Source of the DNA: Thermotoga profunda AZM34c06
Lineage (GTDB): Bacteria > Thermotogota > Thermotogae > Thermotogales > DSM-5069
Direction of reading: 5' to 3'
DNA length: 64,000 nt
NCBI RefSeq assembly: GCF_000828675.1
Contig: NZ_AP014510.1
Location: 1,073,413-1,137,412 of the forward strand
Positions within the stretch are counted from its first letter, which is position 1. Every line of letters starts with the position of its first letter. The notes under the pieces are model-generated. The model saw only the letters and a list, made by a program, of their open reading frames with translations, was not told where the DNA came from and ran no database searches. Below, piece after piece: positions 1 to 64,000 of the stretch. The position numbers and the translations under genes are program-made.

Positions 1-927
1 GTTGGTTTTGGTGGAACTAAAATACCATTCACTGAGGTTATGGGATCTATCTTTCTAAAAAAAAGTGATTGGCAGCACATTATTTGGAATATAAGATTGC
101 CAAGAGTAGTCATGTCTGTTGTTGTTGGTGCCGGCTTGTCCACCGTTGGAAGCGTCTTCCAGGGACTTCTTAGAAATCCTCTTGTCGATCCGTACCTTCT
201 TGGTGTCTCTTCAGGCGCCTCTTTTGGAGCTGTTCTCTCTTTGTTGTTAATGGATATCTTTGGTTTACATTTATTACATAGAATGTCTGTATTGAGTTTT
301 GGTTTTGCTATTTTAGCAGCTTTCATGACCATCATTCTTTCCAGAAGAAACGGTGTGACACCCATAACAGAACTCATACTAAGTGGTGTATTGGTGAGTA
401 TTCTGTTCAGTTCAGCCACTGTTATGAGCATGATGCTCTTAAGGAAGAACATAACGCATGCTTATGTGTGGCTTTTTGGAACTTTATCAGGTATCAGTTG
501 GAAAGATGTACCATTGCCTTTGCTGAGTGTTATTGGCTTTATTGTGATTTCTACGGGTTTATCACAGCAATTGAACGTCATATCTCTTGGTGAAAATCAA
601 GCCAGGATTTCAGGGATCAACGTCGAATTTGTGAGAATATTTCTTTACTTGTTTGGTAGCTTCGTCACAGCAACGATTGTCTCGGTTTGTGGTGTTATAG
701 GTTTTGTTGGACTGATAACACCTCATATGGCAAGGAGATTATTCGGCAATGACCACAAGATTTTAATAGTTTCAAGTGCTTTAATTGGTGGCATACTACT
801 TTGCGTTTGTGATACCTTAGCAAGATCCATAATAAGACCTTCCGAGATACCAATTGGTGTTATAACGTCCTTTGTTGGTGCACCTATAATGTTTGTCCTC
901 ATGAAAAGAGGTGGCACCAATGTTTAA
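1..927 (+). CDS. FecCD/BtuC-type ABC importer permease, 5'-truncated
   Basis: Membrane permease of an iron-siderophore/haem/cobalamin-type importer. The frame is open from base 1, so the true start lies upstream; 308 residues are visible against about 330 usual for the family. Family landmarks are clear: RNPLVDPYLLGVSSGA near the start of the visible part and FVGLITPHMARR (about residue 235), the conserved segment near the coupling helix, within a protein dominated by hydrophobic helices. The stop overlaps the start of the ATPase gene by 8 nt, so the two are translationally coupled. The binding protein is presumably upstream of the window. The substrate cannot be told from this sequence. Confidence 0.93.
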   Translation, partial: VGFGGTKIPFTEVMGSIFLKKSDWQHIIWNIRLPRVVMSVVVGAGLSTVGSVFQGLLRNPLVDPYLLGVSSGASFGAVLSLLLMDIFGLHLLHRMSVLSFGFAILAAFMTIILSRRNGVTPITELILSGVLVSILFSSATVMSMMLLRKNITHAYVWLFGTLSGISWKDVPLPLLSVIGFIVISTGLSQQLNVISLGENQARISGINVEFVRIFLYLFGSFVTATIVSVCGVIGFVGLITPHMARRLFGNDHKILIVSSALIGGILLCVCDTLARSIIRPSEIPIGVITSFVGAPIMFVLMKRGGTNV

Positions 928-1696
928 GATCGTTCTTGAGAATGTGAGATTTCGTTACAATTCCAAGAGTCAATTTGCGTTAGATGGAGTAGATCTTGAG
1001 ATAAATGAAGGTGATTTTGTTGCATTGCTTGGTCCAAATGGATGCGGGAAGACAACTCTACTGAAGTTAATAGCAGGACTATTATCACCTTCAAGTGGTT
1101 TGGTAAAGATAGATGGTAAAGATCCAAGTAAATTGAAGAGAAAGCAATTGGCAAGAATGGTAGGACTTGTGACACAAGACTTTGCACCGGTATATAATTA
1201 CACTGCAATTCAAATTGTTTTGACTGGAAGATTACCATATTCAAGAAGTTTTTTTTCAACATGGACAGAAAATGATGTTGAGATTGCCAAAAATTCATTG
1301 GTGAAAGTAGATAGTGCTGAATTTACAAATAGATTGTTCTACAGTCTCAGCACGGGTGAACAAAAAAGGGTGGCAATCGCCAGGATATTGGCGCAGGATA
1401 CTCCTATTTTGCTGTTGGACGAACCGACGGCACATTTGGACCCGGGACATGTTGTAAAGATAAAGGAATTACTAAAGAATTTACATCAAGAAGGAAAAAC
1501 TTTAATTGCGGCTTTTCATGATATAAATACGGCAACTGAACTGTGCAACAGATTGGTTTTGATGAAAGAAGGAAAAGTACTGTTTTGCGGTACACCCGAA
1601 CAGGTGATTAACGTAAATAACCTTGAAACGATTTATGGTGTTCAAGTTTCGATAATCTCAGATCCGAAAACAAAGCGTCCTGTTGTCGTTTATTAG
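920..1696 (+). CDS. FecE/BtuD-type ABC importer ATPase
   Basis: Cytoplasmic ATPase partner of the preceding permease. Walker A is GPNGCGKTT, the signature is LSTGEQKRVAIAR, Walker B with catalytic Glu is ILLLDEPTAHLD, and the switch His lies in AAFHDINTA. The ATG at 920 is preferred over an in-frame GTG at 911, because GAGGTG at 907-912 sits 7 nt before the ATG and overlaps the GTG. About 258 residues, normal for the family. The end overlaps the stop of the convergent minus-strand gene by 4 nt, leaving no room for a separate terminator. Confidence 0.93.
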   Translation: MFKIVLENVRFRYNSKSQFALDGVDLEINEGDFVALLGPNGCGKTTLLKLIAGLLSPSSGLVKIDGKDPSKLKRKQLARMVGLVTQDFAPVYNYTAIQIVLTGRLPYSRSFFSTWTENDVEIAKNSLVKVDSAEFTNRLFYSLSTGEQKRVAIARILAQDTPILLLDEPTAHLDPGHVVKIKELLKNLHQEGKTLIAAFHDINTATELCNRLVLMKEGKVLFCGTPEQVINVNNLETIYGVQVSIISDPKTKRPVVVY

Positions 1697-2031
1697 TATG
1701 TATCGGAATTAGTATACGGTAGCCCACCCAGCATCTCTCGCTGTATCTTTAGTGCCTTTTCAAGATCTATTTGATTCACAAGTTGTAAGCGAAGAAGAAT
1801 CTTTCCTATAGTAGCTCTTGTGATCATACGTTTTTGAATGGCAAGGGCTTCATTTAGTTCATCTTGTGTGATCGCATCTAATTGAACCAGAATCTCACCC
1901 AAGCGCATTGGAGGATAAATTTGTATGACTTTACCACCGCATCGTTGACAGTTTTTATTTTTCTGATATTCTAATGGAGCCGCCGAATAAGTTATCTCCC
2001 CGCAGTTGAGACATTTGAATTTATAAGCCAT
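1693..2031 (-). CDS. small zinc-ribbon plus MshEN (GspE N-terminal) domain protein
   Basis: 112 residues. The first ~35 hold two CxxC knuckles (CLNC and CQRC, about 20 residues apart), typical of a small zinc ribbon. The rest (about 45-112) is GEILVQLDAITQDELNEALA followed by a second similar unit, IGKILLRLQLVNQIDLEKAL, the helical pattern of the MshEN/GspE N-terminal domain also seen at the start of the PilB-like gene at 15972-17666. MshEN domains bind cyclic-di-GMP in some pilus and secretion ATPases (family knowledge); binding here is not shown. The ATG at 2031 follows GGTGGGG; a longer frame to 2073 lacks a comparable site. It lies downstream of the BTAD regulator on the same strand. No specific function assigned. 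Confidence 0.75.
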   Translation of the reverse strand: MAYKFKCLNCGEITYSAAPLEYQKNKNCQRCGGKVIQIYPPMRLGEILVQLDAITQDELNEALAIQKRMITRATIGKILLRLQLVNQIDLEKALKIQREMLGGLPYTNSDTY

Positions 2032-2141
2032 CAAATCCCCACCTAAGAATTCAGAATAAAATATCAATCTCAAAGCGATTTTGACACATCATCCTGAAAA
2101 TTCATTTAATAAATCCTGAAAATAGATTGAAAATATTTTTT

Positions 2142-3068
2142 CTAACGAGCTTTCCTCAGATATACTTTTATCCCGTCAACGCTACCATCCAAGATTGCTT
2201 CAATTCTCTGATAAATACCATTAGCAATTTTCTCGGCGACTCCATTAATCAATACACCTATCTTGTCTTCGGAAAGTATCTGTACCTGATCACTCTCTCT
2301 AATGACATGTTTCAACCTTTGTAATATTGCTTCCTTATCTCCTTTAATAATAGCTTCATAAAGTTGCGTCAATTCCTTCGATGGTTTTATTTGTAGCTCT
2401 TTATTCAGAATCTCAAAGAATTTTCTATAAGCCTTAACTGCTTCGGAGGAACAGCCCTTTTTCAAATACACCTTCATAAGCATAAGCGCTGCGGTTTCAT
2501 TGAATGGGTCATTGTTCAGTGTGTTTTTAAGTGCTTCTATAGATTCTGTAAAAGCATTCTCATCCATGAATATTTGAGCTATGTCTATCAAAGCTTGTAC
2601 ATACAGATCTCTATAGTATTCCCGAAACTGAGCAGTCCAATCTTCGTAAAGATTTTCAACCAAGAAATCTCCTTTGTACAAAGCTATTGCGTTCTCAAGA
2701 ATCGTTTTTTTCTTGGTAATATCCTGTGTTGATCTGGACAGTTGTATCAGATTTTCAAACTCGTCTGCGTCAACTTCTATTGTTTCAGCTGGGTCAAAGC
2801 AATAATTTCCATTTTGAAACGTGATAATGTCCTTGCCAAAGAATGCCCTTAGCATGTGAATTGTGCTCTGCAAATTCATTTTCGCGTATTTTTCTTCCAT
2901 TTCTGCCCAGAAGATCTCACAGAGTATTTCACTTGGAATTTGTTTACGTCTAAATACAACAAAATATCCAAGCAAATCTCGAGCCTTGCGAGATCTGATT
3001 TTGTTCAGATTCAATACTTTGTTTTCAGAAACGATTGAAAAAACACCAAAAGTCGTGATTCTCAACAC
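2142..3068 (-). CDS. SARP/BTAD-family transcriptional regulator
   Basis: 308 residues. The N-terminal ~95 residues look like an OmpR-type winged helix (LRITTFGVFSI, then RSRKARDLLGYFV and the MNLQSTIHMLRAFF recognition region). Residues ~100-245 match a bacterial transcriptional activator domain of TPR-like helices (YKGDFLVENLYEDWTAQFREYYRDLY is the usual BTAD signature region; NDPFNETAALMLMKVYLKKG is a TPR-like repeat). The last ~60 residues are unassigned. GTG start at 3068. A strong promoter lies just upstream (3121-3148). The usual ATPase and sensor parts of larger SARP proteins are absent. Targets are unknown; the downstream zinc-ribbon/MshEN gene may be co-transcribed. Confidence 0.82.
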   Translation of the reverse strand: MLRITTFGVFSIVSENKVLNLNKIRSRKARDLLGYFVVFRRKQIPSEILCEIFWAEMEEKYAKMNLQSTIHMLRAFFGKDIITFQNGNYCFDPAETIEVDADEFENLIQLSRSTQDITKKKTILENAIALYKGDFLVENLYEDWTAQFREYYRDLYVQALIDIAQIFMDENAFTESIEALKNTLNNDPFNETAALMLMKVYLKKGCSSEAVKAYRKFFEILNKELQIKPSKELTQLYEAIIKGDKEAILQRLKHVIRESDQVQILSEDKIGVLINGVAEKIANGIYQRIEAILDGSVDGIKVYLRKAR

Positions 3069-3120
3069 ATCATCACTACCTAAAATTTTATTATATAATT
3101 AAATTGAATTAACTACTTAG

Positions 3121-3148
3121 ATTATATCACATAAGTAAGAATTGTCAA
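3121..3148 (-). promoter_or_regulatory. sigma-A-type promoter for the BTAD regulator gene
   Basis: On the minus strand TTGACA (3148-3143) and TATAAT (3126-3121) are separated by 16 nt, a full match to both consensus hexamers, about 53 nt upstream of the GTG start at 3068. Confidence 0.72.
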
Positions 3149-3191
3149 AAAATTTTTGACACGTCATAATTAAGTTGAAATTCCTTACAGT

Positions 3192-3221
3192 TTGCACTTG
3201 TCAATGGGTTTCGTGTATGAT
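3192..3221 (+). promoter_or_regulatory. candidate promoter for the 3254-10387 operon
   Basis: TTGCAC (3192-3197), 18-nt spacer, TATGAT (3216-3221), 33 nt before the ATG at 3254. An overlapping alternative is TTGTCA (3198-3203) with TACTTA (3221-3226). It is divergent from the promoter at 3121-3148, so the short region could be shared by a regulator. Confidence 0.42.
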
Positions 3222-3253
3222 ACTTATGATATAACGAAACAAGGAGGTTTATC

Positions 3254-5176
3254 ATGAGAAAGTATGTGTTTGTGTCTTTGGTATTATTAGTAGTTCAAAT
3301 CTTCTCGCTTGATATGCAAAATTCCTTAGAGATTTATACGCAGTTGGTCAACCAGTACAACCAGAGAGATTTTTCCCATCCTTTTTTATCTCTTGTAGAA
3401 AGGGAACTGAACAATCTTTCTCTTTATAGATATTATAAGTTGTTGATATCAGGATCCACCGACAAACGAGAGGCAATGCCAGATGTCGGAGATTATCTGG
3501 GTTCAATCTATGATGTAGCTCAGGCTGATAATGAAGATGAGCAGCTTGCATTCAGTCTTTTTCTTTCTTATCTTGTGGCACGTATGAATAGAACCAATCT
3601 AACCACAGATATCGTCATGAAGAACAATGGTTTCGTAAAATTTTTCAGCACATATAGAGACTCCTTAACCAAGGAAGCAAGGACGTTTTTCGCGTGGGTT
3701 ATAAGTTATCAAGTAGGACTTTGTGAAGAAAAACCACCTGTTGAAGTAGAAAAAATAGTGCAGTTAGAAACTGATTACACCTTTCAGCCACCATCAAACT
3801 TACAGCATCTGAGTGACTTGAGCTTATTTTATTCTGATTCATCTGTTCAACAAACACTCAAAGAAGCTGTGCAAAGAGTTATTGATAATATAACAAAAGA
3901 CCCGACCCGTGCAATGACACATATCAACAGAGAAGCGTCTTTTGTGGCTCGAGATATTTCAAAACCCGTTACGACCTTTCAGGCTCATATAGCGGAAAGA
4001 GTAATCAATATTACCCCCAAAGATATGAACCTTTGGTGGATGAGATTTGTTGTCTATATTTTATCAATAGTAATCACTCTAAAACATAGAAAATTACTGA
4101 TGATCATCCTCTCTCTTGTGGCAAGTTTTGAGATCTTCTACCTTATGTACTTTTTTAACTTCCTCTCCACAACCGAATCGTTACTCTATGGACTTTTCGT
4201 GGTTATAGGATTCTTATTCGCATTTTTCTTGCTAATGAGAGATAGTTTGAAGAAAAGAAGATTTTTGGAATTGGTAGTTTTATGTGTAATTGTCATAAGC
4301 TTTTTTGTTCCGTTCGTATTCAACTGTAGTACTCTCTCGATGGATAATTTTGATCAACTGAAAGAATCTGTATACTACAGCACGCTCAAAAGAGAGCTTT
4401 TTCAAGATGAACTTTCAAAACTTTCTTACTATGTTCGTTCGATGTCTTCAACACTTTATGTAAGCATGGATGAAACAAAAAAGGTAATAACAGAGTTTGT
4501 AGATGTACTGAGTAAGGCTCATGAGAAAAAGGCTGTAGAGGAAATAACCATTGTGCCGGAATATGTTGGTTTTTCATCTTCATTTGACTTTTTCAGTGGT
4601 GATAATTTTGATCAGAGAATAGCGCTATTTTCTGGATCATCTAAAAACCTTCAATCATACCTTCTTGATGAAAAAAGCAGAAAGTCGAGTTTTGGATCTG
4701 TGTACGAGAGGTTCTCAAATTATGTAAGAAAAATCATGATGTTTTCAACAGGGTATCTGAGAGAAGATTTTTCAGCATATCTAAGAGATTTATTTACAAT
4801 CAAGTACCCCATCTTGTCAAGTTTGTTGACAAAAATTCCATTTGATGTGTACAGCAAAATGGAGAGTATGAAACCAGATATACCAGTTAGTAAAGAGAAG
4901 ACATCAGTATCGATAATGTTGAGTATCATGGTTGTGTTCATGTGTATGATATTTTTGAATAGTAAAACATCAATACTACCATCGATAATCTTGGCGGGTT
5001 CTGCAATTTTTAAGTGGTTATCGATGAAAGATCTTGAAATCTTCGTTGAGCAAGGTATACCAACTTTAAAGGTCAATGTATCAGGTTGGGTTAATCCTGG
5101 TATATTTATTATTGCAGTAACACTGGTTTTTTTCAATTTGTATAAACTTCTAAGAAAGGGGGAGAAAGTTTTATGA
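3254..5176 (+). CDS. membrane protein of unknown function upstream of a BMP-type importer
   Basis: 640 residues; I do not recognise a family. A signal-like hydrophobic start (about residues 4-18) is followed by a ~235-residue, probably extracytoplasmic helical region. Four hydrophobic helices come next (about 259-275, 282-305, 308-327, 336-355), then a second soluble region, then three more helices near the C-terminus (about 551-570, 576-590, 614-632). RBS AAGGAGG precedes the ATG. Its stop overlaps the start of the BMP-family binding protein by 4 nt (ATGA), so it is very likely co-translated with the importer. A role in substrate processing or as an accessory membrane component is possible but unproven. 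Confidence 0.75.
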   Translation: MRKYVFVSLVLLVVQIFSLDMQNSLEIYTQLVNQYNQRDFSHPFLSLVERELNNLSLYRYYKLLISGSTDKREAMPDVGDYLGSIYDVAQADNEDEQLAFSLFLSYLVARMNRTNLTTDIVMKNNGFVKFFSTYRDSLTKEARTFFAWVISYQVGLCEEKPPVEVEKIVQLETDYTFQPPSNLQHLSDLSLFYSDSSVQQTLKEAVQRVIDNITKDPTRAMTHINREASFVARDISKPVTTFQAHIAERVINITPKDMNLWWMRFVVYILSIVITLKHRKLLMIILSLVASFEIFYLMYFFNFLSTTESLLYGLFVVIGFLFAFFLLMRDSLKKRRFLELVVLCVIVISFFVPFVFNCSTLSMDNFDQLKESVYYSTLKRELFQDELSKLSYYVRSMSSTLYVSMDETKKVITEFVDVLSKAHEKKAVEEITIVPEYVGFSSSFDFFSGDNFDQRIALFSGSSKNLQSYLLDEKSRKSSFGSVYERFSNYVRKIMMFSTGYLREDFSAYLRDLFTIKYPILSSLLTKIPFDVYSKMESMKPDIPVSKEKTSVSIMLSIMVVFMCMIFLNSKTSILPSIILAGSAIFKWLSMKDLEIFVEQGIPTLKVNVSGWVNPGIFIIAVTLVFFNLYKLLRKGEKVL

Positions 5177-6255
5177 GAAAGGTCTTAGTAGCAATTTTGT
5201 TGACGGCGGCAGTAGTTTTCGCGTTGGGTTTCAAGGTGATCATGGTTACTGACGTTGGCGGTTTAGGTGATAAGTCCTTCAACGATGGTACTTGGGAAGG
5301 TGCATTGAGAGCAGCAAAAGAAATCGGAGCAGAGGCTCAGGTTATTCAATCCTATGAACAGGCTGACTACATTCCCAACCTTACAAAGGCAGCTCAACAA
5401 GCTGATGTGGTTTTTGCGGTTGGTTTCATGATGACAGATGCCCTTTTCAAAGTTGCTAAACAGTTCCCCAACACATATTTTGTCGGAATAGATATTACAC
5501 CACCTGAAGGGCAAACATTACCGAATGTCGTTTGCTATATCTTCAAAGAGGAACAAGCCGGATTTTATGCTGGATACATTGGTGCTGCGATGACTACAAC
5601 GGGCAAGATAGGTTTCATTGGCGGTATTCCTATTCCACCAGTTGAGAGATTCCGCTATGGTTTTGAAGCCGGTGCGAAGATTTATTCTACTCTACACAAA
5701 AAGAAGGTAGAAGTGCTCAAAGGATACACCAATGATTTTGAGGATCCAAAAAAGGGTAAAGATCTCACATTGGCTCAATATGCACAGGGTGCAGATATAG
5801 TTTTCTTGGCAGCAGGTGCTTGTGGTAATGGTGGAATAGAAGCTGCAAAAGAGAAAATGGTTGCTCTTGTTGGTTCAGACAAGCTTGTAGACATAATCGA
5901 TTACTACATGAAAAACAAAAAAGGTTATTTTGCAATCGGTGTCGATGTTGACCAGGATTACATGGCTCCTGGTGTTGTGTTGTGCAGTGCGACGAAAGGT
6001 ATATCTTCAGCGGCATATTATGGTGTGAAAGCAGCTTGGGAAGGAACCTTTGAAGGCGGCTTGAAAGTATTAGGCATAAAAGAAAATGGTGCAGGTGCAA
6101 GTCCGATGAAATACACCAAAGGTATGATACCCAATTCAGTTATAGCTGAGCTTGAGTATTTGGCAAAGTTGATTAAAGATGGAAAACTTGTGATACCAGA
6201 TACAGAAGATGGGTTAAAGGCTTTCCAAGTTCCTTCGATAACTTTTCCATTTTGA
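5173..6255 (+). CDS. BMP/PnrA-family substrate-binding protein
   Basis: Extracytoplasmic binding protein of the basic-membrane-protein family, which in characterised members binds purine nucleosides or related compounds (family knowledge). 360 residues with a signal peptide (hydrophobic to about residue 18) but no lipobox Cys, as is common for Thermotogota binding proteins. Family landmarks: VTDVGGLGDKSFNDGTWEG at the mature N-terminus, the VFAVGFMMTDAL segment, and IGVDVDQDYMAPG near residue 258. It is the first gene of a complete importer: this gene, double ATPase (6302), two permeases (7833, 8870). A stable hairpin follows directly. Confidence 0.9.
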   Translation: MRKVLVAILLTAAVVFALGFKVIMVTDVGGLGDKSFNDGTWEGALRAAKEIGAEAQVIQSYEQADYIPNLTKAAQQADVVFAVGFMMTDALFKVAKQFPNTYFVGIDITPPEGQTLPNVVCYIFKEEQAGFYAGYIGAAMTTTGKIGFIGGIPIPPVERFRYGFEAGAKIYSTLHKKKVEVLKGYTNDFEDPKKGKDLTLAQYAQGADIVFLAAGACGNGGIEAAKEKMVALVGSDKLVDIIDYYMKNKKGYFAIGVDVDQDYMAPGVVLCSATKGISSAAYYGVKAAWEGTFEGGLKVLGIKENGAGASPMKYTKGMIPNSVIAELEYLAKLIKDGKLVIPDTEDGLKAFQVPSITFPF

Positions 6256-6260
6256 GACTT

Positions 6261-6283
6261 AAAGGGGGCTTTGTGCCCCCTTT
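6261..6283 (+). terminator. intercistronic hairpin after the binding-protein gene
   Basis: A 9-bp perfect stem AAAGGGGGC / GCCCCCTTT with a TTTGT loop lies between the binding-protein stop and the ATPase RBS. There is no T-run, so it is more likely a partial terminator or a 3'-end stabiliser of the binding-protein mRNA than a full stop. Confidence 0.7.
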
Positions 6284-6301
6284 GAATTTGGAGGATTTGT
6301 T

Positions 6302-7828
6302 GTGGAAAAGGCTGTAGAGATAATTCAAATCGTTAAACAATTTCCCGGAGTGCTTGCTAATGATCATGTTGATCTGACAGTATTCAAAGGCGAGATACAC
6401 TCAATAGTCGGTGAAAATGGCGCTGGTAAGACGACTTTGATGAATCAACTTTATGGTTTGTTGAAGCCTGATTCTGGTGAAATAAGAATATTCGGAGAGA
6501 AAGTGAATTTCAAAGGACCTCGTGACGCGATAGCAAAAGGAATAGGTATGGTGCATCAGCACTTCATGTTGGTAAACAATCTCACCGTTGCTGAGAATGT
6601 TGTCCTCGGCTCTGAAACAGTTAAGGGGATTATCTTTGACTTGAAAGAAGCTCAAAAGAGAGTTGAGCAATTGTCAAAATCTTATGGTTTGCAGATTGAT
6701 CCAGTAGCGAAAATAGAAGATCTACCTGTTGGTATGCAGCAGCGTGTTGAAATTATCAAGACATTGTATAGAGGTGCTGAAATTCTTATATTAGACGAAC
6801 CAACAGCTGTTCTCACGCCACAAGAAACTCAAGAACTTTTTTCAATTCTGAGAAAGCTCAAAGAAGATGGGAAAACTATAATATTCATTTCACATAAATT
6901 GAATGAAGTTATGGATATAAGTGACAGGATAACTGTCATGAGACAGGGTAAAGTAACAGGTGTTCTGAACAAAAACGAGACGAATGTAAGAGAAATAGCA
7001 AGACTCATGGTGGGGAGAGAAATAGTTTTTACCGTCCAGAAATCCCCCGCAAAATCATCTGATGTTGTACTCAGAGTTGAGAATCTTTGGGTAAAAGATT
7101 ATAGAAAACTCGATGCTGTAAAGGGAGTTACTTTTCAGGTTAAGAAAGGTGAAATATATGGAATAGCCGGTGTGGCTGGAAATGGACAATCTGAATTGAT
7201 CGAAGCCCTGACGGGTTTAAGAAAACCAGAGAAAGGTAAAGTATTTTTACTGAACGAAGATGTAACTGGGAAAACAGTGAGAGAACTCCGCGAAAGAGGT
7301 ATGACACATATTCCTGAAGACAGACATAAATATGGTTTGATCCTTCAATATCCGGCTTACTATAACATGATCTTGGGTAGACATTATATGCCACCTTTTG
7401 CAAGAGGTGATTTTCTGGACCACAAGAAAATTCAAGAATTCACTTCGCAAGTTTTTACGCAATTTGATGTGAGACCTAATAATATCAAAATGTTGGGAAT
7501 GAATTTTTCTGGGGGAAATCAGCAAAAACTGGTTGTAGCTCGTGAAATGAGTGCAAAACCAAAACTGATAGTTGTCTCCCAGCCAACCCGTGGCTTAGAT
7601 GTTGGAGCAACAGAATTCATACACAAAGCTCTGATAGAGTTACGAGATACTGGTGTTGCTGTACTTCTCATCTCTATGGAGTTAGATGAGATAATGTCTC
7701 TCAGTGACAGAGTAGCTGTTATGTACAATGGAGAGATCATGGGAGAGGTCGATCCTCAACAGGTAACTATTGAAGAAATAGGATTAATGATGGCTGGTCA
7801 CAAACTCGAGGAACTCAGGAGGGTGTAG
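6302..7828 (+). CDS. double-domain ABC importer ATPase (nucleoside/sugar type)
   Basis: 508 residues with two ABC domains in one chain, as in RbsA/YufO-type importers. Domain 1: Walker A GENGAGKTT, weak signature PVGMQQRVEI, Walker B LILDEPTAVLTP. Domain 2 (from about residue 255): loose Walker A GVAGNGQSE, signature FSGGNQQKLVVARE, Walker B IVVSQPTRGLD. The non-consensus second site is normal for this subfamily. GTG start at 6302 behind TTGGAGG. It energises the two permeases that follow. Confidence 0.92.
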   Translation: MEKAVEIIQIVKQFPGVLANDHVDLTVFKGEIHSIVGENGAGKTTLMNQLYGLLKPDSGEIRIFGEKVNFKGPRDAIAKGIGMVHQHFMLVNNLTVAENVVLGSETVKGIIFDLKEAQKRVEQLSKSYGLQIDPVAKIEDLPVGMQQRVEIIKTLYRGAEILILDEPTAVLTPQETQELFSILRKLKEDGKTIIFISHKLNEVMDISDRITVMRQGKVTGVLNKNETNVREIARLMVGREIVFTVQKSPAKSSDVVLRVENLWVKDYRKLDAVKGVTFQVKKGEIYGIAGVAGNGQSELIEALTGLRKPEKGKVFLLNEDVTGKTVRELRERGMTHIPEDRHKYGLILQYPAYYNMILGRHYMPPFARGDFLDHKKIQEFTSQVFTQFDVRPNNIKMLGMNFSGGNQQKLVVAREMSAKPKLIVVSQPTRGLDVGATEFIHKALIELRDTGVAVLLISMELDEIMSLSDRVAVMYNGEIMGEVDPQQVTIEEIGLMMAGHKLEELRRV

Positions 7829-7832
7829 AATA

Positions 7833-8873
7833 TTGAACAGTAAAGTTTGGGCTTTCGTGGTACCAATTGTCTCGGTGATAATAGCATTGTTGATATCTTC
7901 TGTTGTAATTCTTCTAATCGGTCAAAATCCAATCGTTGCTTATACTGCTCTCTTTAAAGGGGCTTTCGGATCGAAATTGGCAATAGCTTCGGTAATAATC
8001 AAAACTACACCTTTGATTCTGACAGGTCTTGCGGTTGGTTTTGGGTTCAGGGCAGGACTTTTCAACATAGGTGCTGAAGGCCAAATGGTCATAGGAGCAA
8101 TGGTGGCAACGGCTTTTGCAATAAATGTAGCTTGGATGCCAGCAGTTTTTGCGATTCCTCTCACGATGGTTGTGGGAATGGTTGCTGGAGCTGGTTACGC
8201 AGCTATCTCAGGGTTTTTGAAGGCAAAAACTGGTGCACATGAAGTTGTTACAACGATAATGCTGAACTGGATAGCTGAATATCTGTCGAGTTATGTTGTA
8301 ACAGTTCCCATGGGAGTTGGTTTTGGAACTCCGAAAAGCCCGGAAATAGCCAGTTCGGCAAAGCTTCCACCATTGATGACTGTACAAGCAACGGAATTGA
8401 CGTCTGGAATAATCGTTGCCGTTATTGCGGCGATAGTAATTTACATAGTACTTGAAAAAACAACCAAAGGTTATGAGCTCAAAGGAACAGGCTTTAATCC
8501 GTATGCGGCTGAATATGGTGGAGTTAAGATATCGCAAAATGTCGTACTTGCAATGGCAATAAGCGGAGCTCTCGCGGGTCTTGCAGGTACTTTAGAAGTC
8601 ATGGGAGTTCATCATAGATTTCTTGGAACACTATCAGGCGGCAAAGGATTCGACGGGATCTCGATTGCATTGATAGGCCAGAATAATCCAATAGGAATAA
8701 TCTTTGCTGCTCTTTTAATGGGATCTTTAAGGACCGGGTCAAATGAGATGCAATTTGCTGGAGTCCCAAAACATATAATTCTAATCGTGCAAGCAGTCAT
8801 CATCTTCTTGGTTGCAGCAGATAGAATTGTGAGAACAATGTTAATAAGAAAGAAGAAGGTGAAACCCTCATGA
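7833..8873 (+). CDS. ABC importer permease, BPD_transp_2 family (first of pair)
   Basis: 346-residue polytopic permease of the nucleoside/ribose type. Recognisable parts are FRAGLFNIGAEGQMVIGA, the conserved segment after the first helices, HEVVTTIMLNW, and the loop GTGFNPYAAEYGGV, which corresponds to the ATPase-coupling region. TTG start at 7833 with AGGAGG 10 nt upstream; the gene begins 4 nt after the ATPase stop. Its end overlaps the next permease start by 4 nt. It forms the heterodimeric membrane channel with the 8870 product. Confidence 0.9.
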   Translation: MNSKVWAFVVPIVSVIIALLISSVVILLIGQNPIVAYTALFKGAFGSKLAIASVIIKTTPLILTGLAVGFGFRAGLFNIGAEGQMVIGAMVATAFAINVAWMPAVFAIPLTMVVGMVAGAGYAAISGFLKAKTGAHEVVTTIMLNWIAEYLSSYVVTVPMGVGFGTPKSPEIASSAKLPPLMTVQATELTSGIIVAVIAAIVIYIVLEKTTKGYELKGTGFNPYAAEYGGVKISQNVVLAMAISGALAGLAGTLEVMGVHHRFLGTLSGGKGFDGISIALIGQNNPIGIIFAALLMGSLRTGSNEMQFAGVPKHIILIVQAVIIFLVAADRIVRTMLIRKKKVKPS

Positions 8874-9823
8874 GAATTCTCACTGCAATTTGGGAGATTT
8901 TCACAAATCCAGCTTTTTACAAGTTGACTCTAACAGCCGCGACGCCTTTTATTTTTGCTTCACTTGGTGGTGTTTTTAGTGAAATAACAGGTGTTGTAAA
9001 TATAGCCCTTGAAGGAATCATGCTCATGGGAGCTTTTGTATCAATCGTTTTTACCGCAGTCACGGGAAATCCATGGATTGGTGTCTTGTTTGCCATGTTT
9101 GTTGGACTTGGTATGGCTTGGTTGCACGCTTGGGCGAGTATAAAATGGAGGGGAAATCAAATTGTTTCAGGCACTGCATTGATACTCCTTGCCCAGGGTG
9201 TCACAGGTTTTCTCATGGAACCTATTTTTGGCAGACCGGGGCAGACCGATATCGTGGGTAAAATCCCCGAATTACGCATACCTTTATTTATGAAAAACAG
9301 CTTTCTTGCCCAGTCAATTGGTGAACTCAGTCCAATGATATATATCGCCTTTGGTTGTGTTGCACTTGCTTGGTTTATCATATACAAAACGAAACTTGGT
9401 TTGAGGATGAGAGCAGTTGGCGAAAATCCAGAAGCAGCCGATACGCTTGGCGTGAATGTCTATATGATAAGGTATTTTGGTGTTCTAATGAGTGGCATAA
9501 TGGCGTCTCTCGGTGGGGCTTTTTTGAGTGTGGGAGAAGTTGGCAATTTTAGAGAATTGATGACGGGTGGACGTGGATTCATAGCTTTGGCTGCTATGAT
9601 ATTGGGAAATTGGAACCCCATAGGAGCGATGTGGGCGAGTTTACTCTTCGGATTTTCTGAGGCATTTGCCAATCAGTTACAGAGTAGTCCAATACTACAC
9701 GTGGCTTCCTCAAGTAAACCTTTGTTCAATATGTTTCCATTTATTGTCACATTGATTGTCATAGCTGGATTCATTGGAAAGACTCGATCCCCAGCAGCAG
9801 ATGGTGTACCTTACGAGAAATGA
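8870..9823 (+). CDS. ABC importer permease, BPD_transp_2 family (second of pair)
   Basis: 317-residue partner permease. GGVFSEITGVVNIALEGIMLMG near the N-terminus and GLRMRAVGENPEAADTLGVNV (about residues 175-195, coupling loop) are hallmarks of the YufQ-type subunit. ATG start overlaps the previous stop. With the BMP-family binding protein and the double ATPase this completes an importer whose probable substrate is a nucleoside or related compound (inference from family). Confidence 0.9.
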   Translation: MRILTAIWEIFTNPAFYKLTLTAATPFIFASLGGVFSEITGVVNIALEGIMLMGAFVSIVFTAVTGNPWIGVLFAMFVGLGMAWLHAWASIKWRGNQIVSGTALILLAQGVTGFLMEPIFGRPGQTDIVGKIPELRIPLFMKNSFLAQSIGELSPMIYIAFGCVALAWFIIYKTKLGLRMRAVGENPEAADTLGVNVYMIRYFGVLMSGIMASLGGAFLSVGEVGNFRELMTGGRGFIALAAMILGNWNPIGAMWASLLFGFSEAFANQLQSSPILHVASSSKPLFNMFPFIVTLIVIAGFIGKTRSPAADGVPYEK

Positions 9824-9832
9824 GGTGATGAT

Positions 9833-10387
9833 GTGAAAAAATCTTTAGTTTTATTGGTGATGTTTTTTGCCTGCTCGATTTTCGCAACAGATTGGATTGT
9901 TGGTGGTGGTATGGTTTTTTTGGATATCACTGGATGGAATCTGTCGACAGGTTTGATAGATAATTCTTATTCAATAGAGGCTGGATTTGATTTCGATCTC
10001 GGTAGAACTATAGAAGGTAGTGCCACAAATTTGTATAATCTGGAGTTATTGGGAAAAGTACCATTGTATAAAATTGAAAACATGACCTTTGGACCTTCCA
10101 TTGCAATGATTTATGGAAATTTTCCAACTGATTCTTCCACTGACACGAGTTGGAAATTTACTTTTTCCGCCGGAGTCTTTGGTGAGCTTGAGTTTGGGAA
10201 CCTTCTTTTTTCTTTTGGATTTTTGTACCCATTTGGCAATGACTTTGATTTAATAAAGTCGATTTATGCCTCTGCAAGGTTTTTTATAAATCCTTCAGAC
10301 AGAAAATTTGTCGATAAACTCTTTTTGGGTTTAGATCTTTTGAGTGGCAGAATGAGACTTATGATTGGGTTGGTTGAGCCTTTCTGA
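9833..10387 (+). CDS. small secreted beta-barrel-like protein, unknown function
   Basis: 184 residues. Residues 1-18 form a signal peptide ending ACSIFA. The mature part alternates polar and hydrophobic residues with many aromatic and Gly residues and ends in Phe (LMIGLVEPF), the pattern of a small outer-membrane beta barrel; in Thermotogota that would be the toga. No family recognised. GTG start behind GAGGTGATG, 10 nt after the permease stop, so it belongs to the importer operon and might serve as an outer-membrane pore for the same substrate (inference). Its 3' end overlaps the convergent FtsA-like gene by 29 nt. Confidence 0.72.
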   Translation: MKKSLVLLVMFFACSIFATDWIVGGGMVFLDITGWNLSTGLIDNSYSIEAGFDFDLGRTIEGSATNLYNLELLGKVPLYKIENMTFGPSIAMIYGNFPTDSSTDTSWKFTFSAGVFGELEFGNLLFSFGFLYPFGNDFDLIKSIYASARFFINPSDRKFVDKLFLGLDLLSGRMRLMIGLVEPF

Positions 10388-12425
10388 ATACTTCAAATCG
10401 GATCTTGTCATTTTGATTGATTTTTGCTGCAAAATTAACAGGTCTTTCATTCAGAAAGATCTTATAGTCTATGATGCCATCTGTCTTCAAATTAACCTTT
10501 GCGAGAACATCTGCGATAATTGGTTGCCATGTTGAATATTCTATTGACATTCCTTCCAATAGTTCCGATTCTGTAGATAAATACTCACCGTTTACCATAA
10601 CAACGTTGTTCATTTGGGATATAATAACTTCTTCGTCGTTGAAAAAGACCTTTATTGGTTCAGATTTTGGCAAAACATCCTTTATTTTCGTTTTTCGTGT
10701 CTTGAAGATGTATCTTTCTTCTTTTTCATCTTTATCCTGAATCTCAACCAATTCACAGAACACCTTTTGAGCCGTTCTGCTTTCACCATTGATTGAGTAA
10801 TTAACAATGCCAAACTTTTCGTTGATTGCCTTTTTGATTTCCTCAGCGTTGGGATATTGGATTAATACTTTATCACCATCTTTAATGGGATGATCTAAGT
10901 CTTCTACTAATTCATTGTTGATAAAGATTTTTGGCCAAAACCTTGTAAATTCCTGCTGATCGACTTCAACAATTATCTGTTTCACAAAACCTTCGATCTT
11001 TGGTTCTGTTGATTTTTCAATCTTATTGTATTCAACAACTATCTCATCACCACTTCTGATTGTGGTATGTAACGGTACCTCTGTACCATTCAATAGAACT
11101 TTCATACCACCAGAGATCTTACCTGGTATTGTACGAATCTCACTATTGAGTTCAAAAGTGATTGTAGGCTGTGGCGTACCAAAGATTTCTGTGAATTTAA
11201 AACCTTTTTGAACCAAGAGTTGTAAGATGCTTTGGTTCTGACCAATTTTGATTAATCTTATTTTCTCGCCATTTAAACTCACAGTATCGTATATGCTACC
11301 AGAGTTATACGCACTTACATAAGCTATTCCTGCAAGGGTAACATACTCGCTGCCCTTGAAATCTTGTCGCAGGCTTTTCACTTTCTGTAATTCCTCAACA
11401 GTTCTCAGAGCAACCCGCTCTATTGGCAGATCAAGCGCATGCGCCAATCCATTTTGAAGGTATCTCAGCTTTGCTCCTCCACCAATGAGAAACAGAGCAC
11501 TTGGTCTGGCAAGGTTCAGTTGTTTAATTTTCTCAGCAATACTTTTTGCAATCATTTCAACGGTGGGTGAAATCGCCTTCACGACAGAAGATCCGTTGAT
11601 AACAATCTTGTTGCCGGTCACATCTATTGCCTCAAAAGACGTGTTATCATTAATTGTTCTTTTTAATTTCTCAGCTGAGAGAAAATCGAGTAAAAAAGAT
11701 TGAGCTATAACTTCTGTAACTTCATCTCCAGCCATTGGGACCATGTCATATCCGACTATAGTTCCACCTTTTGCTATTGCGATGTCGCTTGTTCCAGCAC
11801 CGATATCAATTAATGCGATATTCAATATTCTCAAATCCTCAGGCACGGCTATTTCCAGAGCTGCCATAGGTTCGAGTGTTAAAAAACATGGTCTTAAACC
11901 AGCTCTACGCAGTGCAATGATCATTGCATCAACAACTTGTACCGGCAAGAGTGCTGCAACAACACGAACGTAAAGTTTTTTCCCTCTGTGACCGATTAAA
12001 TTCTTAATCCAAAAACCATCAAGGCGATATTCTATCACCGAATATCCAACACAGTACAGCTCAGAACCACTATCATCATTTTGTGGAATTTGAGATATTG
12101 CCTTCATTTCAAGTTGCTTCACTGTGTTTTCATCGATTAGATCACCTGAGAAATCTTGTTCTGCTTCAAGAACTACTGTCTTGAGAAATCTTCCAGCTAC
12201 AGCAACGGCAACTTCTTCGAGTTTCACTTCGTTTCTTTCCTCGAGTCTTTTCTTAACAGCCTCAATGACCATTGCCGTACCCTTTATATCATGAATCTGC
12301 CCATCGAGCATATTTCGAGTAGGGTGTTCAATTGTTTCGAAATCCACGACATTGAGTACATCGTTTTCAATATAACCAATCAACCCTGCAACTTTTCTTG
12401 TTCCCACATCAAGTGCGAAAATCAA
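10359..12425 (-). CDS. FtsA/PilM-like actin-fold ATPase with long C-terminal extension
   Basis: 688 residues. The N-terminal ~370 residues have the actin-like ATPase fold of FtsA: phosphate-1 FALDVGTRKVAGLIG, phosphate-2 ALIDIGAGTSDIAI, adenosine motif LFLIGGGAKLRYL. The remaining ~310 residues carry several ubiquitin/SLBB-like stretches (for example GGMKVLLNGTEVPLHTTIRSGDEIVV and KDGDKVLIQYP), unlike true FtsA, which ends soon after the ATPase with an amphipathic helix. A canonical FtsA is encoded separately at 18737. The TTG start at 12425 follows GGAGGTG, 2 nt after the MutS2 stop. The role may be scaffolding at the envelope, but no specific function can be given. Confidence 0.75.
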   Translation of the reverse strand: MIFALDVGTRKVAGLIGYIENDVLNVVDFETIEHPTRNMLDGQIHDIKGTAMVIEAVKKRLEERNEVKLEEVAVAVAGRFLKTVVLEAEQDFSGDLIDENTVKQLEMKAISQIPQNDDSGSELYCVGYSVIEYRLDGFWIKNLIGHRGKKLYVRVVAALLPVQVVDAMIIALRRAGLRPCFLTLEPMAALEIAVPEDLRILNIALIDIGAGTSDIAIAKGGTIVGYDMVPMAGDEVTEVIAQSFLLDFLSAEKLKRTINDNTSFEAIDVTGNKIVINGSSVVKAISPTVEMIAKSIAEKIKQLNLARPSALFLIGGGAKLRYLQNGLAHALDLPIERVALRTVEELQKVKSLRQDFKGSEYVTLAGIAYVSAYNSGSIYDTVSLNGEKIRLIKIGQNQSILQLLVQKGFKFTEIFGTPQPTITFELNSEIRTIPGKISGGMKVLLNGTEVPLHTTIRSGDEIVVEYNKIEKSTEPKIEGFVKQIIVEVDQQEFTRFWPKIFINNELVEDLDHPIKDGDKVLIQYPNAEEIKKAINEKFGIVNYSINGESRTAQKVFCELVEIQDKDEKEERYIFKTRKTKIKDVLPKSEPIKVFFNDEEVIISQMNNVVMVNGEYLSTESELLEGMSIEYSTWQPIIADVLAKVNLKTDGIIDYKIFLNERPVNFAAKINQNDKIRFEVFRKAQPTQS

Positions 12426-12427
12426 AT

Positions 12428-14743
12428 CTACACCTCCACTACAGTTACTCCTGTGCCACCTTCACCTGGAGTACCAAACCGGTACTTCTTCACCCTACCA
12501 TCACGTCTGAGTATTTCCCATATTCCAACGGCAAGCCTACCCGTCCCTTTCCCATGAATCACGTAACCTGTTTTGAAATCCGATAGGATCAACTTATCAA
12601 TGAAGTCTTCTATCACCGGCTCAGCCTCATCTACTGTCAAGCCTCGCACATCTATTTCAGGTTTGCCCAAGTTGTTATAGGTACTTTGAAAATTTGATAT
12701 TGGCTGTTCTCTAATTTCTAAAGGAGTTTTTAGCAAACTGTTAGGACGAGCCTCTATTCTTATGCCGTTGAAATCTACTATGAATTTTTCACCTTTCATA
12801 CCAATAATTCTACCTACAGCTTCACCGTTTCTCAGTCGTACGGTATCTCCTATTGATAGTGATTGGTTTTGTGGAATTTGAATTTGATCTTTTATATTTT
12901 CAAACTCTCTAACGGTTTTTGACTGTTGCTCAAAGATTCTGGCTGCTGCCCTAAGGGTTTCAAGGTCTTGATTTTTCTTTTTCACATTGTTGATAGTTTC
13001 GTCGATTTGTTTTTTCATTTCTCTTATGTGGTCATATGTTTTTTTGAGTTCTTCATCGAGTTCTTCTATTCTTTTCTTTTTGAGTTCTTCGTATTTTGCT
13101 TCATATTCAGCTCTCAACTTCTCTAATCTCATTTTTTCGTTTTCTATTTCTTGTATCTTCTCACGGAGAATTACGGTCTGTTCTTGATACTTTTCAATAG
13201 TTTTTTCAACATTCATGTATTCCTGTCCAATGAATTTTTGAGCTTCTTGCAAAACAGTCTCATCGAGTCCAAGTCTTCTGGCGATCTCAAAAGCGTGTGA
13301 AGCACCAGGGACACCCATTAAAATGCGAAAAGTAGGTTCGAGAGTCTGTGGGTCGAATTCAACAGAAGCGCTAACAAGTTTTTCATCACTTGCCGCATAG
13401 ATTTTAATAGGTGTCAAATGAGTCGTTATGATGAATCTACAACCAGATTCTTTGAGTTTTTGTATCACTGCAAGTCCCAGAGCCGCTCCTTCTATTGGAT
13501 CAGTACCCGAACCAAGTTCATCGAGTAAGACAAGTGTTTTTGAGTCAGCTAATTCCAGCGCCTTGATAACGTTCACTATGTGAGACGAGAAGGTGCTCAA
13601 ACTCTGTTTAATATCCTGTTCATCTCCTACGTCAACTACGATCTTCGAGAATATGGGAAGTTTGGAATTCTCATCACATGGTAAAGGAAAACCTGCCATC
13701 ATCATGGAGCAGAAAAGTCCTGTTGTTTTCAATGAAACGGTTTTACCACCAGTATTTGGTCCAGTTAATACCAAACCACATTTTTGAGTTGGAAGGACTA
13801 TATCAACCGGCACTACCTTTTGTCTGTCGATCAGTGGATGTCGAGCTGCGATGAGTTTTATCTCCAATTCTTGTGAAGGATATATCACATGTGCATTGTA
13901 CTGACATGCAAAAACAGCTCTTGCATACAAACTGTCCAAATGCGCTAAAGTGAGTACGTCTTGTTCTATCTTTTCTATATGTTCAAGTATTTTGAAAGTG
14001 AAACTTCTCAAGATTTTATTAATTTCTTCTTGTTCTTTTTCTCTGATTTCTCTTAAGTCGTTGTTGAGAGAAACGAATTCTTCGGGTTCAACAAAATAAG
14101 TTGCCGCGGAAGAGGAGATCGAGTGAACAATACCCTTGATTTGAGATTTGTGCGTTGCCTTCACAGGAAAAACATGTCTACCATCCCTCAGAGTTGCAAT
14201 AGGTTCCTGCAAGTATATTCTGTTTGTATTGACAAAATTTTCCACTCTTTTTCGCATTTGTTCTAACATTTGTCTGTATTCAATCCTCAATTGTCTTAAT
14301 CTCTCTGATGCACCATCTCTTACTGAGCCATCTTCTCCTATACACCTGTTTATTTCTGAGATTATTTCGTCGTATGTCCCTAAAGATTTTGTGAGTTCTT
14401 TTATAAATGGGCTTTCTTCAAGATTTGCAATATTTTTCTTCACTATCTTGATAGTCAAAAGAGCACCTGAGACTCTGAGTAATTCTTCGCCATCAAGGAC
14501 CTGCGCTTCTTTCACTTTATTGAGCGTCTCATGAATGTCTATGGTGGCGAAATTTGATGGAAGTATTTGCTGTTCACTCTTAACTAACCTGATCATTTCG
14601 TCAACCATCTTTAGTTCTGAGTAAGGATTATCGGTGGGCCTTAAATCTGTAAGGAACCTTCTCCCAGCTTCGCTGAGAACAAATTTTTCTATCAAATTGA
14701 CTACTCTGTAAAAATCGAGCTTTTCAAGACTATGGATTTCTAT
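12428..14743 (-). CDS. mutS2: MutS2 family ATPase/Smr nuclease, probable AUA start
   Basis: MutS2 acts on branched DNA and, in some bacteria, on stalled ribosomes (family knowledge). MutS-type ATPase: Walker A GPNTGGKT, Walker B LVLLDELGSGTDP. A long coiled coil (about residues 490-620 from the proposed start) follows, and the C-terminal Smr domain has IDVRGLTVDEAEP and HGKGTG. The longest frame with a standard start begins TTG at 14695, but homologous N-terminal sequence (HSLEKLDFYRVVNLIEKF) continues 16 codons upstream with no ATG, GTG or TTG. GGAGGTG at 14758-14752 sits 8 nt before an in-frame ATA at 14743, giving 771 residues. A frameshift in the A-run near 14747 is the alternative. Confidence 0.88.
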   Translation of the reverse strand: MEIHSLEKLDFYRVVNLIEKFVLSEAGRRFLTDLRPTDNPYSELKMVDEMIRLVKSEQQILPSNFATIDIHETLNKVKEAQVLDGEELLRVSGALLTIKIVKKNIANLEESPFIKELTKSLGTYDEIISEINRCIGEDGSVRDGASERLRQLRIEYRQMLEQMRKRVENFVNTNRIYLQEPIATLRDGRHVFPVKATHKSQIKGIVHSISSSAATYFVEPEEFVSLNNDLREIREKEQEEINKILRSFTFKILEHIEKIEQDVLTLAHLDSLYARAVFACQYNAHVIYPSQELEIKLIAARHPLIDRQKVVPVDIVLPTQKCGLVLTGPNTGGKTVSLKTTGLFCSMMMAGFPLPCDENSKLPIFSKIVVDVGDEQDIKQSLSTFSSHIVNVIKALELADSKTLVLLDELGSGTDPIEGAALGLAVIQKLKESGCRFIITTHLTPIKIYAASDEKLVSASVEFDPQTLEPTFRILMGVPGASHAFEIARRLGLDETVLQEAQKFIGQEYMNVEKTIEKYQEQTVILREKIQEIENEKMRLEKLRAEYEAKYEELKKKRIEELDEELKKTYDHIREMKKQIDETINNVKKKNQDLETLRAAARIFEQQSKTVREFENIKDQIQIPQNQSLSIGDTVRLRNGEAVGRIIGMKGEKFIVDFNGIRIEARPNSLLKTPLEIREQPISNFQSTYNNLGKPEIDVRGLTVDEAEPVIEDFIDKLILSDFKTGYVIHGKGTGRLAVGIWEILRRDGRVKKYRFGTPGEGGTGVTVVEV

Positions 14744-14778
14744 TTTAAAAGCACCTCCGTCACCATTTCGATCATCTA

Positions 14779-15975
14779 TTATTCTACAACCTGTATAGAA
14801 CTTTCAAAATATTTTGAATCTGAACCGCAAGTCACCTTGGTTGTGAGTTTGTAGACCCCAGGCCTTGTTATTGCCGGGGTGTTCCACGGTAAAAACCTGA
14901 AAATCTCGTATTGTGAATAAGGTTCAAGCCAAACCCTTACTGAACGTCTTTGGTAACCCAATGAAGATGGGGGTAAGTTTACATCAACTTCGTCCAGCAT
15001 GAGAAAGAGATCTTTGTTCGTCGTGTTCTGCAAATAAACAGAAAAGGCCACTTGCTCTCGTACATTAATTTGTTTTGGAGCATCGGAATAAATCTTTATT
15101 TTCTTCAGGTCTTTTTCATAGTCACGCACACATACTACAGGTAGTGAGACAGAAGTGAGAGAACCATTTACAAGACATTGAGTTGTGAGTACATATTTTC
15201 CGTCGTGATCGAAAGAAAATTCCTGCTCCAGGACTTTTATATCTCTTCCAATGCCAACTTCAGGCCACTTGGATTGAATCGGAAATTCCCTTTGCCATAT
15301 GATCTGATTATCTTCTTTCAGCGACAACTTTACATATTCAACTTGTAAATCTCTCACGGCGGCTGTGTTGTTCACTATGTATATTGAACTCTTCATACTC
15401 TCACCAACCAAATAAAAATCGAGTAATCCTTCAACCAAAATTTGATATTTTTCCACACTTGTAAAAGACTTTTGGGCAAAAACCTCTTGATCATTCACTT
15501 TTGCTTTTGCTATCACTTTATACTCTCCTGAACGAAGCGAATTGAGTTCAGTTTCTCTCCTAAGATCAAATAACAGACGACTCGCAAGGGCATCCAATGT
15601 TGTTTTTACACTATCTTTTTGAGAAAAATTGTACACAGAACCTTCGTTATTCAGAATTTGTAGAGTAAAGTTTGAAATCACAACTTCTCTTGATTTATTT
15701 TGATTGTTATAAAGTCTTATCTTCACATCAAGTGGAGTACCAGAGATATATGGAGTTTCAACTTGGATGATAAGCTGATTCACATCAGCTTTCTGTGAAG
15801 GAAATTGGCTATAATACATCCTAAGACCAAAAAAGAATATTAACACAATCACTATATTCAAAATAAGAAAATATATTCCCTTTCTTCTATATTCACGTGT
15901 TTTTTCTTTCTCGCGTTGCAGAAACTGTTGTTCTTTTTTTTTCCACTCCTCCGGATCTTTCGAGAGATATCTCAT
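14779..15975 (-). CDS. membrane-anchored protein with Ig-like extracytoplasmic region, unknown
   Basis: 398 residues. A basic, charged cytoplasmic N-terminus (about 1-32) precedes one transmembrane helix (about 33-52). The remainder is beta-rich and probably outside the membrane, with three or four Ig/CARDB-like repeats judged from recurring strand patterns such as GTPLDVKIRLYNNQN, SSIYIVNNTAAVRDL and VAFSVYLQNTTNKDLF. No enzyme motif. The ATG overlaps the stop of the PilB-type ATPase gene by 4 nt, so a link to an envelope-spanning pilus or secretion machine is plausible but unproven. Confidence 0.72.
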   Translation of the reverse strand: MRYLSKDPEEWKKKEQQFLQREKEKTREYRRKGIYFLILNIVIVLIFFFGLRMYYSQFPSQKADVNQLIIQVETPYISGTPLDVKIRLYNNQNKSREVVISNFTLQILNNEGSVYNFSQKDSVKTTLDALASRLLFDLRRETELNSLRSGEYKVIAKAKVNDQEVFAQKSFTSVEKYQILVEGLLDFYLVGESMKSSIYIVNNTAAVRDLQVEYVKLSLKEDNQIIWQREFPIQSKWPEVGIGRDIKVLEQEFSFDHDGKYVLTTQCLVNGSLTSVSLPVVCVRDYEKDLKKIKIYSDAPKQINVREQVAFSVYLQNTTNKDLFLMLDEVDVNLPPSSLGYQRRSVRVWLEPYSQYEIFRFLPWNTPAITRPGVYKLTTKVTCGSDSKYFESSIQVVE

Positions 15976-17666
15976 ATACCCACAGTCACCCTGAGAACTT
16001 CATCAAACGAAGTAATTCCCTTGAGCACCTTCTCAAATCCGTCTATAAACATCGGTCGCATACCTTTTTGCAAGGCTAAGTCATAGATTTCTCTTTCACC
16101 ACCACCCGAGACAATTGAATCCTTCACATCTCTTGTGATAATAAGTACCTCTCCAATTGCGACGCGGCCTTTATAACCACTGCCACCACATTCAGGGCAA
16201 CCGCTACCTGCCGCGTACTCAACGGGTTCAATTTCTGGAAAGGCTGCCTTCCACATTTCCAAATACTCTTTTCTCAATTCTGTCTTCACCCTACAGTTTT
16301 CACATAACTTCCTGACCAGTCGTTGGCTTATAACACCAATGAGTGATGTACTGATCATATGTCTATCTATTCCCATGTTCACCATTCTATCTATTGCGGC
16401 CGCAGCACTATTAGTATGCAGAGTACTCAATACCAAATGCCCAGTCAAAGATGCTTCAATGGCAAGATTTGCTGTTTCTTTGTCTCTCATTTCTCCAATC
16501 ATTATTATGTCTGGATCTTGTCTCAAGAACGACCTCAGATATCGCGCAAAGGTTAGACCAATTTCAGGGTTGACTTGGCACTGTGTGACCCCATCTATTG
16601 TGTATTCCACAGGATCTTCTGCCGTTATTATATTGAGAGTTATATCCTTGAGCTTGTTTATCATTGCAACAAGTGTAGTAGATTTTCCACTACCTGTTGG
16701 TCCCGTTATAAGAATTATTCCATTTGGTCTTCTCAATAAATCTGATATTCTCTTGTAATTGAATTCACTAAAACCAAGTTCTTCCAACTGTTTATATGCA
16801 CCAGAAACTTTGAGTATTCTCATTACTACTTTTTCACCGTGCACCGATGGCATCGTAGAAACGCGAAAATCGTATTGTTCACCCTGTATGTTCATATAAA
16901 ACTTTCCATCTTGTGGTAATCTCTTTTCCGATATATCAAGCCCAGACATGATCTTTATTCTTGTCACAACTGCACTATGCTGTACTTTGGAGTAATCTGT
17001 GATCTTTCTGAGTAGTCCATCAACACGGTAACGTATACGCACGTAATTTCTGAATGGTTCGATGTGTATATCACTTGCTTCCATTTGAACAGCTCTTTGA
17101 ATAATCGCATTGACCATTCTCACAACAGGTGCCTCTACCTCAGCAAGTGTTTCCTCAACTTCTTCTTCAGTAACAGGTTCGATTTGTTCTACAGGCATTT
17201 CTTCCGCCAAAGCCATAGGAGCACCTTGAATGTGCTGAGCATACATGAGTGAAAAAATCGTTGGTGTCACAAGATAAACAACGGGATCTTTACCAGTGAG
17301 AAACTTAATTTCACTTGTTATACGCGACAAATTATAAACGCTATCTGTTATAACGACCAACTTATCACTTTGCTTATCAACTGGTATGACTCTCAACTCT
17401 TCTATCATTGCTCTCGGTATACTTCTAAGTATCTCGACTGGAATTGTTTTTGGGGGATCTCTCAAAACAGGGACATTGTATTGTTCACTCAGAGCGTCGG
17501 TAATTTGCTCCCAACTTATTAGACCCATGTCAACCAATATTTCACCGAGAGCTTTTCTATTCTTGCGCTGTTCTTCTAAAGCTCTTGACAATTCTTCTTG
17601 TGTTACTAAACCTTTTTCAATCAGAATCTCACCAAGTCTTTTATACCGTGGTTTATCCAGAGGCAT
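15972..17666 (-). CDS. PilB/GspE-type assembly ATPase
   Basis: Hexameric ATPase that drives type IV pilus or type II secretion pseudopilus assembly. 564 residues: MshEN domain at the N-terminus (LGEILIEKGLVTQEELSRAL, then a second similar unit), a linker with acidic run, the N2 domain with ASDIHIEPF, Walker A GPTGSGKST, Asp box/Walker B (IIMIGEMRD), His box LVLSTLHTN, and the tetracysteine zinc site CENC...CPEC near the end. ATG at 17666 overlaps the FtsZ stop by 14 nt. The location directly after ftsA-ftsZ is unusual; the other pilus genes are not in this window. Confidence 0.9.
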   Translation of the reverse strand: MPLDKPRYKRLGEILIEKGLVTQEELSRALEEQRKNRKALGEILVDMGLISWEQITDALSEQYNVPVLRDPPKTIPVEILRSIPRAMIEELRVIPVDKQSDKLVVITDSVYNLSRITSEIKFLTGKDPVVYLVTPTIFSLMYAQHIQGAPMALAEEMPVEQIEPVTEEEVEETLAEVEAPVVRMVNAIIQRAVQMEASDIHIEPFRNYVRIRYRVDGLLRKITDYSKVQHSAVVTRIKIMSGLDISEKRLPQDGKFYMNIQGEQYDFRVSTMPSVHGEKVVMRILKVSGAYKQLEELGFSEFNYKRISDLLRRPNGIILITGPTGSGKSTTLVAMINKLKDITLNIITAEDPVEYTIDGVTQCQVNPEIGLTFARYLRSFLRQDPDIIMIGEMRDKETANLAIEASLTGHLVLSTLHTNSAAAAIDRMVNMGIDRHMISTSLIGVISQRLVRKLCENCRVKTELRKEYLEMWKAAFPEIEPVEYAAGSGCPECGGSGYKGRVAIGEVLIITRDVKDSIVSGGGEREIYDLALQKGMRPMFIDGFEKVLKGITSFDEVLRVTVGI

Positions 17667-18717
17667 TCAGATCCTCCAAACCCATTCTATAGACGGCAGG
17701 TATCTCACTTTCGGGGAACAAATAACTGTCTTCTTCATCAAATCCCGTGGCTATGAGTGTTACTCTCATTTCATCCTGTGCTAACTCATCGTCGATTATA
17801 AGACCGAATTTTACGTCTGCGTCTTCACTACAACTCTGACGTATAATGGCTGCAGCGGCATGCATCTCACGAAGTTGAACAGTTTTTGGAGCAGAGATAT
17901 TCAGAATAATCGCTCCGGCATTTTCCACCGGTCGATCCATCAGCTTACTTTCCATAGCTCTTCTTGCAGCTTCCACGGCTCGGTTAGGTCCTTTACCGAT
18001 ACCAATACCAAGCATTGCGGCTCCCGCATCTCTCATGACCGATTCGACATCTGCAAAATCAAGGTTGATATATCCTCTTTTCGTAATTAACTCTGAAATA
18101 CCCTTGACACCTTGATGAAGAGTTTCATCGGCTTTTAAAAAGGCATTTACAACGGTCACGTCTGAAGGTAATTCTTCCAACAACTTATTATTCGAAATTC
18201 TGATTAGAGTATCGACACTCTTCCTGAGTCTCTTCAGACCTTCTATTGCCGCGGACCATCGTTCTTTCCCTTCAAAATAAAATGGTGTTGTGATCACTGC
18301 AACGGTGAGAATCCCCATACTCTTCGCAATCTCAGCTATCACAGGTGTTGCACCAGTTCCTGTGCCTCCACCAAAGCCGGCTGTTATGAACAGCATATCG
18401 GTATCCTGCAACATCTGTTCAAGTTCTTCACGACTTTCCTGTGCTGCTTCTTCACCAGTTCTTGGGTCCCCACCTGCCCCTAATCCTCTGGTTCTCTTCT
18501 CGCCAATTTGTATCTTGATATCTGCTTTATTTTCTTCTAAAACCTGGACATCCGTGTTCACAGAAATAAAAGTGACATCTCTTATACCAATTTCAACCAT
18601 CCTATTTATAGCGTTATTACCAGCTCCTCCCACTCCGACGACTTTTATCACTGGAACTCTTTTCTTTGTAAACTTATCCGCGTTGTTTACCTTCGATTTA
18701 CCAAGCTCAAAAGCCAT
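17653..18717 (-). CDS. ftsZ: cell division protein FtsZ
   Basis: Tubulin-like GTPase that forms the division ring. 354 residues. The tubulin signature GGGTGTGATP is present, preceded by the N-terminal VVGVGGAGNNAINRM phosphate-binding segment; the T7 catalytic loop is NLDFADVESVM. The ATG at 18717 is chosen over a frame extending to 18786 because GGGAGGTTG lies just before it and homology begins there. The C-terminal tail ends VYRMGLEDLNASG, which could include the FtsA-binding peptide. Confidence 0.96.
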   Translation of the reverse strand: MAFELGKSKVNNADKFTKKRVPVIKVVGVGGAGNNAINRMVEIGIRDVTFISVNTDVQVLEENKADIKIQIGEKRTRGLGAGGDPRTGEEAAQESREELEQMLQDTDMLFITAGFGGGTGTGATPVIAEIAKSMGILTVAVITTPFYFEGKERWSAAIEGLKRLRKSVDTLIRISNNKLLEELPSDVTVVNAFLKADETLHQGVKGISELITKRGYINLDFADVESVMRDAGAAMLGIGIGKGPNRAVEAARRAMESKLMDRPVENAGAIILNISAPKTVQLREMHAAAAIIRQSCSEDADVKFGLIIDDELAQDEMRVTLIATGFDEEDSYLFPESEIPAVYRMGLEDLNASG

Positions 18718-18736
18718 ATAATCAACCTCCCTGGGA

Positions 18737-19996
18737 CTACCAGAGATTCTTGAATATTTCAACAAGTCTCTTAAAGAAACCTTCACCTGGCTCTTTTTTT
18801 GATGATTGTTCGATGTTAGATCTGACTTCGATCAAAGATATAAACCCTCCAAGAGCCGATGCATAAATTGGGTCATCCAGTATCTCTTCTGAGTCTTTAA
18901 TAACCACATTTGTAGAAGCATTATAGGTTCCTATTCTAACAGGGCTCTTGAAAACATCCAGTGACAGATCGAGTAATCTTGGTACCTTGGCTCCTCCCCC
19001 CAAAAGAACTATACCTCCAGGTAAACCCCTTGGTCCAAACTCGGGCATACCTGAACAGGCTTCTCGGTAGACACGTTTTACCTTAGTGAGAATTTCCCTA
19101 AGTCGTGCATGTATGACTTTTGCCAATTCGTCTTTGGTTATACTTTTGGAACTTCTACCATCAAGCCCTTTGAAATCAACAGATTGTTGACCAAAACTTG
19201 GTTCTCCATATATAGCACTCCCATGGGTTTTCAGGAGCCTCTCTGCCTCTTCAATAGAAGTATTGAAAACTATGGAAATATCTTTAACGACATGCTTCAT
19301 ACCCAAAGGTATTATCTCAAGCCTAATAGGAGCTCCCATCGAGTATATGAGAACTGCAGTGTTGGAATGGCCAAGCTCAACAACACAGACACCATTTTCC
19401 TTTTCGGTATCTGTTAATACACCTTCTGCTCCCAAGATTGCCGATGCGGCAAAATCAAAATCTTGCGGGATAACATCTTGCAAGAATTCAAAAAGAGAAC
19501 TGGAAGATTTATCAACAGTTACAACAGTCAATTCTACTTCTAAATGATTTGCAAGCATACCGATGGGATTAAACACATTTTTTGTTTTATCGATTGTGTA
19601 TCTTTTAGGATAAATGTGCAAGACTTGGTAACTATCACCAAATCCATCAATAGCAGATTGTTTGAGAAGTTCAACCATTGCTTCATCGATAGTTTTTTTC
19701 TCGCCATCAGAAACGACATGTTCTTTTTTCAAGTCATGAAGTGTAAATTTGCCACAACTCGAAGAGATAATGATATTTGTCCGGCTTAAATTCACTATAT
19801 CATCAATCTGCGACATCAATTGATTAAGTGTTTCACGTAGTGAAATGGCATCTTTTACATCCCCACCATCTATCCCGCGCGTTTTTAAATTCAAGTGTGT
19901 GAGAAGTTCATATCCCTCAGATGTCTTTGAGATAATCAATCCTTTTGTGGAATGAGAACCAATGTCGATTGAAACATAGTTTTCACTCTTCCTCAC
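18737..19996 (-). CDS. ftsA: cell division protein FtsA
   Basis: Actin-like ATPase that tethers FtsZ to the membrane. About 419 residues: VSIDIGSHSTKGLII (phosphate 1), VCVVELGHSNTAVLIY (phosphate 2), GGIVLLGGGAKVP (adenosine site), and a C-terminal amphipathic helix FFKRLVEIFKNLW that would bind the membrane. GTG at 19996 is chosen because the N-terminal homology starts there and AGAGGTGG lies just upstream; two other GTG codons 9 and 12 nt upstream are possible. It overlaps the FtsQ-like gene by 14 nt and lies 19 nt before ftsZ. Confidence 0.94.
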   Translation of the reverse strand: MRKSENYVSIDIGSHSTKGLIISKTSEGYELLTHLNLKTRGIDGGDVKDAISLRETLNQLMSQIDDIVNLSRTNIIISSSCGKFTLHDLKKEHVVSDGEKKTIDEAMVELLKQSAIDGFGDSYQVLHIYPKRYTIDKTKNVFNPIGMLANHLEVELTVVTVDKSSSSLFEFLQDVIPQDFDFAASAILGAEGVLTDTEKENGVCVVELGHSNTAVLIYSMGAPIRLEIIPLGMKHVVKDISIVFNTSIEEAERLLKTHGSAIYGEPSFGQQSVDFKGLDGRSSKSITKDELAKVIHARLREILTKVKRVYREACSGMPEFGPRGLPGGIVLLGGGAKVPRLLDLSLDVFKSPVRIGTYNASTNVVIKDSEEILDDPIYASALGGFISLIEVRSNIEQSSKKEPGEGFFKRLVEIFKNLW

Positions 19997-20489
19997 CGCC
20001 ACCACCTCTGATCTTGTAAACAAGTCCGGCTGAAGTTAAAAAATATTCAGTTTTTGGTTGCATTACCACAATCAAGTCTTTCAGACGCGAAAGATGGTTT
20101 ATCAAATCTTTCCAATCACTGAGATATAATATAACACCTTTTAAAAGGATTGCACATTTTTGATTCAATTTTACTTCTGCAACGTATGGACTATTTAAGA
20201 CATCTTTCAACATTGTTATGATCTCAAGAGAATCCTTACTCACAGATAATTCCTTAACCTCTATGCCACTCACAATAGCCTTTTTCAAAATATCTGTTGA
20301 GCTTGCTATATGTAAAAATTCGCCCTTCTGTGATATCCACCAAATTCTATTCTTGTAAGACACAAGATAAGTTGGTACACTGTCATTTCTCCTAAGAGAT
20401 ATATTAGGTAAGAATCTTATAGTACCAAAGAAAAAAATAAGAATTACAAAGAATCCACCAAAAATTATCGCTTTACTTGAATTATACAT
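19983..20489 (-). CDS. short FtsQ/DivIB-like division protein (positional assignment)
   Basis: 168 residues with a short cytoplasmic N-terminus, one transmembrane helix (about 8-27) and an extracytoplasmic domain. YLVSYKNRIWWISQKGEFL resembles the region of FtsQ where a hydrophobic strand precedes a conserved D/KxGxVF-type turn. It sits directly upstream of ftsA-ftsZ with a 14-nt overlap, the usual FtsQ position. It is much shorter than typical FtsQ (about 240-280), and the POTRA region before the beta domain is hard to see, so the assignment rests mainly on topology and gene order. The C-terminus is a Gly/Glu run (GGGGEEE). Confidence 0.6.
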   Translation of the reverse strand: MYNSSKAIIFGGFFVILIFFFGTIRFLPNISLRRNDSVPTYLVSYKNRIWWISQKGEFLHIASSTDILKKAIVSGIEVKELSVSKDSLEIITMLKDVLNSPYVAEVKLNQKCAILLKGVILYLSDWKDLINHLSRLKDLIVVMQPKTEYFLTSAGLVYKIRGGGGEEE

Positions 20490-22374
20490 CCAAATAGGTC
20501 ACCTTTAATGCATGTTTCTCTATAAAATTTCTTCTCTCTGAAGGATTCTCACCCATTAACAAATTGAAAAGTCTATCTGCTTCTTCTGCGTTTTCGATAT
20601 TGACTCTAATGAGTTTTCTCGTTTCGGGATTCATAGTAGTTTCCCACAATTGTTCTGGGTTCATCTCGCCAAGACCCTTGTACCTTTGGACCTCTATCTT
20701 CCTTTCGTCTCCTAATTCTTTTCTCAATGCCTTGAAGTCATCTTCAGTATATAAATAGGTTGAATTGGAAGCAAAATCGACCTTGTAGAGAGGAGGAACG
20801 GCGATATATACCTTTCCCTCTTCAATGAGTTGTTTCATGTATCTGAAAAAGAACGTCAACAACAGAGTTCTGATGTGGGCACCATCTACATCGGCATCTG
20901 TCATGATGATTATCTTTCCATAACGGAGTTTGGATAAATCAAAACTGTCACCAATGCCCGTACCAACAGCTACGATGATGTTTTTAATTTCCTCATTCGA
21001 CAACAGCTTTTGAATAGACGATTTCTCAACATTCAAAATTTTACCTCTTAGCGGAAGAATAGCTTGGTATTCTCTATCACGTGCCTGTTTTGCAGAACCT
21101 CCAGCTGAATCTCCTTCTACTATGAATAATTCAGATTTTTCGACATCCGACGAAACACAATCGGCAAGCTTCCCAGGGAGTGATGAATTCTCCATTGCAT
21201 TTTTGCGCCTGACCAAATCTCGCGCCTTTCTGGCAGCTTCGCGAGACTGCATGTTCTTAACTATTTTATCGAGTATAGCTTTCAACACAGGTTTATTGAG
21301 TTCGAAATATTCTGAAAGTTTGTCGCGTAATATCTTTGAGACGGCAGAACCTGCACTTTCATTTCCAAGTTTTGATTTCGTTTGACCTTCAAATTCAGGA
21401 TCTTTCAGAAAAACACTAATTAATGCAATCAAACCCTCACGGACGTCTTCACCTTGGAATGCCTCATCTTTTTTCAGCACCCCTAATGCTTTCCCATATT
21501 CATTGAACATCTTTGTTATCGTATTTTTAAATGCTGTTACATGGGTACCATGATCGATTGTTTTGATATTATTTGCATACGAGTAAATTCTTTCTTGATA
21601 GGTATCAGTGTAAAGAATGGCTATCTTGACAAGTATCTCTTCATGTTCACCAGATATTTCAATCACGTTGTGCAGGAATTTTTCATCTTGTGCCAAGAAC
21701 CGAATATATTCTTGTAAGCCACCTTTGTATTGAAAAGTATTTGAATACTCGTTGATTCTGTCTTCAAAAATAATCTTTATACCAGAATTGAGAAATGCCA
21801 ATTCTCTGAGTTTGTCTTCAACTATGTCTGGATCGAATTCTAATGTGGGGAATATCTGTCCATCGGGCTTAAAACGTGTTATGGTTCCTGTTCTATCAGT
21901 TTCCCCCACCACCGTGACTGCGCATTGTGGTACACCTCTTGTATATTTTTGGTAATACACTTTGCCATCTCGGTGTACCCATACTTCGAGTACCTCAGAC
22001 AAAGCATTGACCACTGAAGCTCCTACACCATGCAAACCACCACTGACCTTATAGGCATTTTTCGAAAATTTTCCACCGGCGTGAAGAGTGGTCATAACAA
22101 CTTCGAGTGCACTTTTTCCTGTCTCTGGATGAATATCAACTGGTATACCTCTACCATTATCTTCAATCTCTACAAATCCATCTTCAAAAAGAGTAACGCG
22201 AATTGTATCGCAAAAGCCAGCCATGGCCTCGTCTATACTGTTGTCAACGATCTCATATATCAAGTGATGTAATCCACTTTTTCCTGTGGAACCAATGTAC
22301 ATACCAGGTCTCATTCTAACTGCTTCAAGACCTTTGAGAATTTGTATACTCTCTGCACCATATTCTATTGACAT
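20482..22374 (-). CDS. gyrB: DNA gyrase subunit B
   Basis: ATPase subunit of DNA gyrase, working with GyrA (not in the window). 630 residues: GHKL ATP site (EIVDNSIDEA, DNGRGIPVD, GLHGVGASVVNALS), the transducer, and the Toprim domain with EGDSAGGSAKQARDR and the metal-binding DADVDGAHIRTL. The C-terminal motif RYKGLGEMNPEQLWETTM is present. ATG at 22374 with GGAGGTG 6 nt upstream is preferred to the GTG at 22383, which lies inside that ribosome-binding site. Overlaps the upstream DciA-like gene by 10 nt. Confidence 0.96.
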   Translation of the reverse strand: MSIEYGAESIQILKGLEAVRMRPGMYIGSTGKSGLHHLIYEIVDNSIDEAMAGFCDTIRVTLFEDGFVEIEDNGRGIPVDIHPETGKSALEVVMTTLHAGGKFSKNAYKVSGGLHGVGASVVNALSEVLEVWVHRDGKVYYQKYTRGVPQCAVTVVGETDRTGTITRFKPDGQIFPTLEFDPDIVEDKLRELAFLNSGIKIIFEDRINEYSNTFQYKGGLQEYIRFLAQDEKFLHNVIEISGEHEEILVKIAILYTDTYQERIYSYANNIKTIDHGTHVTAFKNTITKMFNEYGKALGVLKKDEAFQGEDVREGLIALISVFLKDPEFEGQTKSKLGNESAGSAVSKILRDKLSEYFELNKPVLKAILDKIVKNMQSREAARKARDLVRRKNAMENSSLPGKLADCVSSDVEKSELFIVEGDSAGGSAKQARDREYQAILPLRGKILNVEKSSIQKLLSNEEIKNIIVAVGTGIGDSFDLSKLRYGKIIIMTDADVDGAHIRTLLLTFFFRYMKQLIEEGKVYIAVPPLYKVDFASNSTYLYTEDDFKALRKELGDERKIEVQRYKGLGEMNPEQLWETTMNPETRKLIRVNIENAEEADRLFNLLMGENPSERRNFIEKHALKVTYLDV

Positions 22375-22658
22375 TGCTTGCACCTCCTGAAAATCACATC
22401 AACGATCTGCTGGTCAGGAAAAATCTGTTTTATTTTTTCCTTAAGCTTTTTTCGCATGAAATTTGCCTCTGTCAACCACATGGGATCATCGCATTCAAAG
22501 TAAACTTTGCCATCGTGAACTTCCACAAATCTGCAATGTCGCGCAAGCGATTCACCTAAAAGACTACTTAGATCCGATAAAGCTATTCTGAATCTCAATT
22601 CTTTAAATACTTCATTTCTATTAGAGAGCGAATCAAAAATTTCACCTATCTTTTTCAT
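22365..22658 (-). CDS. DciA/DUF721-family protein
   Basis: 97 residues, the size and pattern of the DUF721 family: a basic helical N-terminus, then VHDGKVYFECDDPMWLTEANFMRKKL, which matches the family core (the W-x-x-E-L/A region), and a C-terminal IVDVIFRRCK strand. Members load replicative helicase in bacteria lacking DnaC/DnaI (family knowledge) and often lie beside gyrB, as here, where the 3' end overlaps gyrB by 10 nt. Confidence 0.82.
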   Translation of the reverse strand: MKKIGEIFDSLSNRNEVFKELRFRIALSDLSSLLGESLARHCRFVEVHDGKVYFECDDPMWLTEANFMRKKLKEKIKQIFPDQQIVDVIFRRCKQCQ

Positions 22659-23491
22659 ATCCAGTTTTCCTCTATATTCTCTATATATTCTTCAAATTTC
22701 TTTGATAAAAAAGATCCAAGGGATTTCGAATATTCTCTCCAACCATCGAGTTCGTCAACTGGTACTATGCCTCTGCTTGTGTGGGTGAGAAAAACTTCAT
22801 CGGCTCCATAAAGTTCAGATGGTTCCACCCAGCGCTCTTCAACAATTATTCCCAAAGATTTACACAAACCTATCACATTTTTCCTTGTGATGCCTGGCAG
22901 AATACCGCTGTCAAGATCTGGCGTCACAACGTGATTGTCCTTCACAATGAATACGTTTGTAAAGGTACCCTCGCAAAGTTGCCCTCTATTACCGAGCATA
23001 AGGACATCATACGCGTCGCCTTTCATTGATTTTGCAAGCAAGATGTCAGTTCTGCCAACGACTTTTAGATCAGCTGGTGTTGCACAATTATCTATCTTTC
23101 TTACTTTACTCAGCTTTACTTTGACTTTCCCTTCGATTGGTGAAGTTCTAAGATAGTCCATATAGATGACTAATTCATTATCATAAGGTTCATATCTAAA
23201 AGCACTGATCTCTCCACGGGGTAAAAGTAGGATTCTTATCGATACATCGCTATCAAAGCTGTTAATACCCTGTAGTATGATCTCGCGAAAGCATTCATAA
23301 TTCATAGGAATCTTCATACCAAGATAACTGGCTGAGATGGATAGACGATCATAGTGGAACTTACCTGCGAATAATCTTTTCTGGTAAGTTCTCAATGTTT
23401 CATATGGTATACCTCCATAAAGCACTCCTGGCTCATCAATCGACAAAGTTATATCATGCTTCTTTAGCCATTGACCCTTCCAGATTAACAA
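22655..23491 (-). CDS. class IV PLP-dependent aminotransferase/lyase
   Basis: 278 residues of the branched-chain aminotransferase / aminodeoxychorismate lyase fold. DLKVVGRTDILLAK is the position of the PLP lysine (Lys of DLKV), GNRGQLCEGTFTNVFIV is the conserved SExxxxNxF-like stretch, and LDSGILPGITRKNVI is the phosphate-binding segment. The usual SE of the SEGTxxNxF motif is replaced by CE. Substrate cannot be told: branched-chain amino acids, D-amino acids or aminodeoxychorismate are all open. TTG start at 23491 gives a 38-nt overlap with mtaB, longer than usual here; a later start is possible but would trim the conserved N-terminal strand. Confidence 0.85.
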   Translation of the reverse strand: MLIWKGQWLKKHDITLSIDEPGVLYGGIPYETLRTYQKRLFAGKFHYDRLSISASYLGMKIPMNYECFREIILQGINSFDSDVSIRILLLPRGEISAFRYEPYDNELVIYMDYLRTSPIEGKVKVKLSKVRKIDNCATPADLKVVGRTDILLAKSMKGDAYDVLMLGNRGQLCEGTFTNVFIVKDNHVVTPDLDSGILPGITRKNVIGLCKSLGIIVEERWVEPSELYGADEVFLTHTSRGIVPVDELDGWREYSKSLGSFLSKKFEEYIENIEENWI

Positions 23492-24767
23492 GTGCCGACA
23501 CCATCCCTACGCCGTTTACACGTTTGGGTACAACCATCTCAAAGTTCCCAATACAACCACCCGTGAACTCGTGTTTCACATAATATTCGTCATACCCTGA
23601 AGATATCCCAGATCTGGTTTGTTCAACCAAAACCTTTCTCAATTTTCCAATACTTTTTTCTCTATAGATTTTTGAAACCTCTTCAACAATTTTTGATAGT
23701 TCTTTACTCCTGCGCTCTTTTTCATCAGATGGTATCTGAAGATCAAATCTTGAAGCTGGTGTTCCGGGTCTGGATGAATATCTAAAAATGTGTACCCTTG
23801 AAAACTCTACCTTACTGATCATGTCAATTGTTTGCTTGAAATCTCCGATTGTTTCTCCGGGAAAACCAACTATGATATCTGTTGTGATCGAGAAGTCTGA
23901 ATTAATTTCTCTTAATCTATCAAATATCTTATAAGCATCCTCAATGGTATATTTTCTGTTCATCCTCGACAAAATATTGTTTGACCCACTTTGCATTGGA
24001 ATATGTAAATGTGGGCAGATTCTATCGCTTTGTGAGAATATTTCTATCAGTTCATCATCTATATCTTGAACATTCAGTGAACTAAGTCTTATTCTGAAAT
24101 CACCAGAGAGCTCCTCCAACATGCTTTTCAAAAGTATGGCAAGACTTGTCTTTTGGTCAAAACCATACTTTCCAAGATTAATACCTGTCAAGACAATCTC
24201 TTTATAACCGTTGTCTAAAAGTGTCCTTGCCTCATTCAATATTGTACCGATGACTTTGGATCGTATTCGATATCCGCGAGCAAAAGGTACAATGCAATAA
24301 CTACAAAATTCATTACATCCATCCTCTACTTTTATATATGCTCTGGTTCTATCAGACAAAAAACTTTGAACTTTTTCTTCAACTCCACGCACTGATTCCG
24401 AGACATTCACTGATTTCATTTCTTCTTTTCGCAAATATCTTTTTATGTGATCTATGAGATCTTTTTTCTCGTCGTTACCAAGTACCAGATCTGCTCCTAT
24501 TTTTAGAAGATCTTGTTGCTGCAGATGAGCATAACATCCCGTTGCAATTATCAGGGCTTCGGGGTTCAGCTTTCTTAGCCTTCGAAGCATTTGTCGGGAT
24601 TTTCTTGAAGCTTCTGAAGTAACCATACAAGTATTCAAAACACAAAGATCAGCTTTAGAAGGATGTGGAGAGATAACAAATCCATTTTGTTCAAGTTTTT
24701 CAATCATGTACTCGGCTTCATACTGATTAACTTTACAACCGAGAAATGTTACATAAACCCTCTTCAC
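23454..24767 (-). CDS. mtaB: tRNA t6A37 methylthiotransferase MtaB
   Basis: Radical-SAM enzyme that converts t6A37 to ms2t6A37 in tRNAs reading ANN codons. 437 residues: the N-terminal UPF0004 domain starts TFLGCKVNQYEAEYM and carries further cluster-ligand cysteines in VLNTCMVT and ATGCYAH. The radical-SAM cluster is CNEFCSYCIVPFARG. The C-terminal TRAM-like domain is seen in IGKLRKVLVEQTR. GCKVNQYE separates MtaB from MiaB and RimO. The start lies directly at the stop of the CBS gene. Confidence 0.93.
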   Translation of the reverse strand: MKRVYVTFLGCKVNQYEAEYMIEKLEQNGFVISPHPSKADLCVLNTCMVTSEASRKSRQMLRRLRKLNPEALIIATGCYAHLQQQDLLKIGADLVLGNDEKKDLIDHIKRYLRKEEMKSVNVSESVRGVEEKVQSFLSDRTRAYIKVEDGCNEFCSYCIVPFARGYRIRSKVIGTILNEARTLLDNGYKEIVLTGINLGKYGFDQKTSLAILLKSMLEELSGDFRIRLSSLNVQDIDDELIEIFSQSDRICPHLHIPMQSGSNNILSRMNRKYTIEDAYKIFDRLREINSDFSITTDIIVGFPGETIGDFKQTIDMISKVEFSRVHIFRYSSRPGTPASRFDLQIPSDEKERRSKELSKIVEEVSKIYREKSIGKLRKVLVEQTRSGISSGYDEYYVKHEFTGGCIGNFEMVVPKRVNGVGMVSALVNLEGSMAKEA

Positions 24768-25214
24768 TCAAAGAGCTCCTTCCATGGCTGCTTTGAGAAT
24801 ATTAGTTCTGTTGACAATCCCGACCAATCTACCCTGATCATCTACGACAGGTATCGCCTTAGTATTGTGTCGAATCATAATATCGGCAACATGTACTAAC
24901 ATAGCATTCTCATTAACTACAACCGGTGGATGAGTCATATATTCAGATATGGGTTTATCTTTTATCAGGACCGCATTCCTTAAAAATTGATTCATGTCCG
25001 GTATAAACGAAGTAGATTGTAGAAGCGAAAAATAACTTGGAACAACAGCTTTGATTATATCACTTTCACTTGCAAAACCTATTACATGCATGTCTTCTGA
25101 GACAACTGGTATACCAGAAAGGAGTTGGCTTGACATTATTTTCAAAACATTACCAACAGTCTCATCTTTGGTTACTGCTGTGACATCTCGGATCATTATA
25201 TCAAAGACTCTCAT
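24768..25214 (-). CDS. two-CBS-domain protein
   Basis: 148 residues forming a CBS pair with nothing else. First CBS about residues 4-60 (VFDIMIRDVTAVTKDETVGNVL...GIPVVSEDMHVIGFASESDI), second about 90-145 (ISEYMTHPPVVVNENAMLV...AIPVVDDQGRLVGIVNRTNIL). Such Bateman modules bind adenosine nucleotides in other proteins. ATG at 25214, 6 nt after AGGTG, is preferred over an in-frame GTG 9 nt upstream that overlaps that site. Partner unknown; neighbours are a PfkB kinase and mtaB. Confidence 0.88.
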   Translation of the reverse strand: MRVFDIMIRDVTAVTKDETVGNVLKIMSSQLLSGIPVVSEDMHVIGFASESDIIKAVVPSYFSLLQSTSFIPDMNQFLRNAVLIKDKPISEYMTHPPVVVNENAMLVHVADIMIRHNTKAIPVVDDQGRLVGIVNRTNILKAAMEGAL

Positions 25215-25223
25215 TTCAATCAC

Positions 25224-26186
25224 CTACCGCAGTTTTTCAACTTGACAATCCTGCAAACAGTCAACAATCTCGTCATATTCTGGCATTTGCTTTGGTAATT
25301 TCTTTGTTTTAGCCAGTGCGGCAGCATATCCAAATTTTGCTACTTCGAGTAAATCGTAGTCTGATGTAGAAAACCTTTTGTATACCATAGCTGCCATATA
25401 TGCATCTCCTGCTCCAAGTAGATTTGAGATCTCTATATCCTTTGGTGTAGTTATCAGCCAAACGCCATCATTTGTTGCAACGATATCGCTTTTGATTTGA
25501 TAGGAAATCACAGACATTTTACATCCCATCTTGATAAGTTCAGATGCAGCTTGAATATAATCATCGAGCGAAACAAGTTTTTCTCCAAGAACGACATTTT
25601 TTTCTCTTACATCGGGTTTAATTACATCCGGTGTTTGTATCTGAAGAGCAGGTTTGATATACTCATCGACTATCTCCATGAAAACTTGTTTTCCTTTTTG
25701 CTTGGCTGTTTTTGCAAAAACTCCGTAAATATCACCTTGAAGATTCGGTGGAAGACTTCCCGAAAGAACAACTACCTCTGCACGAGACAAGAAAATTTCA
25801 TAGCGTTTTAACAATAGATCTATCGCATGTTTTTCAACAATAGGTCCGGGGGAATTGATCTCAGTTAAAGTATGATTTCTTGGATCGATTATAGAAATAT
25901 TCTCACGTGTTTCTTGATCTATGTGCACAAAACTTGTGCTTATCAATGGGCTGATTCTGTTCAGTTCTGACAAAAGAACGCGACCAATATAACCTCCTAA
26001 TATTCCTATAGCCACAGATTGTACCCTTAATTTTGCGAGTGCAATAGAAACATTTATTCCTTTACCCCCTGGCGACATCACTATATCTTTGTAATGTGAA
26101 ACCCTGTGAAGTTCATTTACACGAAAATCTTCAACAACGAACTCCCGATCCAATGCTGGATTAAAAGTTACAGTAATGACTTTCAA
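25224..26186 (-). CDS. PfkB-family sugar kinase, probable 1-phosphofructokinase
   Basis: 320 residues. The N-terminal VTFNPALDREFVVEDF and SPGGKGINVSIALAKL are typical of FruK/LacC-type kinases, which phosphorylate fructose 1-phosphate or tagatose 6-phosphate. VVLSGSLPPNLQGDIY and the catalytic motif LLGAGDAYMAAMVY (Asp of GAGD as base) are conserved. The C-terminus is slightly longer than usual. No fructose PTS is nearby, so the phosphorylated sugar is uncertain. TTG start at 26186 behind GAGGTGAC. It is sandwiched between an ABC-like ATPase and a CBS protein. Confidence 0.85.
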   Translation of the reverse strand: MKVITVTFNPALDREFVVEDFRVNELHRVSHYKDIVMSPGGKGINVSIALAKLRVQSVAIGILGGYIGRVLLSELNRISPLISTSFVHIDQETRENISIIDPRNHTLTEINSPGPIVEKHAIDLLLKRYEIFLSRAEVVVLSGSLPPNLQGDIYGVFAKTAKQKGKQVFMEIVDEYIKPALQIQTPDVIKPDVREKNVVLGEKLVSLDDYIQAASELIKMGCKMSVISYQIKSDIVATNDGVWLITTPKDIEISNLLGAGDAYMAAMVYKRFSTSDYDLLEVAKFGYAAALAKTKKLPKQMPEYDEIVDCLQDCQVEKLR

Positions 26187-26190
26187 GTTG

Positions 26191-26934
26191 TCACCTCTTC
26201 AAAATCAACTCTTTTGGTGCTCCCTTATATTCAATTTTACCATCTTTCATGACTACAAAGACATCTGCAAGCGGCAAGAAACGATTTTTGTGCCTTGTGC
26301 TCAATATGACAACTCTATCCTCTTTCAGTGTTGAAAGTTCTTTAACCACAGGGACAAGAGTTTCATCGTCGACATGATCAAGAATACAATCCAAAACTAT
26401 TATGGAAGACTTTCTTATTATCGCAGCAAAAAGAAGAATCATTATTTTTTCCATTGTGTAGAATTCCCTCAAAGGAGTTTGCATTTCTCTTCTAAGGAGC
26501 TTCAAAATGCCAAGCCTATCTAATTCCGATGAAAATTCATCTAAAGCCACTTGTTTTTCAGATAAAATAAGATTTATGAACTCACCAAACCTCAGATGAT
26601 CCAATGCCTCAACGAAAGACGGTTCAATGTATGTTATAAGCCTTCTAAGAGTTTTTTTGTCATAAGTGGTTACTGACTTACTATTTATTTTCAATTCTCC
26701 ATACCAATTGACGTTGTCGTATATCTCTTTATTCAATCTTAGAAGAGACCTTAGCAAAACAGATTTGCCGGCTCCTCGGGGACCATAAACTATTGTGAGC
26801 TCGCCCGCCTGGATTGTTAAGTCAATATCTTTGAGTACACTTATGCCGTCTATAGACATAGAGAAGTTGAGAAACTCAATAATACTACGACTCTCTAACA
26901 CCTTTGACTGGTCTTGGTTGCTGCTCATCGACAA
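26191..26934 (-). CDS. degenerate PstB-like ABC ATPase
   Basis: 247 residues with an ABC fold but altered catalytic motifs. Walker A is intact (GPRGAGKSV). The signature LSGGQ is replaced by FYTMEKIMI, and Walker B reads IIVLDCILDHVD, so the catalytic Glu after the Asp is Cys. The switch His is retained in STRHKNRF. No permease gene is adjacent. It may be a regulatory or structural nucleotide-binding protein rather than a transporter motor. The TTG start at 26934 is 7 nt from GGAGG; the ATG six bases later is 13 nt away. The start lies inside the 3' end of the 52-residue gene. Confidence 0.75.
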   Translation of the reverse strand: MSMSSNQDQSKVLESRSIIEFLNFSMSIDGISVLKDIDLTIQAGELTIVYGPRGAGKSVLLRSLLRLNKEIYDNVNWYGELKINSKSVTTYDKKTLRRLITYIEPSFVEALDHLRFGEFINLILSEKQVALDEFSSELDRLGILKLLRREMQTPLREFYTMEKIMILLFAAIIRKSSIIVLDCILDHVDDETLVPVVKELSTLKEDRVVILSTRHKNRFLPLADVFVVMKDGKIEYKGAPKELILKR

Positions 26935-27043
26935 GGGTCATCCTCCTTCGCATTTCTTCCTCAGCACCTTTTTCGCCTTCTTTTAGCATACGAAGGAGCT
27001 CGTACTGCGAAACAATTTTAGGATTCTTTTGCTTCTTTTTCAT
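26885..27043 (-). CDS. 52-residue charged protein, unknown
   Basis: An ATG at 27043 preceded by AAGGGGTG at 6 nt opens a 52-codon frame ending at TAG 26885. The product is highly charged: a basic N-terminus (MKKKQKNPK), a helix-prone middle (ELLRMLKEGEKGAEEEMRRR) and a Pro-containing tail. It overlaps the next gene by 50 nt and supplies that gene's RBS within its own codons, the arrangement of a coupled leading gene. No homology recognised. It is the first gene of the long minus-strand run. Confidence 0.55.
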   Translation of the reverse strand: MKKKQKNPKIVSQYELLRMLKEGEKGAEEEMRRRMTLVDEQQPRPVKGVRES

Positions 27044-27068
27044 ATCTTCACCCCTTGCATGTTTACTA

Positions 27069-27098
27069 ATTGTATTTTATGGTTTTTCAATTACTCAA
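27069..27098 (-). promoter_or_regulatory. candidate promoter for the 27043-10359 gene run
   Basis: On the minus strand TTGAGT (27098-27093), 18-nt spacer, TACAAT (27074-27069), 26 nt before the ATG at 27043. A second weaker pair (TTGATA / TACAAC, 17-nt spacer) lies just upstream. Confidence 0.5.
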
Positions 27099-27351
27099 AG
27101 TTGTAGTTAGTATTACAGGAATTATCAAAAACAAAATTTTTCATTTGTCCAGTCGGGAAAATCCCGTACAAAACTTTTTGCAAGATTTTATTCTCGAAAA
27201 ATCTATTTTGACATGCCAGATTCACTCAAAATTTGAATTGTGATGTTTAGAGAATTTTCTTGGTGATTTCAGTCAATCTTTAAGACTATCATTTGAGATC
27301 TTTTCTGTATTTAGAGAATATCTGTCAACACACAAGGCTAAATTTGGAAAA

Positions 27352-27375
27352 CTTTCAGAGAGTTTTCTTTCGAAC
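27352..27375 (-). repeat. degenerate leader-distal CRISPR repeat
   Basis: On the plus strand CTTTCAGAGAGTTTTCTTTCG followed by AAC matches the last 26 nt of the array repeat with the central AACC reduced and one late mismatch; the first 10 nt of the repeat are not recognisable. It lies 39 nt from the first intact repeat, exactly one spacer length, which supports a decayed terminal repeat. Confidence 0.6.
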
Positions 27376-27383
27376 AGTTCATT

Positions 27384-27412
27384 AAATAAAAAATGCGGGC
27401 ATTAAGCCCGCG
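27384..27412 (-). terminator. intrinsic terminator at the leader-distal end of the CRISPR array
   Basis: On the minus strand GCGGGC-TTAAT-GCCCGC is followed by ATTTTTTATTT. It sits in the spacer-sized interval between the degenerate repeat and repeat 1, and would end transcription that has run leftward through the array. Confidence 0.75.
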
Positions 27413-27414
27413 TA

Positions 27415-30118
27415 GTTTCCATCTCTTTCAGAGAGAGCCTTCTTTCGGACTTGAATTCGAAATGGGTTCTATAACAATAGAACCCGACATAGTTTCCATC
27501 TCTTTCAGAGAGAACCTTCTTTCGGACTTGAATTCGAAATGGGTTCTATAACAATAGAACCCGACATAGTTTCCATCTCTTTCAGAGAGAACCTTCTTTC
27601 GGACTTGAATTCGAAATGGGTTCTATAACAATAGAACCCGACATAGTTTCCATCTCTTTCAGAGAGAACCTTCTTTCGGACGCACAAATAGCCAAAACAG
27701 AAAAAGGTACATTAATACTCAAGTTTCCATCTCTTTCAGAGAGAGCCTTCTTTCGGACTATATGATCCCGCAAACAACGGGCTGTATAGAAGAGATATTG
27801 TTTCCATCTCTTTCAGAGAGAACCTTCTTTCGGACCAACTGCTGAATTTGATTTTTGTGAAGTAGAGGGGGTGTTTGTTTCCATCTCTTTCAGAGAGAAC
27901 CTTCTTTCGGACCCGCAGCAACGCCAACGCAAAAGCTTCTCTTCCTGGTAAGTTTCCATCTCTTTCAGAGAGAACCTTCTTTCGGACATTACATACACTC
28001 GTTCAATATGGATATTCTAAAGTTAGGTTTCCATCTCTTTCAGAGAGAACCTTCTTTCGGACTTGAATTCGAAATGGGTTCTATAACAATAGAACCCGAC
28101 ATAGTTTCCATCTCTTTCAGAGAGAACCTTCTTTCGGACACAGAGTCGCAGTATACGTGAAAAAAGAGGAGGAAGGATCGTTTCCATCTCTTTCAGAGAG
28201 AACCTTCTTTCGGACTCTTTTCATGGTCACAAACGACATCGAAGCTGTGTCAACGGTTTCCATCTCTTTCAGAGAGAACCTTCTTTCGGACAACTAGATC
28301 AGATCTCCCCCTGCTGGTCGACCAGCAGGGGGTTTCCATCTCTTTCAGAGAGAACCTTCTTTCGGACTGGATTCGTCAGTGCGATCGGACACGCAGATAC
28401 CGCAAATGTTTCCATCTCTTTCAGAGAGAACCTTCTTTCGGACTTGTTGCCGAGTTGGGTCTTGGACGTGTGTCCAAGACCCAGTTTCCATCTCTTTCAG
28501 AGAGAACCTTCTTTCGGACGCAGCAAGAAAAGTCGGTGTCGTCGAATTCTTAATAAAAAGTTTCCATCTCTTTCAGAGAGAACCTTCTTTCGGACCATCC
28601 TTGGCTAAATCAAGTCCGGCGCAAAGACTTTTATGTTTCCATCTCTTTCAGAGAGAACCTTCTTTCGGACAAAATGATACACATAACAAACGCAGTCATA
28701 ATACCAACAGTTTCCATCTCTTTCAGAGAGAACCTTCTTTCGGACAGCACGAGGGACTCCCTCTCGTGCAACATTGTGTGCACGTGGTTTCCATCTCTTT
28801 CAGAGAGAACCTTCTTTCGGACATCCAGCCACAGCAGAAGTCCTTGCAAAAGCGACAGTCGCGTTTCCATCTCTTTCAGAGAGAACCTTCTTTCGGACAT
28901 CCAGCCACAGCAGAAGTCCTTGCAAAAGCGACAGTCGCGTTTCCATCTCTTTCAGAGAGAACCTTCTTTCGGACCCACACCCGATAACGTAGCTATTGCC
29001 GTACTCAGAGAAAAGTTTCCATCTCTTTCAGAGAGAGCCTTCTTTCGGACCCCTGTAACCCGGGTGGGCGCCCACCCGGGTTGCAGATGGTTTCCATCTC
29101 TTTCAGAGAGAGCCTTCTTTCGGACCGGCGTCTATTGAGGCGCTGTAGAACTTCGCTAATATAGGGTTTCCATCTCTTTCAGAGAGAGCCTTCTTTCGGA
29201 CATCCTTAAGGTTTGTGTTCATTTGTTCTAAAGTAGAGATCTGTGTTTCCATCTCTTTCAGAGAGAGCCTTCTTTCGGACAGGTGGCGAAGATAGCAGAT
29301 GTGATTGTGAGTCCGAAAGGGTTTCCATCTCTTTCAGAGAGAGCCTTCTTTCGGACCAGCTCGGAAGTTCCGAGCTCCCCCTGCTGGTCAACCAGCAGGT
29401 TTCCATCTCTTTCAGAGAGAGCCTTCTTTCGGACATGAAAGGTATAGTTCAAATGGCAATTGGTGGTGTAGTTGGTTTCCATCTCTTTCAGAGAGAGCCT
29501 TCTTTCGGACTTTTTGGAAAAAATTTGATTTTTGATGTACTGCCAACAGGTTTCCATCTCTTTCAGAGAGAGCCTTCTTTCGGACTATATTATGATTTTA
29601 CTTTTAAGACTTTGAATTATGAGAAAGGTTTCCATCTCTTTCAGAGAGAGCCTTCTTTCGGACGTGGGATAGGATTTGGTTTGACTATGTTAGCAGTATG
29701 GATGTTTCCATCTCTTTCAGAGAGAGCCTTCTTTCGGACGCTGTCTAAGATGGGAGGTTGAGGCTGATGATTAAAACGGTTTCCATCTCTTTCAGAGAGA
29801 GCCTTCTTTCGGACTGAAGATAGCTATGCAAGATGAAAATTTTGATGGGATAATGTTTCCATCTCTTTCAGAGAGAGCCTTCTTTCGGACTAATCAAAGC
29901 AGATTGTTCTGGATCAATAGTGACGTCAAGTTTCCATCTCTTTCAGAGAGAGCCTTCTTTCGGACACAGACAAGGCTATATAATCGTGTTTCCTTACTAT
30001 GCTAAGTTTCCATCTCTTTCAGAGAGAGCCTTCTTTCGGACGGATCAGAGGACTGAGGAAAAAGAGAGCAAAGAAGACAGCGGTTTCCATCTCTTTCAGA
30101 GAGAGCCTTCTTTCGGAC
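27415..30118 (-). CRISPR. CRISPR array, 36 repeats and 35 spacers, transcribed leftward
   Basis: The 36-nt repeat (plus strand GTTTCCATCT...TTCTTTCGGAC) occurs 36 times, first at 27415 and last at 30083, with spacers of 39-43 nt. Read on the minus strand the repeat starts GTCCGAAAG and ends ATGGAAAC, the usual 5'-handle form of crRNAs, which with the terminator at 27384-27412 fixes the direction. Two repeat alleles exist, differing at one central base: GAGAACC (repeats 2-4, 6-21) and GAGAGCC (repeats 1, 5, 22-36). Spacers 1, 2, 3 and 9 are identical and spacers 19 and 20 are identical, leaving 31 different spacers. Several spacers are strong palindromes. No cas gene lies in the window. Confidence 0.98.
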
Positions 30119-30460
30119 CGTACATTTCTAAGTATATCATAAGTAAAGGACTATTTGTGCTTAAAATTCATAACCTGGTGTTAATAATGTTAGTGCATGT
30201 CTAACATCAACCCTTTTTCATCACTCTTTTTAGCTTCCCATGCGGATTCAGGACCTATTTTCTCAAAGTGGCTTATTTTCGTTAGTCAACTTTTTTAAGG
30301 AGGTTAGGAATTCTTGTTTGGGTTTTTTACAAATTTCTGTTTTTGCGATCTGTACCCCTTTTGCTTTATTTTTTTACTTGTCAATGACCCACTTCTTAAC
30401 CTTTATAGGCTTGAAGACTGTCTTTTATTATATCACAAACAATTAAATATCGTCAAATAG
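30119..30460 (-). promoter_or_regulatory. CRISPR leader region with promoter
   Basis: AT-rich sequence next to the presumed newest repeat. On the minus strand TTGACG (30456-30451), 18-nt spacer and TATAAT (30432-30427) form a near-consensus promoter directed into the array, about 300 nt from repeat 36. No coding frame is convincing here. Confidence 0.6.
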
Positions 30461-30892
30461 AGGAAAGATAGATTTCACTTGGTTGAAAGATCAAGGGTTA
30501 TTATCAATTTGCATGATATGTAAAAGACAACGAAAAGCAAAATGAGTATATAGTTTTACTATTCATGGATTGCATAGAATCAATTAATCAACTATTTGGT
30601 CCCATATAGAGAGTGAACAAATTCATTTGTGATGCATGTTGGTATGTAATTAATATTACATGCGATTGACTACATGCTATCGATAAATCACTGTAGATGA
30701 TTATAACAAAAATTTTTTCAAGTTCACTACTATGGAATGGGCACAAACAAATTTAATTAATATCAATAGATATATATCTGTGTGTTCTTATTCTTCAAAT
30801 CATTTAGCTACAGATATTCTCATAAAAAATCAAGCTTTGATGTTTGTGATAGCTATTGTTTCAGAAGTATAATAATAGGGGAGGTTAGTGAC
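30461..30892. other. gene-free AT-rich interval with two inverted repeats
   Basis: No supported gene. It contains ACAAAT-TC-ATTTGT (30617-30630) and ATGTAAT-TAAT-ATTACAT (30644-30661), possible operators, and a possible promoter TTGTGA/TATAAT (30844-30873, 18-nt spacer) directly before the MaoC-like gene, which would give a very short leader. Confidence 0.5.
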
Positions 30893-31291
30893 ATGAATTT
30901 TCAAGTTGGCCAAACATATAGTGAAAAATTCGTAGTAACTGAGAAAATGGTTAGAGATTTTTCAGAGTTAATCGGTGATAAGAATCCGGTCCATCTTGAT
31001 GAAGAGTATGCAAAATCAACACGCTTTAAGAAAAGAATTTGTCATGGAATGCTTGTGGCGTCATTTATCTCAAAAGTTCTTGGAATGAACTTTCCGGGTC
31101 CTGGAACTATACTTGTGAAACAGCAGCTTAAGTATCGATCACCAGTTTATATAGATGAACAAATAGAAATACAAGTCAAGATAACTCAAATGATACCAGA
31201 TAGACAAAGGCTCGTGCTTGATACGAATGTGATTAAAGAGGATGGAACGATCGCAATAGAAGGAATTTGTGAGGTACTTTTTGAGTCATGA
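30893..31291 (+). CDS. MaoC-like (R)-specific enoyl-CoA hydratase family protein
   Basis: 132-residue single hot-dog domain. The hydratase 2 motif is complete: IGDKNPVHLDEEYA with the catalytic Asp29 and His34, then RICHGMLVAS on the central helix. Family members hydrate (R)-3-hydroxyacyl-CoA precursors or act on related thioesters. The ATG at 30893 follows GGGGAGG; a longer in-frame start at 30782 lacks an RBS. The stop overlaps the ksgA start by 4 nt. The enzyme would fit the acyl-CoA chemistry of the 35128-49862 operon, but it lies outside it. Confidence 0.88.
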   Translation: MNFQVGQTYSEKFVVTEKMVRDFSELIGDKNPVHLDEEYAKSTRFKKRICHGMLVASFISKVLGMNFPGPGTILVKQQLKYRSPVYIDEQIEIQVKITQMIPDRQRLVLDTNVIKEDGTIAIEGICEVLFES

Positions 31292-32010
31292 GACCTTTTG
31301 GTCAACATTTCCTGATTGATGAGCAGGTTGTACACTGTCTGGTAAATCAACTCAGTGATCAGCAAAACAAATTTGTAATCGAAATAGGTGCAGGAAAGGG
31401 TTTTATAACTAAACATCTCATTCAAAATGGATTCAAAGTTCTGGCTTACGAGATAGACGAGAAAGTCGCAAATGAACTTAGAGAGAACATCAAAAGTAAT
31501 AACCTCGAGGTGTGTGTGAGAGATTTTCTCAATGTGAGTTATGAGAAATTACCAACTCTGAATTGTTGTGTTGGTAGTATACCGTATCAAATTTCATCAC
31601 TTTTGATTAGAAAAATAATAAGCCTGTCTTTTCAGAAAGCTGTTTTGATTGTTCAAAAGGAATTTGCAGATAAACTCATTGCCTTGCCTTCTATGAAAAA
31701 ATACACGTTTATATCAGTTTTAGCTCAGAGTTTTTATAACATTAAAAAGGTGTGTAATATATCAAAAAATTCTTTTTCTCCACCACCAAAAGTAGATTCA
31801 GCGATAATAGTTATGAACAGAAAAAAACAGGTACCAGAACTGGACAGGTATACTTTGTTTCTACGCAAACTTTTTACTTCGCCAAATAAAATCGCCAGAA
31901 ATGTGGCGAATTTTCCATTGAATTTTCAATATGAAATCTTAGAAAAACGCGTTAGAGATCTTTCAGTGGATGAAATAATTGAATTTTACAAAAATCTAAG
32001 GAGTGATTAG
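31288..32010 (+). CDS. KsgA/RsmA-type rRNA adenine dimethyltransferase with atypical active-site motif
   Basis: 240 residues. N-terminal GQHFLID, SAM-binding EIGAGKGFITKHL (about 32-44) and acidic YEIDEKV place it in the KsgA/Dim1/Erm family, which dimethylates adenines in the helix 45 loop of 16S rRNA. The catalytic NLPY/NIPY motif reads SIPY (residues 97-100), so the adenine-contacting Asn is Ser. The C-terminal domain is shorter than in typical KsgA (about 265-280 residues overall). NSFSPPPKVDSAIIVM is the usual post-catalytic segment. If no second ksgA exists in the genome this is probably still the functional enzyme. Confidence 0.85.
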   Translation: MRPFGQHFLIDEQVVHCLVNQLSDQQNKFVIEIGAGKGFITKHLIQNGFKVLAYEIDEKVANELRENIKSNNLEVCVRDFLNVSYEKLPTLNCCVGSIPYQISSLLIRKIISLSFQKAVLIVQKEFADKLIALPSMKKYTFISVLAQSFYNIKKVCNISKNSFSPPPKVDSAIIVMNRKKQVPELDRYTLFLRKLFTSPNKIARNVANFPLNFQYEILEKRVRDLSVDEIIEFYKNLRSD

Positions 32011-33720
32011 GTGACAAAGGCAGAACTTTTTGAAACCGTGTTGAATTCGATAATCGAGGGAATAATAATGATAGACAGAGATGCAAAGATAATCTTCATG
32101 AACAAGCAAGCATCACTCATCCTTGGTATACCAATATCACAAGCGATTGGAAAATATGTTGTTGATGCTATTCCAAACACGCGTTTACATATAGTTTTGA
32201 AGACAGGAATACCCGAGCCAGACAAAATTCAGCAGCTTGGCCACACTCAAATAATAACAACTCGAGTACCAATCAGAGACAGCTCTGGACAGATAATAGG
32301 TGCTGTGGCTATTTTTAGAGATATTACAAGTGTCCAAAAAATGGCTGAGGAAGTAACAAATCTAAAACAAGTAGAAGCATTGTTAAAAGCAATTATTGAG
32401 TCAACGAGCGATGCAATATCTGTTGCTGACGAAAATGGAAAAATAGTGATGGTGAACAAGGCTTACACAAAGATTACTGGATATAGTTCTAATGAAGTTG
32501 TGGGTAAATTGGCAACTGTGGATATCGCCCAAGGTGAAAGTATGCATATAAAGGTTGCGAAAACCAAGCAGCCAATTTATGGTGCGAGATTGCTCGTTGG
32601 TCCTGGGAAACGCGATGTTGTAGTTGATGTGACTCCGTTATTTGTGAAGAACGAGTTCAAGGGAAGTGTTGCAGTAATTCATGATGTTACAGAAATCATT
32701 AGATTGAACAAAGAACTTGATGAAGTAAAAAGGTTAATTAGAAGAATGGGCGCAAGGTATACCTTTGAAGATGTGGTTGCCGAGAGTCCAAAAATGAAAA
32801 TTGCTCTTACCCAGGCAATGAAAGTTGCTCCCACACCTGCTACCGTTTTGCTCAGGGGTGAGAGTGGCACAGGAAAAGAACTCTTTGCACACGCCATTCA
32901 CAATGCAAGCGACAGAAGAGAGCGGGCTTTTATAAGTGTTAACTGTGCGGCGATTCCAGAATCAATCTTAGAATCTGAGCTTTTCGGATATGCATCTGGA
33001 GCTTTTACAGGAGCAAGAAGAGAAGGTAAAAAAGGTCTATTAGAAGAAGCTCAACATGGTACAGTTTTCTTTGACGAAATAGGCAAAATGCCTTTAACTG
33101 TTCAATCGAAATTATTGAGGTTTTTGGAGAATAGAGAAATAGTACCTGTTGGAGACACCAAAGCATTGAAGATTGATGCAAGAATAATTGCTGCTACAAA
33201 TATGGATTTAGAAAAAATGGTACAGCAAGGTTCTTTTCTACCAGATCTTTATTTCAGGCTCAATGTTTTTCCTATATTACTTCCGCCACTCAGAGAAAGA
33301 AAAGAAGATATACCAATTCTGGTTCAATACATAATAAGAAAATTGAATCAAGAATATGGAAGAACAGTTGAAGGAATCTCGCCAGATGCCTTGGTGAGGC
33401 TTATCAACTACAACTGGCCTGGAAATGTGAGGGAACTTGAAAATGTCATAGGACGCGCAATGATAAATATGGATAGTGAAGACAAAGTAATAAAATTGCA
33501 CCACTTACCCACACTTAAAACTACTTATCATGCTGTTGACGTACCATCAACTGGTAATCTTAGAGAGATGGTCTTTGAATATGAAAAAGGAATAATACTC
33601 AAAGCACTCGATCAGAATGATTGGAATGTTCAGAAAACCGCAGCATCGCTTGGAATGAGTGTAAGGACTCTTTATTATCGCATGAGAGTGCTGGAGATTA
33701 AAAGAAACAAAGGTATATAA
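32011..33720 (+). CDS. PAS-PAS-AAA+-Fis sigma-54-type enhancer-binding regulator
   Basis: 569 residues: PAS 1 (about 5-115), PAS 2 (about 125-235), AAA+ domain (about 255-490) and a Fis-type helix-turn-helix at the end (VQKTAASLGMSVRTLYYRM). Walker A is GESGTGKE, the sigma-54 contact loop GAFTGA is intact, Walker B is GTVFFDEIGKM and the arginine finger region is YFRLNVFPI. No receiver domain, so sensing is probably by the PAS domains. GTG start at 32011 behind AAGGAG, immediately after the ksgA stop. No clear -24/-12 promoter was found in this window. Target genes may be the downstream accessory operon. Confidence 0.88.
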   Translation: MTKAELFETVLNSIIEGIIMIDRDAKIIFMNKQASLILGIPISQAIGKYVVDAIPNTRLHIVLKTGIPEPDKIQQLGHTQIITTRVPIRDSSGQIIGAVAIFRDITSVQKMAEEVTNLKQVEALLKAIIESTSDAISVADENGKIVMVNKAYTKITGYSSNEVVGKLATVDIAQGESMHIKVAKTKQPIYGARLLVGPGKRDVVVDVTPLFVKNEFKGSVAVIHDVTEIIRLNKELDEVKRLIRRMGARYTFEDVVAESPKMKIALTQAMKVAPTPATVLLRGESGTGKELFAHAIHNASDRRERAFISVNCAAIPESILESELFGYASGAFTGARREGKKGLLEEAQHGTVFFDEIGKMPLTVQSKLLRFLENREIVPVGDTKALKIDARIIAATNMDLEKMVQQGSFLPDLYFRLNVFPILLPPLRERKEDIPILVQYIIRKLNQEYGRTVEGISPDALVRLINYNWPGNVRELENVIGRAMINMDSEDKVIKLHHLPTLKTTYHAVDVPSTGNLREMVFEYEKGIILKALDQNDWNVQKTAASLGMSVRTLYYRMRVLEIKRNKGI

Positions 33721-33757
33721 TCAAATGTGACAGCCGATTCATTTGGAGGAACTAAAA

Positions 33758-34957
33758 ATGAGACGTGATCCTAAAAGATCCGATGGCAAAAAAACACTTA
33801 AAAATTTGATAGGATCAGCCAATGAACTTTTCGCAGCTTATGGTTATTATGGTGTCTCGGTCCCAATGATTGCACGCAAAGCCAGTGTTAAAAATGCCAC
33901 GTTTTACCAATATTTTAATGACAAAGAATCAATATACCAAAAATTGTTGGAGCATTCTTTTGGAAAGTTTCAATCTTATATGCAAAAAGTCAATGGCACT
34001 AAGCTTGATCAAGTGGTTCGATCATTTGTGGAGAGCTATTTTGAGTTTTTCTCGAACAACCAGCACTGTTATAAAATACTGCATGAAGCAGTTTATTTAC
34101 GCAAATTTGTGTTCCGAAAGGTTGAAAAAACTCTAAACAGAATACTTGATAAAATAGCTCCAAAATATGATGAAGAGAAAAAAATGGTTCTTAGATGGTT
34201 TGTAACTGGTCCTGTCCGTTTTATATCTATATATAAATCTCTCCATAATGATTACAGTGTTGATCAAAAAGTAGTAGATGATTTAGTTGAATTTGCAATG
34301 AAAGGTCTTGATCCAAACAATCATGAACTCAGTAAAGATGTTTTTGAAATAGATGTACAACCACTGAAGATTGAAGTAACTTCCACGAGAATGAAACTCC
34401 TGCAAGCAGCCGAAAAACTCTTTGGTACACATGGCTATAGGAATACTATGATAAGCGATATCACACGCATTGCAGGTGTGGCAAGCGGAACATTCTACGT
34501 TCATTTCGATAGTAAAGAGAAGGCATTAGAAGAACTTGTGATGTCAACTAACAAAAATATGAGAATCACTATAGCAACAGCAATAAAGAGATTTTCAGAC
34601 AGAAGAGATGCTGAAATAGCTGGTTTTTTAGCTTTCTTGAAATTTTTCATGCTTCATTCTAATATGTACTTGATTGTTAGACAAGCCGAATTTTTCAACC
34701 CTGATATTTCCAGAATTTATTATGAAAAGATATTTAACAGCTATCTCCCACCATTGAAAAAGGCAATGAAAGATGGGCAATTCAACGCTTTTTCACCTGA
34801 GAACCTTGCCCTTGCCTTAATGGGTATAGGACATTTTATGGGTGAAGATCTTGTTGTACAAAAATATGGAAATATACAAAATGTGAATAATTACTTATCC
34901 CATCTATCTCTCCTCATTTTCAAAGGCATCCCAACTGTGTTAACTGATAGTGATTAA
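33758..34957 (+). CDS. double-TetR regulator (two TetR units in one chain)
   Basis: 399 residues holding two complete TetR-like halves. DNA-binding domain 1 is at about residues 12-62 (LFAAYGYYGVSVPMIARKAS...TFYQYFNDKESIY) with its own ligand/dimer domain to about 200. DNA-binding domain 2 is at about 210-260 (LFGTHGYRNTMISDITRIAG...TFYVHFDSKEKAL), followed by a second helical domain. Normal TetR proteins are about 200 residues and dimerise. The ATG at 33758 follows TTGGAGG at a good distance; an upstream TTG (33743) overlaps that site. It lies directly before the large acyl/Liv operon, which it probably controls. Confidence 0.86.
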   Translation: MRRDPKRSDGKKTLKNLIGSANELFAAYGYYGVSVPMIARKASVKNATFYQYFNDKESIYQKLLEHSFGKFQSYMQKVNGTKLDQVVRSFVESYFEFFSNNQHCYKILHEAVYLRKFVFRKVEKTLNRILDKIAPKYDEEKKMVLRWFVTGPVRFISIYKSLHNDYSVDQKVVDDLVEFAMKGLDPNNHELSKDVFEIDVQPLKIEVTSTRMKLLQAAEKLFGTHGYRNTMISDITRIAGVASGTFYVHFDSKEKALEELVMSTNKNMRITIATAIKRFSDRRDAEIAGFLAFLKFFMLHSNMYLIVRQAEFFNPDISRIYYEKIFNSYLPPLKKAMKDGQFNAFSPENLALALMGIGHFMGEDLVVQKYGNIQNVNNYLSHLSLLIFKGIPTVLTDSD

Positions 34958-35040
34958 ATGAGAAATCCTGAGAAAAAAGAAGCATAGTAGAAAAATATAG
35001 GAATTTCTCGTTGAAAATCTGGACAAAAGAATTATTGACG

Positions 35041-35084
35041 CATTTGTAGAACAAATGACTCAGGTGTTATTATTCATAATGAAT
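35041..35084. promoter_or_regulatory. two palindromes upstream of the accessory operon, candidate operators
   Basis: CATTTGT-AGA-ACAAATG (35041-35057, perfect 7-bp arms) is followed by ATTCAT-A-ATGAAT (35072-35084, perfect 6-bp arms). Both lie within 90 nt of the KAS III-like start, near a weak promoter (TTGTAG 35044-35049, 18-nt spacer, TATTAT 35068-35073). Their size and place suit a TetR-type regulator such as the one encoded at 33758. The rest of the 34958-35127 gap shows nothing else. Confidence 0.5.
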
Positions 35085-35127
35085 CAGTTATCAGGTTATA
35101 AATTTATATCAGCTTGGGGGCGTTATC

Positions 35128-36159
35128 TTGGAAAATCATGTTGGGATTGCCGGAATTGGAACTTATCTACCAGATAAATATCTCTCAGCCAAGGATTTAG
35201 AAGAACTTACAAAAATTCCTTCAGATGTACTTATTGAGAAGTTTGGAATAGTGGGTAAATATATACCTTCAGAAAGAGATACCACAAGCTTTATGGGGAT
35301 CATAGCTGCACAGCAGGCAATTGAAGATGCTCAGATTGATCCTTTGGAAATTGATGTTGTTATATGGAATGGGGCACAACACAAAGATTATCCATGTTGG
35401 CTTGCAAGTACAAAAGTGGCTTATGAAGTTGGTGCAAAAAATGCTTGGGCTTTTGATATGGAGGCAATGTGTGGTTCGATGATAGTTGGACTTCAAGTGG
35501 CACGATCGCTTATGCTTTCTGAAAAGAACATAAATACAGTTTTGCTTGTAAGTGGTTATAGAAATGTAGATCTTGTGAATCATCAATATAAACATACATC
35601 TTTCATGCTTGATATTGGAGCAAGTGGTTCTGCGGTAGTGCTAAAGAAAAACCTTGGAAAAAATGTACTACTTGGTGTATCAAGTGTTGTCGATGGATCT
35701 TTTGCCGAAGAGTGTGTAATACCGGTTGGTGGAACAAAAAAATGGCCTATGAAGTTACAAGATATTGAGAACTACTATTTTCAGATACCAAATCCAGAAA
35801 GATTCAAAAATCGATTGAATGAAGTCACACTCAAAAATTTCTATTTTGTAATCGATGATGCACTCAAAAAAAGTAGCTTAACAAGAAAAGACATCTCATA
35901 TTTAGCGATATTACATTTTAAGAGATCTGCCCATCTTGAGGTACTCAAAGAGCTTGGTCTCAAAGAAGATCAAACAACTTACTTGGAAAAATATGGACAC
36001 ATGGGTCAAAATGACCAGATTTTTTCAATAAAGGAAGGGTTGCTTGCTGGGAAGATAAAGGATGGTGATATCGTTGTTCTTGTAGGAGCCGGAGTAGGTT
36101 GGACTTGGAACGCCGCAGTTGTTCGTTGGGGTAGCTTGAGAGAACCGATTAATTGGTAG
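35128..36159 (+). CDS. divergent KAS III (FabH-like) enzyme with Cys-His-His residues
   Basis: 343-residue thiolase-fold protein resembling 3-oxoacyl-ACP synthase III and HMG-CoA-synthase-like enzymes. The nucleophile is Cys115 in MEAMCGSMIVGL, the general His is His263 in LAILHFKRSAH, but the FabH Asn (YGN) is His291 (KYGHMG). Cys-His-His is the KAS I/II type of triad, not the FabH type. It could condense, thiolyse or transfer acyl groups on CoA rather than ACP (inference). TTG start at 35128 behind TTGGGGG. First gene of the operon; its 3' end lies 12 nt before the CoA-transferase start. Confidence 0.82.
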   Translation: MENHVGIAGIGTYLPDKYLSAKDLEELTKIPSDVLIEKFGIVGKYIPSERDTTSFMGIIAAQQAIEDAQIDPLEIDVVIWNGAQHKDYPCWLASTKVAYEVGAKNAWAFDMEAMCGSMIVGLQVARSLMLSEKNINTVLLVSGYRNVDLVNHQYKHTSFMLDIGASGSAVVLKKNLGKNVLLGVSSVVDGSFAEECVIPVGGTKKWPMKLQDIENYYFQIPNPERFKNRLNEVTLKNFYFVIDDALKKSSLTRKDISYLAILHFKRSAHLEVLKELGLKEDQTTYLEKYGHMGQNDQIFSIKEGLLAGKIKDGDIVVLVGAGVGWTWNAAVVRWGSLREPINW

Positions 36160-36170
36160 GAGGGGTTACT

Positions 36171-37472
36171 GTGAATTGGAATGATGTCTATAATTCCAAA
36201 GTTGTAGATATTGAGAAAGTACTGAGCATTGTAAAGTCGAATCAAACAATAGTTGTTGGAATGACGCCGGCAGAACCAAAACTCTTTCTTAGAAATTTAC
36301 ACAAAACAGCCAATAGGGTGAGCAATGTCACAGTATTTACATGCCTAAATATGGAAAGTTATCCATTCTACATGGATAAATCTTTCAATAATATCTTTGA
36401 GAACGCATCTTGGTATTTTGGTCAATCAAATAGAGAGGCCGTGAAGGCTGGTTTTGGTACCGTAAGTTATGTTCCGAACAATTTACACCAATCAGGGACA
36501 AATTTACTTGATAGCCGTCCGATAGATATTTTTGTAGGTGTTGCATCGCCAATAGACAAGAATGGTTTTCTGACCTTGTCCGCATCGGTAGTTTATGAAA
36601 AAGATATCGTCGAACAGGCAAAGAATATCGTTTTGGAAGTCAATCCCAACGCTCCAAGGACTCATGGTGATACACATATTCACATAAAAGATGTTCACTA
36701 TGTAGTTGAAGTGGATTATGAACTCCCACAAGTTGAGTTGGTTGAACCTACGGAAACTGAAGCGTTGATTGCACAGCACATAAGCAATTTGATTGAAGAT
36801 GGTTCGACGATTCAACTTGGTATTGGAGGAATACCAAATGCCGTTGCTAAGTTTTTGACAAACAAAAAAGATCTGGGTGTTCATACGGAGATGTTTACTG
36901 AATCTATGATAGATTTGTTTGAAGCTGGTGTAATTACTAACAAAAAGAAAAGCATTTGGAGAGACAAATTCATCTGCGCTTTTGCCTTTGGTACAAAGAG
37001 GATGTATCAGTTTGTTGATGATAATCCCTCAGTGTTTTTCCTCAGAGGAAGGTATGTCAACGATCCTTATGTCATATGCCAGAACGAGAAAATGGTGAGT
37101 ATTAATACCGCATTGATGGTCGATTTAACTGGGAATGTTTGTTCAGAGGCATTGGGCACTCAGCATTACAGTGGCACAGGTGGTCAACTCGATACGCATA
37201 GAGGTGCTGTCAAGAGCAAGGGAGGCAAAGGGATAATAGCGCTGAGATCAACAGCAAAAGGTGGAACGGTTTCGACGATAGTCCCCATTTTACCAGCTGG
37301 TTCACCGATAACTGTGCCGCGGCAGGAAGTGGACTACGTAGTTACAGAATGGGGTGTGGCGTGGTTAAGGGGTAAGACTGTAAGAGAGAGAGCAAAGGTT
37401 TTGATTGAAATTGCACATCCAGATTTTCGAGAAATTCTCAAGGGTGAAGCTCGTAAGTTGCAAATTCTATAA
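36171..37472 (+). CDS. CoA-transferase of the acetyl-CoA hydrolase/4-hydroxybutyrate CoA-transferase family
   Basis: 433 residues. It moves CoA from acetyl-CoA (or another donor) to a carboxylic acid. GIGGIPNAV, the LGVHTEMFTES segment with the glutamate expected near residue 240-244, and the C-terminal QHYSGTGGQLD and GVAWLRGKT segments are diagnostic. GTG at 36171 follows GGAGGGG; the frame extends 6 codons further up inside the previous gene. The context (uptake systems, hydrolases, KAS III-like enzymes) suggests it activates an imported acid. Confidence 0.9.
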   Translation: MNWNDVYNSKVVDIEKVLSIVKSNQTIVVGMTPAEPKLFLRNLHKTANRVSNVTVFTCLNMESYPFYMDKSFNNIFENASWYFGQSNREAVKAGFGTVSYVPNNLHQSGTNLLDSRPIDIFVGVASPIDKNGFLTLSASVVYEKDIVEQAKNIVLEVNPNAPRTHGDTHIHIKDVHYVVEVDYELPQVELVEPTETEALIAQHISNLIEDGSTIQLGIGGIPNAVAKFLTNKKDLGVHTEMFTESMIDLFEAGVITNKKKSIWRDKFICAFAFGTKRMYQFVDDNPSVFFLRGRYVNDPYVICQNEKMVSINTALMVDLTGNVCSEALGTQHYSGTGGQLDTHRGAVKSKGGKGIIALRSTAKGGTVSTIVPILPAGSPITVPRQEVDYVVTEWGVAWLRGKTVRERAKVLIEIAHPDFREILKGEARKLQIL

Positions 37473-37492
37473 AAACGAGGGGAGGTGTTTTT

Positions 37493-38722
37493 GTGAGAAG
37501 GCTTTTCGTGTTTCTTGTTTTATCGATCGCACTCTTTGTCCTGGCCGAAAAACCGATAAAGATCGGTGCAATCTTACCATTGTCCGATATCACCGGTAGG
37601 CAAGCAGCCAATGCAATGAAATTAGCCGTCAAAGAGATCAACGACTCTGGTGGTGTACTTGGTAGACCCATTGAATTGGTCATAGTAGATGATGAAATGA
37701 AACCCGAGAAAGGTGCTGCTGCTGTGGACAAACTCGCTACAGTCGACAAGGTGGATTTCTTTGTTGGTGGGATGTCAAGTGGAGTCCATCTCGCACAGAT
37801 TCCGATTTTGAAAAAGTACAAGAAAATTACCGTTTGGATAGGCGCTGCGTCTTACAAATGTGAAGAAGCCATTGGCGCTGATGCAGATTGGTATTTTCAC
37901 TTACATCCTTGGGATTATTTGCAAGGTGAAAGCTATGCGATAGGTTGGAAAGCCATAACAGAGAAATATCCTCATGTGAGAATCGAAAAAATATTTTTGG
38001 CTTATGAAGAAGGTGCTTTTGGTACGGCATCTTTTAAATCGTACTTGGATGAATTCGAACTTGCCAAAAAAGGTACTGGTGTTTGGACAGGATTGATGAA
38101 GGATCTAAAAGGTGCACCATTCAAGAGTGCAGCTCTTGGCGGTGGAGACTACAGAGCCATGCTTTTGCAAGCAAAGCAATATGACCCAGACCTGTTCATT
38201 TGGGCAGGTTATGATGCCGATGCGGTACCAATGTTAACTCAAGCTAAGGAAATAGGCTTTGTTCCAAAGCTTTTTGTTGGAGCGCCTCCAGGATGGCCTG
38301 CCGATTTTGGTAAGAATCCACTATCAAATGGAGTCGTTCTCTATGGCATGTGGGCTCCAGCATTAAAAGATGTCAGTGCGATCGCAAGGCATTTTTGGGA
38401 TGCATATGTCAAAGAGTTCAACGAAGAACCAGCAACATACTTTGCACCACTTGGTTATACAAACATTTATTTCTTAATCGAAGCGATCAAGAAGGCCGGT
38501 ACACTTGATGATAAAGCAATAATCCAGGCTTTAAGGGAGATAGAATATGAATCTCCAGTGGGTGGAGTATTAAAGATCTCACCAAGCAGAATCATTAAGA
38601 ATCAAGGTTTCCGAGCACAAAAAATTCTTCAATGGCAGAATGGTGTGCAACATGTAATTTGGCCATTTGAATACGCTACAGCCGAACTCATCTATCCATT
38701 TCCGGGTTGGTCAGGTAAATGA
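37493..38722 (+). CDS. Liv-type (branched-chain amino acid family) substrate-binding protein 1
   Basis: 409 residues, type I periplasmic binding fold. Signal peptide to about residue 18 (VLA/EKP) without lipobox. PIKIGAILPLSDITGRQAANAMKLAVKEINDSGG is the family start in pieces: IGAILPLS, then a long first helix. VVDDEMKPEKGAAAVDKL follows. Members bind amino acids, but many bind short-chain acids, amides or aromatic acids, so the substrate is open. It belongs with the permeases at 38775 and 39686 and the ATPases at 40612 and 41328. A hairpin follows. Confidence 0.9.
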   Translation: MRRLFVFLVLSIALFVLAEKPIKIGAILPLSDITGRQAANAMKLAVKEINDSGGVLGRPIELVIVDDEMKPEKGAAAVDKLATVDKVDFFVGGMSSGVHLAQIPILKKYKKITVWIGAASYKCEEAIGADADWYFHLHPWDYLQGESYAIGWKAITEKYPHVRIEKIFLAYEEGAFGTASFKSYLDEFELAKKGTGVWTGLMKDLKGAPFKSAALGGGDYRAMLLQAKQYDPDLFIWAGYDADAVPMLTQAKEIGFVPKLFVGAPPGWPADFGKNPLSNGVVLYGMWAPALKDVSAIARHFWDAYVKEFNEEPATYFAPLGYTNIYFLIEAIKKAGTLDDKAIIQALREIEYESPVGGVLKISPSRIIKNQGFRAQKILQWQNGVQHVIWPFEYATAELIYPFPGWSGK

Positions 38723-38727
38723 AACAG

Positions 38728-38753
38728 AAAGGCTGGGCGACAGCCCAGCCTTT
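38728..38753 (+). terminator. intercistronic hairpin after Liv binding-protein gene 1
   Basis: AAAGGCTGGG / CCCAGCCTTT, a 10-bp stem with a 6-nt loop and a short T4 run, lies between the binding protein and the permease genes. It is likely a partial terminator or mRNA stabiliser. Confidence 0.7.
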
Positions 38754-38774
38754 TGCCTATAGAGAGGTGAAAAG

Positions 38775-39689
38775 ATGAAAAAATTTTTCAATTGGAAAAT
38801 ACTCTTTTCGTTGATGTTGATTGCAGTTGCAATCTTTCGTCCATACGCTTTCTTTTATGGACTTCAGAGAGGAAGTCTTTATTCTTTGATTGCATTACCA
38901 CTTGCTTTGATCCTTGGAATAGTCGGATTGTTGAATCTTGCACACGGTGATTTCCTGACTCTTGGAATGTACATGGGTTATGTGATTTTCAACCAATTTC
39001 ATTTTGATCCAATCATTTCGATGATTTTTATAGGACCATTTCTCTTTCTAATCGGTTTTGCTGTTTACAAATTGACAATTGAAAGAGTTTTGAAGTCACA
39101 CCATTTGAATCTCTTACTCATAACCTTTGGGATATCGATCACCCTTGTTGAGCTGGTGAACGTATTCTGGACTTCAAGGCCAAGGAATATTTACGTGCCA
39201 TATGCCACTCGATCTATCAACATCTTAGGGATTAGTGTTGGTGCGTATGAATTTTTGTATGTTGTCGCAGCTATCTTAATTCTACTCGCGATAATGTTCA
39301 TTTTGAAAAAAACACGGTTTGGACAAGCGGCTTTTGCCGTGGGACAGAACCCCAAAGGAGCAGCTATAGTAGGTATAAATGTAAAACTGGTTTACACAAT
39401 CACTTTCAGTCTGGCAACTGCTATGACAGCCATTTCTGCAGCGTTGATGATGCCAAGAGTTTCCATTTTTCCAAACGTAGGTGGACCCTTTACCATGAAG
39501 TCCTTCTGTCTTACTGCAATGGCTGGTCTTGGAAATCTTCCAGGTATCTTGATCTCTGGCATTACTCTTGGAATAGTTGAAGCAATAGTACAATCGATTC
39601 CCGGTTACAGTGGCTGGTCCGACCTTGTATTTTTCGGTGTCTTGATCTTGGTGATAGCACTTAGAGCTTATCGGAGGGCTGAAAGATGA
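38775..39689 (+). CDS. LivH-type permease 1
   Basis: 304-residue polytopic permease. LNLAHGDFLTLGMYMGY is the hallmark after the first helices, and FGQAAFAVGQNPKGAAIVGINV is the coupling loop of LivH subunits. ATG at 38775 behind AGAGGTG. It pairs with the LivM-type subunit, whose start overlaps its stop by 4 nt. Confidence 0.9.
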   Translation: MKKFFNWKILFSLMLIAVAIFRPYAFFYGLQRGSLYSLIALPLALILGIVGLLNLAHGDFLTLGMYMGYVIFNQFHFDPIISMIFIGPFLFLIGFAVYKLTIERVLKSHHLNLLLITFGISITLVELVNVFWTSRPRNIYVPYATRSINILGISVGAYEFLYVVAAILILLAIMFILKKTRFGQAAFAVGQNPKGAAIVGINVKLVYTITFSLATAMTAISAALMMPRVSIFPNVGGPFTMKSFCLTAMAGLGNLPGILISGITLGIVEAIVQSIPGYSGWSDLVFFGVLILVIALRAYRRAER

Positions 39690-40597
39690 GAAAAGTTCTT
39701 CTCATTATTGGTATACTGGTGTTTGTTACATTTCTTCCAATGTTTGCAGATATGTATCTGATTCATGTTGCCAGCTCGATAATGTTGTTCATGTGTCTTG
39801 CGCTTAGCTGGGACATGATGTTGAGAACTGGCCAACTGTCATTTGGCACGGCTGGTTTTTTTGGACTTGGTGCTTACGCTGCGGTAATAGCCGTTGACGA
39901 TTTTGCAATAACTCCCATCATGAGTATATTTATCGGCGCCATATTTGCCGCGATTGTGGCATTGGGTGTTGGGATTGCTGTTCTAAAACTTCGAGAGATG
40001 TACTTTGCTATTACGACCCTTGCCCTTTCCAGTGTTTTTTTGGTACTTGCTCGAAATCTTTCAGATCTCACTGGTGGCGCGGCAGGTAAGGTACTTTTCA
40101 ATGCGATATTCGATGGCGATCCCAAAAAAACTTATTGGTTGATAATGGTTTTTACATTATTGGTCATAGGCATCTCTGAAATCTTTCAGAGGACCAGAAT
40201 AAGATATGCTATAAGTTCGATAAGAAATGATGAACTTGTCGCAAAATCCAGCGGGATAAACATTTTCAAGTATTTGTTAATCGTTTTTATTATTACTTCT
40301 GCCATACAGGGAGCGGCAGGAGCTATCTATGCTCAGCAATATGCTTTTGTTGAACCAGAAAGCACTTTTTCAGCAAATTTCTTATTGTTGCCTATCGCCA
40401 TGGCATTAGTCGGTGGTATCCATTCAACACTTGGGCCGATAGTGGGAGCCATAATCCTGGGATTTGCTTCGGAATATCTGAAGTTGCTGATGCCTTATGG
40501 GCACTTGATAATATACGGGATAATAATCATTTTGGTCATAATCTTTTTGCGTAAAGGTGTCTATGGAACAATAGTAGATAAAATCAGATCAAATTGA
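39686..40597 (+). CDS. LivM-type permease 1
   Basis: 303 residues with about 8-9 hydrophobic helices. LRTGQLSFGTAGFFGLGAY near residue 50 and RIRYAISSIRNDELVAKSSGIN (coupling loop) identify LivM. It ends soon after the last helix, unlike the second LivM of this operon, which carries a hydrolase. ATGA overlap with the upstream gene. Confidence 0.9.
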   Translation: MRKVLLIIGILVFVTFLPMFADMYLIHVASSIMLFMCLALSWDMMLRTGQLSFGTAGFFGLGAYAAVIAVDDFAITPIMSIFIGAIFAAIVALGVGIAVLKLREMYFAITTLALSSVFLVLARNLSDLTGGAAGKVLFNAIFDGDPKKTYWLIMVFTLLVIGISEIFQRTRIRYAISSIRNDELVAKSSGINIFKYLLIVFIITSAIQGAAGAIYAQQYAFVEPESTFSANFLLLPIAMALVGGIHSTLGPIVGAIILGFASEYLKLLMPYGHLIIYGIIIILVIIFLRKGVYGTIVDKIRSN

Positions 40598-40611
40598 TCG
40601 GAGGTTTTTCT

Positions 40612-41328
40612 ATGGAGATATTGCGACTCGAAAATGTGACAAAACGTTTCGGAGGACTTGTGGCAGTAAACAATGTGAGTTTTGAAATACAGAAAAATGA
40701 AATCTTAGGCATAATAGGACCAAATGGCGCTGGTAAAACTACTCTTACCAGTTTGGTAGCAGGAACACTTCAACCTTCTGCCGGAAGAATCTTCTTCAAC
40801 AGCAGAGAAGTCACTGGAATACCTGCACATATAAGAGCTCAACTGGGTATTTCAAGAACCTTCCAAACTGTGAGACCGCTGAGAGACTTTACAGCACTTG
40901 AAAACATTGTGGTCGGAGCACTTTTTGCAAAAGGTGAAAAACTCAGCAAAGCGATCAAGAGTGCAGAAAAAGTGTGTGAATTTCTCAAACTCGAACGTAA
41001 GGATTTCTATCCTGACAAACTCACAGTCTTTGAGTTGAAAAAATTGGAGATAGCAAGGGCAATTGTTTCAGAGCCAAAAGTACTCTTTCTGGACGAAGTG
41101 ATGGCTGGTTTAAATCACGAAGAGATGATGGAGATGATAGAGATAGTCAAAGCTTTGAGAGACAAAGGCATGGCAATTTGCGTCATAGAACACGTTATGA
41201 GCGTTATAAGTGAATTAACCGACAGGGTTGTGGTTCTTGACAGAGGTGAGATAATTGCCCAAGGTCCATATCAGGAGGTTTCTCAGGACAAACGTGTTAT
41301 AACAGCGTACTTGGGGGAGGAAGATTAA
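40612..41328 (+). CDS. LivG-type ABC ATPase 1
   Basis: 238 residues. Walker A is GPNGAGKTT. The usual LSGGQ signature is replaced by LTVFELKKLEIARA, and Walker B reads VLFLDEVMAGLN, so the DEP is DEV. QLGISRTFQTVRPL is typical LivG. ATG at 40612 follows GGAGG; an in-frame start at 40594 overlaps the previous gene. Stop and the next start overlap by one base. Confidence 0.9.
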   Translation: MEILRLENVTKRFGGLVAVNNVSFEIQKNEILGIIGPNGAGKTTLTSLVAGTLQPSAGRIFFNSREVTGIPAHIRAQLGISRTFQTVRPLRDFTALENIVVGALFAKGEKLSKAIKSAEKVCEFLKLERKDFYPDKLTVFELKKLEIARAIVSEPKVLFLDEVMAGLNHEEMMEMIEIVKALRDKGMAICVIEHVMSVISELTDRVVVLDRGEIIAQGPYQEVSQDKRVITAYLGEED

Positions 41329-42032
41329 TGCTTGAAATAAAAGATCTCAATGTTGCTTATGGTAAGGTTCCAGTTATCTGGGACCTATCGTTAAAAATAG
41401 ATTCAGAGGCTGTTGGATTGTTTGGACCAAACGGTGCTGGTAAGACAACTCTAATAAACTGCATCCTTGGCTTGATTAGACCGGTGAGTGGTACCATAAA
41501 CTTTGAAGGACAAAATATAGTTGGAATGGAAACTCACAAAATTGCACGCCTTGGCATTGCCTTAGTACCTCAAGAAAGAGAACTCTTTCCACTTATGAGC
41601 GTTGAAGAAAATCTCAAAGCCGGGGCAGCCTATATTCCACATGCGAGAAATCACATCGTTGATAGTATGAACTTTGTTTTCACAATTTTTCCAGTTCTCA
41701 AGGAAAGACTTTCTCAAAAGGCAGGTACAATGAGCGGAGGAGAACAAAGAATGCTTGCGGTAGGTAGGGCCTTAATGGCTCGTCCAAAGTTATTGATCCT
41801 TGATGAACCTTCTGTTGGACTTCAACCGTCAATAGTAATAGAGATGTTCGCAAAACTCAGACAGATAAAAAATGAAGGAGTGGCAATACTTTTGACCGAA
41901 CAGAATGTCAAACAAGGTTTAAAGGTAATTGATAGGGGGTATGTAATCGAAAACGGTAGAATAGTACTCGAGGACGAATCAAAAGATCTTGCTCAAAATG
42001 AGCATGTGAAGAAAGCATACCTTGGCGTATGA
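41328..42032 (+). CDS. LivF-type ABC ATPase 1
   Basis: 234 residues. Walker A GPNGAGKTT, signature MSGGEQRMLAVGRAL, Walker B LLILDEPSVGLQP, switch His position replaced by Gln (LLTEQNVKQ), which is usual for LivF. IALVPQERELFPLMSVEENL is a further family marker. Forms the ATPase heterodimer with the preceding LivG. Confidence 0.92.
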   Translation: MLEIKDLNVAYGKVPVIWDLSLKIDSEAVGLFGPNGAGKTTLINCILGLIRPVSGTINFEGQNIVGMETHKIARLGIALVPQERELFPLMSVEENLKAGAAYIPHARNHIVDSMNFVFTIFPVLKERLSQKAGTMSGGEQRMLAVGRALMARPKLLILDEPSVGLQPSIVIEMFAKLRQIKNEGVAILLTEQNVKQGLKVIDRGYVIENGRIVLEDESKDLAQNEHVKKAYLGV

Positions 42033-42045
42033 AAGGAGTGGGTTT

Positions 42046-42792
42046 ATGAGACTTGAAGGAAAGGTTTGTATCATCACTGGTGCAGCAAGTGGTATAGGTA
42101 GGGAGGCATCATTGCTCTTCGCAAAGGAAGGTGCAATAGTTTGTGCTTGTGATCTGGTGAAAGAGCAGTTGGACAAGTTGGTTGAAGATGCGAATAATTT
42201 ACCCGGAAAGATCGATCCATATCTTTTGAATGTTACAAAAAGGGAAGATGTCTTCAAGGTTGTCGAAGAGATTGCCACGAAATACGGTAAGATCGATGTG
42301 CTTGTGAACAACGCCGGTATAACAAGAGATGCCTTGTTAGTGAAGATGACCGAGGAAGAATGGGATGCAGTGATCAATGTAAACCTCAAAGGTGTTTTCA
42401 ACATGACTCAAGCAGTTGCACCTTACATGATCAAAGCTCAGAAAGGTTCTATCATAAACACATCTTCAGTTGTTGGCATATACGGGAATGTTGGACAGAC
42501 CAACTACGCTGCCACAAAAGGTGGCGTGATAGCTATGACCAAGACCTGGGCAAAAGAACTTGCACGCAAAGGAGCTCAAATAAGAGTCAATGCAGTTGCA
42601 CCTGGTTTCATCAAGACACCAATGACCGAGAAGGTACCTGACAAGATCATCGAAGCTGTTGCAACTCGAACTCCATTGGCAAGAATGGGTGAACCAGTGG
42701 AAGTTGCGAATGTGTATTTGTTCCTCGCAAGCGATGAGTCTTCCTTTGTAACGGGGCAGGTAATCGGTGTTGACGGGGGCTTACAACTCTGA
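42046..42792 (+). CDS. short-chain dehydrogenase/reductase, FabG-like
   Basis: 248 residues. NAD(P)-binding TGAASGIG, structural NNAG (LVNNAGITRDALL), catalytic Ser in NTSSVVG and YAATKGG for Tyr and Lys. FabG/PhaB-like proteins interconvert 3-oxoacyl and 3-hydroxyacyl thioesters. Acidic residue after the second strand (CACDLVKEQ) suggests NAD(H) preference (inference). ATG at 42046 behind AAAGGAGTGGG. It lies between two Liv systems, supporting a role in metabolising the imported compound. Confidence 0.9.
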   Translation: MRLEGKVCIITGAASGIGREASLLFAKEGAIVCACDLVKEQLDKLVEDANNLPGKIDPYLLNVTKREDVFKVVEEIATKYGKIDVLVNNAGITRDALLVKMTEEEWDAVINVNLKGVFNMTQAVAPYMIKAQKGSIINTSSVVGIYGNVGQTNYAATKGGVIAMTKTWAKELARKGAQIRVNAVAPGFIKTPMTEKVPDKIIEAVATRTPLARMGEPVEVANVYLFLASDESSFVTGQVIGVDGGLQL

Positions 42793-42806
42793 AAGGGGGA
42801 GTTGGT

Positions 42807-43970
42807 GTGAAAAAATTGATCATTGTGCTGTTGATTCTGGCTTCTGTTTTAGCAGTAGCAGAAGTAGGCGTTTACAAAGACAAAGTAGTTGTTGGCACTT
42901 TTCAAGCGCTTTCAGGACCTTATGCAGTTATAGGTCAAGAAATGTCTAAAGGGCTAAATGCTTATTTCAACTGGATCAACAAAAATGGTGGAGTCTATGG
43001 AAGAAAGATCGAGCTGATCATCGCAGATGATCAATTAGATCCTTCGAAGACTGTTGTTGAAGTCAAAAGGCTTGTAGAGTCAGACAAAGTTTTTGCGATC
43101 GTCGGTGGACTTGGGTCTTATGGTTGTCTTGCGGTTATGGATTACTTAGAGAAGAATGGTGTTCCCTTTGTCTATCAAGGAGCTGGGACAAGTTTACTCG
43201 TGTCACCACCGAAAAAGTACATCTTCGGTGTCCAACCTGATTACACGCTCGAAGGGCAACTGATCGCGAAATTTTTGGTTGAAAATCTTGGTAAGAAGAG
43301 AGTTGCGGTTATATACATGGCTAATGACGTTGGTAAAGAGGGACAAGCCGCAGTGAAAAGCAGATTGGAAAAGTACAATCTCAAACCAGTTCTTGAAGTA
43401 GCTTACAATCCTGCTGAAACAGATTACAGTGCCCTTGCGATTAATGTTTTGAATGCAAATCCCGACTCTATAGTGATCTACGGTTTTATAGTCGATACGA
43501 TACGCTGGATAAAAACGCTGAGAGACTACGGAATAACTGCTCCTGTGGTGACCACCTATGCTAATGCAGACCCAAGTTTTATCACCCTGGGTGGTAAACA
43601 AGTCGAAGGTGTCTATTTAACAGGTTGGGTACCACTTGCGACGCCTGACCGACCGGAGTTTCTCAGAGACTATGAACGAGCCGTTGCGATATTCCAAGAG
43701 ACATATCCCAAACAACTGCCATCTTCTTATGCCGTAGCTGGGTTCATAGCTGCCGAAGTATTCGTTCAAGGATTACTCCAGGCAGGTCCAGATCTAACAC
43801 GTGAAGGACTCGTTCAAGCACTTGAAACCTTCAAGCACTGGAATGGGATACTGACAAAAGACATCACCTGGGGTCCTAATTTGAGACGCGGCAAATCCAG
43901 CATGTACTTCATGAAAATCGATAAAGGCATCTTCACCGCCGTGACTGACTTGATAACATTGGAAAATTAA
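42807..43970 (+). CDS. Liv-type substrate-binding protein 2
   Basis: 387 residues, signal peptide to about residue 20, no lipobox. VVVGTFQALSGPYAVIGQEMSKG and LIIADDQLDPSKTVVEVKRLV are standard for the family; YGCLAVMDYLEKNGVPFVY lines the ligand cleft. Only distantly similar to binding protein 1 by eye, so the two importers may take different ligands. GTG start at 42807 behind GGGGGAG. A strong hairpin follows. Confidence 0.9.
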   Translation: MKKLIIVLLILASVLAVAEVGVYKDKVVVGTFQALSGPYAVIGQEMSKGLNAYFNWINKNGGVYGRKIELIIADDQLDPSKTVVEVKRLVESDKVFAIVGGLGSYGCLAVMDYLEKNGVPFVYQGAGTSLLVSPPKKYIFGVQPDYTLEGQLIAKFLVENLGKKRVAVIYMANDVGKEGQAAVKSRLEKYNLKPVLEVAYNPAETDYSALAINVLNANPDSIVIYGFIVDTIRWIKTLRDYGITAPVVTTYANADPSFITLGGKQVEGVYLTGWVPLATPDRPEFLRDYERAVAIFQETYPKQLPSSYAVAGFIAAEVFVQGLLQAGPDLTREGLVQALETFKHWNGILTKDITWGPNLRRGKSSMYFMKIDKGIFTAVTDLITLEN

Positions 43971-43987
43971 CCTTGCTGCAAATTTAT

Positions 43988-44012
43988 CCCAGAGGGGTAC
44001 TTCCCCTCTGGG
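43988..44012 (+). terminator. intercistronic hairpin after Liv binding-protein gene 2
   Basis: CCCAGAGGGG / CCCCTCTGGG, a perfect 10-bp stem with a TACTT loop, between the binding-protein gene and the ATPase genes. No T-run follows, so read-through into the operon is expected. Confidence 0.72.
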
Positions 44013-44028
44013 AATGGGGGAATTGTAG

Positions 44029-44796
44029 TTGGCTTTGCTCGAAATAAAAGGATTAACGGTGAAATTTGGAGGACTTACCGCCGTTGACGATCTTGATATG
44101 ACAGTTACTGAAGGTACTATACACTCTATTATTGGACCAAATGGTGCTGGAAAGACAACAGTTTTCAATGCCATCACCGGTATTGTAAAACCTCATTCAG
44201 GAAGTATCTTGCTAAACGGGATAGATGTGACACGCTTAAAACCGTATAGAATAATCGAATTTGGTGTCAGCAGAACCTTCCAAAGTGTGGTTGTTTTCAA
44301 ATATCTCACCGTTCTTGAAAATCTATATGTTGGATATCACAGTGTTCTGAAGCTCAATCTTTTAGAAGAATTCCTTCCAAAGAAAAGAAAAATTGCCACG
44401 TGGGAGATGTATTGTAAAGCACTACAGATTGCTGACTTCCTTGGTTTGAAGAGTAGACTTCTAAGTTATGCAGGATCCATACCCTACATGTCACAGAAAC
44501 TTGTGGAAATCGGCAGAGCACTTATGAGTGATCCAAAGATCATACTTCTCGACGAACCAGCAGCAGGTTTGACCGATACCGAAACTGAACAAATGAAAGA
44601 GATCATAAGGCACATAAAAGAAAAAATGAAAATCACGGTATTGCTCGTTGAACACGATATGAGAGTAGTGATGAGTCTATCAGACATGGTGAGTGTTATG
44701 GATTTTGGTAAAAAGATCAGCGAAGGTAGGCCAGAGGTTGTAAGAAACGATAAAGAGGTTATCAAAGCATACTTGGGAGAGAATGAATATGCTTGA
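44029..44796 (+). CDS. LivG-type ABC ATPase 2
   Basis: 255 residues. Walker A GPNGAGKTT, FGVSRTFQSVVVFKYLTVLENL typical of LivG, a weak signature region (SYAGSIPYMSQKLVEIGRAL, without LSGGQ), Walker B IILLDEPAAGLTD, switch His in LLVEHDMRVV. TTG start at 44029 with GGGGG 8 nt upstream. The signature loss parallels LivG 1 and is tolerated because heterodimers need one good composite site. Confidence 0.9.
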   Translation: MALLEIKGLTVKFGGLTAVDDLDMTVTEGTIHSIIGPNGAGKTTVFNAITGIVKPHSGSILLNGIDVTRLKPYRIIEFGVSRTFQSVVVFKYLTVLENLYVGYHSVLKLNLLEEFLPKKRKIATWEMYCKALQIADFLGLKSRLLSYAGSIPYMSQKLVEIGRALMSDPKIILLDEPAAGLTDTETEQMKEIIRHIKEKMKITVLLVEHDMRVVMSLSDMVSVMDFGKKISEGRPEVVRNDKEVIKAYLGENEYA

Positions 44797-45487
44797 AGTA
44801 AAAGATATTACCGTCACATATGGACCTGTTGTTGCCATAAAGAATTTGTCTTTGAAGGTCGAGGAAAAAAGTATAACTGTCCTGCTGGGTGCGAACGGTT
44901 CAGGAAAAACTTCTGCACTGTTGGCAATCGCGGGCTTGAACAGAATTTTATCTGGAGAAATCGTTTTTAACGATATGAGAATAGACACTCTTCCTGCATA
45001 TGAGATTGCCAAAAGAGGTTTGGTCCTTTGCCCTGATAGTAAATTGATCTTTCAAAAGATGACGGTTTTAGAAAATCTAAAGGCGGGTGCTTATTCAAGA
45101 AAAGGAGAGATCAAACAGGATCTGGAAAATGTCTTCACACTCTTTCCAAAACTTCGAGAGAGAATGAAACAATTGGCTGGCACACTTTCGGGCGGTGAAA
45201 GACAAATGCTTGCCATCGCAAGAGCATTGATGTCAAAACCAAGATTTCTGATGCTCGATGAACCATCAATGGGGCTTGCGCCAAATCTCGTAAAAGAGAT
45301 CATGAAGATAATTCAAACAATTAGAGATACAGGCGTGACAATACTTTTAGTTGAGCAAAATGCTTACTCTGCCTTGCAAATCTCTGACTTTGCTTATGTA
45401 ATTCAAACAGGTAGGATCGTTCTGCAGGGAAGATCGGCAGATCTTTTGGCTGATAGGAGAATAATTGAGGGGTACTTAGGGGGATAG
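44789..45487 (+). CDS. LivF-type ABC ATPase 2
   Basis: 232 residues. Walker A GANGSGKTS, signature LSGGERQMLAIARAL, Walker B FLMLDEPSMGLAPN, Gln in LLVEQNAYSAL. The ATG at 44789 is preferred, 7 nt after GGGAGAG; an ATG at 44783 is also in frame. The start overlaps the LivG 2 stop by 8 nt. Confidence 0.92.
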   Translation: MLEVKDITVTYGPVVAIKNLSLKVEEKSITVLLGANGSGKTSALLAIAGLNRILSGEIVFNDMRIDTLPAYEIAKRGLVLCPDSKLIFQKMTVLENLKAGAYSRKGEIKQDLENVFTLFPKLRERMKQLAGTLSGGERQMLAIARALMSKPRFLMLDEPSMGLAPNLVKEIMKIIQTIRDTGVTILLVEQNAYSALQISDFAYVIQTGRIVLQGRSADLLADRRIIEGYLGG

Positions 45488-45489
45488 AA

Positions 45490-46368
45490 ATGTTTTTGAA
45501 CAGATTGATCCTTGGTCTTTCCACTGGAGCTTTCTATTCACTCACGGCTTTGGGAATCGTTGTGATATACAAGATCACAAACGTCATGAACTTCGCTTTC
45601 GGAAATATGGCAATGTTCATGGCATATGTAGCATACACCTTTTTGGCATTTGGGATAGGTCCAGTTGCAGCATTATTTTTAGTTTTACCATTGGCTGCAA
45701 TTTTCGGCTTTGTAGTTGAAAGATATACTTTACGACCGGTGAGACATCTATCGCACAGCTCTATGCTCATAATTACGCTCGGTATCTTGATGATATTGGA
45801 AGGTCTCTCAACACAAGTATGGGGTACACAGTACAAAGCTTTTCCAGAACTCATATCGGGAAGACCATTCATTCTGAGAATTCTTTCAACCCCATTGGTC
45901 ATTCGCAAACAGGATCTGTTGGTCTTTGGAATCTTGGGATCTGTCTCCATATTGATAGGTTTGCTCATGAAGTACACGAAGGTCGGAATCGCAATCAAAG
46001 CTGTCTCAGAAGATGAGAGAACGTCACAATTGATGGGGATAAACCCAGGGAAGGTGTTCAGTTGGTCTTGGATGATAGGAACCATGATGGGTACTACTGT
46101 AGCGATACTCGGTGCACCAAAGACTTACATCTCACCTACTATGATGTTGTTTTACCAAATCCAAGGTTTTACCGCTGCAGTTTTGGGTGGTTTTGACAGT
46201 TTTGTGGGAGCTGTTGTTGGTGGTTTGGTACTCGGTGTTGTTGAAAATCTTATTGGAGGTTACATAAGTAACGAGTTGAAGACAACCTTCTCATTGATTT
46301 TGATAGTCATCATTTTGTTGATCAAGCCCCAGGGATTGTTTGGGAGCCGTGAGATCAGGAGAGTGTGA
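45490..46368 (+). CDS. LivH-type permease 2
   Basis: 292 residues. ALGIVVIYKITNVMNFAFGNMAMF is the LivH landmark in pieces (VMNFAFGNMAMF), and KVGIAIKAVSEDERTSQLMGI is the coupling loop. Begins 2 nt after the LivF 2 stop and overlaps the next start by 4 nt. Gene order of this second importer (K-G-F-H-M) differs from the first (K-H-M-G-F), so it is not a recent duplication. Confidence 0.9.
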   Translation: MFLNRLILGLSTGAFYSLTALGIVVIYKITNVMNFAFGNMAMFMAYVAYTFLAFGIGPVAALFLVLPLAAIFGFVVERYTLRPVRHLSHSSMLIITLGILMILEGLSTQVWGTQYKAFPELISGRPFILRILSTPLVIRKQDLLVFGILGSVSILIGLLMKYTKVGIAIKAVSEDERTSQLMGINPGKVFSWSWMIGTMMGTTVAILGAPKTYISPTMMLFYQIQGFTAAVLGGFDSFVGAVVGGLVLGVVENLIGGYISNELKTTFSLILIVIILLIKPQGLFGSREIRRV

Positions 46369-48062
46369 AAATGCGGTGGTTTTTCTTGTTCTTGATCTTA
46401 GTCTTGTTACCCTTCTTCTTCAAGATGAGTACCTTCATATTGACGATAATCAACCTTACGATGATATACACGTTAGCTGCGATGGGATTGAATTTGATAA
46501 TGGGTTATACGGGACAGGTTTCCATAGGTCATGGAGCCTTCATGAGCATAGGTGCTTACACTTCTGCAATATTGGTTTTGAAACTGTCTGTACCGCTTCC
46601 ATTCAGTATATTAATCGCCACAATTTTGAGCGGTGTTTTTGGGCTTGCCTTGGGTTTTCCTGCTCTGAGGCTTTTTGGTTTTTACCTTGCAATAACAACA
46701 ATGGGATTTGCAGTAGCCGTTGAGCAGTTGATCGGTGCCTGGGAAAAGGTCACCGGAGGACACATAGGGATGAGAAATATCCCAAGACTTGGGAATGAAC
46801 TTCAGAGCTATTACATCATACTCGTCATCTTAATAATATGCATATACGTTTTTCAAATCATAACATCTCATAGAACTGGTAGAGCCTTGAAAGCGATCAG
46901 AGAAAACCCAATGGTTGCAACAACTTTTGGTGTGAATCTGACATACTTCAAAGTCTTAGCTTTCGTCATCGGTTCTGCCTATGCTGGTCTTGCTGGTGCT
47001 ATTTATGCTCATACGATTGGTTACATTGCACCGCACAATTTTGGACTTGGAAAATCCTTGGAACTCTTAGCCATTGTCGTCATAGGTGGCATGGGAATAA
47101 CCATGGGACCCATCTTTGGTTCGGCTTTGTACACAATCTTACCTTTCTTTTTCAGCAGAATTGGTTTTTCAACCTCGATAATCTTTGGTTCGATTCTCGT
47201 ATTGGTAGTTCTCTTTATGCCTCGTGGAATTGCCTATTATTTCTACAATCTATGGCTGAAATTTGGAGAATTACCAATTGTTTTGATGAAAAGGGTGAAA
47301 AAATCAAATGAAGGAAAAGATTTGCAACTTTCCTTTGGCAAGATGCACTATATTGAGAGTGGAAATGGTGAAAAGGTTGTGTTGTGTATTCACGGAAACT
47401 TTGGTTCCTGTAAATGGTTCAAACCTTTAATGGCGAGACTCAAAAACAAAAGAATATTGGCAGTCGATCTGCCAAATTTTGGAGACTCTTCAAGAGCTGA
47501 TAGTTCACTACAATTTTATGCCAGAGCGGTCAATGAGTTCATAGAGAAAATGCAAATAAAGCCAGCCGTGGTAGCTCACTCACTCGGTGGGGCTGTTGGC
47601 ATGCTTCTCGCCATTAATCATCCTGAATCCTTGAGATCTCTTGTGCTGGTTGATCCTTGTCCAGTAGATGGATTGACTACACCTACAGAAAATATGCCAT
47701 ATCTTGAGCTGTACAAGACAAATAGATCGATAGTCAGAAAATCGATTGTTGGTCTTCTTAAAAATGTCAAGGACAGAAAATTTGTAGAACAACTTGTGGA
47801 TGATGCTTTGAAAATGAATCCCGATAGTGTCTATCCACATGCGGATGAACTTGGAAGATTCAACATCGTTGAAAAAGCAAAGAGCATCTCTGTACCAGTC
47901 TTAGTTCTCTGGGGTGAATTGGATACGCTGCTGACCAGAAAACAAATGGAAAGAACCGCCCAAGCGCTAAACGGTGAGCTCAGAATTTTGAAAAATATCG
48001 GACATTCTGCTTTTGTTGAAGATCCAGATCTTTTCATAGATGTGGTGAAAGATTATCTTTGA
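46365..48062 (+). CDS. LivM-type permease 2 fused to an alpha/beta-hydrolase
   Basis: 565 residues. Residues 1 to about 305 are a complete LivM permease (LIMGYTGQVSIGHGAFMSIGAY near 45-65, coupling loop RTGRALKAIRENPMVATTFG). After a short basic linker (MKRVKKSNEGKD) a full alpha/beta-hydrolase runs from about 318 to the end. Its parts are oxyanion segment CIHGNFGSC, nucleophile Ser406 in AHSLGGA, acid Asp520 in WGELDTLL and His547 in IGHSAF. Frame and codon use run through without a break. LivM normally ends at about 300-330 residues. By topology the hydrolase should follow the last helix on the cytoplasmic side (inference), so it could act on substrate as it enters. Confidence 0.88.
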   Translation: MKMRWFFLFLILVLLPFFFKMSTFILTIINLTMIYTLAAMGLNLIMGYTGQVSIGHGAFMSIGAYTSAILVLKLSVPLPFSILIATILSGVFGLALGFPALRLFGFYLAITTMGFAVAVEQLIGAWEKVTGGHIGMRNIPRLGNELQSYYIILVILIICIYVFQIITSHRTGRALKAIRENPMVATTFGVNLTYFKVLAFVIGSAYAGLAGAIYAHTIGYIAPHNFGLGKSLELLAIVVIGGMGITMGPIFGSALYTILPFFFSRIGFSTSIIFGSILVLVVLFMPRGIAYYFYNLWLKFGELPIVLMKRVKKSNEGKDLQLSFGKMHYIESGNGEKVVLCIHGNFGSCKWFKPLMARLKNKRILAVDLPNFGDSSRADSSLQFYARAVNEFIEKMQIKPAVVAHSLGGAVGMLLAINHPESLRSLVLVDPCPVDGLTTPTENMPYLELYKTNRSIVRKSIVGLLKNVKDRKFVEQLVDDALKMNPDSVYPHADELGRFNIVEKAKSISVPVLVLWGELDTLLTRKQMERTAQALNGELRILKNIGHSAFVEDPDLFIDVVKDYL

Positions 48063-48073
48063 GGAGGGATAAG

Positions 48074-49057
48074 ATGAAATATGCAAAAATCATCTCATCG
48101 GGAATGTATGTTCCACAAAAAGTCATGACGAACAAAGAATTCGAACAGATCACCAATATGGTCATCGATCCATATTTCACTGAGCAAATAGGTATAGACC
48201 ACAGACATCTTTCACAAACTCATGAAACACCAACATTTATGGCAGCAGAAGCTGCAAAGAAAGCTCTTGAAAGAATCGACATGAAACCAGATCAGATCGA
48301 TTTGATAATACTTGGGACGGATACCCCAGAAGCTGTTTCACCACCTGATGCTGCACGAGTTCAATATCTGATCGGTGCAAGTAAAGCAGAACCATTGGCT
48401 TTTAATGTTAATGCATCTTGTGCAAATGGTGCTTTGTTGCTCGACATAGCATCTCGCTACATCGCCCTTGGTGATTACAAAAACGTCATGGTCATCGGAG
48501 TTTATGCGATGACGAAGTTTCTCAGCTGGAAGTATTCTTGGGAGGCGTTGTTTTCTGATGGTGCTGGTGCTCTTATATTAACGGCAGATGATAAACCAGG
48601 TTATCTTGGAAGCGTTTCAAGATGCGATGGTAGTTGGTGGTACAACTGGGGCATTTACATGGGGGCTGGCACCATGAACATCGAAGGTATTGATAGAGGC
48701 CTTCACAAACTCGATCTGAGAGCAGCTTATCCAGCTACCGTGAATGAAGAAGGATGGCCTATGCTTATCAACAAACTGATGGAAAAATGTAACTTTTCAA
48801 AAGAAGAGATTGGAATGATATTTTTCACACAGGTGAGAAAGAGAACCATACTGAAGGTCTTGGAAATTCTTGGTATAAGTGAAGACAAGACTCATATGAT
48901 AATGAACAAATATGGTTATACAGGTTCTGCGTGTGTTTACATGGCTTATGATGATGCCTTTGACTGTGGAAAGATGAGAAACATAGACGGAAAAGTGGTG
49001 ATTTTCTTGACTTCTGGTGTTGGGTTCCAACAAGTCGCGGTGGCTTTCAAGGGGTGA
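48074..49057 (+). CDS. divergent KAS III (FabH-like) protein with Cys-Gln-Tyr residues
   Basis: 327 residues, thiolase fold. The nucleophile Cys116 is kept (NASCANGALLL). The catalytic His position of FabH (PHQANxRI) reads TQVRKRTI, giving Gln253, and the Asn position (YGNTS) reads YGYTGSA, giving Tyr282. ALFSDGAGALIL and the C-terminal TSGVGFQQVAVAF are normal. With His and Asn gone it is unlikely to catalyse FabH decarboxylative condensation; acyl transfer, hydrolysis or a partner role with the 35128 product are options. ATG at 48074 follows GAGGAGGG, 11 nt after the fusion gene. Confidence 0.8.
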   Translation: MKYAKIISSGMYVPQKVMTNKEFEQITNMVIDPYFTEQIGIDHRHLSQTHETPTFMAAEAAKKALERIDMKPDQIDLIILGTDTPEAVSPPDAARVQYLIGASKAEPLAFNVNASCANGALLLDIASRYIALGDYKNVMVIGVYAMTKFLSWKYSWEALFSDGAGALILTADDKPGYLGSVSRCDGSWWYNWGIYMGAGTMNIEGIDRGLHKLDLRAAYPATVNEEGWPMLINKLMEKCNFSKEEIGMIFFTQVRKRTILKVLEILGISEDKTHMIMNKYGYTGSACVYMAYDDAFDCGKMRNIDGKVVIFLTSGVGFQQVAVAFKG

Positions 49058-49058
49058 G

Positions 49059-49862
49059 ATGGTGAATATGTTCAAAACAAGCGACGGTATTATGATCGAT
49101 TATCAGATCTATGGCGAATCAGAAGAGGTAATAGTCTTTCTCAATGGCATTTTTATGCACTACAATAACTGGTCTTTTATTACAGAACAATTGAAGGACA
49201 AATATAAGATCATTCTCCATAACTTTAGATGCCAATGGACTTCAGGAAATGGCATGTGTAGCTTTGAAAGACACGTTGAAGATCTCAAGGAACTTCTTGA
49301 TCATTTAAATATCAACAAGGTACATTTGGTTGGGACGTCTTATGGTGCAGAGGTTGGAATGTTTTTTTCTGTCAGATATCCAGAGTTAGTAAGATCTCTC
49401 ACAATCATAACTGCAACGGCTCGTATAGTACCATCTATCAAATATAAAGCTCTGAGATGGAGAGATGGGGCAATTAGCAAGAATCAAGAGATTTTTGTTC
49501 GAAGTTGGATCAACGATGTATACAGTGAACAATTTCTTGACAAGTACCCGAATTTATTTGAAACGATCATTCAACGAATGCAACTGTTCAATTACGAAGG
49601 AGTAGTAAATTTGTTGGATGCTTTTCTTGAACTCGAACAAAAACCATTGTTAAATCAACTATCAGAGATAGATGTACCAACACTTGTGGTTTCCGCACAA
49701 TTTGACAACATAAAACCAATATGTTTTTCACAGGAAATAGCGCAACAAATACCCAACGCCAAACACGTTTGCATTCCAAATTGTGGTCACGCCGCGATAA
49801 TTGAAAAGCCAAAGGAGGTACTTTTTCTGATAAAAGCGCATTTGCTTTTCTTGAAGAGCTAA
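49059..49862 (+). CDS. alpha/beta-hydrolase
   Basis: 267 residues. Nucleophile Ser94 in GTSYGAEVG, acid Asp216 in VSAQFDNI, His244 in NCGHAAII; oxyanion region FLNGIFMHYNNW. Resembles esterases/C-C hydrolases of the fold; substrate unknown. ATG at 49059 comes directly after the KAS III-like stop; GTG at 49062 and ATG at 49068 are alternative starts. It is the last gene of the operon. Together with the hydrolase fused to LivM 2 this gives two hydrolases in one uptake operon. Confidence 0.87.
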   Translation: MVNMFKTSDGIMIDYQIYGESEEVIVFLNGIFMHYNNWSFITEQLKDKYKIILHNFRCQWTSGNGMCSFERHVEDLKELLDHLNINKVHLVGTSYGAEVGMFFSVRYPELVRSLTIITATARIVPSIKYKALRWRDGAISKNQEIFVRSWINDVYSEQFLDKYPNLFETIIQRMQLFNYEGVVNLLDAFLELEQKPLLNQLSEIDVPTLVVSAQFDNIKPICFSQEIAQQIPNAKHVCIPNCGHAAIIEKPKEVLFLIKAHLLFLKS

Positions 49863-50140
49863 AACCCAACGGATTAGACCTATGCCAAAATACGGTTACT
49901 TTACCAGGATCCTGGTGGGTACCCTCCATAATATATTATACGAAAACAGAAGATCCCAAAAACAACCAAAAAGCTCTTGGAGAGATACTTTATGTCAAAA
50001 AATGCATTTAGAATCTCTTGGGATGATTGAGACAGAACTTAGTTTCAACTAAGACAGAAAATTCTTTTTAGAAGTGAGGTTTCAGAACTCAACGATGCTG
50101 ATCATATCACAAACAGGCTTCACATGCTCTAATAAGATGA
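49863..50140. other. convergent intergenic region
   Basis: Contains the palindrome ACCAGGATCCTGGT (49903-49916) and a short inverted repeat CTTAGTT-TC-AACTAAG, but no clear intrinsic terminator. A frame open from 49805 to 50008 has no start codon (see findings). Confidence 0.4.
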
Positions 50141-50458
50141 TCAACTATTGGTATTATTGACACTTTTTTCGAGCCATTGTTTATAATCCATGTCAACATT
50201 TTCTGTTTCAACGCTGAAAATCGCTGGAACGGAATAGGGATGGAGTTCTTTTAATCTTTTAAATACTCCTTGCTCTTTGAGTTTGCTGGTTTTCAAAATC
50301 GCCGCGAATTCTATGTCTTGTGAGATTTTTCCATCCCACCAATAACCAGAGTCAACTTGAAAGATATTAAAGCAAGCTATGAGTTTTTCCGAAAGTAGAT
50401 TTTTGCAAATCTCTAAGGCTTTTTCTCTGTTTGGAAAAGTAGTATAGATTATTGTCAT
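50141..50458 (-). CDS. cutA: CutA1-family protein
   Basis: 105 residues, the size of the trimeric CutA1 fold. IYTTFPNREKALEICKNLLSEKLIACFNI, VDSGYWWDGKI and LHPYSVPAIFSVE are the three conserved blocks, with Cys in LIACFN. CutA is linked to divalent metal tolerance, though its molecular role is unsettled. Independent gene, well separated from its neighbours. Confidence 0.93.
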   Translation of the reverse strand: MTIIYTTFPNREKALEICKNLLSEKLIACFNIFQVDSGYWWDGKISQDIEFAAILKTSKLKEQGVFKRLKELHPYSVPAIFSVETENVDMDYKQWLEKSVNNTNS

Positions 50459-50522
50459 CGAACGATCACTCCTTTTTGATTTTCATCTCCTGAGTGTGAT
50501 CACACTATGGGATCTTATAGAT

Positions 50523-52031
50523 TCAATCAATTTGCTGAGTTTTGTATTGTATTGCTTCTGCAACATGGCTTAATTTTATCTTTTCACTTTGTTCCAAATC
50601 GGCTATTGTTCTGGAAATCCTCAGGATTTTGTCGATAGATCTCCCAGAAAGATTGTATTTTGCAACTGCCATTTTCAGTAAGTCCTCAATTTTATCATCG
50701 AGCTGAACGAATTTGCTCAACAATTTTGAAGGCAATTGTGAATTTGCGGAAAAACCAAGGTTGTGGTATCGTTTGCGCTGAATTTCTTTTGCCAGCATAA
50801 CTCTTTCTCTTATACTTTTACTACTTTCGGCTTCATTTTTTGCAAAGTATTCCTCAAACTCCATTTTTTGCACTTGTACTATGATATCAATCCTATCAAG
50901 GACGGGACCAGATATCTTCTTGTTGTACTTAATGATGTCATATGGAGAACAATTACATACTGCTTTGGGATCACCGTAGTTTCCGCAGGGACAAGGGTTC
51001 ATCGCTGCAACAAGTGTGAATCGGGCAGGATATGTTATCGTTGCTTTTGCTCTTGCAACAGTAACAATTCCCTCTTCCAAAGGCTGTCTCAGAGCTTCTA
51101 TGACATCTCTCCTGAATTCAGGAAATTCGTCCAGAAAAAGTATTCCATTATGCGCTAATGTTACTTCCCCTGGTTTTGCATCGTTACCTCCACCTATTAT
51201 CGCAGCACTCGACGCAGTGTGGTGCGGTGAGCGGAAGGGTCTGAAAACCTTTTTTCCAGTCACCAAGCCAACTGCACTGTATATTTTTAGCACCTCTATA
51301 GCTTCATCATCTGTGAGTGGTGGCATTATCGATACAAGTCGTCTGGCAAGCATTGTTTTACCTGCACCCGGACTACCTTTCATCAAAATATTGTGCGAGC
51401 CAGCCGCAGCTATTTCAAGGGCTCTCTTGGCAACGGCTTGTCCTTTTACATCTGCAAAATCAAGATCGTTCTCATATTCAAATGGTGGCAAACCTTTAAA
51501 GGGAACCGTTGTAAACTGTGCAAGATTATTCAGAAATCGACCAACTTCTTTCAAATCTTCTAAAGCGTATATCTTCAAACCTTTTACCATTTGGGCTTCA
51601 TTGATATTTTCTTTTGGAACTATAATTATGCCATCGTACCGTTGGTCACTCAGTGACAACAGAGTTGTTAAAACACCTCTAACCCCTCTGATTTTTCCTT
51701 CTAAAGATAGTTCTCCAATGGCAAGCACATTTGATTTTTGGAGTGCGCCAGCTGCTTGGAGTATTCCGATAGCTATGGGTAGGTCAAGCAAGGATCCTTC
51801 TTTCTTTAGATCTGCCGGCGCCAGATTCACGATGATTCTACCTTGGGGAAAATCGAATCCAGAATTCTTCAAGGCACTTTTGATTCTTTTCTTACTCTCT
51901 TTGACCGCTGTATCACCAAGTCCAACTATGTCTACGTCGTGAATCACGCTCTTTCTATCAATGTCAACTTCGACGGTAATCAAATTGACATTCAACCCTA
52001 CAACAGTAACTGATGAAAGTTTTGCTGGCAT
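50523..52031 (-). CDS. ComM/YifB-type magnesium-chelatase-like AAA+ ATPase
   Basis: 502 residues: N-terminal Lon-protease-like domain (VGLGDTAVKESKKRIKSAL, NLAPADLKKEGSLLDLPIA), AAA+ core with Walker A GSPGAGKTM and Walker B ILFLDEFPEF, a zinc-type CPCGNYGD loop, and C-terminal helical lid. ComM is a branch-migration helicase in natural transformation (family knowledge). The ATG at 52031 behind GTGGTGA is chosen because homology starts at MPAKL; the longer frame to 52139 runs into the upstream gene. Confidence 0.92.
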   Translation of the reverse strand: MPAKLSSVTVVGLNVNLITVEVDIDRKSVIHDVDIVGLGDTAVKESKKRIKSALKNSGFDFPQGRIIVNLAPADLKKEGSLLDLPIAIGILQAAGALQKSNVLAIGELSLEGKIRGVRGVLTTLLSLSDQRYDGIIIVPKENINEAQMVKGLKIYALEDLKEVGRFLNNLAQFTTVPFKGLPPFEYENDLDFADVKGQAVAKRALEIAAAGSHNILMKGSPGAGKTMLARRLVSIMPPLTDDEAIEVLKIYSAVGLVTGKKVFRPFRSPHHTASSAAIIGGGNDAKPGEVTLAHNGILFLDEFPEFRRDVIEALRQPLEEGIVTVARAKATITYPARFTLVAAMNPCPCGNYGDPKAVCNCSPYDIIKYNKKISGPVLDRIDIIVQVQKMEFEEYFAKNEAESSKSIRERVMLAKEIQRKRYHNLGFSANSQLPSKLLSKFVQLDDKIEDLLKMAVAKYNLSGRSIDKILRISRTIADLEQSEKIKLSHVAEAIQYKTQQID

Positions 52032-52035
52032 GAAA

Positions 52036-52395
52036 TCACCACAATGGTATTCTCGCTGGTAATAAGTGAGCAACCACAAATCCCACTCCAATTCCTGCAA
52101 AAGCCTGAGTCCAAGTGTGTCCAAGATCTTCACGAACATATGGTCTCAAATTCACTGCATCGGCTACGACAACCATGAGTAACGCAACAGCAATGGCTGT
52201 GACTGGTGAGTCATATCCTGTGCATCTCGCTAAGGAAAAAGCGAGTCCAGACATCGCAGCTGAATGTCCACTTGGCATTCCACCATACTTTTTGAATGCT
52301 GAAAACTTTTTAGATGTGAAAACTTTAATCAACTGAGCAACAAGGAACGACAAAACGGTAGATACAATCGCTGTATTTTTGAATAGGTTAACCAT
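52036..52395 (-). CDS. divergent PAP2/DUF212 membrane protein
   Basis: 119 residues with three or four hydrophobic helices. GGMPSGHSAAMSGLAF matches the second PAP2 phosphatase motif (PSGH), and VRPYVREDLGHTWTQAFAG... is the third, with LGHT. YuiD/DUF212-like proteins share this. Possible phosphatase; substrate unknown. ATG overlaps the YchF stop by 8 nt (ATGGTTAA). Confidence 0.85.
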   Translation of the reverse strand: MVNLFKNTAIVSTVLSFLVAQLIKVFTSKKFSAFKKYGGMPSGHSAAMSGLAFSLARCTGYDSPVTAIAVALLMVVVADAVNLRPYVREDLGHTWTQAFAGIGVGFVVAHLLPARIPLW

Positions 52396-53473
52396 GGAAT
52401 AAAAAATGAACTACATCTCCCTCCTTGATTATGTATTCTTTTCCATGAGCTTTAACAGCTCCAGCTTCTCTCGCATCTTTTAGCGAAGGAAATTTGATCA
52501 ACTCATCAAATGGAATTACCTCTGCTTTGATGAAACCCTTTTGAATATCGCTGTGTATCATTCCTGCAGCGTCATAAGCACTTGTTCCTTCTTCAATTAC
52601 CCAACTTCGAGCTTCATTTTTGGTAGCCGTGAGAAAACATATCAATGAAAGTGTCTTTTTGATTTCATCGAAAAATCTATTTTTTAAAGATTTCTCAAAG
52701 CCATAAGCCATCAAAAAGTCTTTAGCATCTTCCTTTGTCATATCTTTTACTTCGTACTCTACCTCGGCATTGACCAAGATAAAACCAGCATTTCTTTTCT
52801 GCGCGATTTTTTCAACCTGTTCGTAAACACGATCTTCCATACCCCATTCATCGACGTTTGCAACGTATATAACAGGTTTCTCGGTGAGCAAGAACAGAGT
52901 ATCGATGATCTTCTGTTCATTTTCGTTTCTGCTCAGTGTCAAAGATAGGTTCCCTAATTCGAGATGAGTTTTTAATCTTTCGAGTAAACTGAGTTCATTT
53001 CTTGCCTCTGTATCACCAGATTTGGCTTGTTTTGATATTTTTTCTATTCTCTTTTGCACGGTTTCCAAATCTTTCAGGATCAATTCTATTTCTACTACTT
53101 CGATATCTCTTTGTGGATCTATATTTCCCATCGGATGAGATACATCGGTTATTTTAAAACATCTCACAACATGAAAGATCATGTCAACCTTACTTATATG
53201 ATCCAAAAATTGGTTACCCAATCCTTCACCCTTGCTTGCGCCCTTAACGAGTCCAGCAATATCAACTATATTAACGAATGGATAAACCAATTGCTCGGAT
53301 TTTTCCATCTGAGCCAGTTTTGTCAACCTTTCATCTTCCACTATGAGGACTCCGATATTTGGATCTATGGTACAAAATGGATACTTTTCTGCTGGTACAT
53401 TCTGGTTCGTCAAAGCGTTAAACAATGTTGACTTACCACTGTTTGGTAACCCTACAATTCCTGCTTTTTTCAT
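52388..53473 (-). CDS. ychF: YchF/OLA1-family ATPase
   Basis: 361-residue Obg-related P-loop protein that binds ATP and ribosomes. G1 GLPNSGKST, G3 DIAGLVKGASKGEGLGN, the NKxD equivalent VANVDE (the N-x-x-E form that favours ATP), and a C-terminal TGS domain (GDVVHFLFHG end). ATG start at 53473 is adjacent to the DUF1844 stop. Confidence 0.95.
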   Translation of the reverse strand: MKKAGIVGLPNSGKSTLFNALTNQNVPAEKYPFCTIDPNIGVLIVEDERLTKLAQMEKSEQLVYPFVNIVDIAGLVKGASKGEGLGNQFLDHISKVDMIFHVVRCFKITDVSHPMGNIDPQRDIEVVEIELILKDLETVQKRIEKISKQAKSGDTEARNELSLLERLKTHLELGNLSLTLSRNENEQKIIDTLFLLTEKPVIYVANVDEWGMEDRVYEQVEKIAQKRNAGFILVNAEVEYEVKDMTKEDAKDFLMAYGFEKSLKNRFFDEIKKTLSLICFLTATKNEARSWVIEEGTSAYDAAGMIHSDIQKGFIKAEVIPFDELIKFPSLKDAREAGAVKAHGKEYIIKEGDVVHFLFHG

Positions 53474-53772
53474 TATTTCGCCTCTTTTGACTTGTTATAT
53501 TGATTGACATAATTCAATTTCAGATTTGCCACGACTCCCTCTAACTCCTTATAGAGTTCTTGATCAATACCTGCTGTAAGAGCTTTCAAAATAGAATCAA
53601 GAACATCAATACCAAGCCTTGCTTCGTTCAAGTCTTGACGCATTTCACCATATTCATCTTTTGTCAATCCAAGTCTTGCCCAACAACGTGCAGCAATCGT
53701 ATTGAAAAAAAGTAATATCAAATCTTGCATCGACAATTTTGGTATTTCTTTTTCTTGATCTATAAGAATCAC
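53473..53772 (-). CDS. DUF1844-family protein
   Basis: 99 residues. LILLFFNTIAARCWARLGL followed by DLNEARLGIDVLDSILKAL is the DUF1844 pattern: an N-terminal hydrophobic helix, a conserved D/E-rich I-D-x-L-x-x-L helix, and a charged tail. Function unknown. Overlaps the macro-domain gene by 4 nt. Confidence 0.82.
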   Translation of the reverse strand: MILIDQEKEIPKLSMQDLILLFFNTIAARCWARLGLTKDEYGEMRQDLNEARLGIDVLDSILKALTAGIDQELYKELEGVVANLKLNYVNQYNKSKEAK

Positions 53773-54320
53773 CTCCAGTTACTTGTGAAGGTTTCAAGAA
53801 AGATATCACTTGTCTGCTTGTCTATATTGCACAACCTTATAGTTTTTAAGCCTGTCGACCTGGAGGAAAGATAATCTTTGATAGCTCTTAGAAAAACCAA
53901 AGCACAATCTTTCTTAGGAAAACCAAATATACCGCTACTAATAGCAGGGATACTTATTGATTCGACTTTCAACTCATCGGCTTTCATTAAAACATTGGTA
54001 ATGCAATTATACAGTTTTTCATGCTCATTTCCTTCGCCCCAAACTGGACCAACGGCATGGAGTATATATCTTGCCTTCAATTTTCCTGCTTTTGTCACTG
54101 CAACATTAGATACAGGAATTGGTCCATGTTTTTTGATGTATTCATCACTTTCTTTTTGAATATCCTCTCCGCCAGCTCTCACTATTGCTGCCGCCACTCC
54201 ACCGCCATGATTTAGATACGAATTTGCCGCATTCACAATGGCTTCGGTTTCTTGCAGTGTTATATCATCTTGAACTATCTCCACAACTGCATCTTTAAAT
54301 TTGAAACTTGCCAAAACCAA
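53769..54320 (-). CDS. macro-domain protein (ADP-ribose binding/hydrolase type)
   Basis: 183 residues. ADP-ribose-binding landmarks: EAIVNAANSYLNHGGGVAAAIVRAGG with the catalytic Asn/Gly-rich loop, YILHAVGPVWGEG, and PAISSGIFGFPKKDCA. MacroD-type members remove ADP-ribose from acylated or protein targets, for example O-acetyl-ADP-ribose. TTG start at 54320 behind GAGGTGA. Confidence 0.93.
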   Translation of the reverse strand: MVLASFKFKDAVVEIVQDDITLQETEAIVNAANSYLNHGGGVAAAIVRAGGEDIQKESDEYIKKHGPIPVSNVAVTKAGKLKARYILHAVGPVWGEGNEHEKLYNCITNVLMKADELKVESISIPAISSGIFGFPKKDCALVFLRAIKDYLSSRSTGLKTIRLCNIDKQTSDIFLETFTSNWR

Positions 54321-54329
54321 AAAATCACC

Positions 54330-54749
54330 TCACAGATAGACAATTTCGTATGTCAATTGCGCGGCTTTTTTGAGCATACCAGCAACACTGCAATATTTTT
54401 CTTGTGACAGTTGAACGGCTTTTTCGACCTGTTCTTTTCGAGGTTGATCTTTGAATTTGAATATATATTTCAAATGGATTTTTGTGTACACTCTTGGATG
54501 TTCCTCAGATCTTTCCGCGTTGACTTCCATTTCGAAGCTTTCTATTTCGTCCAAAACCTTCATTTTGCCAAGTATCGATACAACATCCATTCCTGTGCAA
54601 CCAGTCAGCCCAGCCAAAATTAATTCCATCGGAGTTGGTCCCGCACCAAGGCCTCCACTTTCTTTTTTAACGTCCATCAAAATTTGTCTATTCGAATCTG
54701 TGTAAGCGAGAAAGTTCATCTTACCAAGCCATTCGGTCTTCAAATTCAT
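54330..54749 (-). CDS. OsmC/Ohr-family protein
   Basis: 139 residues. [24 protein letters not shown] carries the first reactive Cys and [11 protein letters not shown] the second, the two-Cys peroxidatic arrangement of OsmC proteins that reduce organic hydroperoxides. ATG at 54749 behind GGAGGCG is chosen over 54758. Confidence 0.92.
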
Positions 54750-54782
54750 CGCCTCCAATTATATGATACAACATCAGTATAC

Positions 54783-55379
54783 TCATCCTTCAAGATGACA
54801 CATATCATTCAGATAAAGTATTCTTGGCTGGCTTGTGACATCAATGGCAGTTATAGAAGCATTTTCAAGTTTGAAAGTTTTGTGAAGCGGTATAGGAAGC
54901 TTCAAAACCCAGCAAATGAGCATCCTGATTGCAATTGCATGTGAAACGATTATCACATTTTCAAAAGAATTCTGAGTAATTCTTTCGAATGCCTCAACCA
55001 TTCGTTGTTGTACCTGTTCCAGTGGTTCGACTCCCTGAATTTGAGCTCTTGGATTCGTAGACCATTCATTGTAAAAATCAGCAAATTTTTCAAGAGTTTC
55101 CTTCATTGTCAAACCATTCCAGAGTGATATCTCGCACTCGCGCAACATAGAATCTTTGATTGGTGAAATTGAAAGTTTTTTTCCAATTACCTCTGCTGTT
55201 TGGTAACTTCGCTTCAGAGGGCTTGTGTATATCGCTTGTATAGGCATGTTAGAAAATCTTTGAGCAAGTCTTTCAGCTTGTTCAAATCCCTCTTTGTTCA
55301 ATGGTATATCGACATTTCCTTGCCAGATGCCTTTATCATTCCAAGCTGTTTTTGCGTGTCTTACAAGATATATCCTCAA
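54783..55379 (-). CDS. histidine phosphatase (phosphoglycerate-mutase-like)
   Basis: 198 residues. Catalytic RHA in YLVRHAKTAW, PLNKEGFEQAERLAQRF, SPLKRSYQTAEVIG, and the second His in IIVSHAIAIRML. Broad-specificity or cobalamin-pathway-like (CobC) phosphatases share this pattern. TTG at 55379 gives the usual start MRIYLVRH with GGTGA 5 nt upstream; GTG 55388 and ATG 55385 are in frame, and a longer frame reaches 55508 over the intergenic promoter. Confidence 0.88.
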   Translation of the reverse strand: MRIYLVRHAKTAWNDKGIWQGNVDIPLNKEGFEQAERLAQRFSNMPIQAIYTSPLKRSYQTAEVIGKKLSISPIKDSMLRECEISLWNGLTMKETLEKFADFYNEWSTNPRAQIQGVEPLEQVQQRMVEAFERITQNSFENVIIVSHAIAIRMLICWVLKLPIPLHKTFKLENASITAIDVTSQPRILYLNDMCHLEG

Positions 55380-55501
55380 GATCATCACCAAATTTAATGA
55401 TAACATTAGTGAATGAACACAAAAGTAAAAGTTCAGTTCAAAATGTGAGTCACAAATATCGTCACACATGACTGTCTTATCTAATTCATATATCACAAAA
55501 G

Positions 55502-55530
55502 TTGACAATCTCTATAAAAAAGAGTACAAT
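55502..55530 (+). promoter_or_regulatory. strong sigma-A-type promoter of the exporter leader RNA
   Basis: TTGACA (55502-55507), 17-nt spacer, TACAAT (55525-55530): full -35 consensus and a -10 with one change. Transcription should begin near 55537. Confidence 0.85.
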
Positions 55531-55536
55531 TGGCAA

Positions 55537-55706
55537 CAGAAAATACAGTGAAAGGGGGTATGCAAGGTGAAAGAGATAATTTATTTAAGCCAAATTTCAA
55601 TGGCCAAACTGTTGAAATGCCTTGCATTTACCCTCTGGTTACGCCAGTAAGATAGAATTGATGTTGATCAAAGGGGTTGTGCAAGGCACAACCCCTTTTT
55701 CTTTTT
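55537..55706 (+). promoter_or_regulatory. structured leader RNA with riboswitch-like layout, class unassigned
   Basis: P1: GGGTA-TGCAAGG (55556-55567) pairs with CCTTGCA-TT-TACCC (55620-55633), with a 2-nt bulge. Inside, GCCA (55589-55592) pairs with TGGC (55601-55604); that loop contains TTTCAA (55595-55600), which matches TTGAAA (55612-55617), forming an H-type pseudoknot. A CTGG/CCAG hairpin follows (55635-55647), then an intrinsic terminator (55670-55706). The terminator 5' arm contains TGCAAGG (55680-55686), the same sequence as the P1 5' strand, so CCTTGCA can pair with either. That is the logic of a transcriptional switch. Short frames inside (GTG 55567, 27 codons, with GGGGG 8 nt upstream; ATG 55560, 31 codons) leave peptide-based attenuation as an alternative. 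Confidence 0.66.
55670..55706 (+). terminator. intrinsic terminator in the exporter leader
   Basis: GGGGTTGTGC / GCACAACCCC, a perfect 10-bp stem (13 with flanking A/T) with an AAG loop, followed by TTTTTCTTTTT. It precedes the ABC-2 ATPase gene in the sense direction, so exporter expression requires read-through. Confidence 0.9.
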
Positions 55707-55724
55707 GAGAAGCGAGGTGATACC

Positions 55725-56507
55725 ATGTTTGCCGTGGAAGTAAATAATGTCAGTAAGTATTTTAAGAAGGGCAAAAAAGAGTCCATATATGCAGTCAATA
55801 ATGTTTCTTTCAAGGTACAGGAGGGGCAAATTTTTGGCATACTTGGACCAAACGGTTCTGGCAAATCAACATTGATAAGAATGATAGCAACTCTTTTGAT
55901 TCCAGATGAGGGAAATATAAAAGTGTTTGGTCATGATGTACAGACTGAACCAATCAAGGTACGTAATTTGATTCATCGAGTATCTGTCGAAGCAAGTTTC
56001 TTCAAAAAATTATCGGCAAACGAGAATTTATCATTTTCTGCTGGGATTTATGGATTATCAAAAAGATTTTTAACCGATCGCATAGATCAGCTGATGAATT
56101 CTATGGGATTTGACAAAAAAAGACTAAAAGATCCCATTGAAGAGTTTTCTCGAGGAATGCAACAAAAAATTTCTATAGCAAGAGCTTTTTTAACTCAACC
56201 AAAATTATTACTTCTCGATGAACCGACAACGGGACTTGATCCGAGGGCAAAACTTGAGGTGCAGAAATTGATAATAGAAGCGAACAAAAACGGGAGTACA
56301 GTACTTTTGTCGACGCATGATATGAACGAAGCATACCATTTATGTCATGAAATTTTGATAATCCACGAAGGTAAAGTAGTAATAACTGGGGTTCCGAAGC
56401 AGCTTGTAGAGAATTTGAAGAAAAAATACCCAGATGCCTCACTGGAAACAGTTTTTCTGGAGTACACAGGTAAATCATATGAAGAATTAGAAACAGAGGC
56501 GGTCTGA
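55725..56507 (+). CDS. ABC-2-type exporter ATPase
   Basis: 260 residues. Walker A GPNGSGKST, signature FSRGMQQKISIARAF (LSGGQ replaced by FSRGM, normal in ABC-2 systems), Walker B LLLLDEPTTGLDP, switch His in LLSTHDMNEA. About 25 residues beyond the NBD. ATG at 55725 with GCGAGGTGA; a longer in-frame start at 55677 lies in the terminator. It energises the following permease and exports a drug, lipid or polysaccharide precursor (family range). Its leader RNA probably controls it. Confidence 0.93.
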   Translation: MFAVEVNNVSKYFKKGKKESIYAVNNVSFKVQEGQIFGILGPNGSGKSTLIRMIATLLIPDEGNIKVFGHDVQTEPIKVRNLIHRVSVEASFFKKLSANENLSFSAGIYGLSKRFLTDRIDQLMNSMGFDKKRLKDPIEEFSRGMQQKISIARAFLTQPKLLLLDEPTTGLDPRAKLEVQKLIIEANKNGSTVLLSTHDMNEAYHLCHEILIIHEGKVVITGVPKQLVENLKKKYPDASLETVFLEYTGKSYEELETEAV

Positions 56508-56508
56508 T

Positions 56509-57324
56509 ATGCAAGGTATTATACGCGAAATCAGGGGTGCCTGGGCATTCATTGAAAGAAATTTCAATCTTGTTAAAAGATATTGGAAGTGGGAAGTGGT
56601 TTTTTTGGCTTATACGATAGCTAATACTGCAACTATGGGCTTCATAGGAAAAGGTGCAGTGAGTTTTGGAGCAACAATTGATGTAAATTATTTGGTCATG
56701 TATATGCTCATAGGTTCAATTCTATGGGGTTATTTATCTGTACTCTTTGAGATCGTTGCCGAGACGGTCGCTTGGGAGAGATGGGAAGATACAATTGAAT
56801 ACACCTTCATGGCTCCAGTTAAAAGGACGACTCATTTGATAAGTGTTTGCTTATTCAGTGTTCTCTATGGGATTCTCAGAAGCGGTTTGATTCTCATATT
56901 TGTCTCATTTCTATTCAAACTTAGATTAGTTGGTGCCAATTTCGCAGGAGCAGGATTTGTGTTATTGGTTGCGTCATTATCTTTTATAGGTCTTGGCGTT
57001 GCGAGTGCTGTGTTACCGCTCATCTCTCCAGAAAAAGGTGTTCAGGTTGTACACATCTTTCAAGCATTACTTTTGATGTTTTCAGGCGTTTATTATGAAA
57101 TTGATATTTTACCAGTGTGGATGCAAAAAATAGCCTCATTTTCTCCTGCAACATATGCACTTAGAGGGATGAGAAAAGCCATACTATACGGGAGCGGACA
57201 GTTATATGAAGAAATATTTCCATTGCTTGTACTTGGAATCATATTATTACCAATGGGTATAGTGATCTTCGGTTGGTTCGAAAAATACGCAAAACGAAAA
57301 GGATTGTTGAAACGTAGCGGGTGA
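56509..57324 (+). CDS. ABC-2-type exporter permease
   Basis: 271 residues with six hydrophobic helices. An amphipathic N-terminus (IIREIRGAWAFIERNFNLVKRYWKW) precedes the first helix, and FSGVYYEIDILPVWMQKIASFSPATYALRGMRKA is the conserved C-terminal ABC-2 segment in pieces (ILPVWMQKIASFSPATYAL). Starts 1 nt after the ATPase stop. Substrate unknown; only one permease, so it probably works as a homodimer. Confidence 0.9.
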   Translation: MQGIIREIRGAWAFIERNFNLVKRYWKWEVVFLAYTIANTATMGFIGKGAVSFGATIDVNYLVMYMLIGSILWGYLSVLFEIVAETVAWERWEDTIEYTFMAPVKRTTHLISVCLFSVLYGILRSGLILIFVSFLFKLRLVGANFAGAGFVLLVASLSFIGLGVASAVLPLISPEKGVQVVHIFQALLLMFSGVYYEIDILPVWMQKIASFSPATYALRGMRKAILYGSGQLYEEIFPLLVLGIILLPMGIVIFGWFEKYAKRKGLLKRSG

Positions 57325-57340
57325 TTTGCCCGCTTACGTT
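57311..57340. terminator. bidirectional hairpin at convergent gene ends
   Basis: AACGTA-GCGGG / CCCGC-TTACGTT, a stem with one bulged base and a TGATTTG loop, spans the stops of the exporter permease and the convergent sugar permease. There is no T-run, so termination strength is uncertain. Confidence 0.45.
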
Positions 57341-58176
57341 CCAGCAAGGCTTCCAGCTAACAATCCTCTCATGAAAAATCTGCCAAGAAAGATATAAACA
57401 AGTAATGTTGGCAAAGCAGTGATTAGAGCACCAGCCATTTGTATATTCCATTCGACAAAATAACTTCCAGCGAGATTGTTCAGTGCAACAGTTATTGGTT
57501 GAACAGATGGATTTGGTGCAACAATAAGACCAAAGAGAAAATCATTCCAAATAGATGTGAATTGCCATATCATGACTACTGCAAAAGCAGGCATGGAGAC
57601 AGGCAGGATTATTTTCGTGTATATCTTTGTAAAATTTGCTCCATCTATCTTTGATGCTTCAACGATATCTGTAGGTATTGTTGAATAATAATTTCTAAAT
57701 ATCAAAGTGGTTATGGGTATACCATAAACACAATGTACAAATATCAATCCGGGAATAGAACCATAAAGTTTTATTTTTTGAAGAAGTTGTACAAGTGGTA
57801 TCAAGATACTCTGGTATGGTATGAACATACCAAATAGAAGTATTGCAAATACTGCATTTGCTCCTTTAAACTTCCATTTTGTCAGGACATAACCATTCAT
57901 CGACCCAAGCATTGCAGAAATCAAAGTGGCTGGTATTACTAAATAAACACTATTCATGAAATTCTGTGAGAGACCTCTCAAACCGCGTGATGGATCACCT
58001 TTCCAAGCACGTACAAAGCTTTCGAATGTAATAGATTTTGGCAAATTCCACATCTCTCTCAAACTGACTTGTTGAAAACTTTTCAAACCAGTGACAAAAA
58101 GAACATATATCGGCATCAGATAGAATATTGCAAAAATAACAAGTACAGCATAGAGAACAATTCTTCTGGGTTTCAT
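57334..58176 (-). CDS. carbohydrate ABC importer permease (MalG-like)
   Basis: 280 residues with six helices. The MalG-type coupling motif EASKIDGANFTKIYTKIILPVSMPA is seen in EASKIDGANFTKIY (the EAA loop). N-terminal RIVLYAVLVIFAIFYLMPIYVLF is the first helix region. Pairs with the MalF-like protein, whose stop overlaps its start by 4 nt. Part of a sugar importer behind the ROK regulator at 60377. Confidence 0.92.
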   Translation of the reverse strand: MKPRRIVLYAVLVIFAIFYLMPIYVLFVTGLKSFQQVSLREMWNLPKSITFESFVRAWKGDPSRGLRGLSQNFMNSVYLVIPATLISAMLGSMNGYVLTKWKFKGANAVFAILLFGMFIPYQSILIPLVQLLQKIKLYGSIPGLIFVHCVYGIPITTLIFRNYYSTIPTDIVEASKIDGANFTKIYTKIILPVSMPAFAVVMIWQFTSIWNDFLFGLIVAPNPSVQPITVALNNLAGSYFVEWNIQMAGALITALPTLLVYIFLGRFFMRGLLAGSLAGT

Positions 58177-59060
58177 CGTCTTACCTCCGTTCTGATACTG
58201 TGGATCAAATACGGTACGATCAAAACGGCTACAAACAAAAGCAACATTATTGCGACAGCAGCGCCTTGAGAAAAGTAGTTACCCCTGAAAGTTGTGTCGT
58301 ACATGAATAACGCTGGTACATCACATGAAAAACCTATACCGCTACCGGTCATTGCAAAAACCAGATCAAAAATCTTCAATGAAATATGTCCAAGAATTAT
58401 CACTGCCCCAAGGGTGATCGGTCTGAGTAATGGTATCACTATGTATCTATACACCTGCATCGTATTTGCGCCATCAAGTTGAGCTGCTTCGTAGAGTTCA
58501 GTCGGTATTCCCCTTATACCAGCTAAATACATCGCCATCACATAACCAGACATTTGCCAAACAGCTGCTATCACAACTGCTTTAATACCTATATTTGGAT
58601 CTGTATACCAACCGCTTTTCAAAAAGGACAGACCAATTTTCTCGAACAACAAGTTTATGCCAACACTTTCCCCGCCAGGTCCGGGATTTAATATCCATCG
58701 CCAGACAACACCAGTAACTACAAAAGACACAGCCATTGGAAAAAGATAAATCGTTCTAAATACACTTTCAAAGCGTACTTTTCTATCCAAGAGTATCGCC
58801 AATAAAAGTCCTATGGTTATACTTGCTATCAAAAATAATGCAGTGAAAACCACGGTATTTTGCAAAGAGATAGTGAATCTGTAATTTTGGAACAAACGTA
58901 TATAGTTTCGTAAGCCAACAAAAGTGAAATCAGGAAAAATATCCTTCCAGTTCACCAATGAAACCCATGAGGTCCAACCTATAAAAAAATAAACAAATAT
59001 GGCTATTAAGATAATTGATGGAAGAATGAATAAGATAGATATCAATCTGTCTTTTTTCAT
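58173..59060 (-). CDS. carbohydrate ABC importer permease (MalF-like)
   Basis: 295 residues with six helices. EAAQLDGANTMQVYRYIVIPLLRP is the EAA coupling loop (EAAQLDGANTMQVY). VGLRNYIRLFQNYRF before helix two is typical of MalF-like sugar subunits. ATG at 59060. No ATPase gene is in this operon; a shared MsmK-like ATPase elsewhere is likely, as in other Thermotogota sugar importers (family knowledge). Confidence 0.92.
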   Translation of the reverse strand: MKKDRLISILFILPSIILIAIFVYFFIGWTSWVSLVNWKDIFPDFTFVGLRNYIRLFQNYRFTISLQNTVVFTALFLIASITIGLLLAILLDRKVRFESVFRTIYLFPMAVSFVVTGVVWRWILNPGPGGESVGINLLFEKIGLSFLKSGWYTDPNIGIKAVVIAAVWQMSGYVMAMYLAGIRGIPTELYEAAQLDGANTMQVYRYIVIPLLRPITLGAVIILGHISLKIFDLVFAMTGSGIGFSCDVPALFMYDTTFRGNYFSQGAAVAIMLLLFVAVLIVPYLIHSIRTEVRR

Positions 59061-59082
59061 TCACTGCCCTCCATTTGAAGAA

Positions 59083-59111
59083 AGAGGGAAGGTCGACAAA
59101 ACCTTCCCTCT
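59083..59111 (-). terminator. intercistronic hairpin after the sugar-binding-protein gene
   Basis: On the minus strand AGAGGGAAGGT / ACCTTCCCTCT, a perfect 11-bp stem with a 7-nt loop and a TTCTTC tail, lies between the binding protein and the MalF-like gene. Partial terminator or stabiliser. Confidence 0.72.
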
Positions 59112-59119
59112 GAAGCGTT

Positions 59120-60346
59120 TTACTGCGCCACACCTTGTCCTATTGCTATGTTTACTAAGGCTTTTTGTGTTACTTTCACATCGGGTCTGGCAACAAACAA
59201 AGATATCACATCTTTGAATTCGGTTACCCAACCTTCGGAAGCTGCCGCTCCGTGCATCACACTGGGAACAATCTCATGTTTCAGCCAATCGTCCATGGCA
59301 GATCTCTGGTATTCTGGGAATAGACTTTTGTCGACATCTGTTCTTGCAGGAATTGAACCTTTCTTGATGTTAAATGCTACTTGCCCTTCTTTTGAACCAA
59401 GCACTTTCAAGAAAGCGATGACAGTTTCTCTATTCTTTGCACCTTTTGGTAAGCCGAAACTATCGGATAGGGCATCAAATATTCCTGCATTTCCTGGTGC
59501 CAAGGTCCAGCCAAAATCTTTGAAATTCTTTGCATAGAAATATCCAACTGCCCAATCTCCCATGATATTCATTGCGGCTTTACCTTCAACAATAAGAGCA
59601 CAAGCCTCATCCCATGTGCGTGCGGCATGATCAGGATTTACATATGTGAGCATCTTAGCAAATGTTTCAAGCGCATCTGTCACACGAGGATCAGACCACT
59701 TTGTTTTGCCATTCCACAAACCTTTGTATCCTTCTGCTCCCAATTTTCCAATGAGAACTGTCTCGAATGCATGGGCGGCTTCCCAACCGTCTTTTGTTCC
59801 AAGAGCAAACGGAATGATTCCATAAGATTTGAGAGTATCGGCTACTTTGAAGAACTCATCAAAGGTTGTTGGTGGTTTCAGACCGTATTTGTCAAAGATC
59901 GCTTTGTTGTACCACAGTACATTTGCTCTGTGGATGTTGACCGGGACTGACCAAAGTTCACCATTGTACGAAACGATGTCAAGAATTCCTTTGGGCATTG
60001 TTTTGTCCCAACCTTCTTGTTTGTACAGGAAAGTTATAGGTTCCATGAATCCTGTTTTTACCCAAGTATCGATGAGTTCGTGCCCAGCATGTACTTGGAA
60101 TGTGTCGGGTGGATCTCCACCGAGCATTCTGGTTTTGAGCACTGCCTTTGCTTGAGCACCAGCGCCGCCAGCAACTGTCGCATTGATGATCTCCACACCT
60201 GGGTTGGATTTACTAAAGATGTTGAACAGTTCTTGCAACCCTTCTGCTTCCCCACCAGCGGTCCACCAGCTGAAGATTTCAATTTTTGCTGCGAATGAAA
60301 CTACAGTGAGAGCCATTGCAAGAAACAAAACCAAATTACGCCACAT
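59120..60346 (-). CDS. extracellular carbohydrate-binding protein (SBP family 1)
   Basis: 408 residues, signal peptide to about residue 19 (VVSFAAKIEIFSWW) without lipobox. AKIEIFSWWTAGGEAEGLQEL with FNIFSKSNPGVEI, GDPPDTFQVHAGHEL and SVPVNIHRANVLWYNKAIFDKYG are hallmark segments; the last is the conserved sugar-SBP signature. It delivers a sugar to the MalF/MalG-like pair. Sugar unknown, though the divergent GH3 gene hints at a beta-glucoside or xyloside (inference). Starts 31 nt after the ROK regulator stop. Confidence 0.92.
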   Translation of the reverse strand: MWRNLVLFLAMALTVVSFAAKIEIFSWWTAGGEAEGLQELFNIFSKSNPGVEIINATVAGGAGAQAKAVLKTRMLGGDPPDTFQVHAGHELIDTWVKTGFMEPITFLYKQEGWDKTMPKGILDIVSYNGELWSVPVNIHRANVLWYNKAIFDKYGLKPPTTFDEFFKVADTLKSYGIIPFALGTKDGWEAAHAFETVLIGKLGAEGYKGLWNGKTKWSDPRVTDALETFAKMLTYVNPDHAARTWDEACALIVEGKAAMNIMGDWAVGYFYAKNFKDFGWTLAPGNAGIFDALSDSFGLPKGAKNRETVIAFLKVLGSKEGQVAFNIKKGSIPARTDVDKSLFPEYQRSAMDDWLKHEIVPSVMHGAAASEGWVTEFKDVISLFVARPDVKVTQKALVNIAIGQGVAQ

Positions 60347-60376
60347 AAAAACACCTCCCCTTGAGAAGTTGTAATA

Positions 60377-61549
60377 CTATCCCATGAGGTTTGAATCCTC
60401 AAGGATCTTATTTATTGCTGCAACATTGCAACCGGGAAGAGATGGCGAAACATTTTTGAAAATCGTATCTCTAAATGTTATGCCACCGAGAAATCCATAG
60501 TCATCGATTTTCGTAATTTCCTTGTGGATAAATGACCCAAAGTTCTCCCATAGATTGTTTACCGAACCACCAAAAACAATTATTTGTGGGTTTATCAAAT
60601 AACCTATGTTTCTCAATGTGAGAGCAAGATTGTTTAGAAAAGTACCTATTAAATGTTTAGCAACCTTGTCTCCAGAAAGCCAAGCTTTTACAAGAAGGTC
60701 AAATCTCTCCTTTAAATTACCTTTGGATATATTCATCTTAGATTTCTCAAATTTTTCAACCAGTTTCGAAATAGACAGCAAAGTCTCCACCTCAACGACA
60801 TTATCCTTGATTTGCAAAATCGTGTGCCCAATTTCTCCTGCAGCAAAATTTGTACCTTTGACAATCTTTCCATTTATCAATATCGCTCCTCCAACACCTT
60901 CTCCAAGATACAAGAAGAAAGCGTTGTTGGAATCTTTGATATCACTTGAGAAAAATGACTCAGCAAGTAATGAAAGATTTGAATCATTATCAACGATGAT
61001 TTCGAAATTTTTCTTGCCGAAATATTCTTTGAAATCTACATTGTGCCAATTTAAATTCGGTGCATATAGCAACTTGTTCTTTTGGCTATCAACGATACCA
61101 GGTACCGAAAAGACAATCCTGTTCTTTCTTCTTTTTCCCAATAAATGATTCAAGGTTTTCTCTGACAAAAATTCGTTGATTCGATGTTTAAATTCTTCGA
61201 AATTATCCGTTTGGAATGTCTCAAGAACTTCCCAACTTCCATCTAAGAATCCAAGTGCAACTGTTGTTTGCAAAACCTGAACATCAACTATAAGACATGT
61301 CATGAAATTTCTTGCAACTCCATAGACAGCAGCTTTTTTTGTATTGGTTTTCATAAAATATTCTTTTTGTTCTATGAAACCTTGATCAACCAGCTCTTCA
61401 ATTATTCTCCACACAGCACTGTTAGCAAGTCCTATCTTTGCGACAAGTTCTGTTCTACTACTTGGACCGTGTTCAACAAGATATCTCAAGACAAGTTGCT
61501 TGTTCATCTTTTTCATGGATTTTGGATCTATCTTTTTCACCGTTTTCAC
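60377..61549 (-). CDS. ROK-family transcriptional repressor
   Basis: 390 residues. N-terminal winged HTH (VLRYLVEHGPSSRTELVAKIGLANSAVWRIIEEL in pieces: PSSRTELVAKIGLANSAV) followed by a ROK sugar-kinase-like domain: VDNDSNLSLLAESFF, YLGEGVGGAILINGKIVKG, and GEIGHTIL. The usual ROK zinc site (CxCGxxGCxE) is missing, replaced by a stretch without Cys. GTG at 61549 is preferred (GGAG 7 nt upstream) over a frame to 61591. It is co-directional with the sugar importer, probably its autoregulated repressor. Confidence 0.9.
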   Translation of the reverse strand: MKTVKKIDPKSMKKMNKQLVLRYLVEHGPSSRTELVAKIGLANSAVWRIIEELVDQGFIEQKEYFMKTNTKKAAVYGVARNFMTCLIVDVQVLQTTVALGFLDGSWEVLETFQTDNFEEFKHRINEFLSEKTLNHLLGKRRKNRIVFSVPGIVDSQKNKLLYAPNLNWHNVDFKEYFGKKNFEIIVDNDSNLSLLAESFFSSDIKDSNNAFFLYLGEGVGGAILINGKIVKGTNFAAGEIGHTILQIKDNVVEVETLLSISKLVEKFEKSKMNISKGNLKERFDLLVKAWLSGDKVAKHLIGTFLNNLALTLRNIGYLINPQIIVFGGSVNNLWENFGSFIHKEITKIDDYGFLGGITFRDTIFKNVSPSLPGCNVAAINKILEDSNLMG

Positions 61550-62048
61550 TCTGTCACTCCTCTTAAATATCTTTCTTGAAAAGATTCTCACCTTTATAGT
61601 AAATCAGATTTAATAATTATATTCAATCACAGTAGAAAACGTTTGTTATCACTTATTCATAATAGTTATGAAAATAACAGTAATTGGTGCATAATATCTT
61701 ACTTTTTCTCGTTTTTTCTATGTTTTTCTCTGATTATCTATCTATCCAAGTTGATACTTAGTAAGCCTACACTCAACATTGAGTGAATTTCTGATTCACA
61801 GGTTTATCACGCAAAGATTTTTGAAGATAAAGTGAGAAAAACTTTAATTGTAATAGATAATCGCCAACAACAAAAACTATCAATTATTTTTAGCTAATTT
61901 TCAATATTGCATACATAAGTAGTATATGATATTTATACTGATGAAAGCTAAAATCTTTCTCAGAAAGATATAAAGTGCTTATTCGAAACCGTAAATCAAT
62001 AATCGAAAATATAATTTCACTTTGCTATCCTTTAGGGGAGGTGGTGTT
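61550..62048. other. divergent control region between ROK and GH3 genes
   Basis: AT-rich 499 nt with no supported gene. A possible plus-strand promoter TTGCAT (61907-61912), 17-nt spacer, TATTTA (61930-61935) precedes the GH3 gene by about 115 nt. I see no clear long palindrome that would mark the ROK operator. Confidence 0.45.
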
Positions 62049-64000
62049 ATGGGAATCAGGAACAAGATCTGGATTTTGATCGCACTTTCTGTCCTTCTAA
62101 GTATTACTGCTTTCAGCGTGAACAAAGTAGAGAATCCAGTTGCATCTGTCCCATCTGGGACGTATGATCTACCGCAGATGGTAACAGTTAGCTCATCTAC
62201 TCCCGGTGCACAGATTTACTACACCATCGATGGTACAGATCCTCTTTCTTCACAAACAAGGCGGGTTGTTCGTTGGTTCATCAGTGTTAACACTAGCATG
62301 ACTCTGAAGTTAGTAGCGGTTAAAGATGGAATGGAATCTAGCGATGTAGTAACATATCAGTACATTATAAGAGTTAGCACTCCCAAGGCTTCACCTGGTC
62401 CTGGAGATTGGAAAAAACTTCCGGAGAAAATCACGTTATCTTGCGCTACTCCTGGCGCGACGATATATTTTACAACAGACGGAAGCGAACCATCAAGACA
62501 AAGCAAAAAATATACTGAACCAATTGTATTAAAAGAAGGTCAACCGAATATCATAAAAGCCATAGCCATAAAAGATGACGGTTCACCAGATAGTTATGTT
62601 GCAACATTTGAATACAAAGAAAATCCAAACATAGTTTTGTTAACTGATGTACTTAAACCAGGTGTAGATAGCAATTATGTGATTGAAAAAGTAATTTCAG
62701 AGATGTCAATAGACGAGAAAGTAAGGATGGTATGGGGAGCTGCAACATCACAGCTTGGTGCAGCTGGCAATACGTATGCAATACCAAGACTTGGAATAAC
62801 AAGTATGGAATTAGCTGACGGTCCAGCTGGTTTACGTCTAGGAAGTCTTAGCAGCGGTGGTCGTATTGCAACTGCCTGGCCAAATCCAATGATGCTTGCG
62901 TCTACCTGGAATACAGAAATTGTCGAAAGAATAGGTGCTGCAATTGCTGAAGAATGTAAATATTATGGAGTAGATATTATGCTTGGCCCTGGAATGAACA
63001 TACATAGAGATCCACTTGGTGGGCGTGTTTTCGAGTATTATTCAGAGGATCCATATGTTACTGGGAAAATGGCAGCTGCATGGATAAGAGGTTTGCAAAG
63101 AAATGACGTTGGTGCTACCATGAAACATTATGCAGCAAATAATGCTGAAAATAACAGAATGAATATCAACGAAATAATTTCTGAAAGAGCATTGAGAGAA
63201 ATTTATCTGTTGGGATATGAAATAGCAATAAAAGAATCAAATCCATGGGCTGCAATGGGAGCATATAATAAAGTTAACGGCACTTATTGCACAGAAAATG
63301 AGTATCTGATCAAAATTCTTAAAGATGTATTTGGGTTTGGAGGCCTTCTCATGTCAGATTGGGGTGCATACCATAACCCAATTGCATATAAATTTGGATT
63401 TGATTTAAACACACCGGGTGGTGAAACACGTCTGCCTGGTCCAGATAGTCTTAAGCAAGCTATAAAAGATGGAACCATAAAAGAAGAAGATATTGATCGT
63501 GCAATAGCTACCATACTAAAGATAGTTATTAAAACGGATACTTTCAAAAGGCAGATTTACGATAAAAGCGAATTTGCTTCCAGGACGAAACTTGATGCTG
63601 TCATGGCTTCAATGCATTCAAAATTGTCAAAAGAAGCAGCTGCCGAGGGCATGGTTCTACTGAAAAATAATAACACATTGCCTCTGCGCAATGTTAAAAC
63701 AATAGCAGTCGTGGGTAAAATTGCATATAAAACAGAGTTACCGACAACGTGGGGAAGTCCAGTGAAGGGCATGTATTTTGAAGGAGGAGGAAGCGCAGCA
63801 GTTGTTGTTGATATGAACGAAGTTGTAACTATAGTTGATGCTTTGACAGAGAGCGGATTCGTTGTTTTGCAAAAAGCACCAAACGGGGAATATCTGGGCG
63901 AAGGTATGAGTGCAGAGGATGCATTACATGTCGCGGAAAACTCTGATATTGGTTTGATTCTAATTGGCAGACCAGGTACAGAGGGAACAGACAATACGCC
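62049..64000 (+). CDS. secreted GH3 glycosidase with two chitobiase-type N-terminal domains, truncated by window end
   Basis: Open from ATG 62049 (RBS GGGGAGG) through the window end: 650 residues plus two bases, so the 3' part is missing. A signal peptide (about 1-23) is followed by two CHB_HEX_C_1-type beta domains (about 30-120 and 125-195, each with TPGA-x-IYYTIDG/TIYFTTDGSEPS). The GH3 N-terminal TIM barrel follows (EKVISEMSIDEKVRMVWGA), with ADGPAGLR, GPGMNIHRDPLGGR and the nucleophile Asp437 in LLMSDWGAY. The GH3 C-terminal domain starts about residue 535 (LPLRNVKTIAVVGKIAY). It probably hydrolyses beta-glucosides or xylosides, feeding the divergent sugar importer. Confidence 0.92.
   Translation, partial: MGIRNKIWILIALSVLLSITAFSVNKVENPVASVPSGTYDLPQMVTVSSSTPGAQIYYTIDGTDPLSSQTRRVVRWFISVNTSMTLKLVAVKDGMESSDVVTYQYIIRVSTPKASPGPGDWKKLPEKITLSCATPGATIYFTTDGSEPSRQSKKYTEPIVLKEGQPNIIKAIAIKDDGSPDSYVATFEYKENPNIVLLTDVLKPGVDSNYVIEKVISEMSIDEKVRMVWGAATSQLGAAGNTYAIPRLGITSMELADGPAGLRLGSLSSGGRIATAWPNPMMLASTWNTEIVERIGAAIAEECKYYGVDIMLGPGMNIHRDPLGGRVFEYYSEDPYVTGKMAAAWIRGLQRNDVGATMKHYAANNAENNRMNINEIISERALREIYLLGYEIAIKESNPWAAMGAYNKVNGTYCTENEYLIKILKDVFGFGGLLMSDWGAYHNPIAYKFGFDLNTPGGETRLPGPDSLKQAIKDGTIKEEDIDRAIATILKIVIKTDTFKRQIYDKSEFASRTKLDAVMASMHSKLSKEAAAEGMVLLKNNNTLPLRNVKTIAVVGKIAYKTELPTTWGSPVKGMYFEGGGSAAVVVDMNEVVTIVDALTESGFVVLQKAPNGEYLGEGMSAEDALHVAENSDIGLILIGRPGTEGTDNT

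Follow-up and report, generated by a model that had tools for sequence, protein, structure and literature searches.

A putative ribosome-mediated transcription attenuator upstream of a DrrAB-like ABC-2 exporter in Thermotoga profunda, with related leaders in other phyla

The window analyzed here is a stretch of 64,000 nucleotides from the genome of Thermotoga profunda AZM34c06. Two genes on its forward strand encode a putative exporter: a DrrA-like ABC ATPase (55725-56507, PF00005) is followed by a DrrB-like ABC-2 permease (56509-57324, PF01061 and PF12698). The best named NCBIfam models for the pair are DrrA and DrrB (TIGR01188 for the ATPase, TIGR01247 for the permease), both of which scored under their curated cut-offs. 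No solved relatives of the permease turned up in a sequence search.

The region directly in front of the ATPase gene (55502-55724) had been described, from the nucleotide sequence only, as a riboswitch-like leader RNA. It begins with a sigma-70-type promoter (TTGACA-17-TACAAT, 55502-55530, on the forward strand like all features described below), which matches the consensus at 11 of 12 positions, as the original prediction had it. The long-range helix P1 named there was also found: strand 1, the anti-antiterminator strand at 55553-55568, forms 16 pairs with strand 2 at 55619-55636 (-25.2 kcal/mol). Further downstream lies an intrinsic terminator (55670-55706, -20.9 kcal/mol), which consists of a stem of 13 bp at 55670-55698 with the loop AAG and a U tract, and its 5' arm indeed repeats one of the P1 strands. 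The motif CCTTGCA has two possible partners, P1 strand 1 and the terminator 5' arm, and these pairings are mutually exclusive. In the predicted antiterminator, strand 2 is paired with the terminator segment 55673-55688 (-24.9 kcal/mol). The 173-nt leader as a whole folds better than 200 of 200 dinucleotide shuffles (z -5.0). An internal H-type pseudoknot, which had been proposed as well, was not recovered: the bases in question, TTTCAA and TTGAAA, are part of an ordinary 10-bp hairpin (ATTTCAATGG/CTGTTGAAAT) in the predicted fold, and relatives keep neither the hairpin nor the pseudoknot.

Strand 1 is located within AAAGGGGGTATGCAAGGTG, which reads as a Shine-Dalgarno (SD) sequence followed by a GTG start codon. 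The SD sequence AAAGGGGG and the start codon (55567-55569) together span 55551-55569 and precede a leader ORF of 27 codons (MKEIIYLSQISMAKLLKCLAFTLWLRQ) at 55567-55650. Strand 2 falls within the last third of this ORF, and the stop codon is located 19 nt ahead of the terminator stem. In the window, promoter and exporter gene thus enclose a leader ORF that has its own ribosome binding site; this ORF recurs as an open frame in relatives, where SD sequence and start codon are found at the same position and again constitute strand 1. The earlier structural account of P1 stands in its pairing, but it missed that strand 1 is the SD sequence and start of the 27-codon ORF, a frame which it had itself named as a possible refutation.

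A search of Thermotogota with the permease gave close orthologues in about 25 genomes, and we then read the DNA upstream of the ATPase genes. The candidate attenuator was present in 19 of the 21 orthologues with readable upstream DNA, with differing helix sequences; the remaining two (G002 and G004) showed no attenuator. This comparison, which had been suggested together with the original prediction, lends support to the on/off logic put forward there, namely that P1 permits the terminator to form while the alternative pairing allows read-through. In Kosmotogaceae-like and Mesotoga-like genomes the attenuator is located about 450-950 nt upstream of the ATPase gene, with small ORFs in between. 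Relatives from many phyla were gathered by a scan of named genomes and by further phylum searches, which are the basis for placing L164 and L192. The same logic of SD/start, late ORF and terminator arm was found in Caldiserica (L074), in Anaerolineales and other Chloroflexota (L079, L080, L094, L112, L119, L135, L164), in Firmicutes (L084, L107, L145, L192) and in Muiribacteriota (L086). Among relatives the helix sequences are largely replaced with the pairing retained, and the gap between stop codon and terminator stem measures 13-26 nt in nearly all leaders. A promoter check covering part of the relatives gave weak matches only. When the family genomes were searched with the leader at the nucleotide level, only the counterpart in G008 rose above background beyond the leader's own genome.

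To assess the dual complementarity, we looked between start region and terminator for 18 consecutive nucleotides that have strong pairing to the SD/start region as well as to the terminator 5' arm. Duplex energy served as score and dinucleotide shuffles of the linker stretch as null. An ungapped variant, which permitted no internal loop and clipped the terminator loop, for these reasons failed to detect the window (p 0.34); the duplex-energy test took its place. For strand 2 in the window the test gave z 5.3, a level that 0 of 300 linker shuffles attained. Every Thermotogota leader tested gave p 0.007 or better, and outside this phylum the values were p 0.0033 for both L074 and L079 and p 0.010 for L086. 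Some high-GC leaders from Chloroflexota and Firmicutes (L100, L113, L114, L132, L201, L204 and L205) did not go beyond their shuffles and are not counted as support; L097 (p 0.09) was left out as well. Across both strands of the 64-kb window, in which just three terminators qualified, the only pair of an SD-preceded ORF and a terminator of this kind is the one described here.

Spacing and reading frame point to a translated leader. Among the four closest leaders (L037-L040) the gaps between strand 1 and strand 2 are 9, 3 and 3 nt, all multiples of three; after the stop codon the gaps are not all multiples of three. ORF length is equal in ten pairs of close leaders. All 31 of the 31 scored leaders keep frame 0 open as far as strand 2 extends, versus 4 and 12 in the other frames; this count is not unbiased, since leaders from phyla other than Thermotogota had been chosen partly for an ORF that ends close to the terminator. 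The leader peptide is barely constrained, as judged from pN/pS values of 0.66-1.4, which fits with the leader's translation mattering more than its product.

Several related loci carry further elements near the attenuator. Between attenuator and ATPase gene, L148, L150, L151, L153, L071 and L073 contain a small ORF of 33-34 codons whose product ends in SRPHYL (e.g. MKRLRGSRNVFIDGLVERQKVEIESKFSRPHYL). In contrast to the leader peptide, this ORF of Mesotoga-type operons shows purifying selection, with pN/pS of 0.16-0.41 among diverged pairs; it has no Pfam match and no NCBIfam match above cut-off, and possibly encodes an unnamed small protein that is co-produced with the exporter. In L047, L048, L053, L054, L055 and L061 it is preceded by a second short ORF with a common LPPFI motif (e.g. 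MYIVISSPRKKRENDVAALPPFIYRPESFMDFPK), which matches neither Pfam nor NCBIfam. L043 and L050 have another pair of short ORFs at the same place upstream of the ATPase gene, e.g. MHQKRIKSVIKIDRTIEKIREETLKDIGFIRERGRLL and MSKKKHYHNSIYRGAKSSPVEIEKKVNKIHYELLKRLMRIGGGGL, again with no family matches in Pfam or NCBIfam. Tandem terminators, often GGCCGTGGGC...GCCCACGGCC, are located between leader ORF and ATPase gene in several Chloroflexota (L079, L088, L097, L100, L113). Rfam detected a T-box leader and a TPP riboswitch in the flanks of two related loci, at L100:2038-2280 (- strand) and L039:3420-3530 (+ strand), outside the attenuator.

Computation gave the two alternative pairings and showed them again in leaders of largely different sequence; it also gave the open ORF with its spacing and the flip predicted by folding. 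These results are best explained by a ribosome-mediated transcription attenuator of the ermK/vmlR/mef(E)/bmrB kind, a reading to which we assign a probability of roughly 0.87. In a leader left to itself, or once a ribosome has passed quickly to the stop codon, strand 2 would be held by strand 1 or be covered by the ribosome; with strand 2 occupied, the terminator would form 19 nt past the stop codon and the exporter would stay off. A ribosome stalled on the first few codons, for instance by a ribosome-targeting antibiotic, would mask strand 1, i.e. the ORF's own SD sequence and start. Strand 2 would then be free to pair with the emerging terminator 5' arm, and transcription would run into the DrrAB-like exporter genes. 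This scheme implies that the ORF is translated and that stalling acts as the trigger; the stalling agent would probably be an antibiotic, presumably the one that the pump exports. An effector of the exporter such as a toxic small molecule had already been guessed at as ligand. The guess survives in altered form, with a ribosome-stalling antibiotic as the likely effector and the ribosome rather than an aptamer as its sensor.

In the computed fold of the whole window leader the terminator dominates with a pair probability of 0.93. If the RNA up to start+14 is removed, which mimics a ribosome parked on the first codons, the minimum-energy fold changes to the antiterminator, while the terminator drops to 0.21. 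In about half of the other leaders, removal of strand 1 brings no flip at equilibrium. In these the order of synthesis (strand 2, terminator 5' arm, then 3' arm) would have to favor the antiterminator. By the modeled geometry, moreover, the exporter should be switched on by stalls in about the first five codons and by no later ones, and a ribosome that has reached the stop codon should not interfere with terminator formation.

In a more specific version of this reading, which does not exclude the general one, the attenuator would respond to a macrolide- or ketolide-like drug in particular, via an Arg/Lys-X-Arg/Lys motif at the first codons. Leaders of Erm(K), Erm(D), Mef(E) and Msr(A) have such a stall site, MRLR (PMC4335068), and +X+ is known as the stall motif of macrolides and ketolides (PMC8298421). 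In our leaders Arg or Lys makes up 29% of codons 2-6 versus 14% of later codons in the same peptides (p 0.0001), and the full motif within codons 2-7 occurs in 10 of 32 leaders with 2.9 expected (p 0.0001), although the leaders are mutually related and these tests overstate their independence. The motif is still seen in 7 of 24 leaders of a thinned set (p 0.007), and 18 of these 24 have Arg at codons 2-6, compared to 39% of control genes (p 3e-4). Examples resembling the known stall motif include MIFRNR, MIFRSR, MTIRTR, MMMRLK, MILRFR, MVRRFR and MRWR. However, most leaders are devoid of the full motif, as is the window peptide, which begins MKEIIYL and offers Lys2 only; ordinary genes carry early Arg/Lys as well (20% of codons 2-6). 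Because of the kinship among leaders, which inflates the tests, and the single Lys2 of the window peptide, we take the enrichment as a hint that provides a lead rather than a result, and consider a macrolide-like trigger a tentative option to be held at well under even odds.

Alternatively, the attenuator might be a general sensor of poor translation, responding to slow initiation or elongation or to ribosome damage instead of one drug class. The weak constraint on the leader peptides agrees with this, and for vmlR, induction by defects in ribosome assembly has been described as well (PMC9226507). The enrichment of early Arg over control genes suggests some sequence dependence nevertheless, and we regard a general sensor as rather unlikely. 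Sensing of charged tRNA during amino-acid starvation, as in the trp or his operons, would follow an identical strand logic, and the early Arg codons could in principle report arginine supply. Yet the listed leader peptides lack a run of any single amino acid, and an exporter rather than a biosynthetic operon is controlled here, which makes this explanation highly improbable.

The least probable reading, with hardly any likelihood left to it, is a riboswitch of unknown class that binds a metabolite or an ion and has its aptamer closed by P1: P1, the terminator and the strand exchange do resemble an expression platform, but the frame between the P1 strands is open, strand 1 is SD sequence and start codon in relatives too, lengths between the strands differ by multiples of three among close relatives, the internal hairpin is lost in relatives, and neither a conserved aptamer core nor a pseudoknot was found when we looked for them in homologues. 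Rfam matched nothing anywhere in the window at the gathering score and gave background matches only for 55300-55900 at permissive thresholds, so that, as the original prediction had anticipated, the region matches none of the known Rfam classes. The evidence thus favors a leader ORF with ribosome-mediated attenuation over the riboswitch-like class first proposed.

By its sequence and modeled folds, the window leader appears to have the features of ribosome-mediated transcription attenuators, and several described systems can be set beside it. In vmlR of Bacillus subtilis a uORF is likewise part of an anti-antiterminator hairpin, and stalling frees the antiterminator and blocks the intrinsic terminator (PMC9226507). 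That uORF has only three codons (MIN) and controls an ABC-F protein (PMC9226507), whereas the leaders described here have ORFs of 23-35 codons with strand 2 late in the ORF and an ABC-2 exporter as target. The bmrB-bmrCD system of the same species also combines a translated leader ORF and a terminator in front of a drug ABC exporter and is induced by ribosome-targeting antibiotics (PMC4191407). There the terminator is located inside the coding region and the transporter is BmrC/BmrD (PMC4191407); here the terminator follows the stop codon, the exporter is DrrAB-like and translation of the leader is predicted. The erm(K) and mef(E)/mel leaders share the short leader peptide and the terminator exchange, and mef(E) controls efflux (PMC4335068). 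They differ in having 8-14 codons, other targets and stalling at Arg/Lys-X-Arg/Lys, while in our case stalling is a presumed step and the window peptide is without the motif.

In summary, the proposed mechanism is of a known kind, and its setting is new and broadly distributed. We came across no account of this attenuator, either in Thermotogota or in front of this exporter clade, in the open-licence literature that we searched. With somewhat better than even confidence we propose that an old and widespread attenuator family, with members in Thermotogota, Caldiserica, Chloroflexota, Firmicutes and Muiribacteriota, allows antibiotics that stall ribosomes to induce one clade of ABC-2 exporters via arrest at the first codons, with the leader's own SD sequence as part of the switch. 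A candidate orphan riboswitch is moved to a different class, and a widespread, uncharacterized exporter clade obtains a testable function. Complementarity of SD/start, late ORF and terminator arm, combined with a nearly fixed gap between stop codon and terminator, provides a signature for further searches. Antibiotic-inducible attenuators are known mainly from Firmicutes. If the mechanism holds true in Thermotogota and Chloroflexota, this would point to ribosome-based drug sensing as a widespread trait of deep-branching bacteria.
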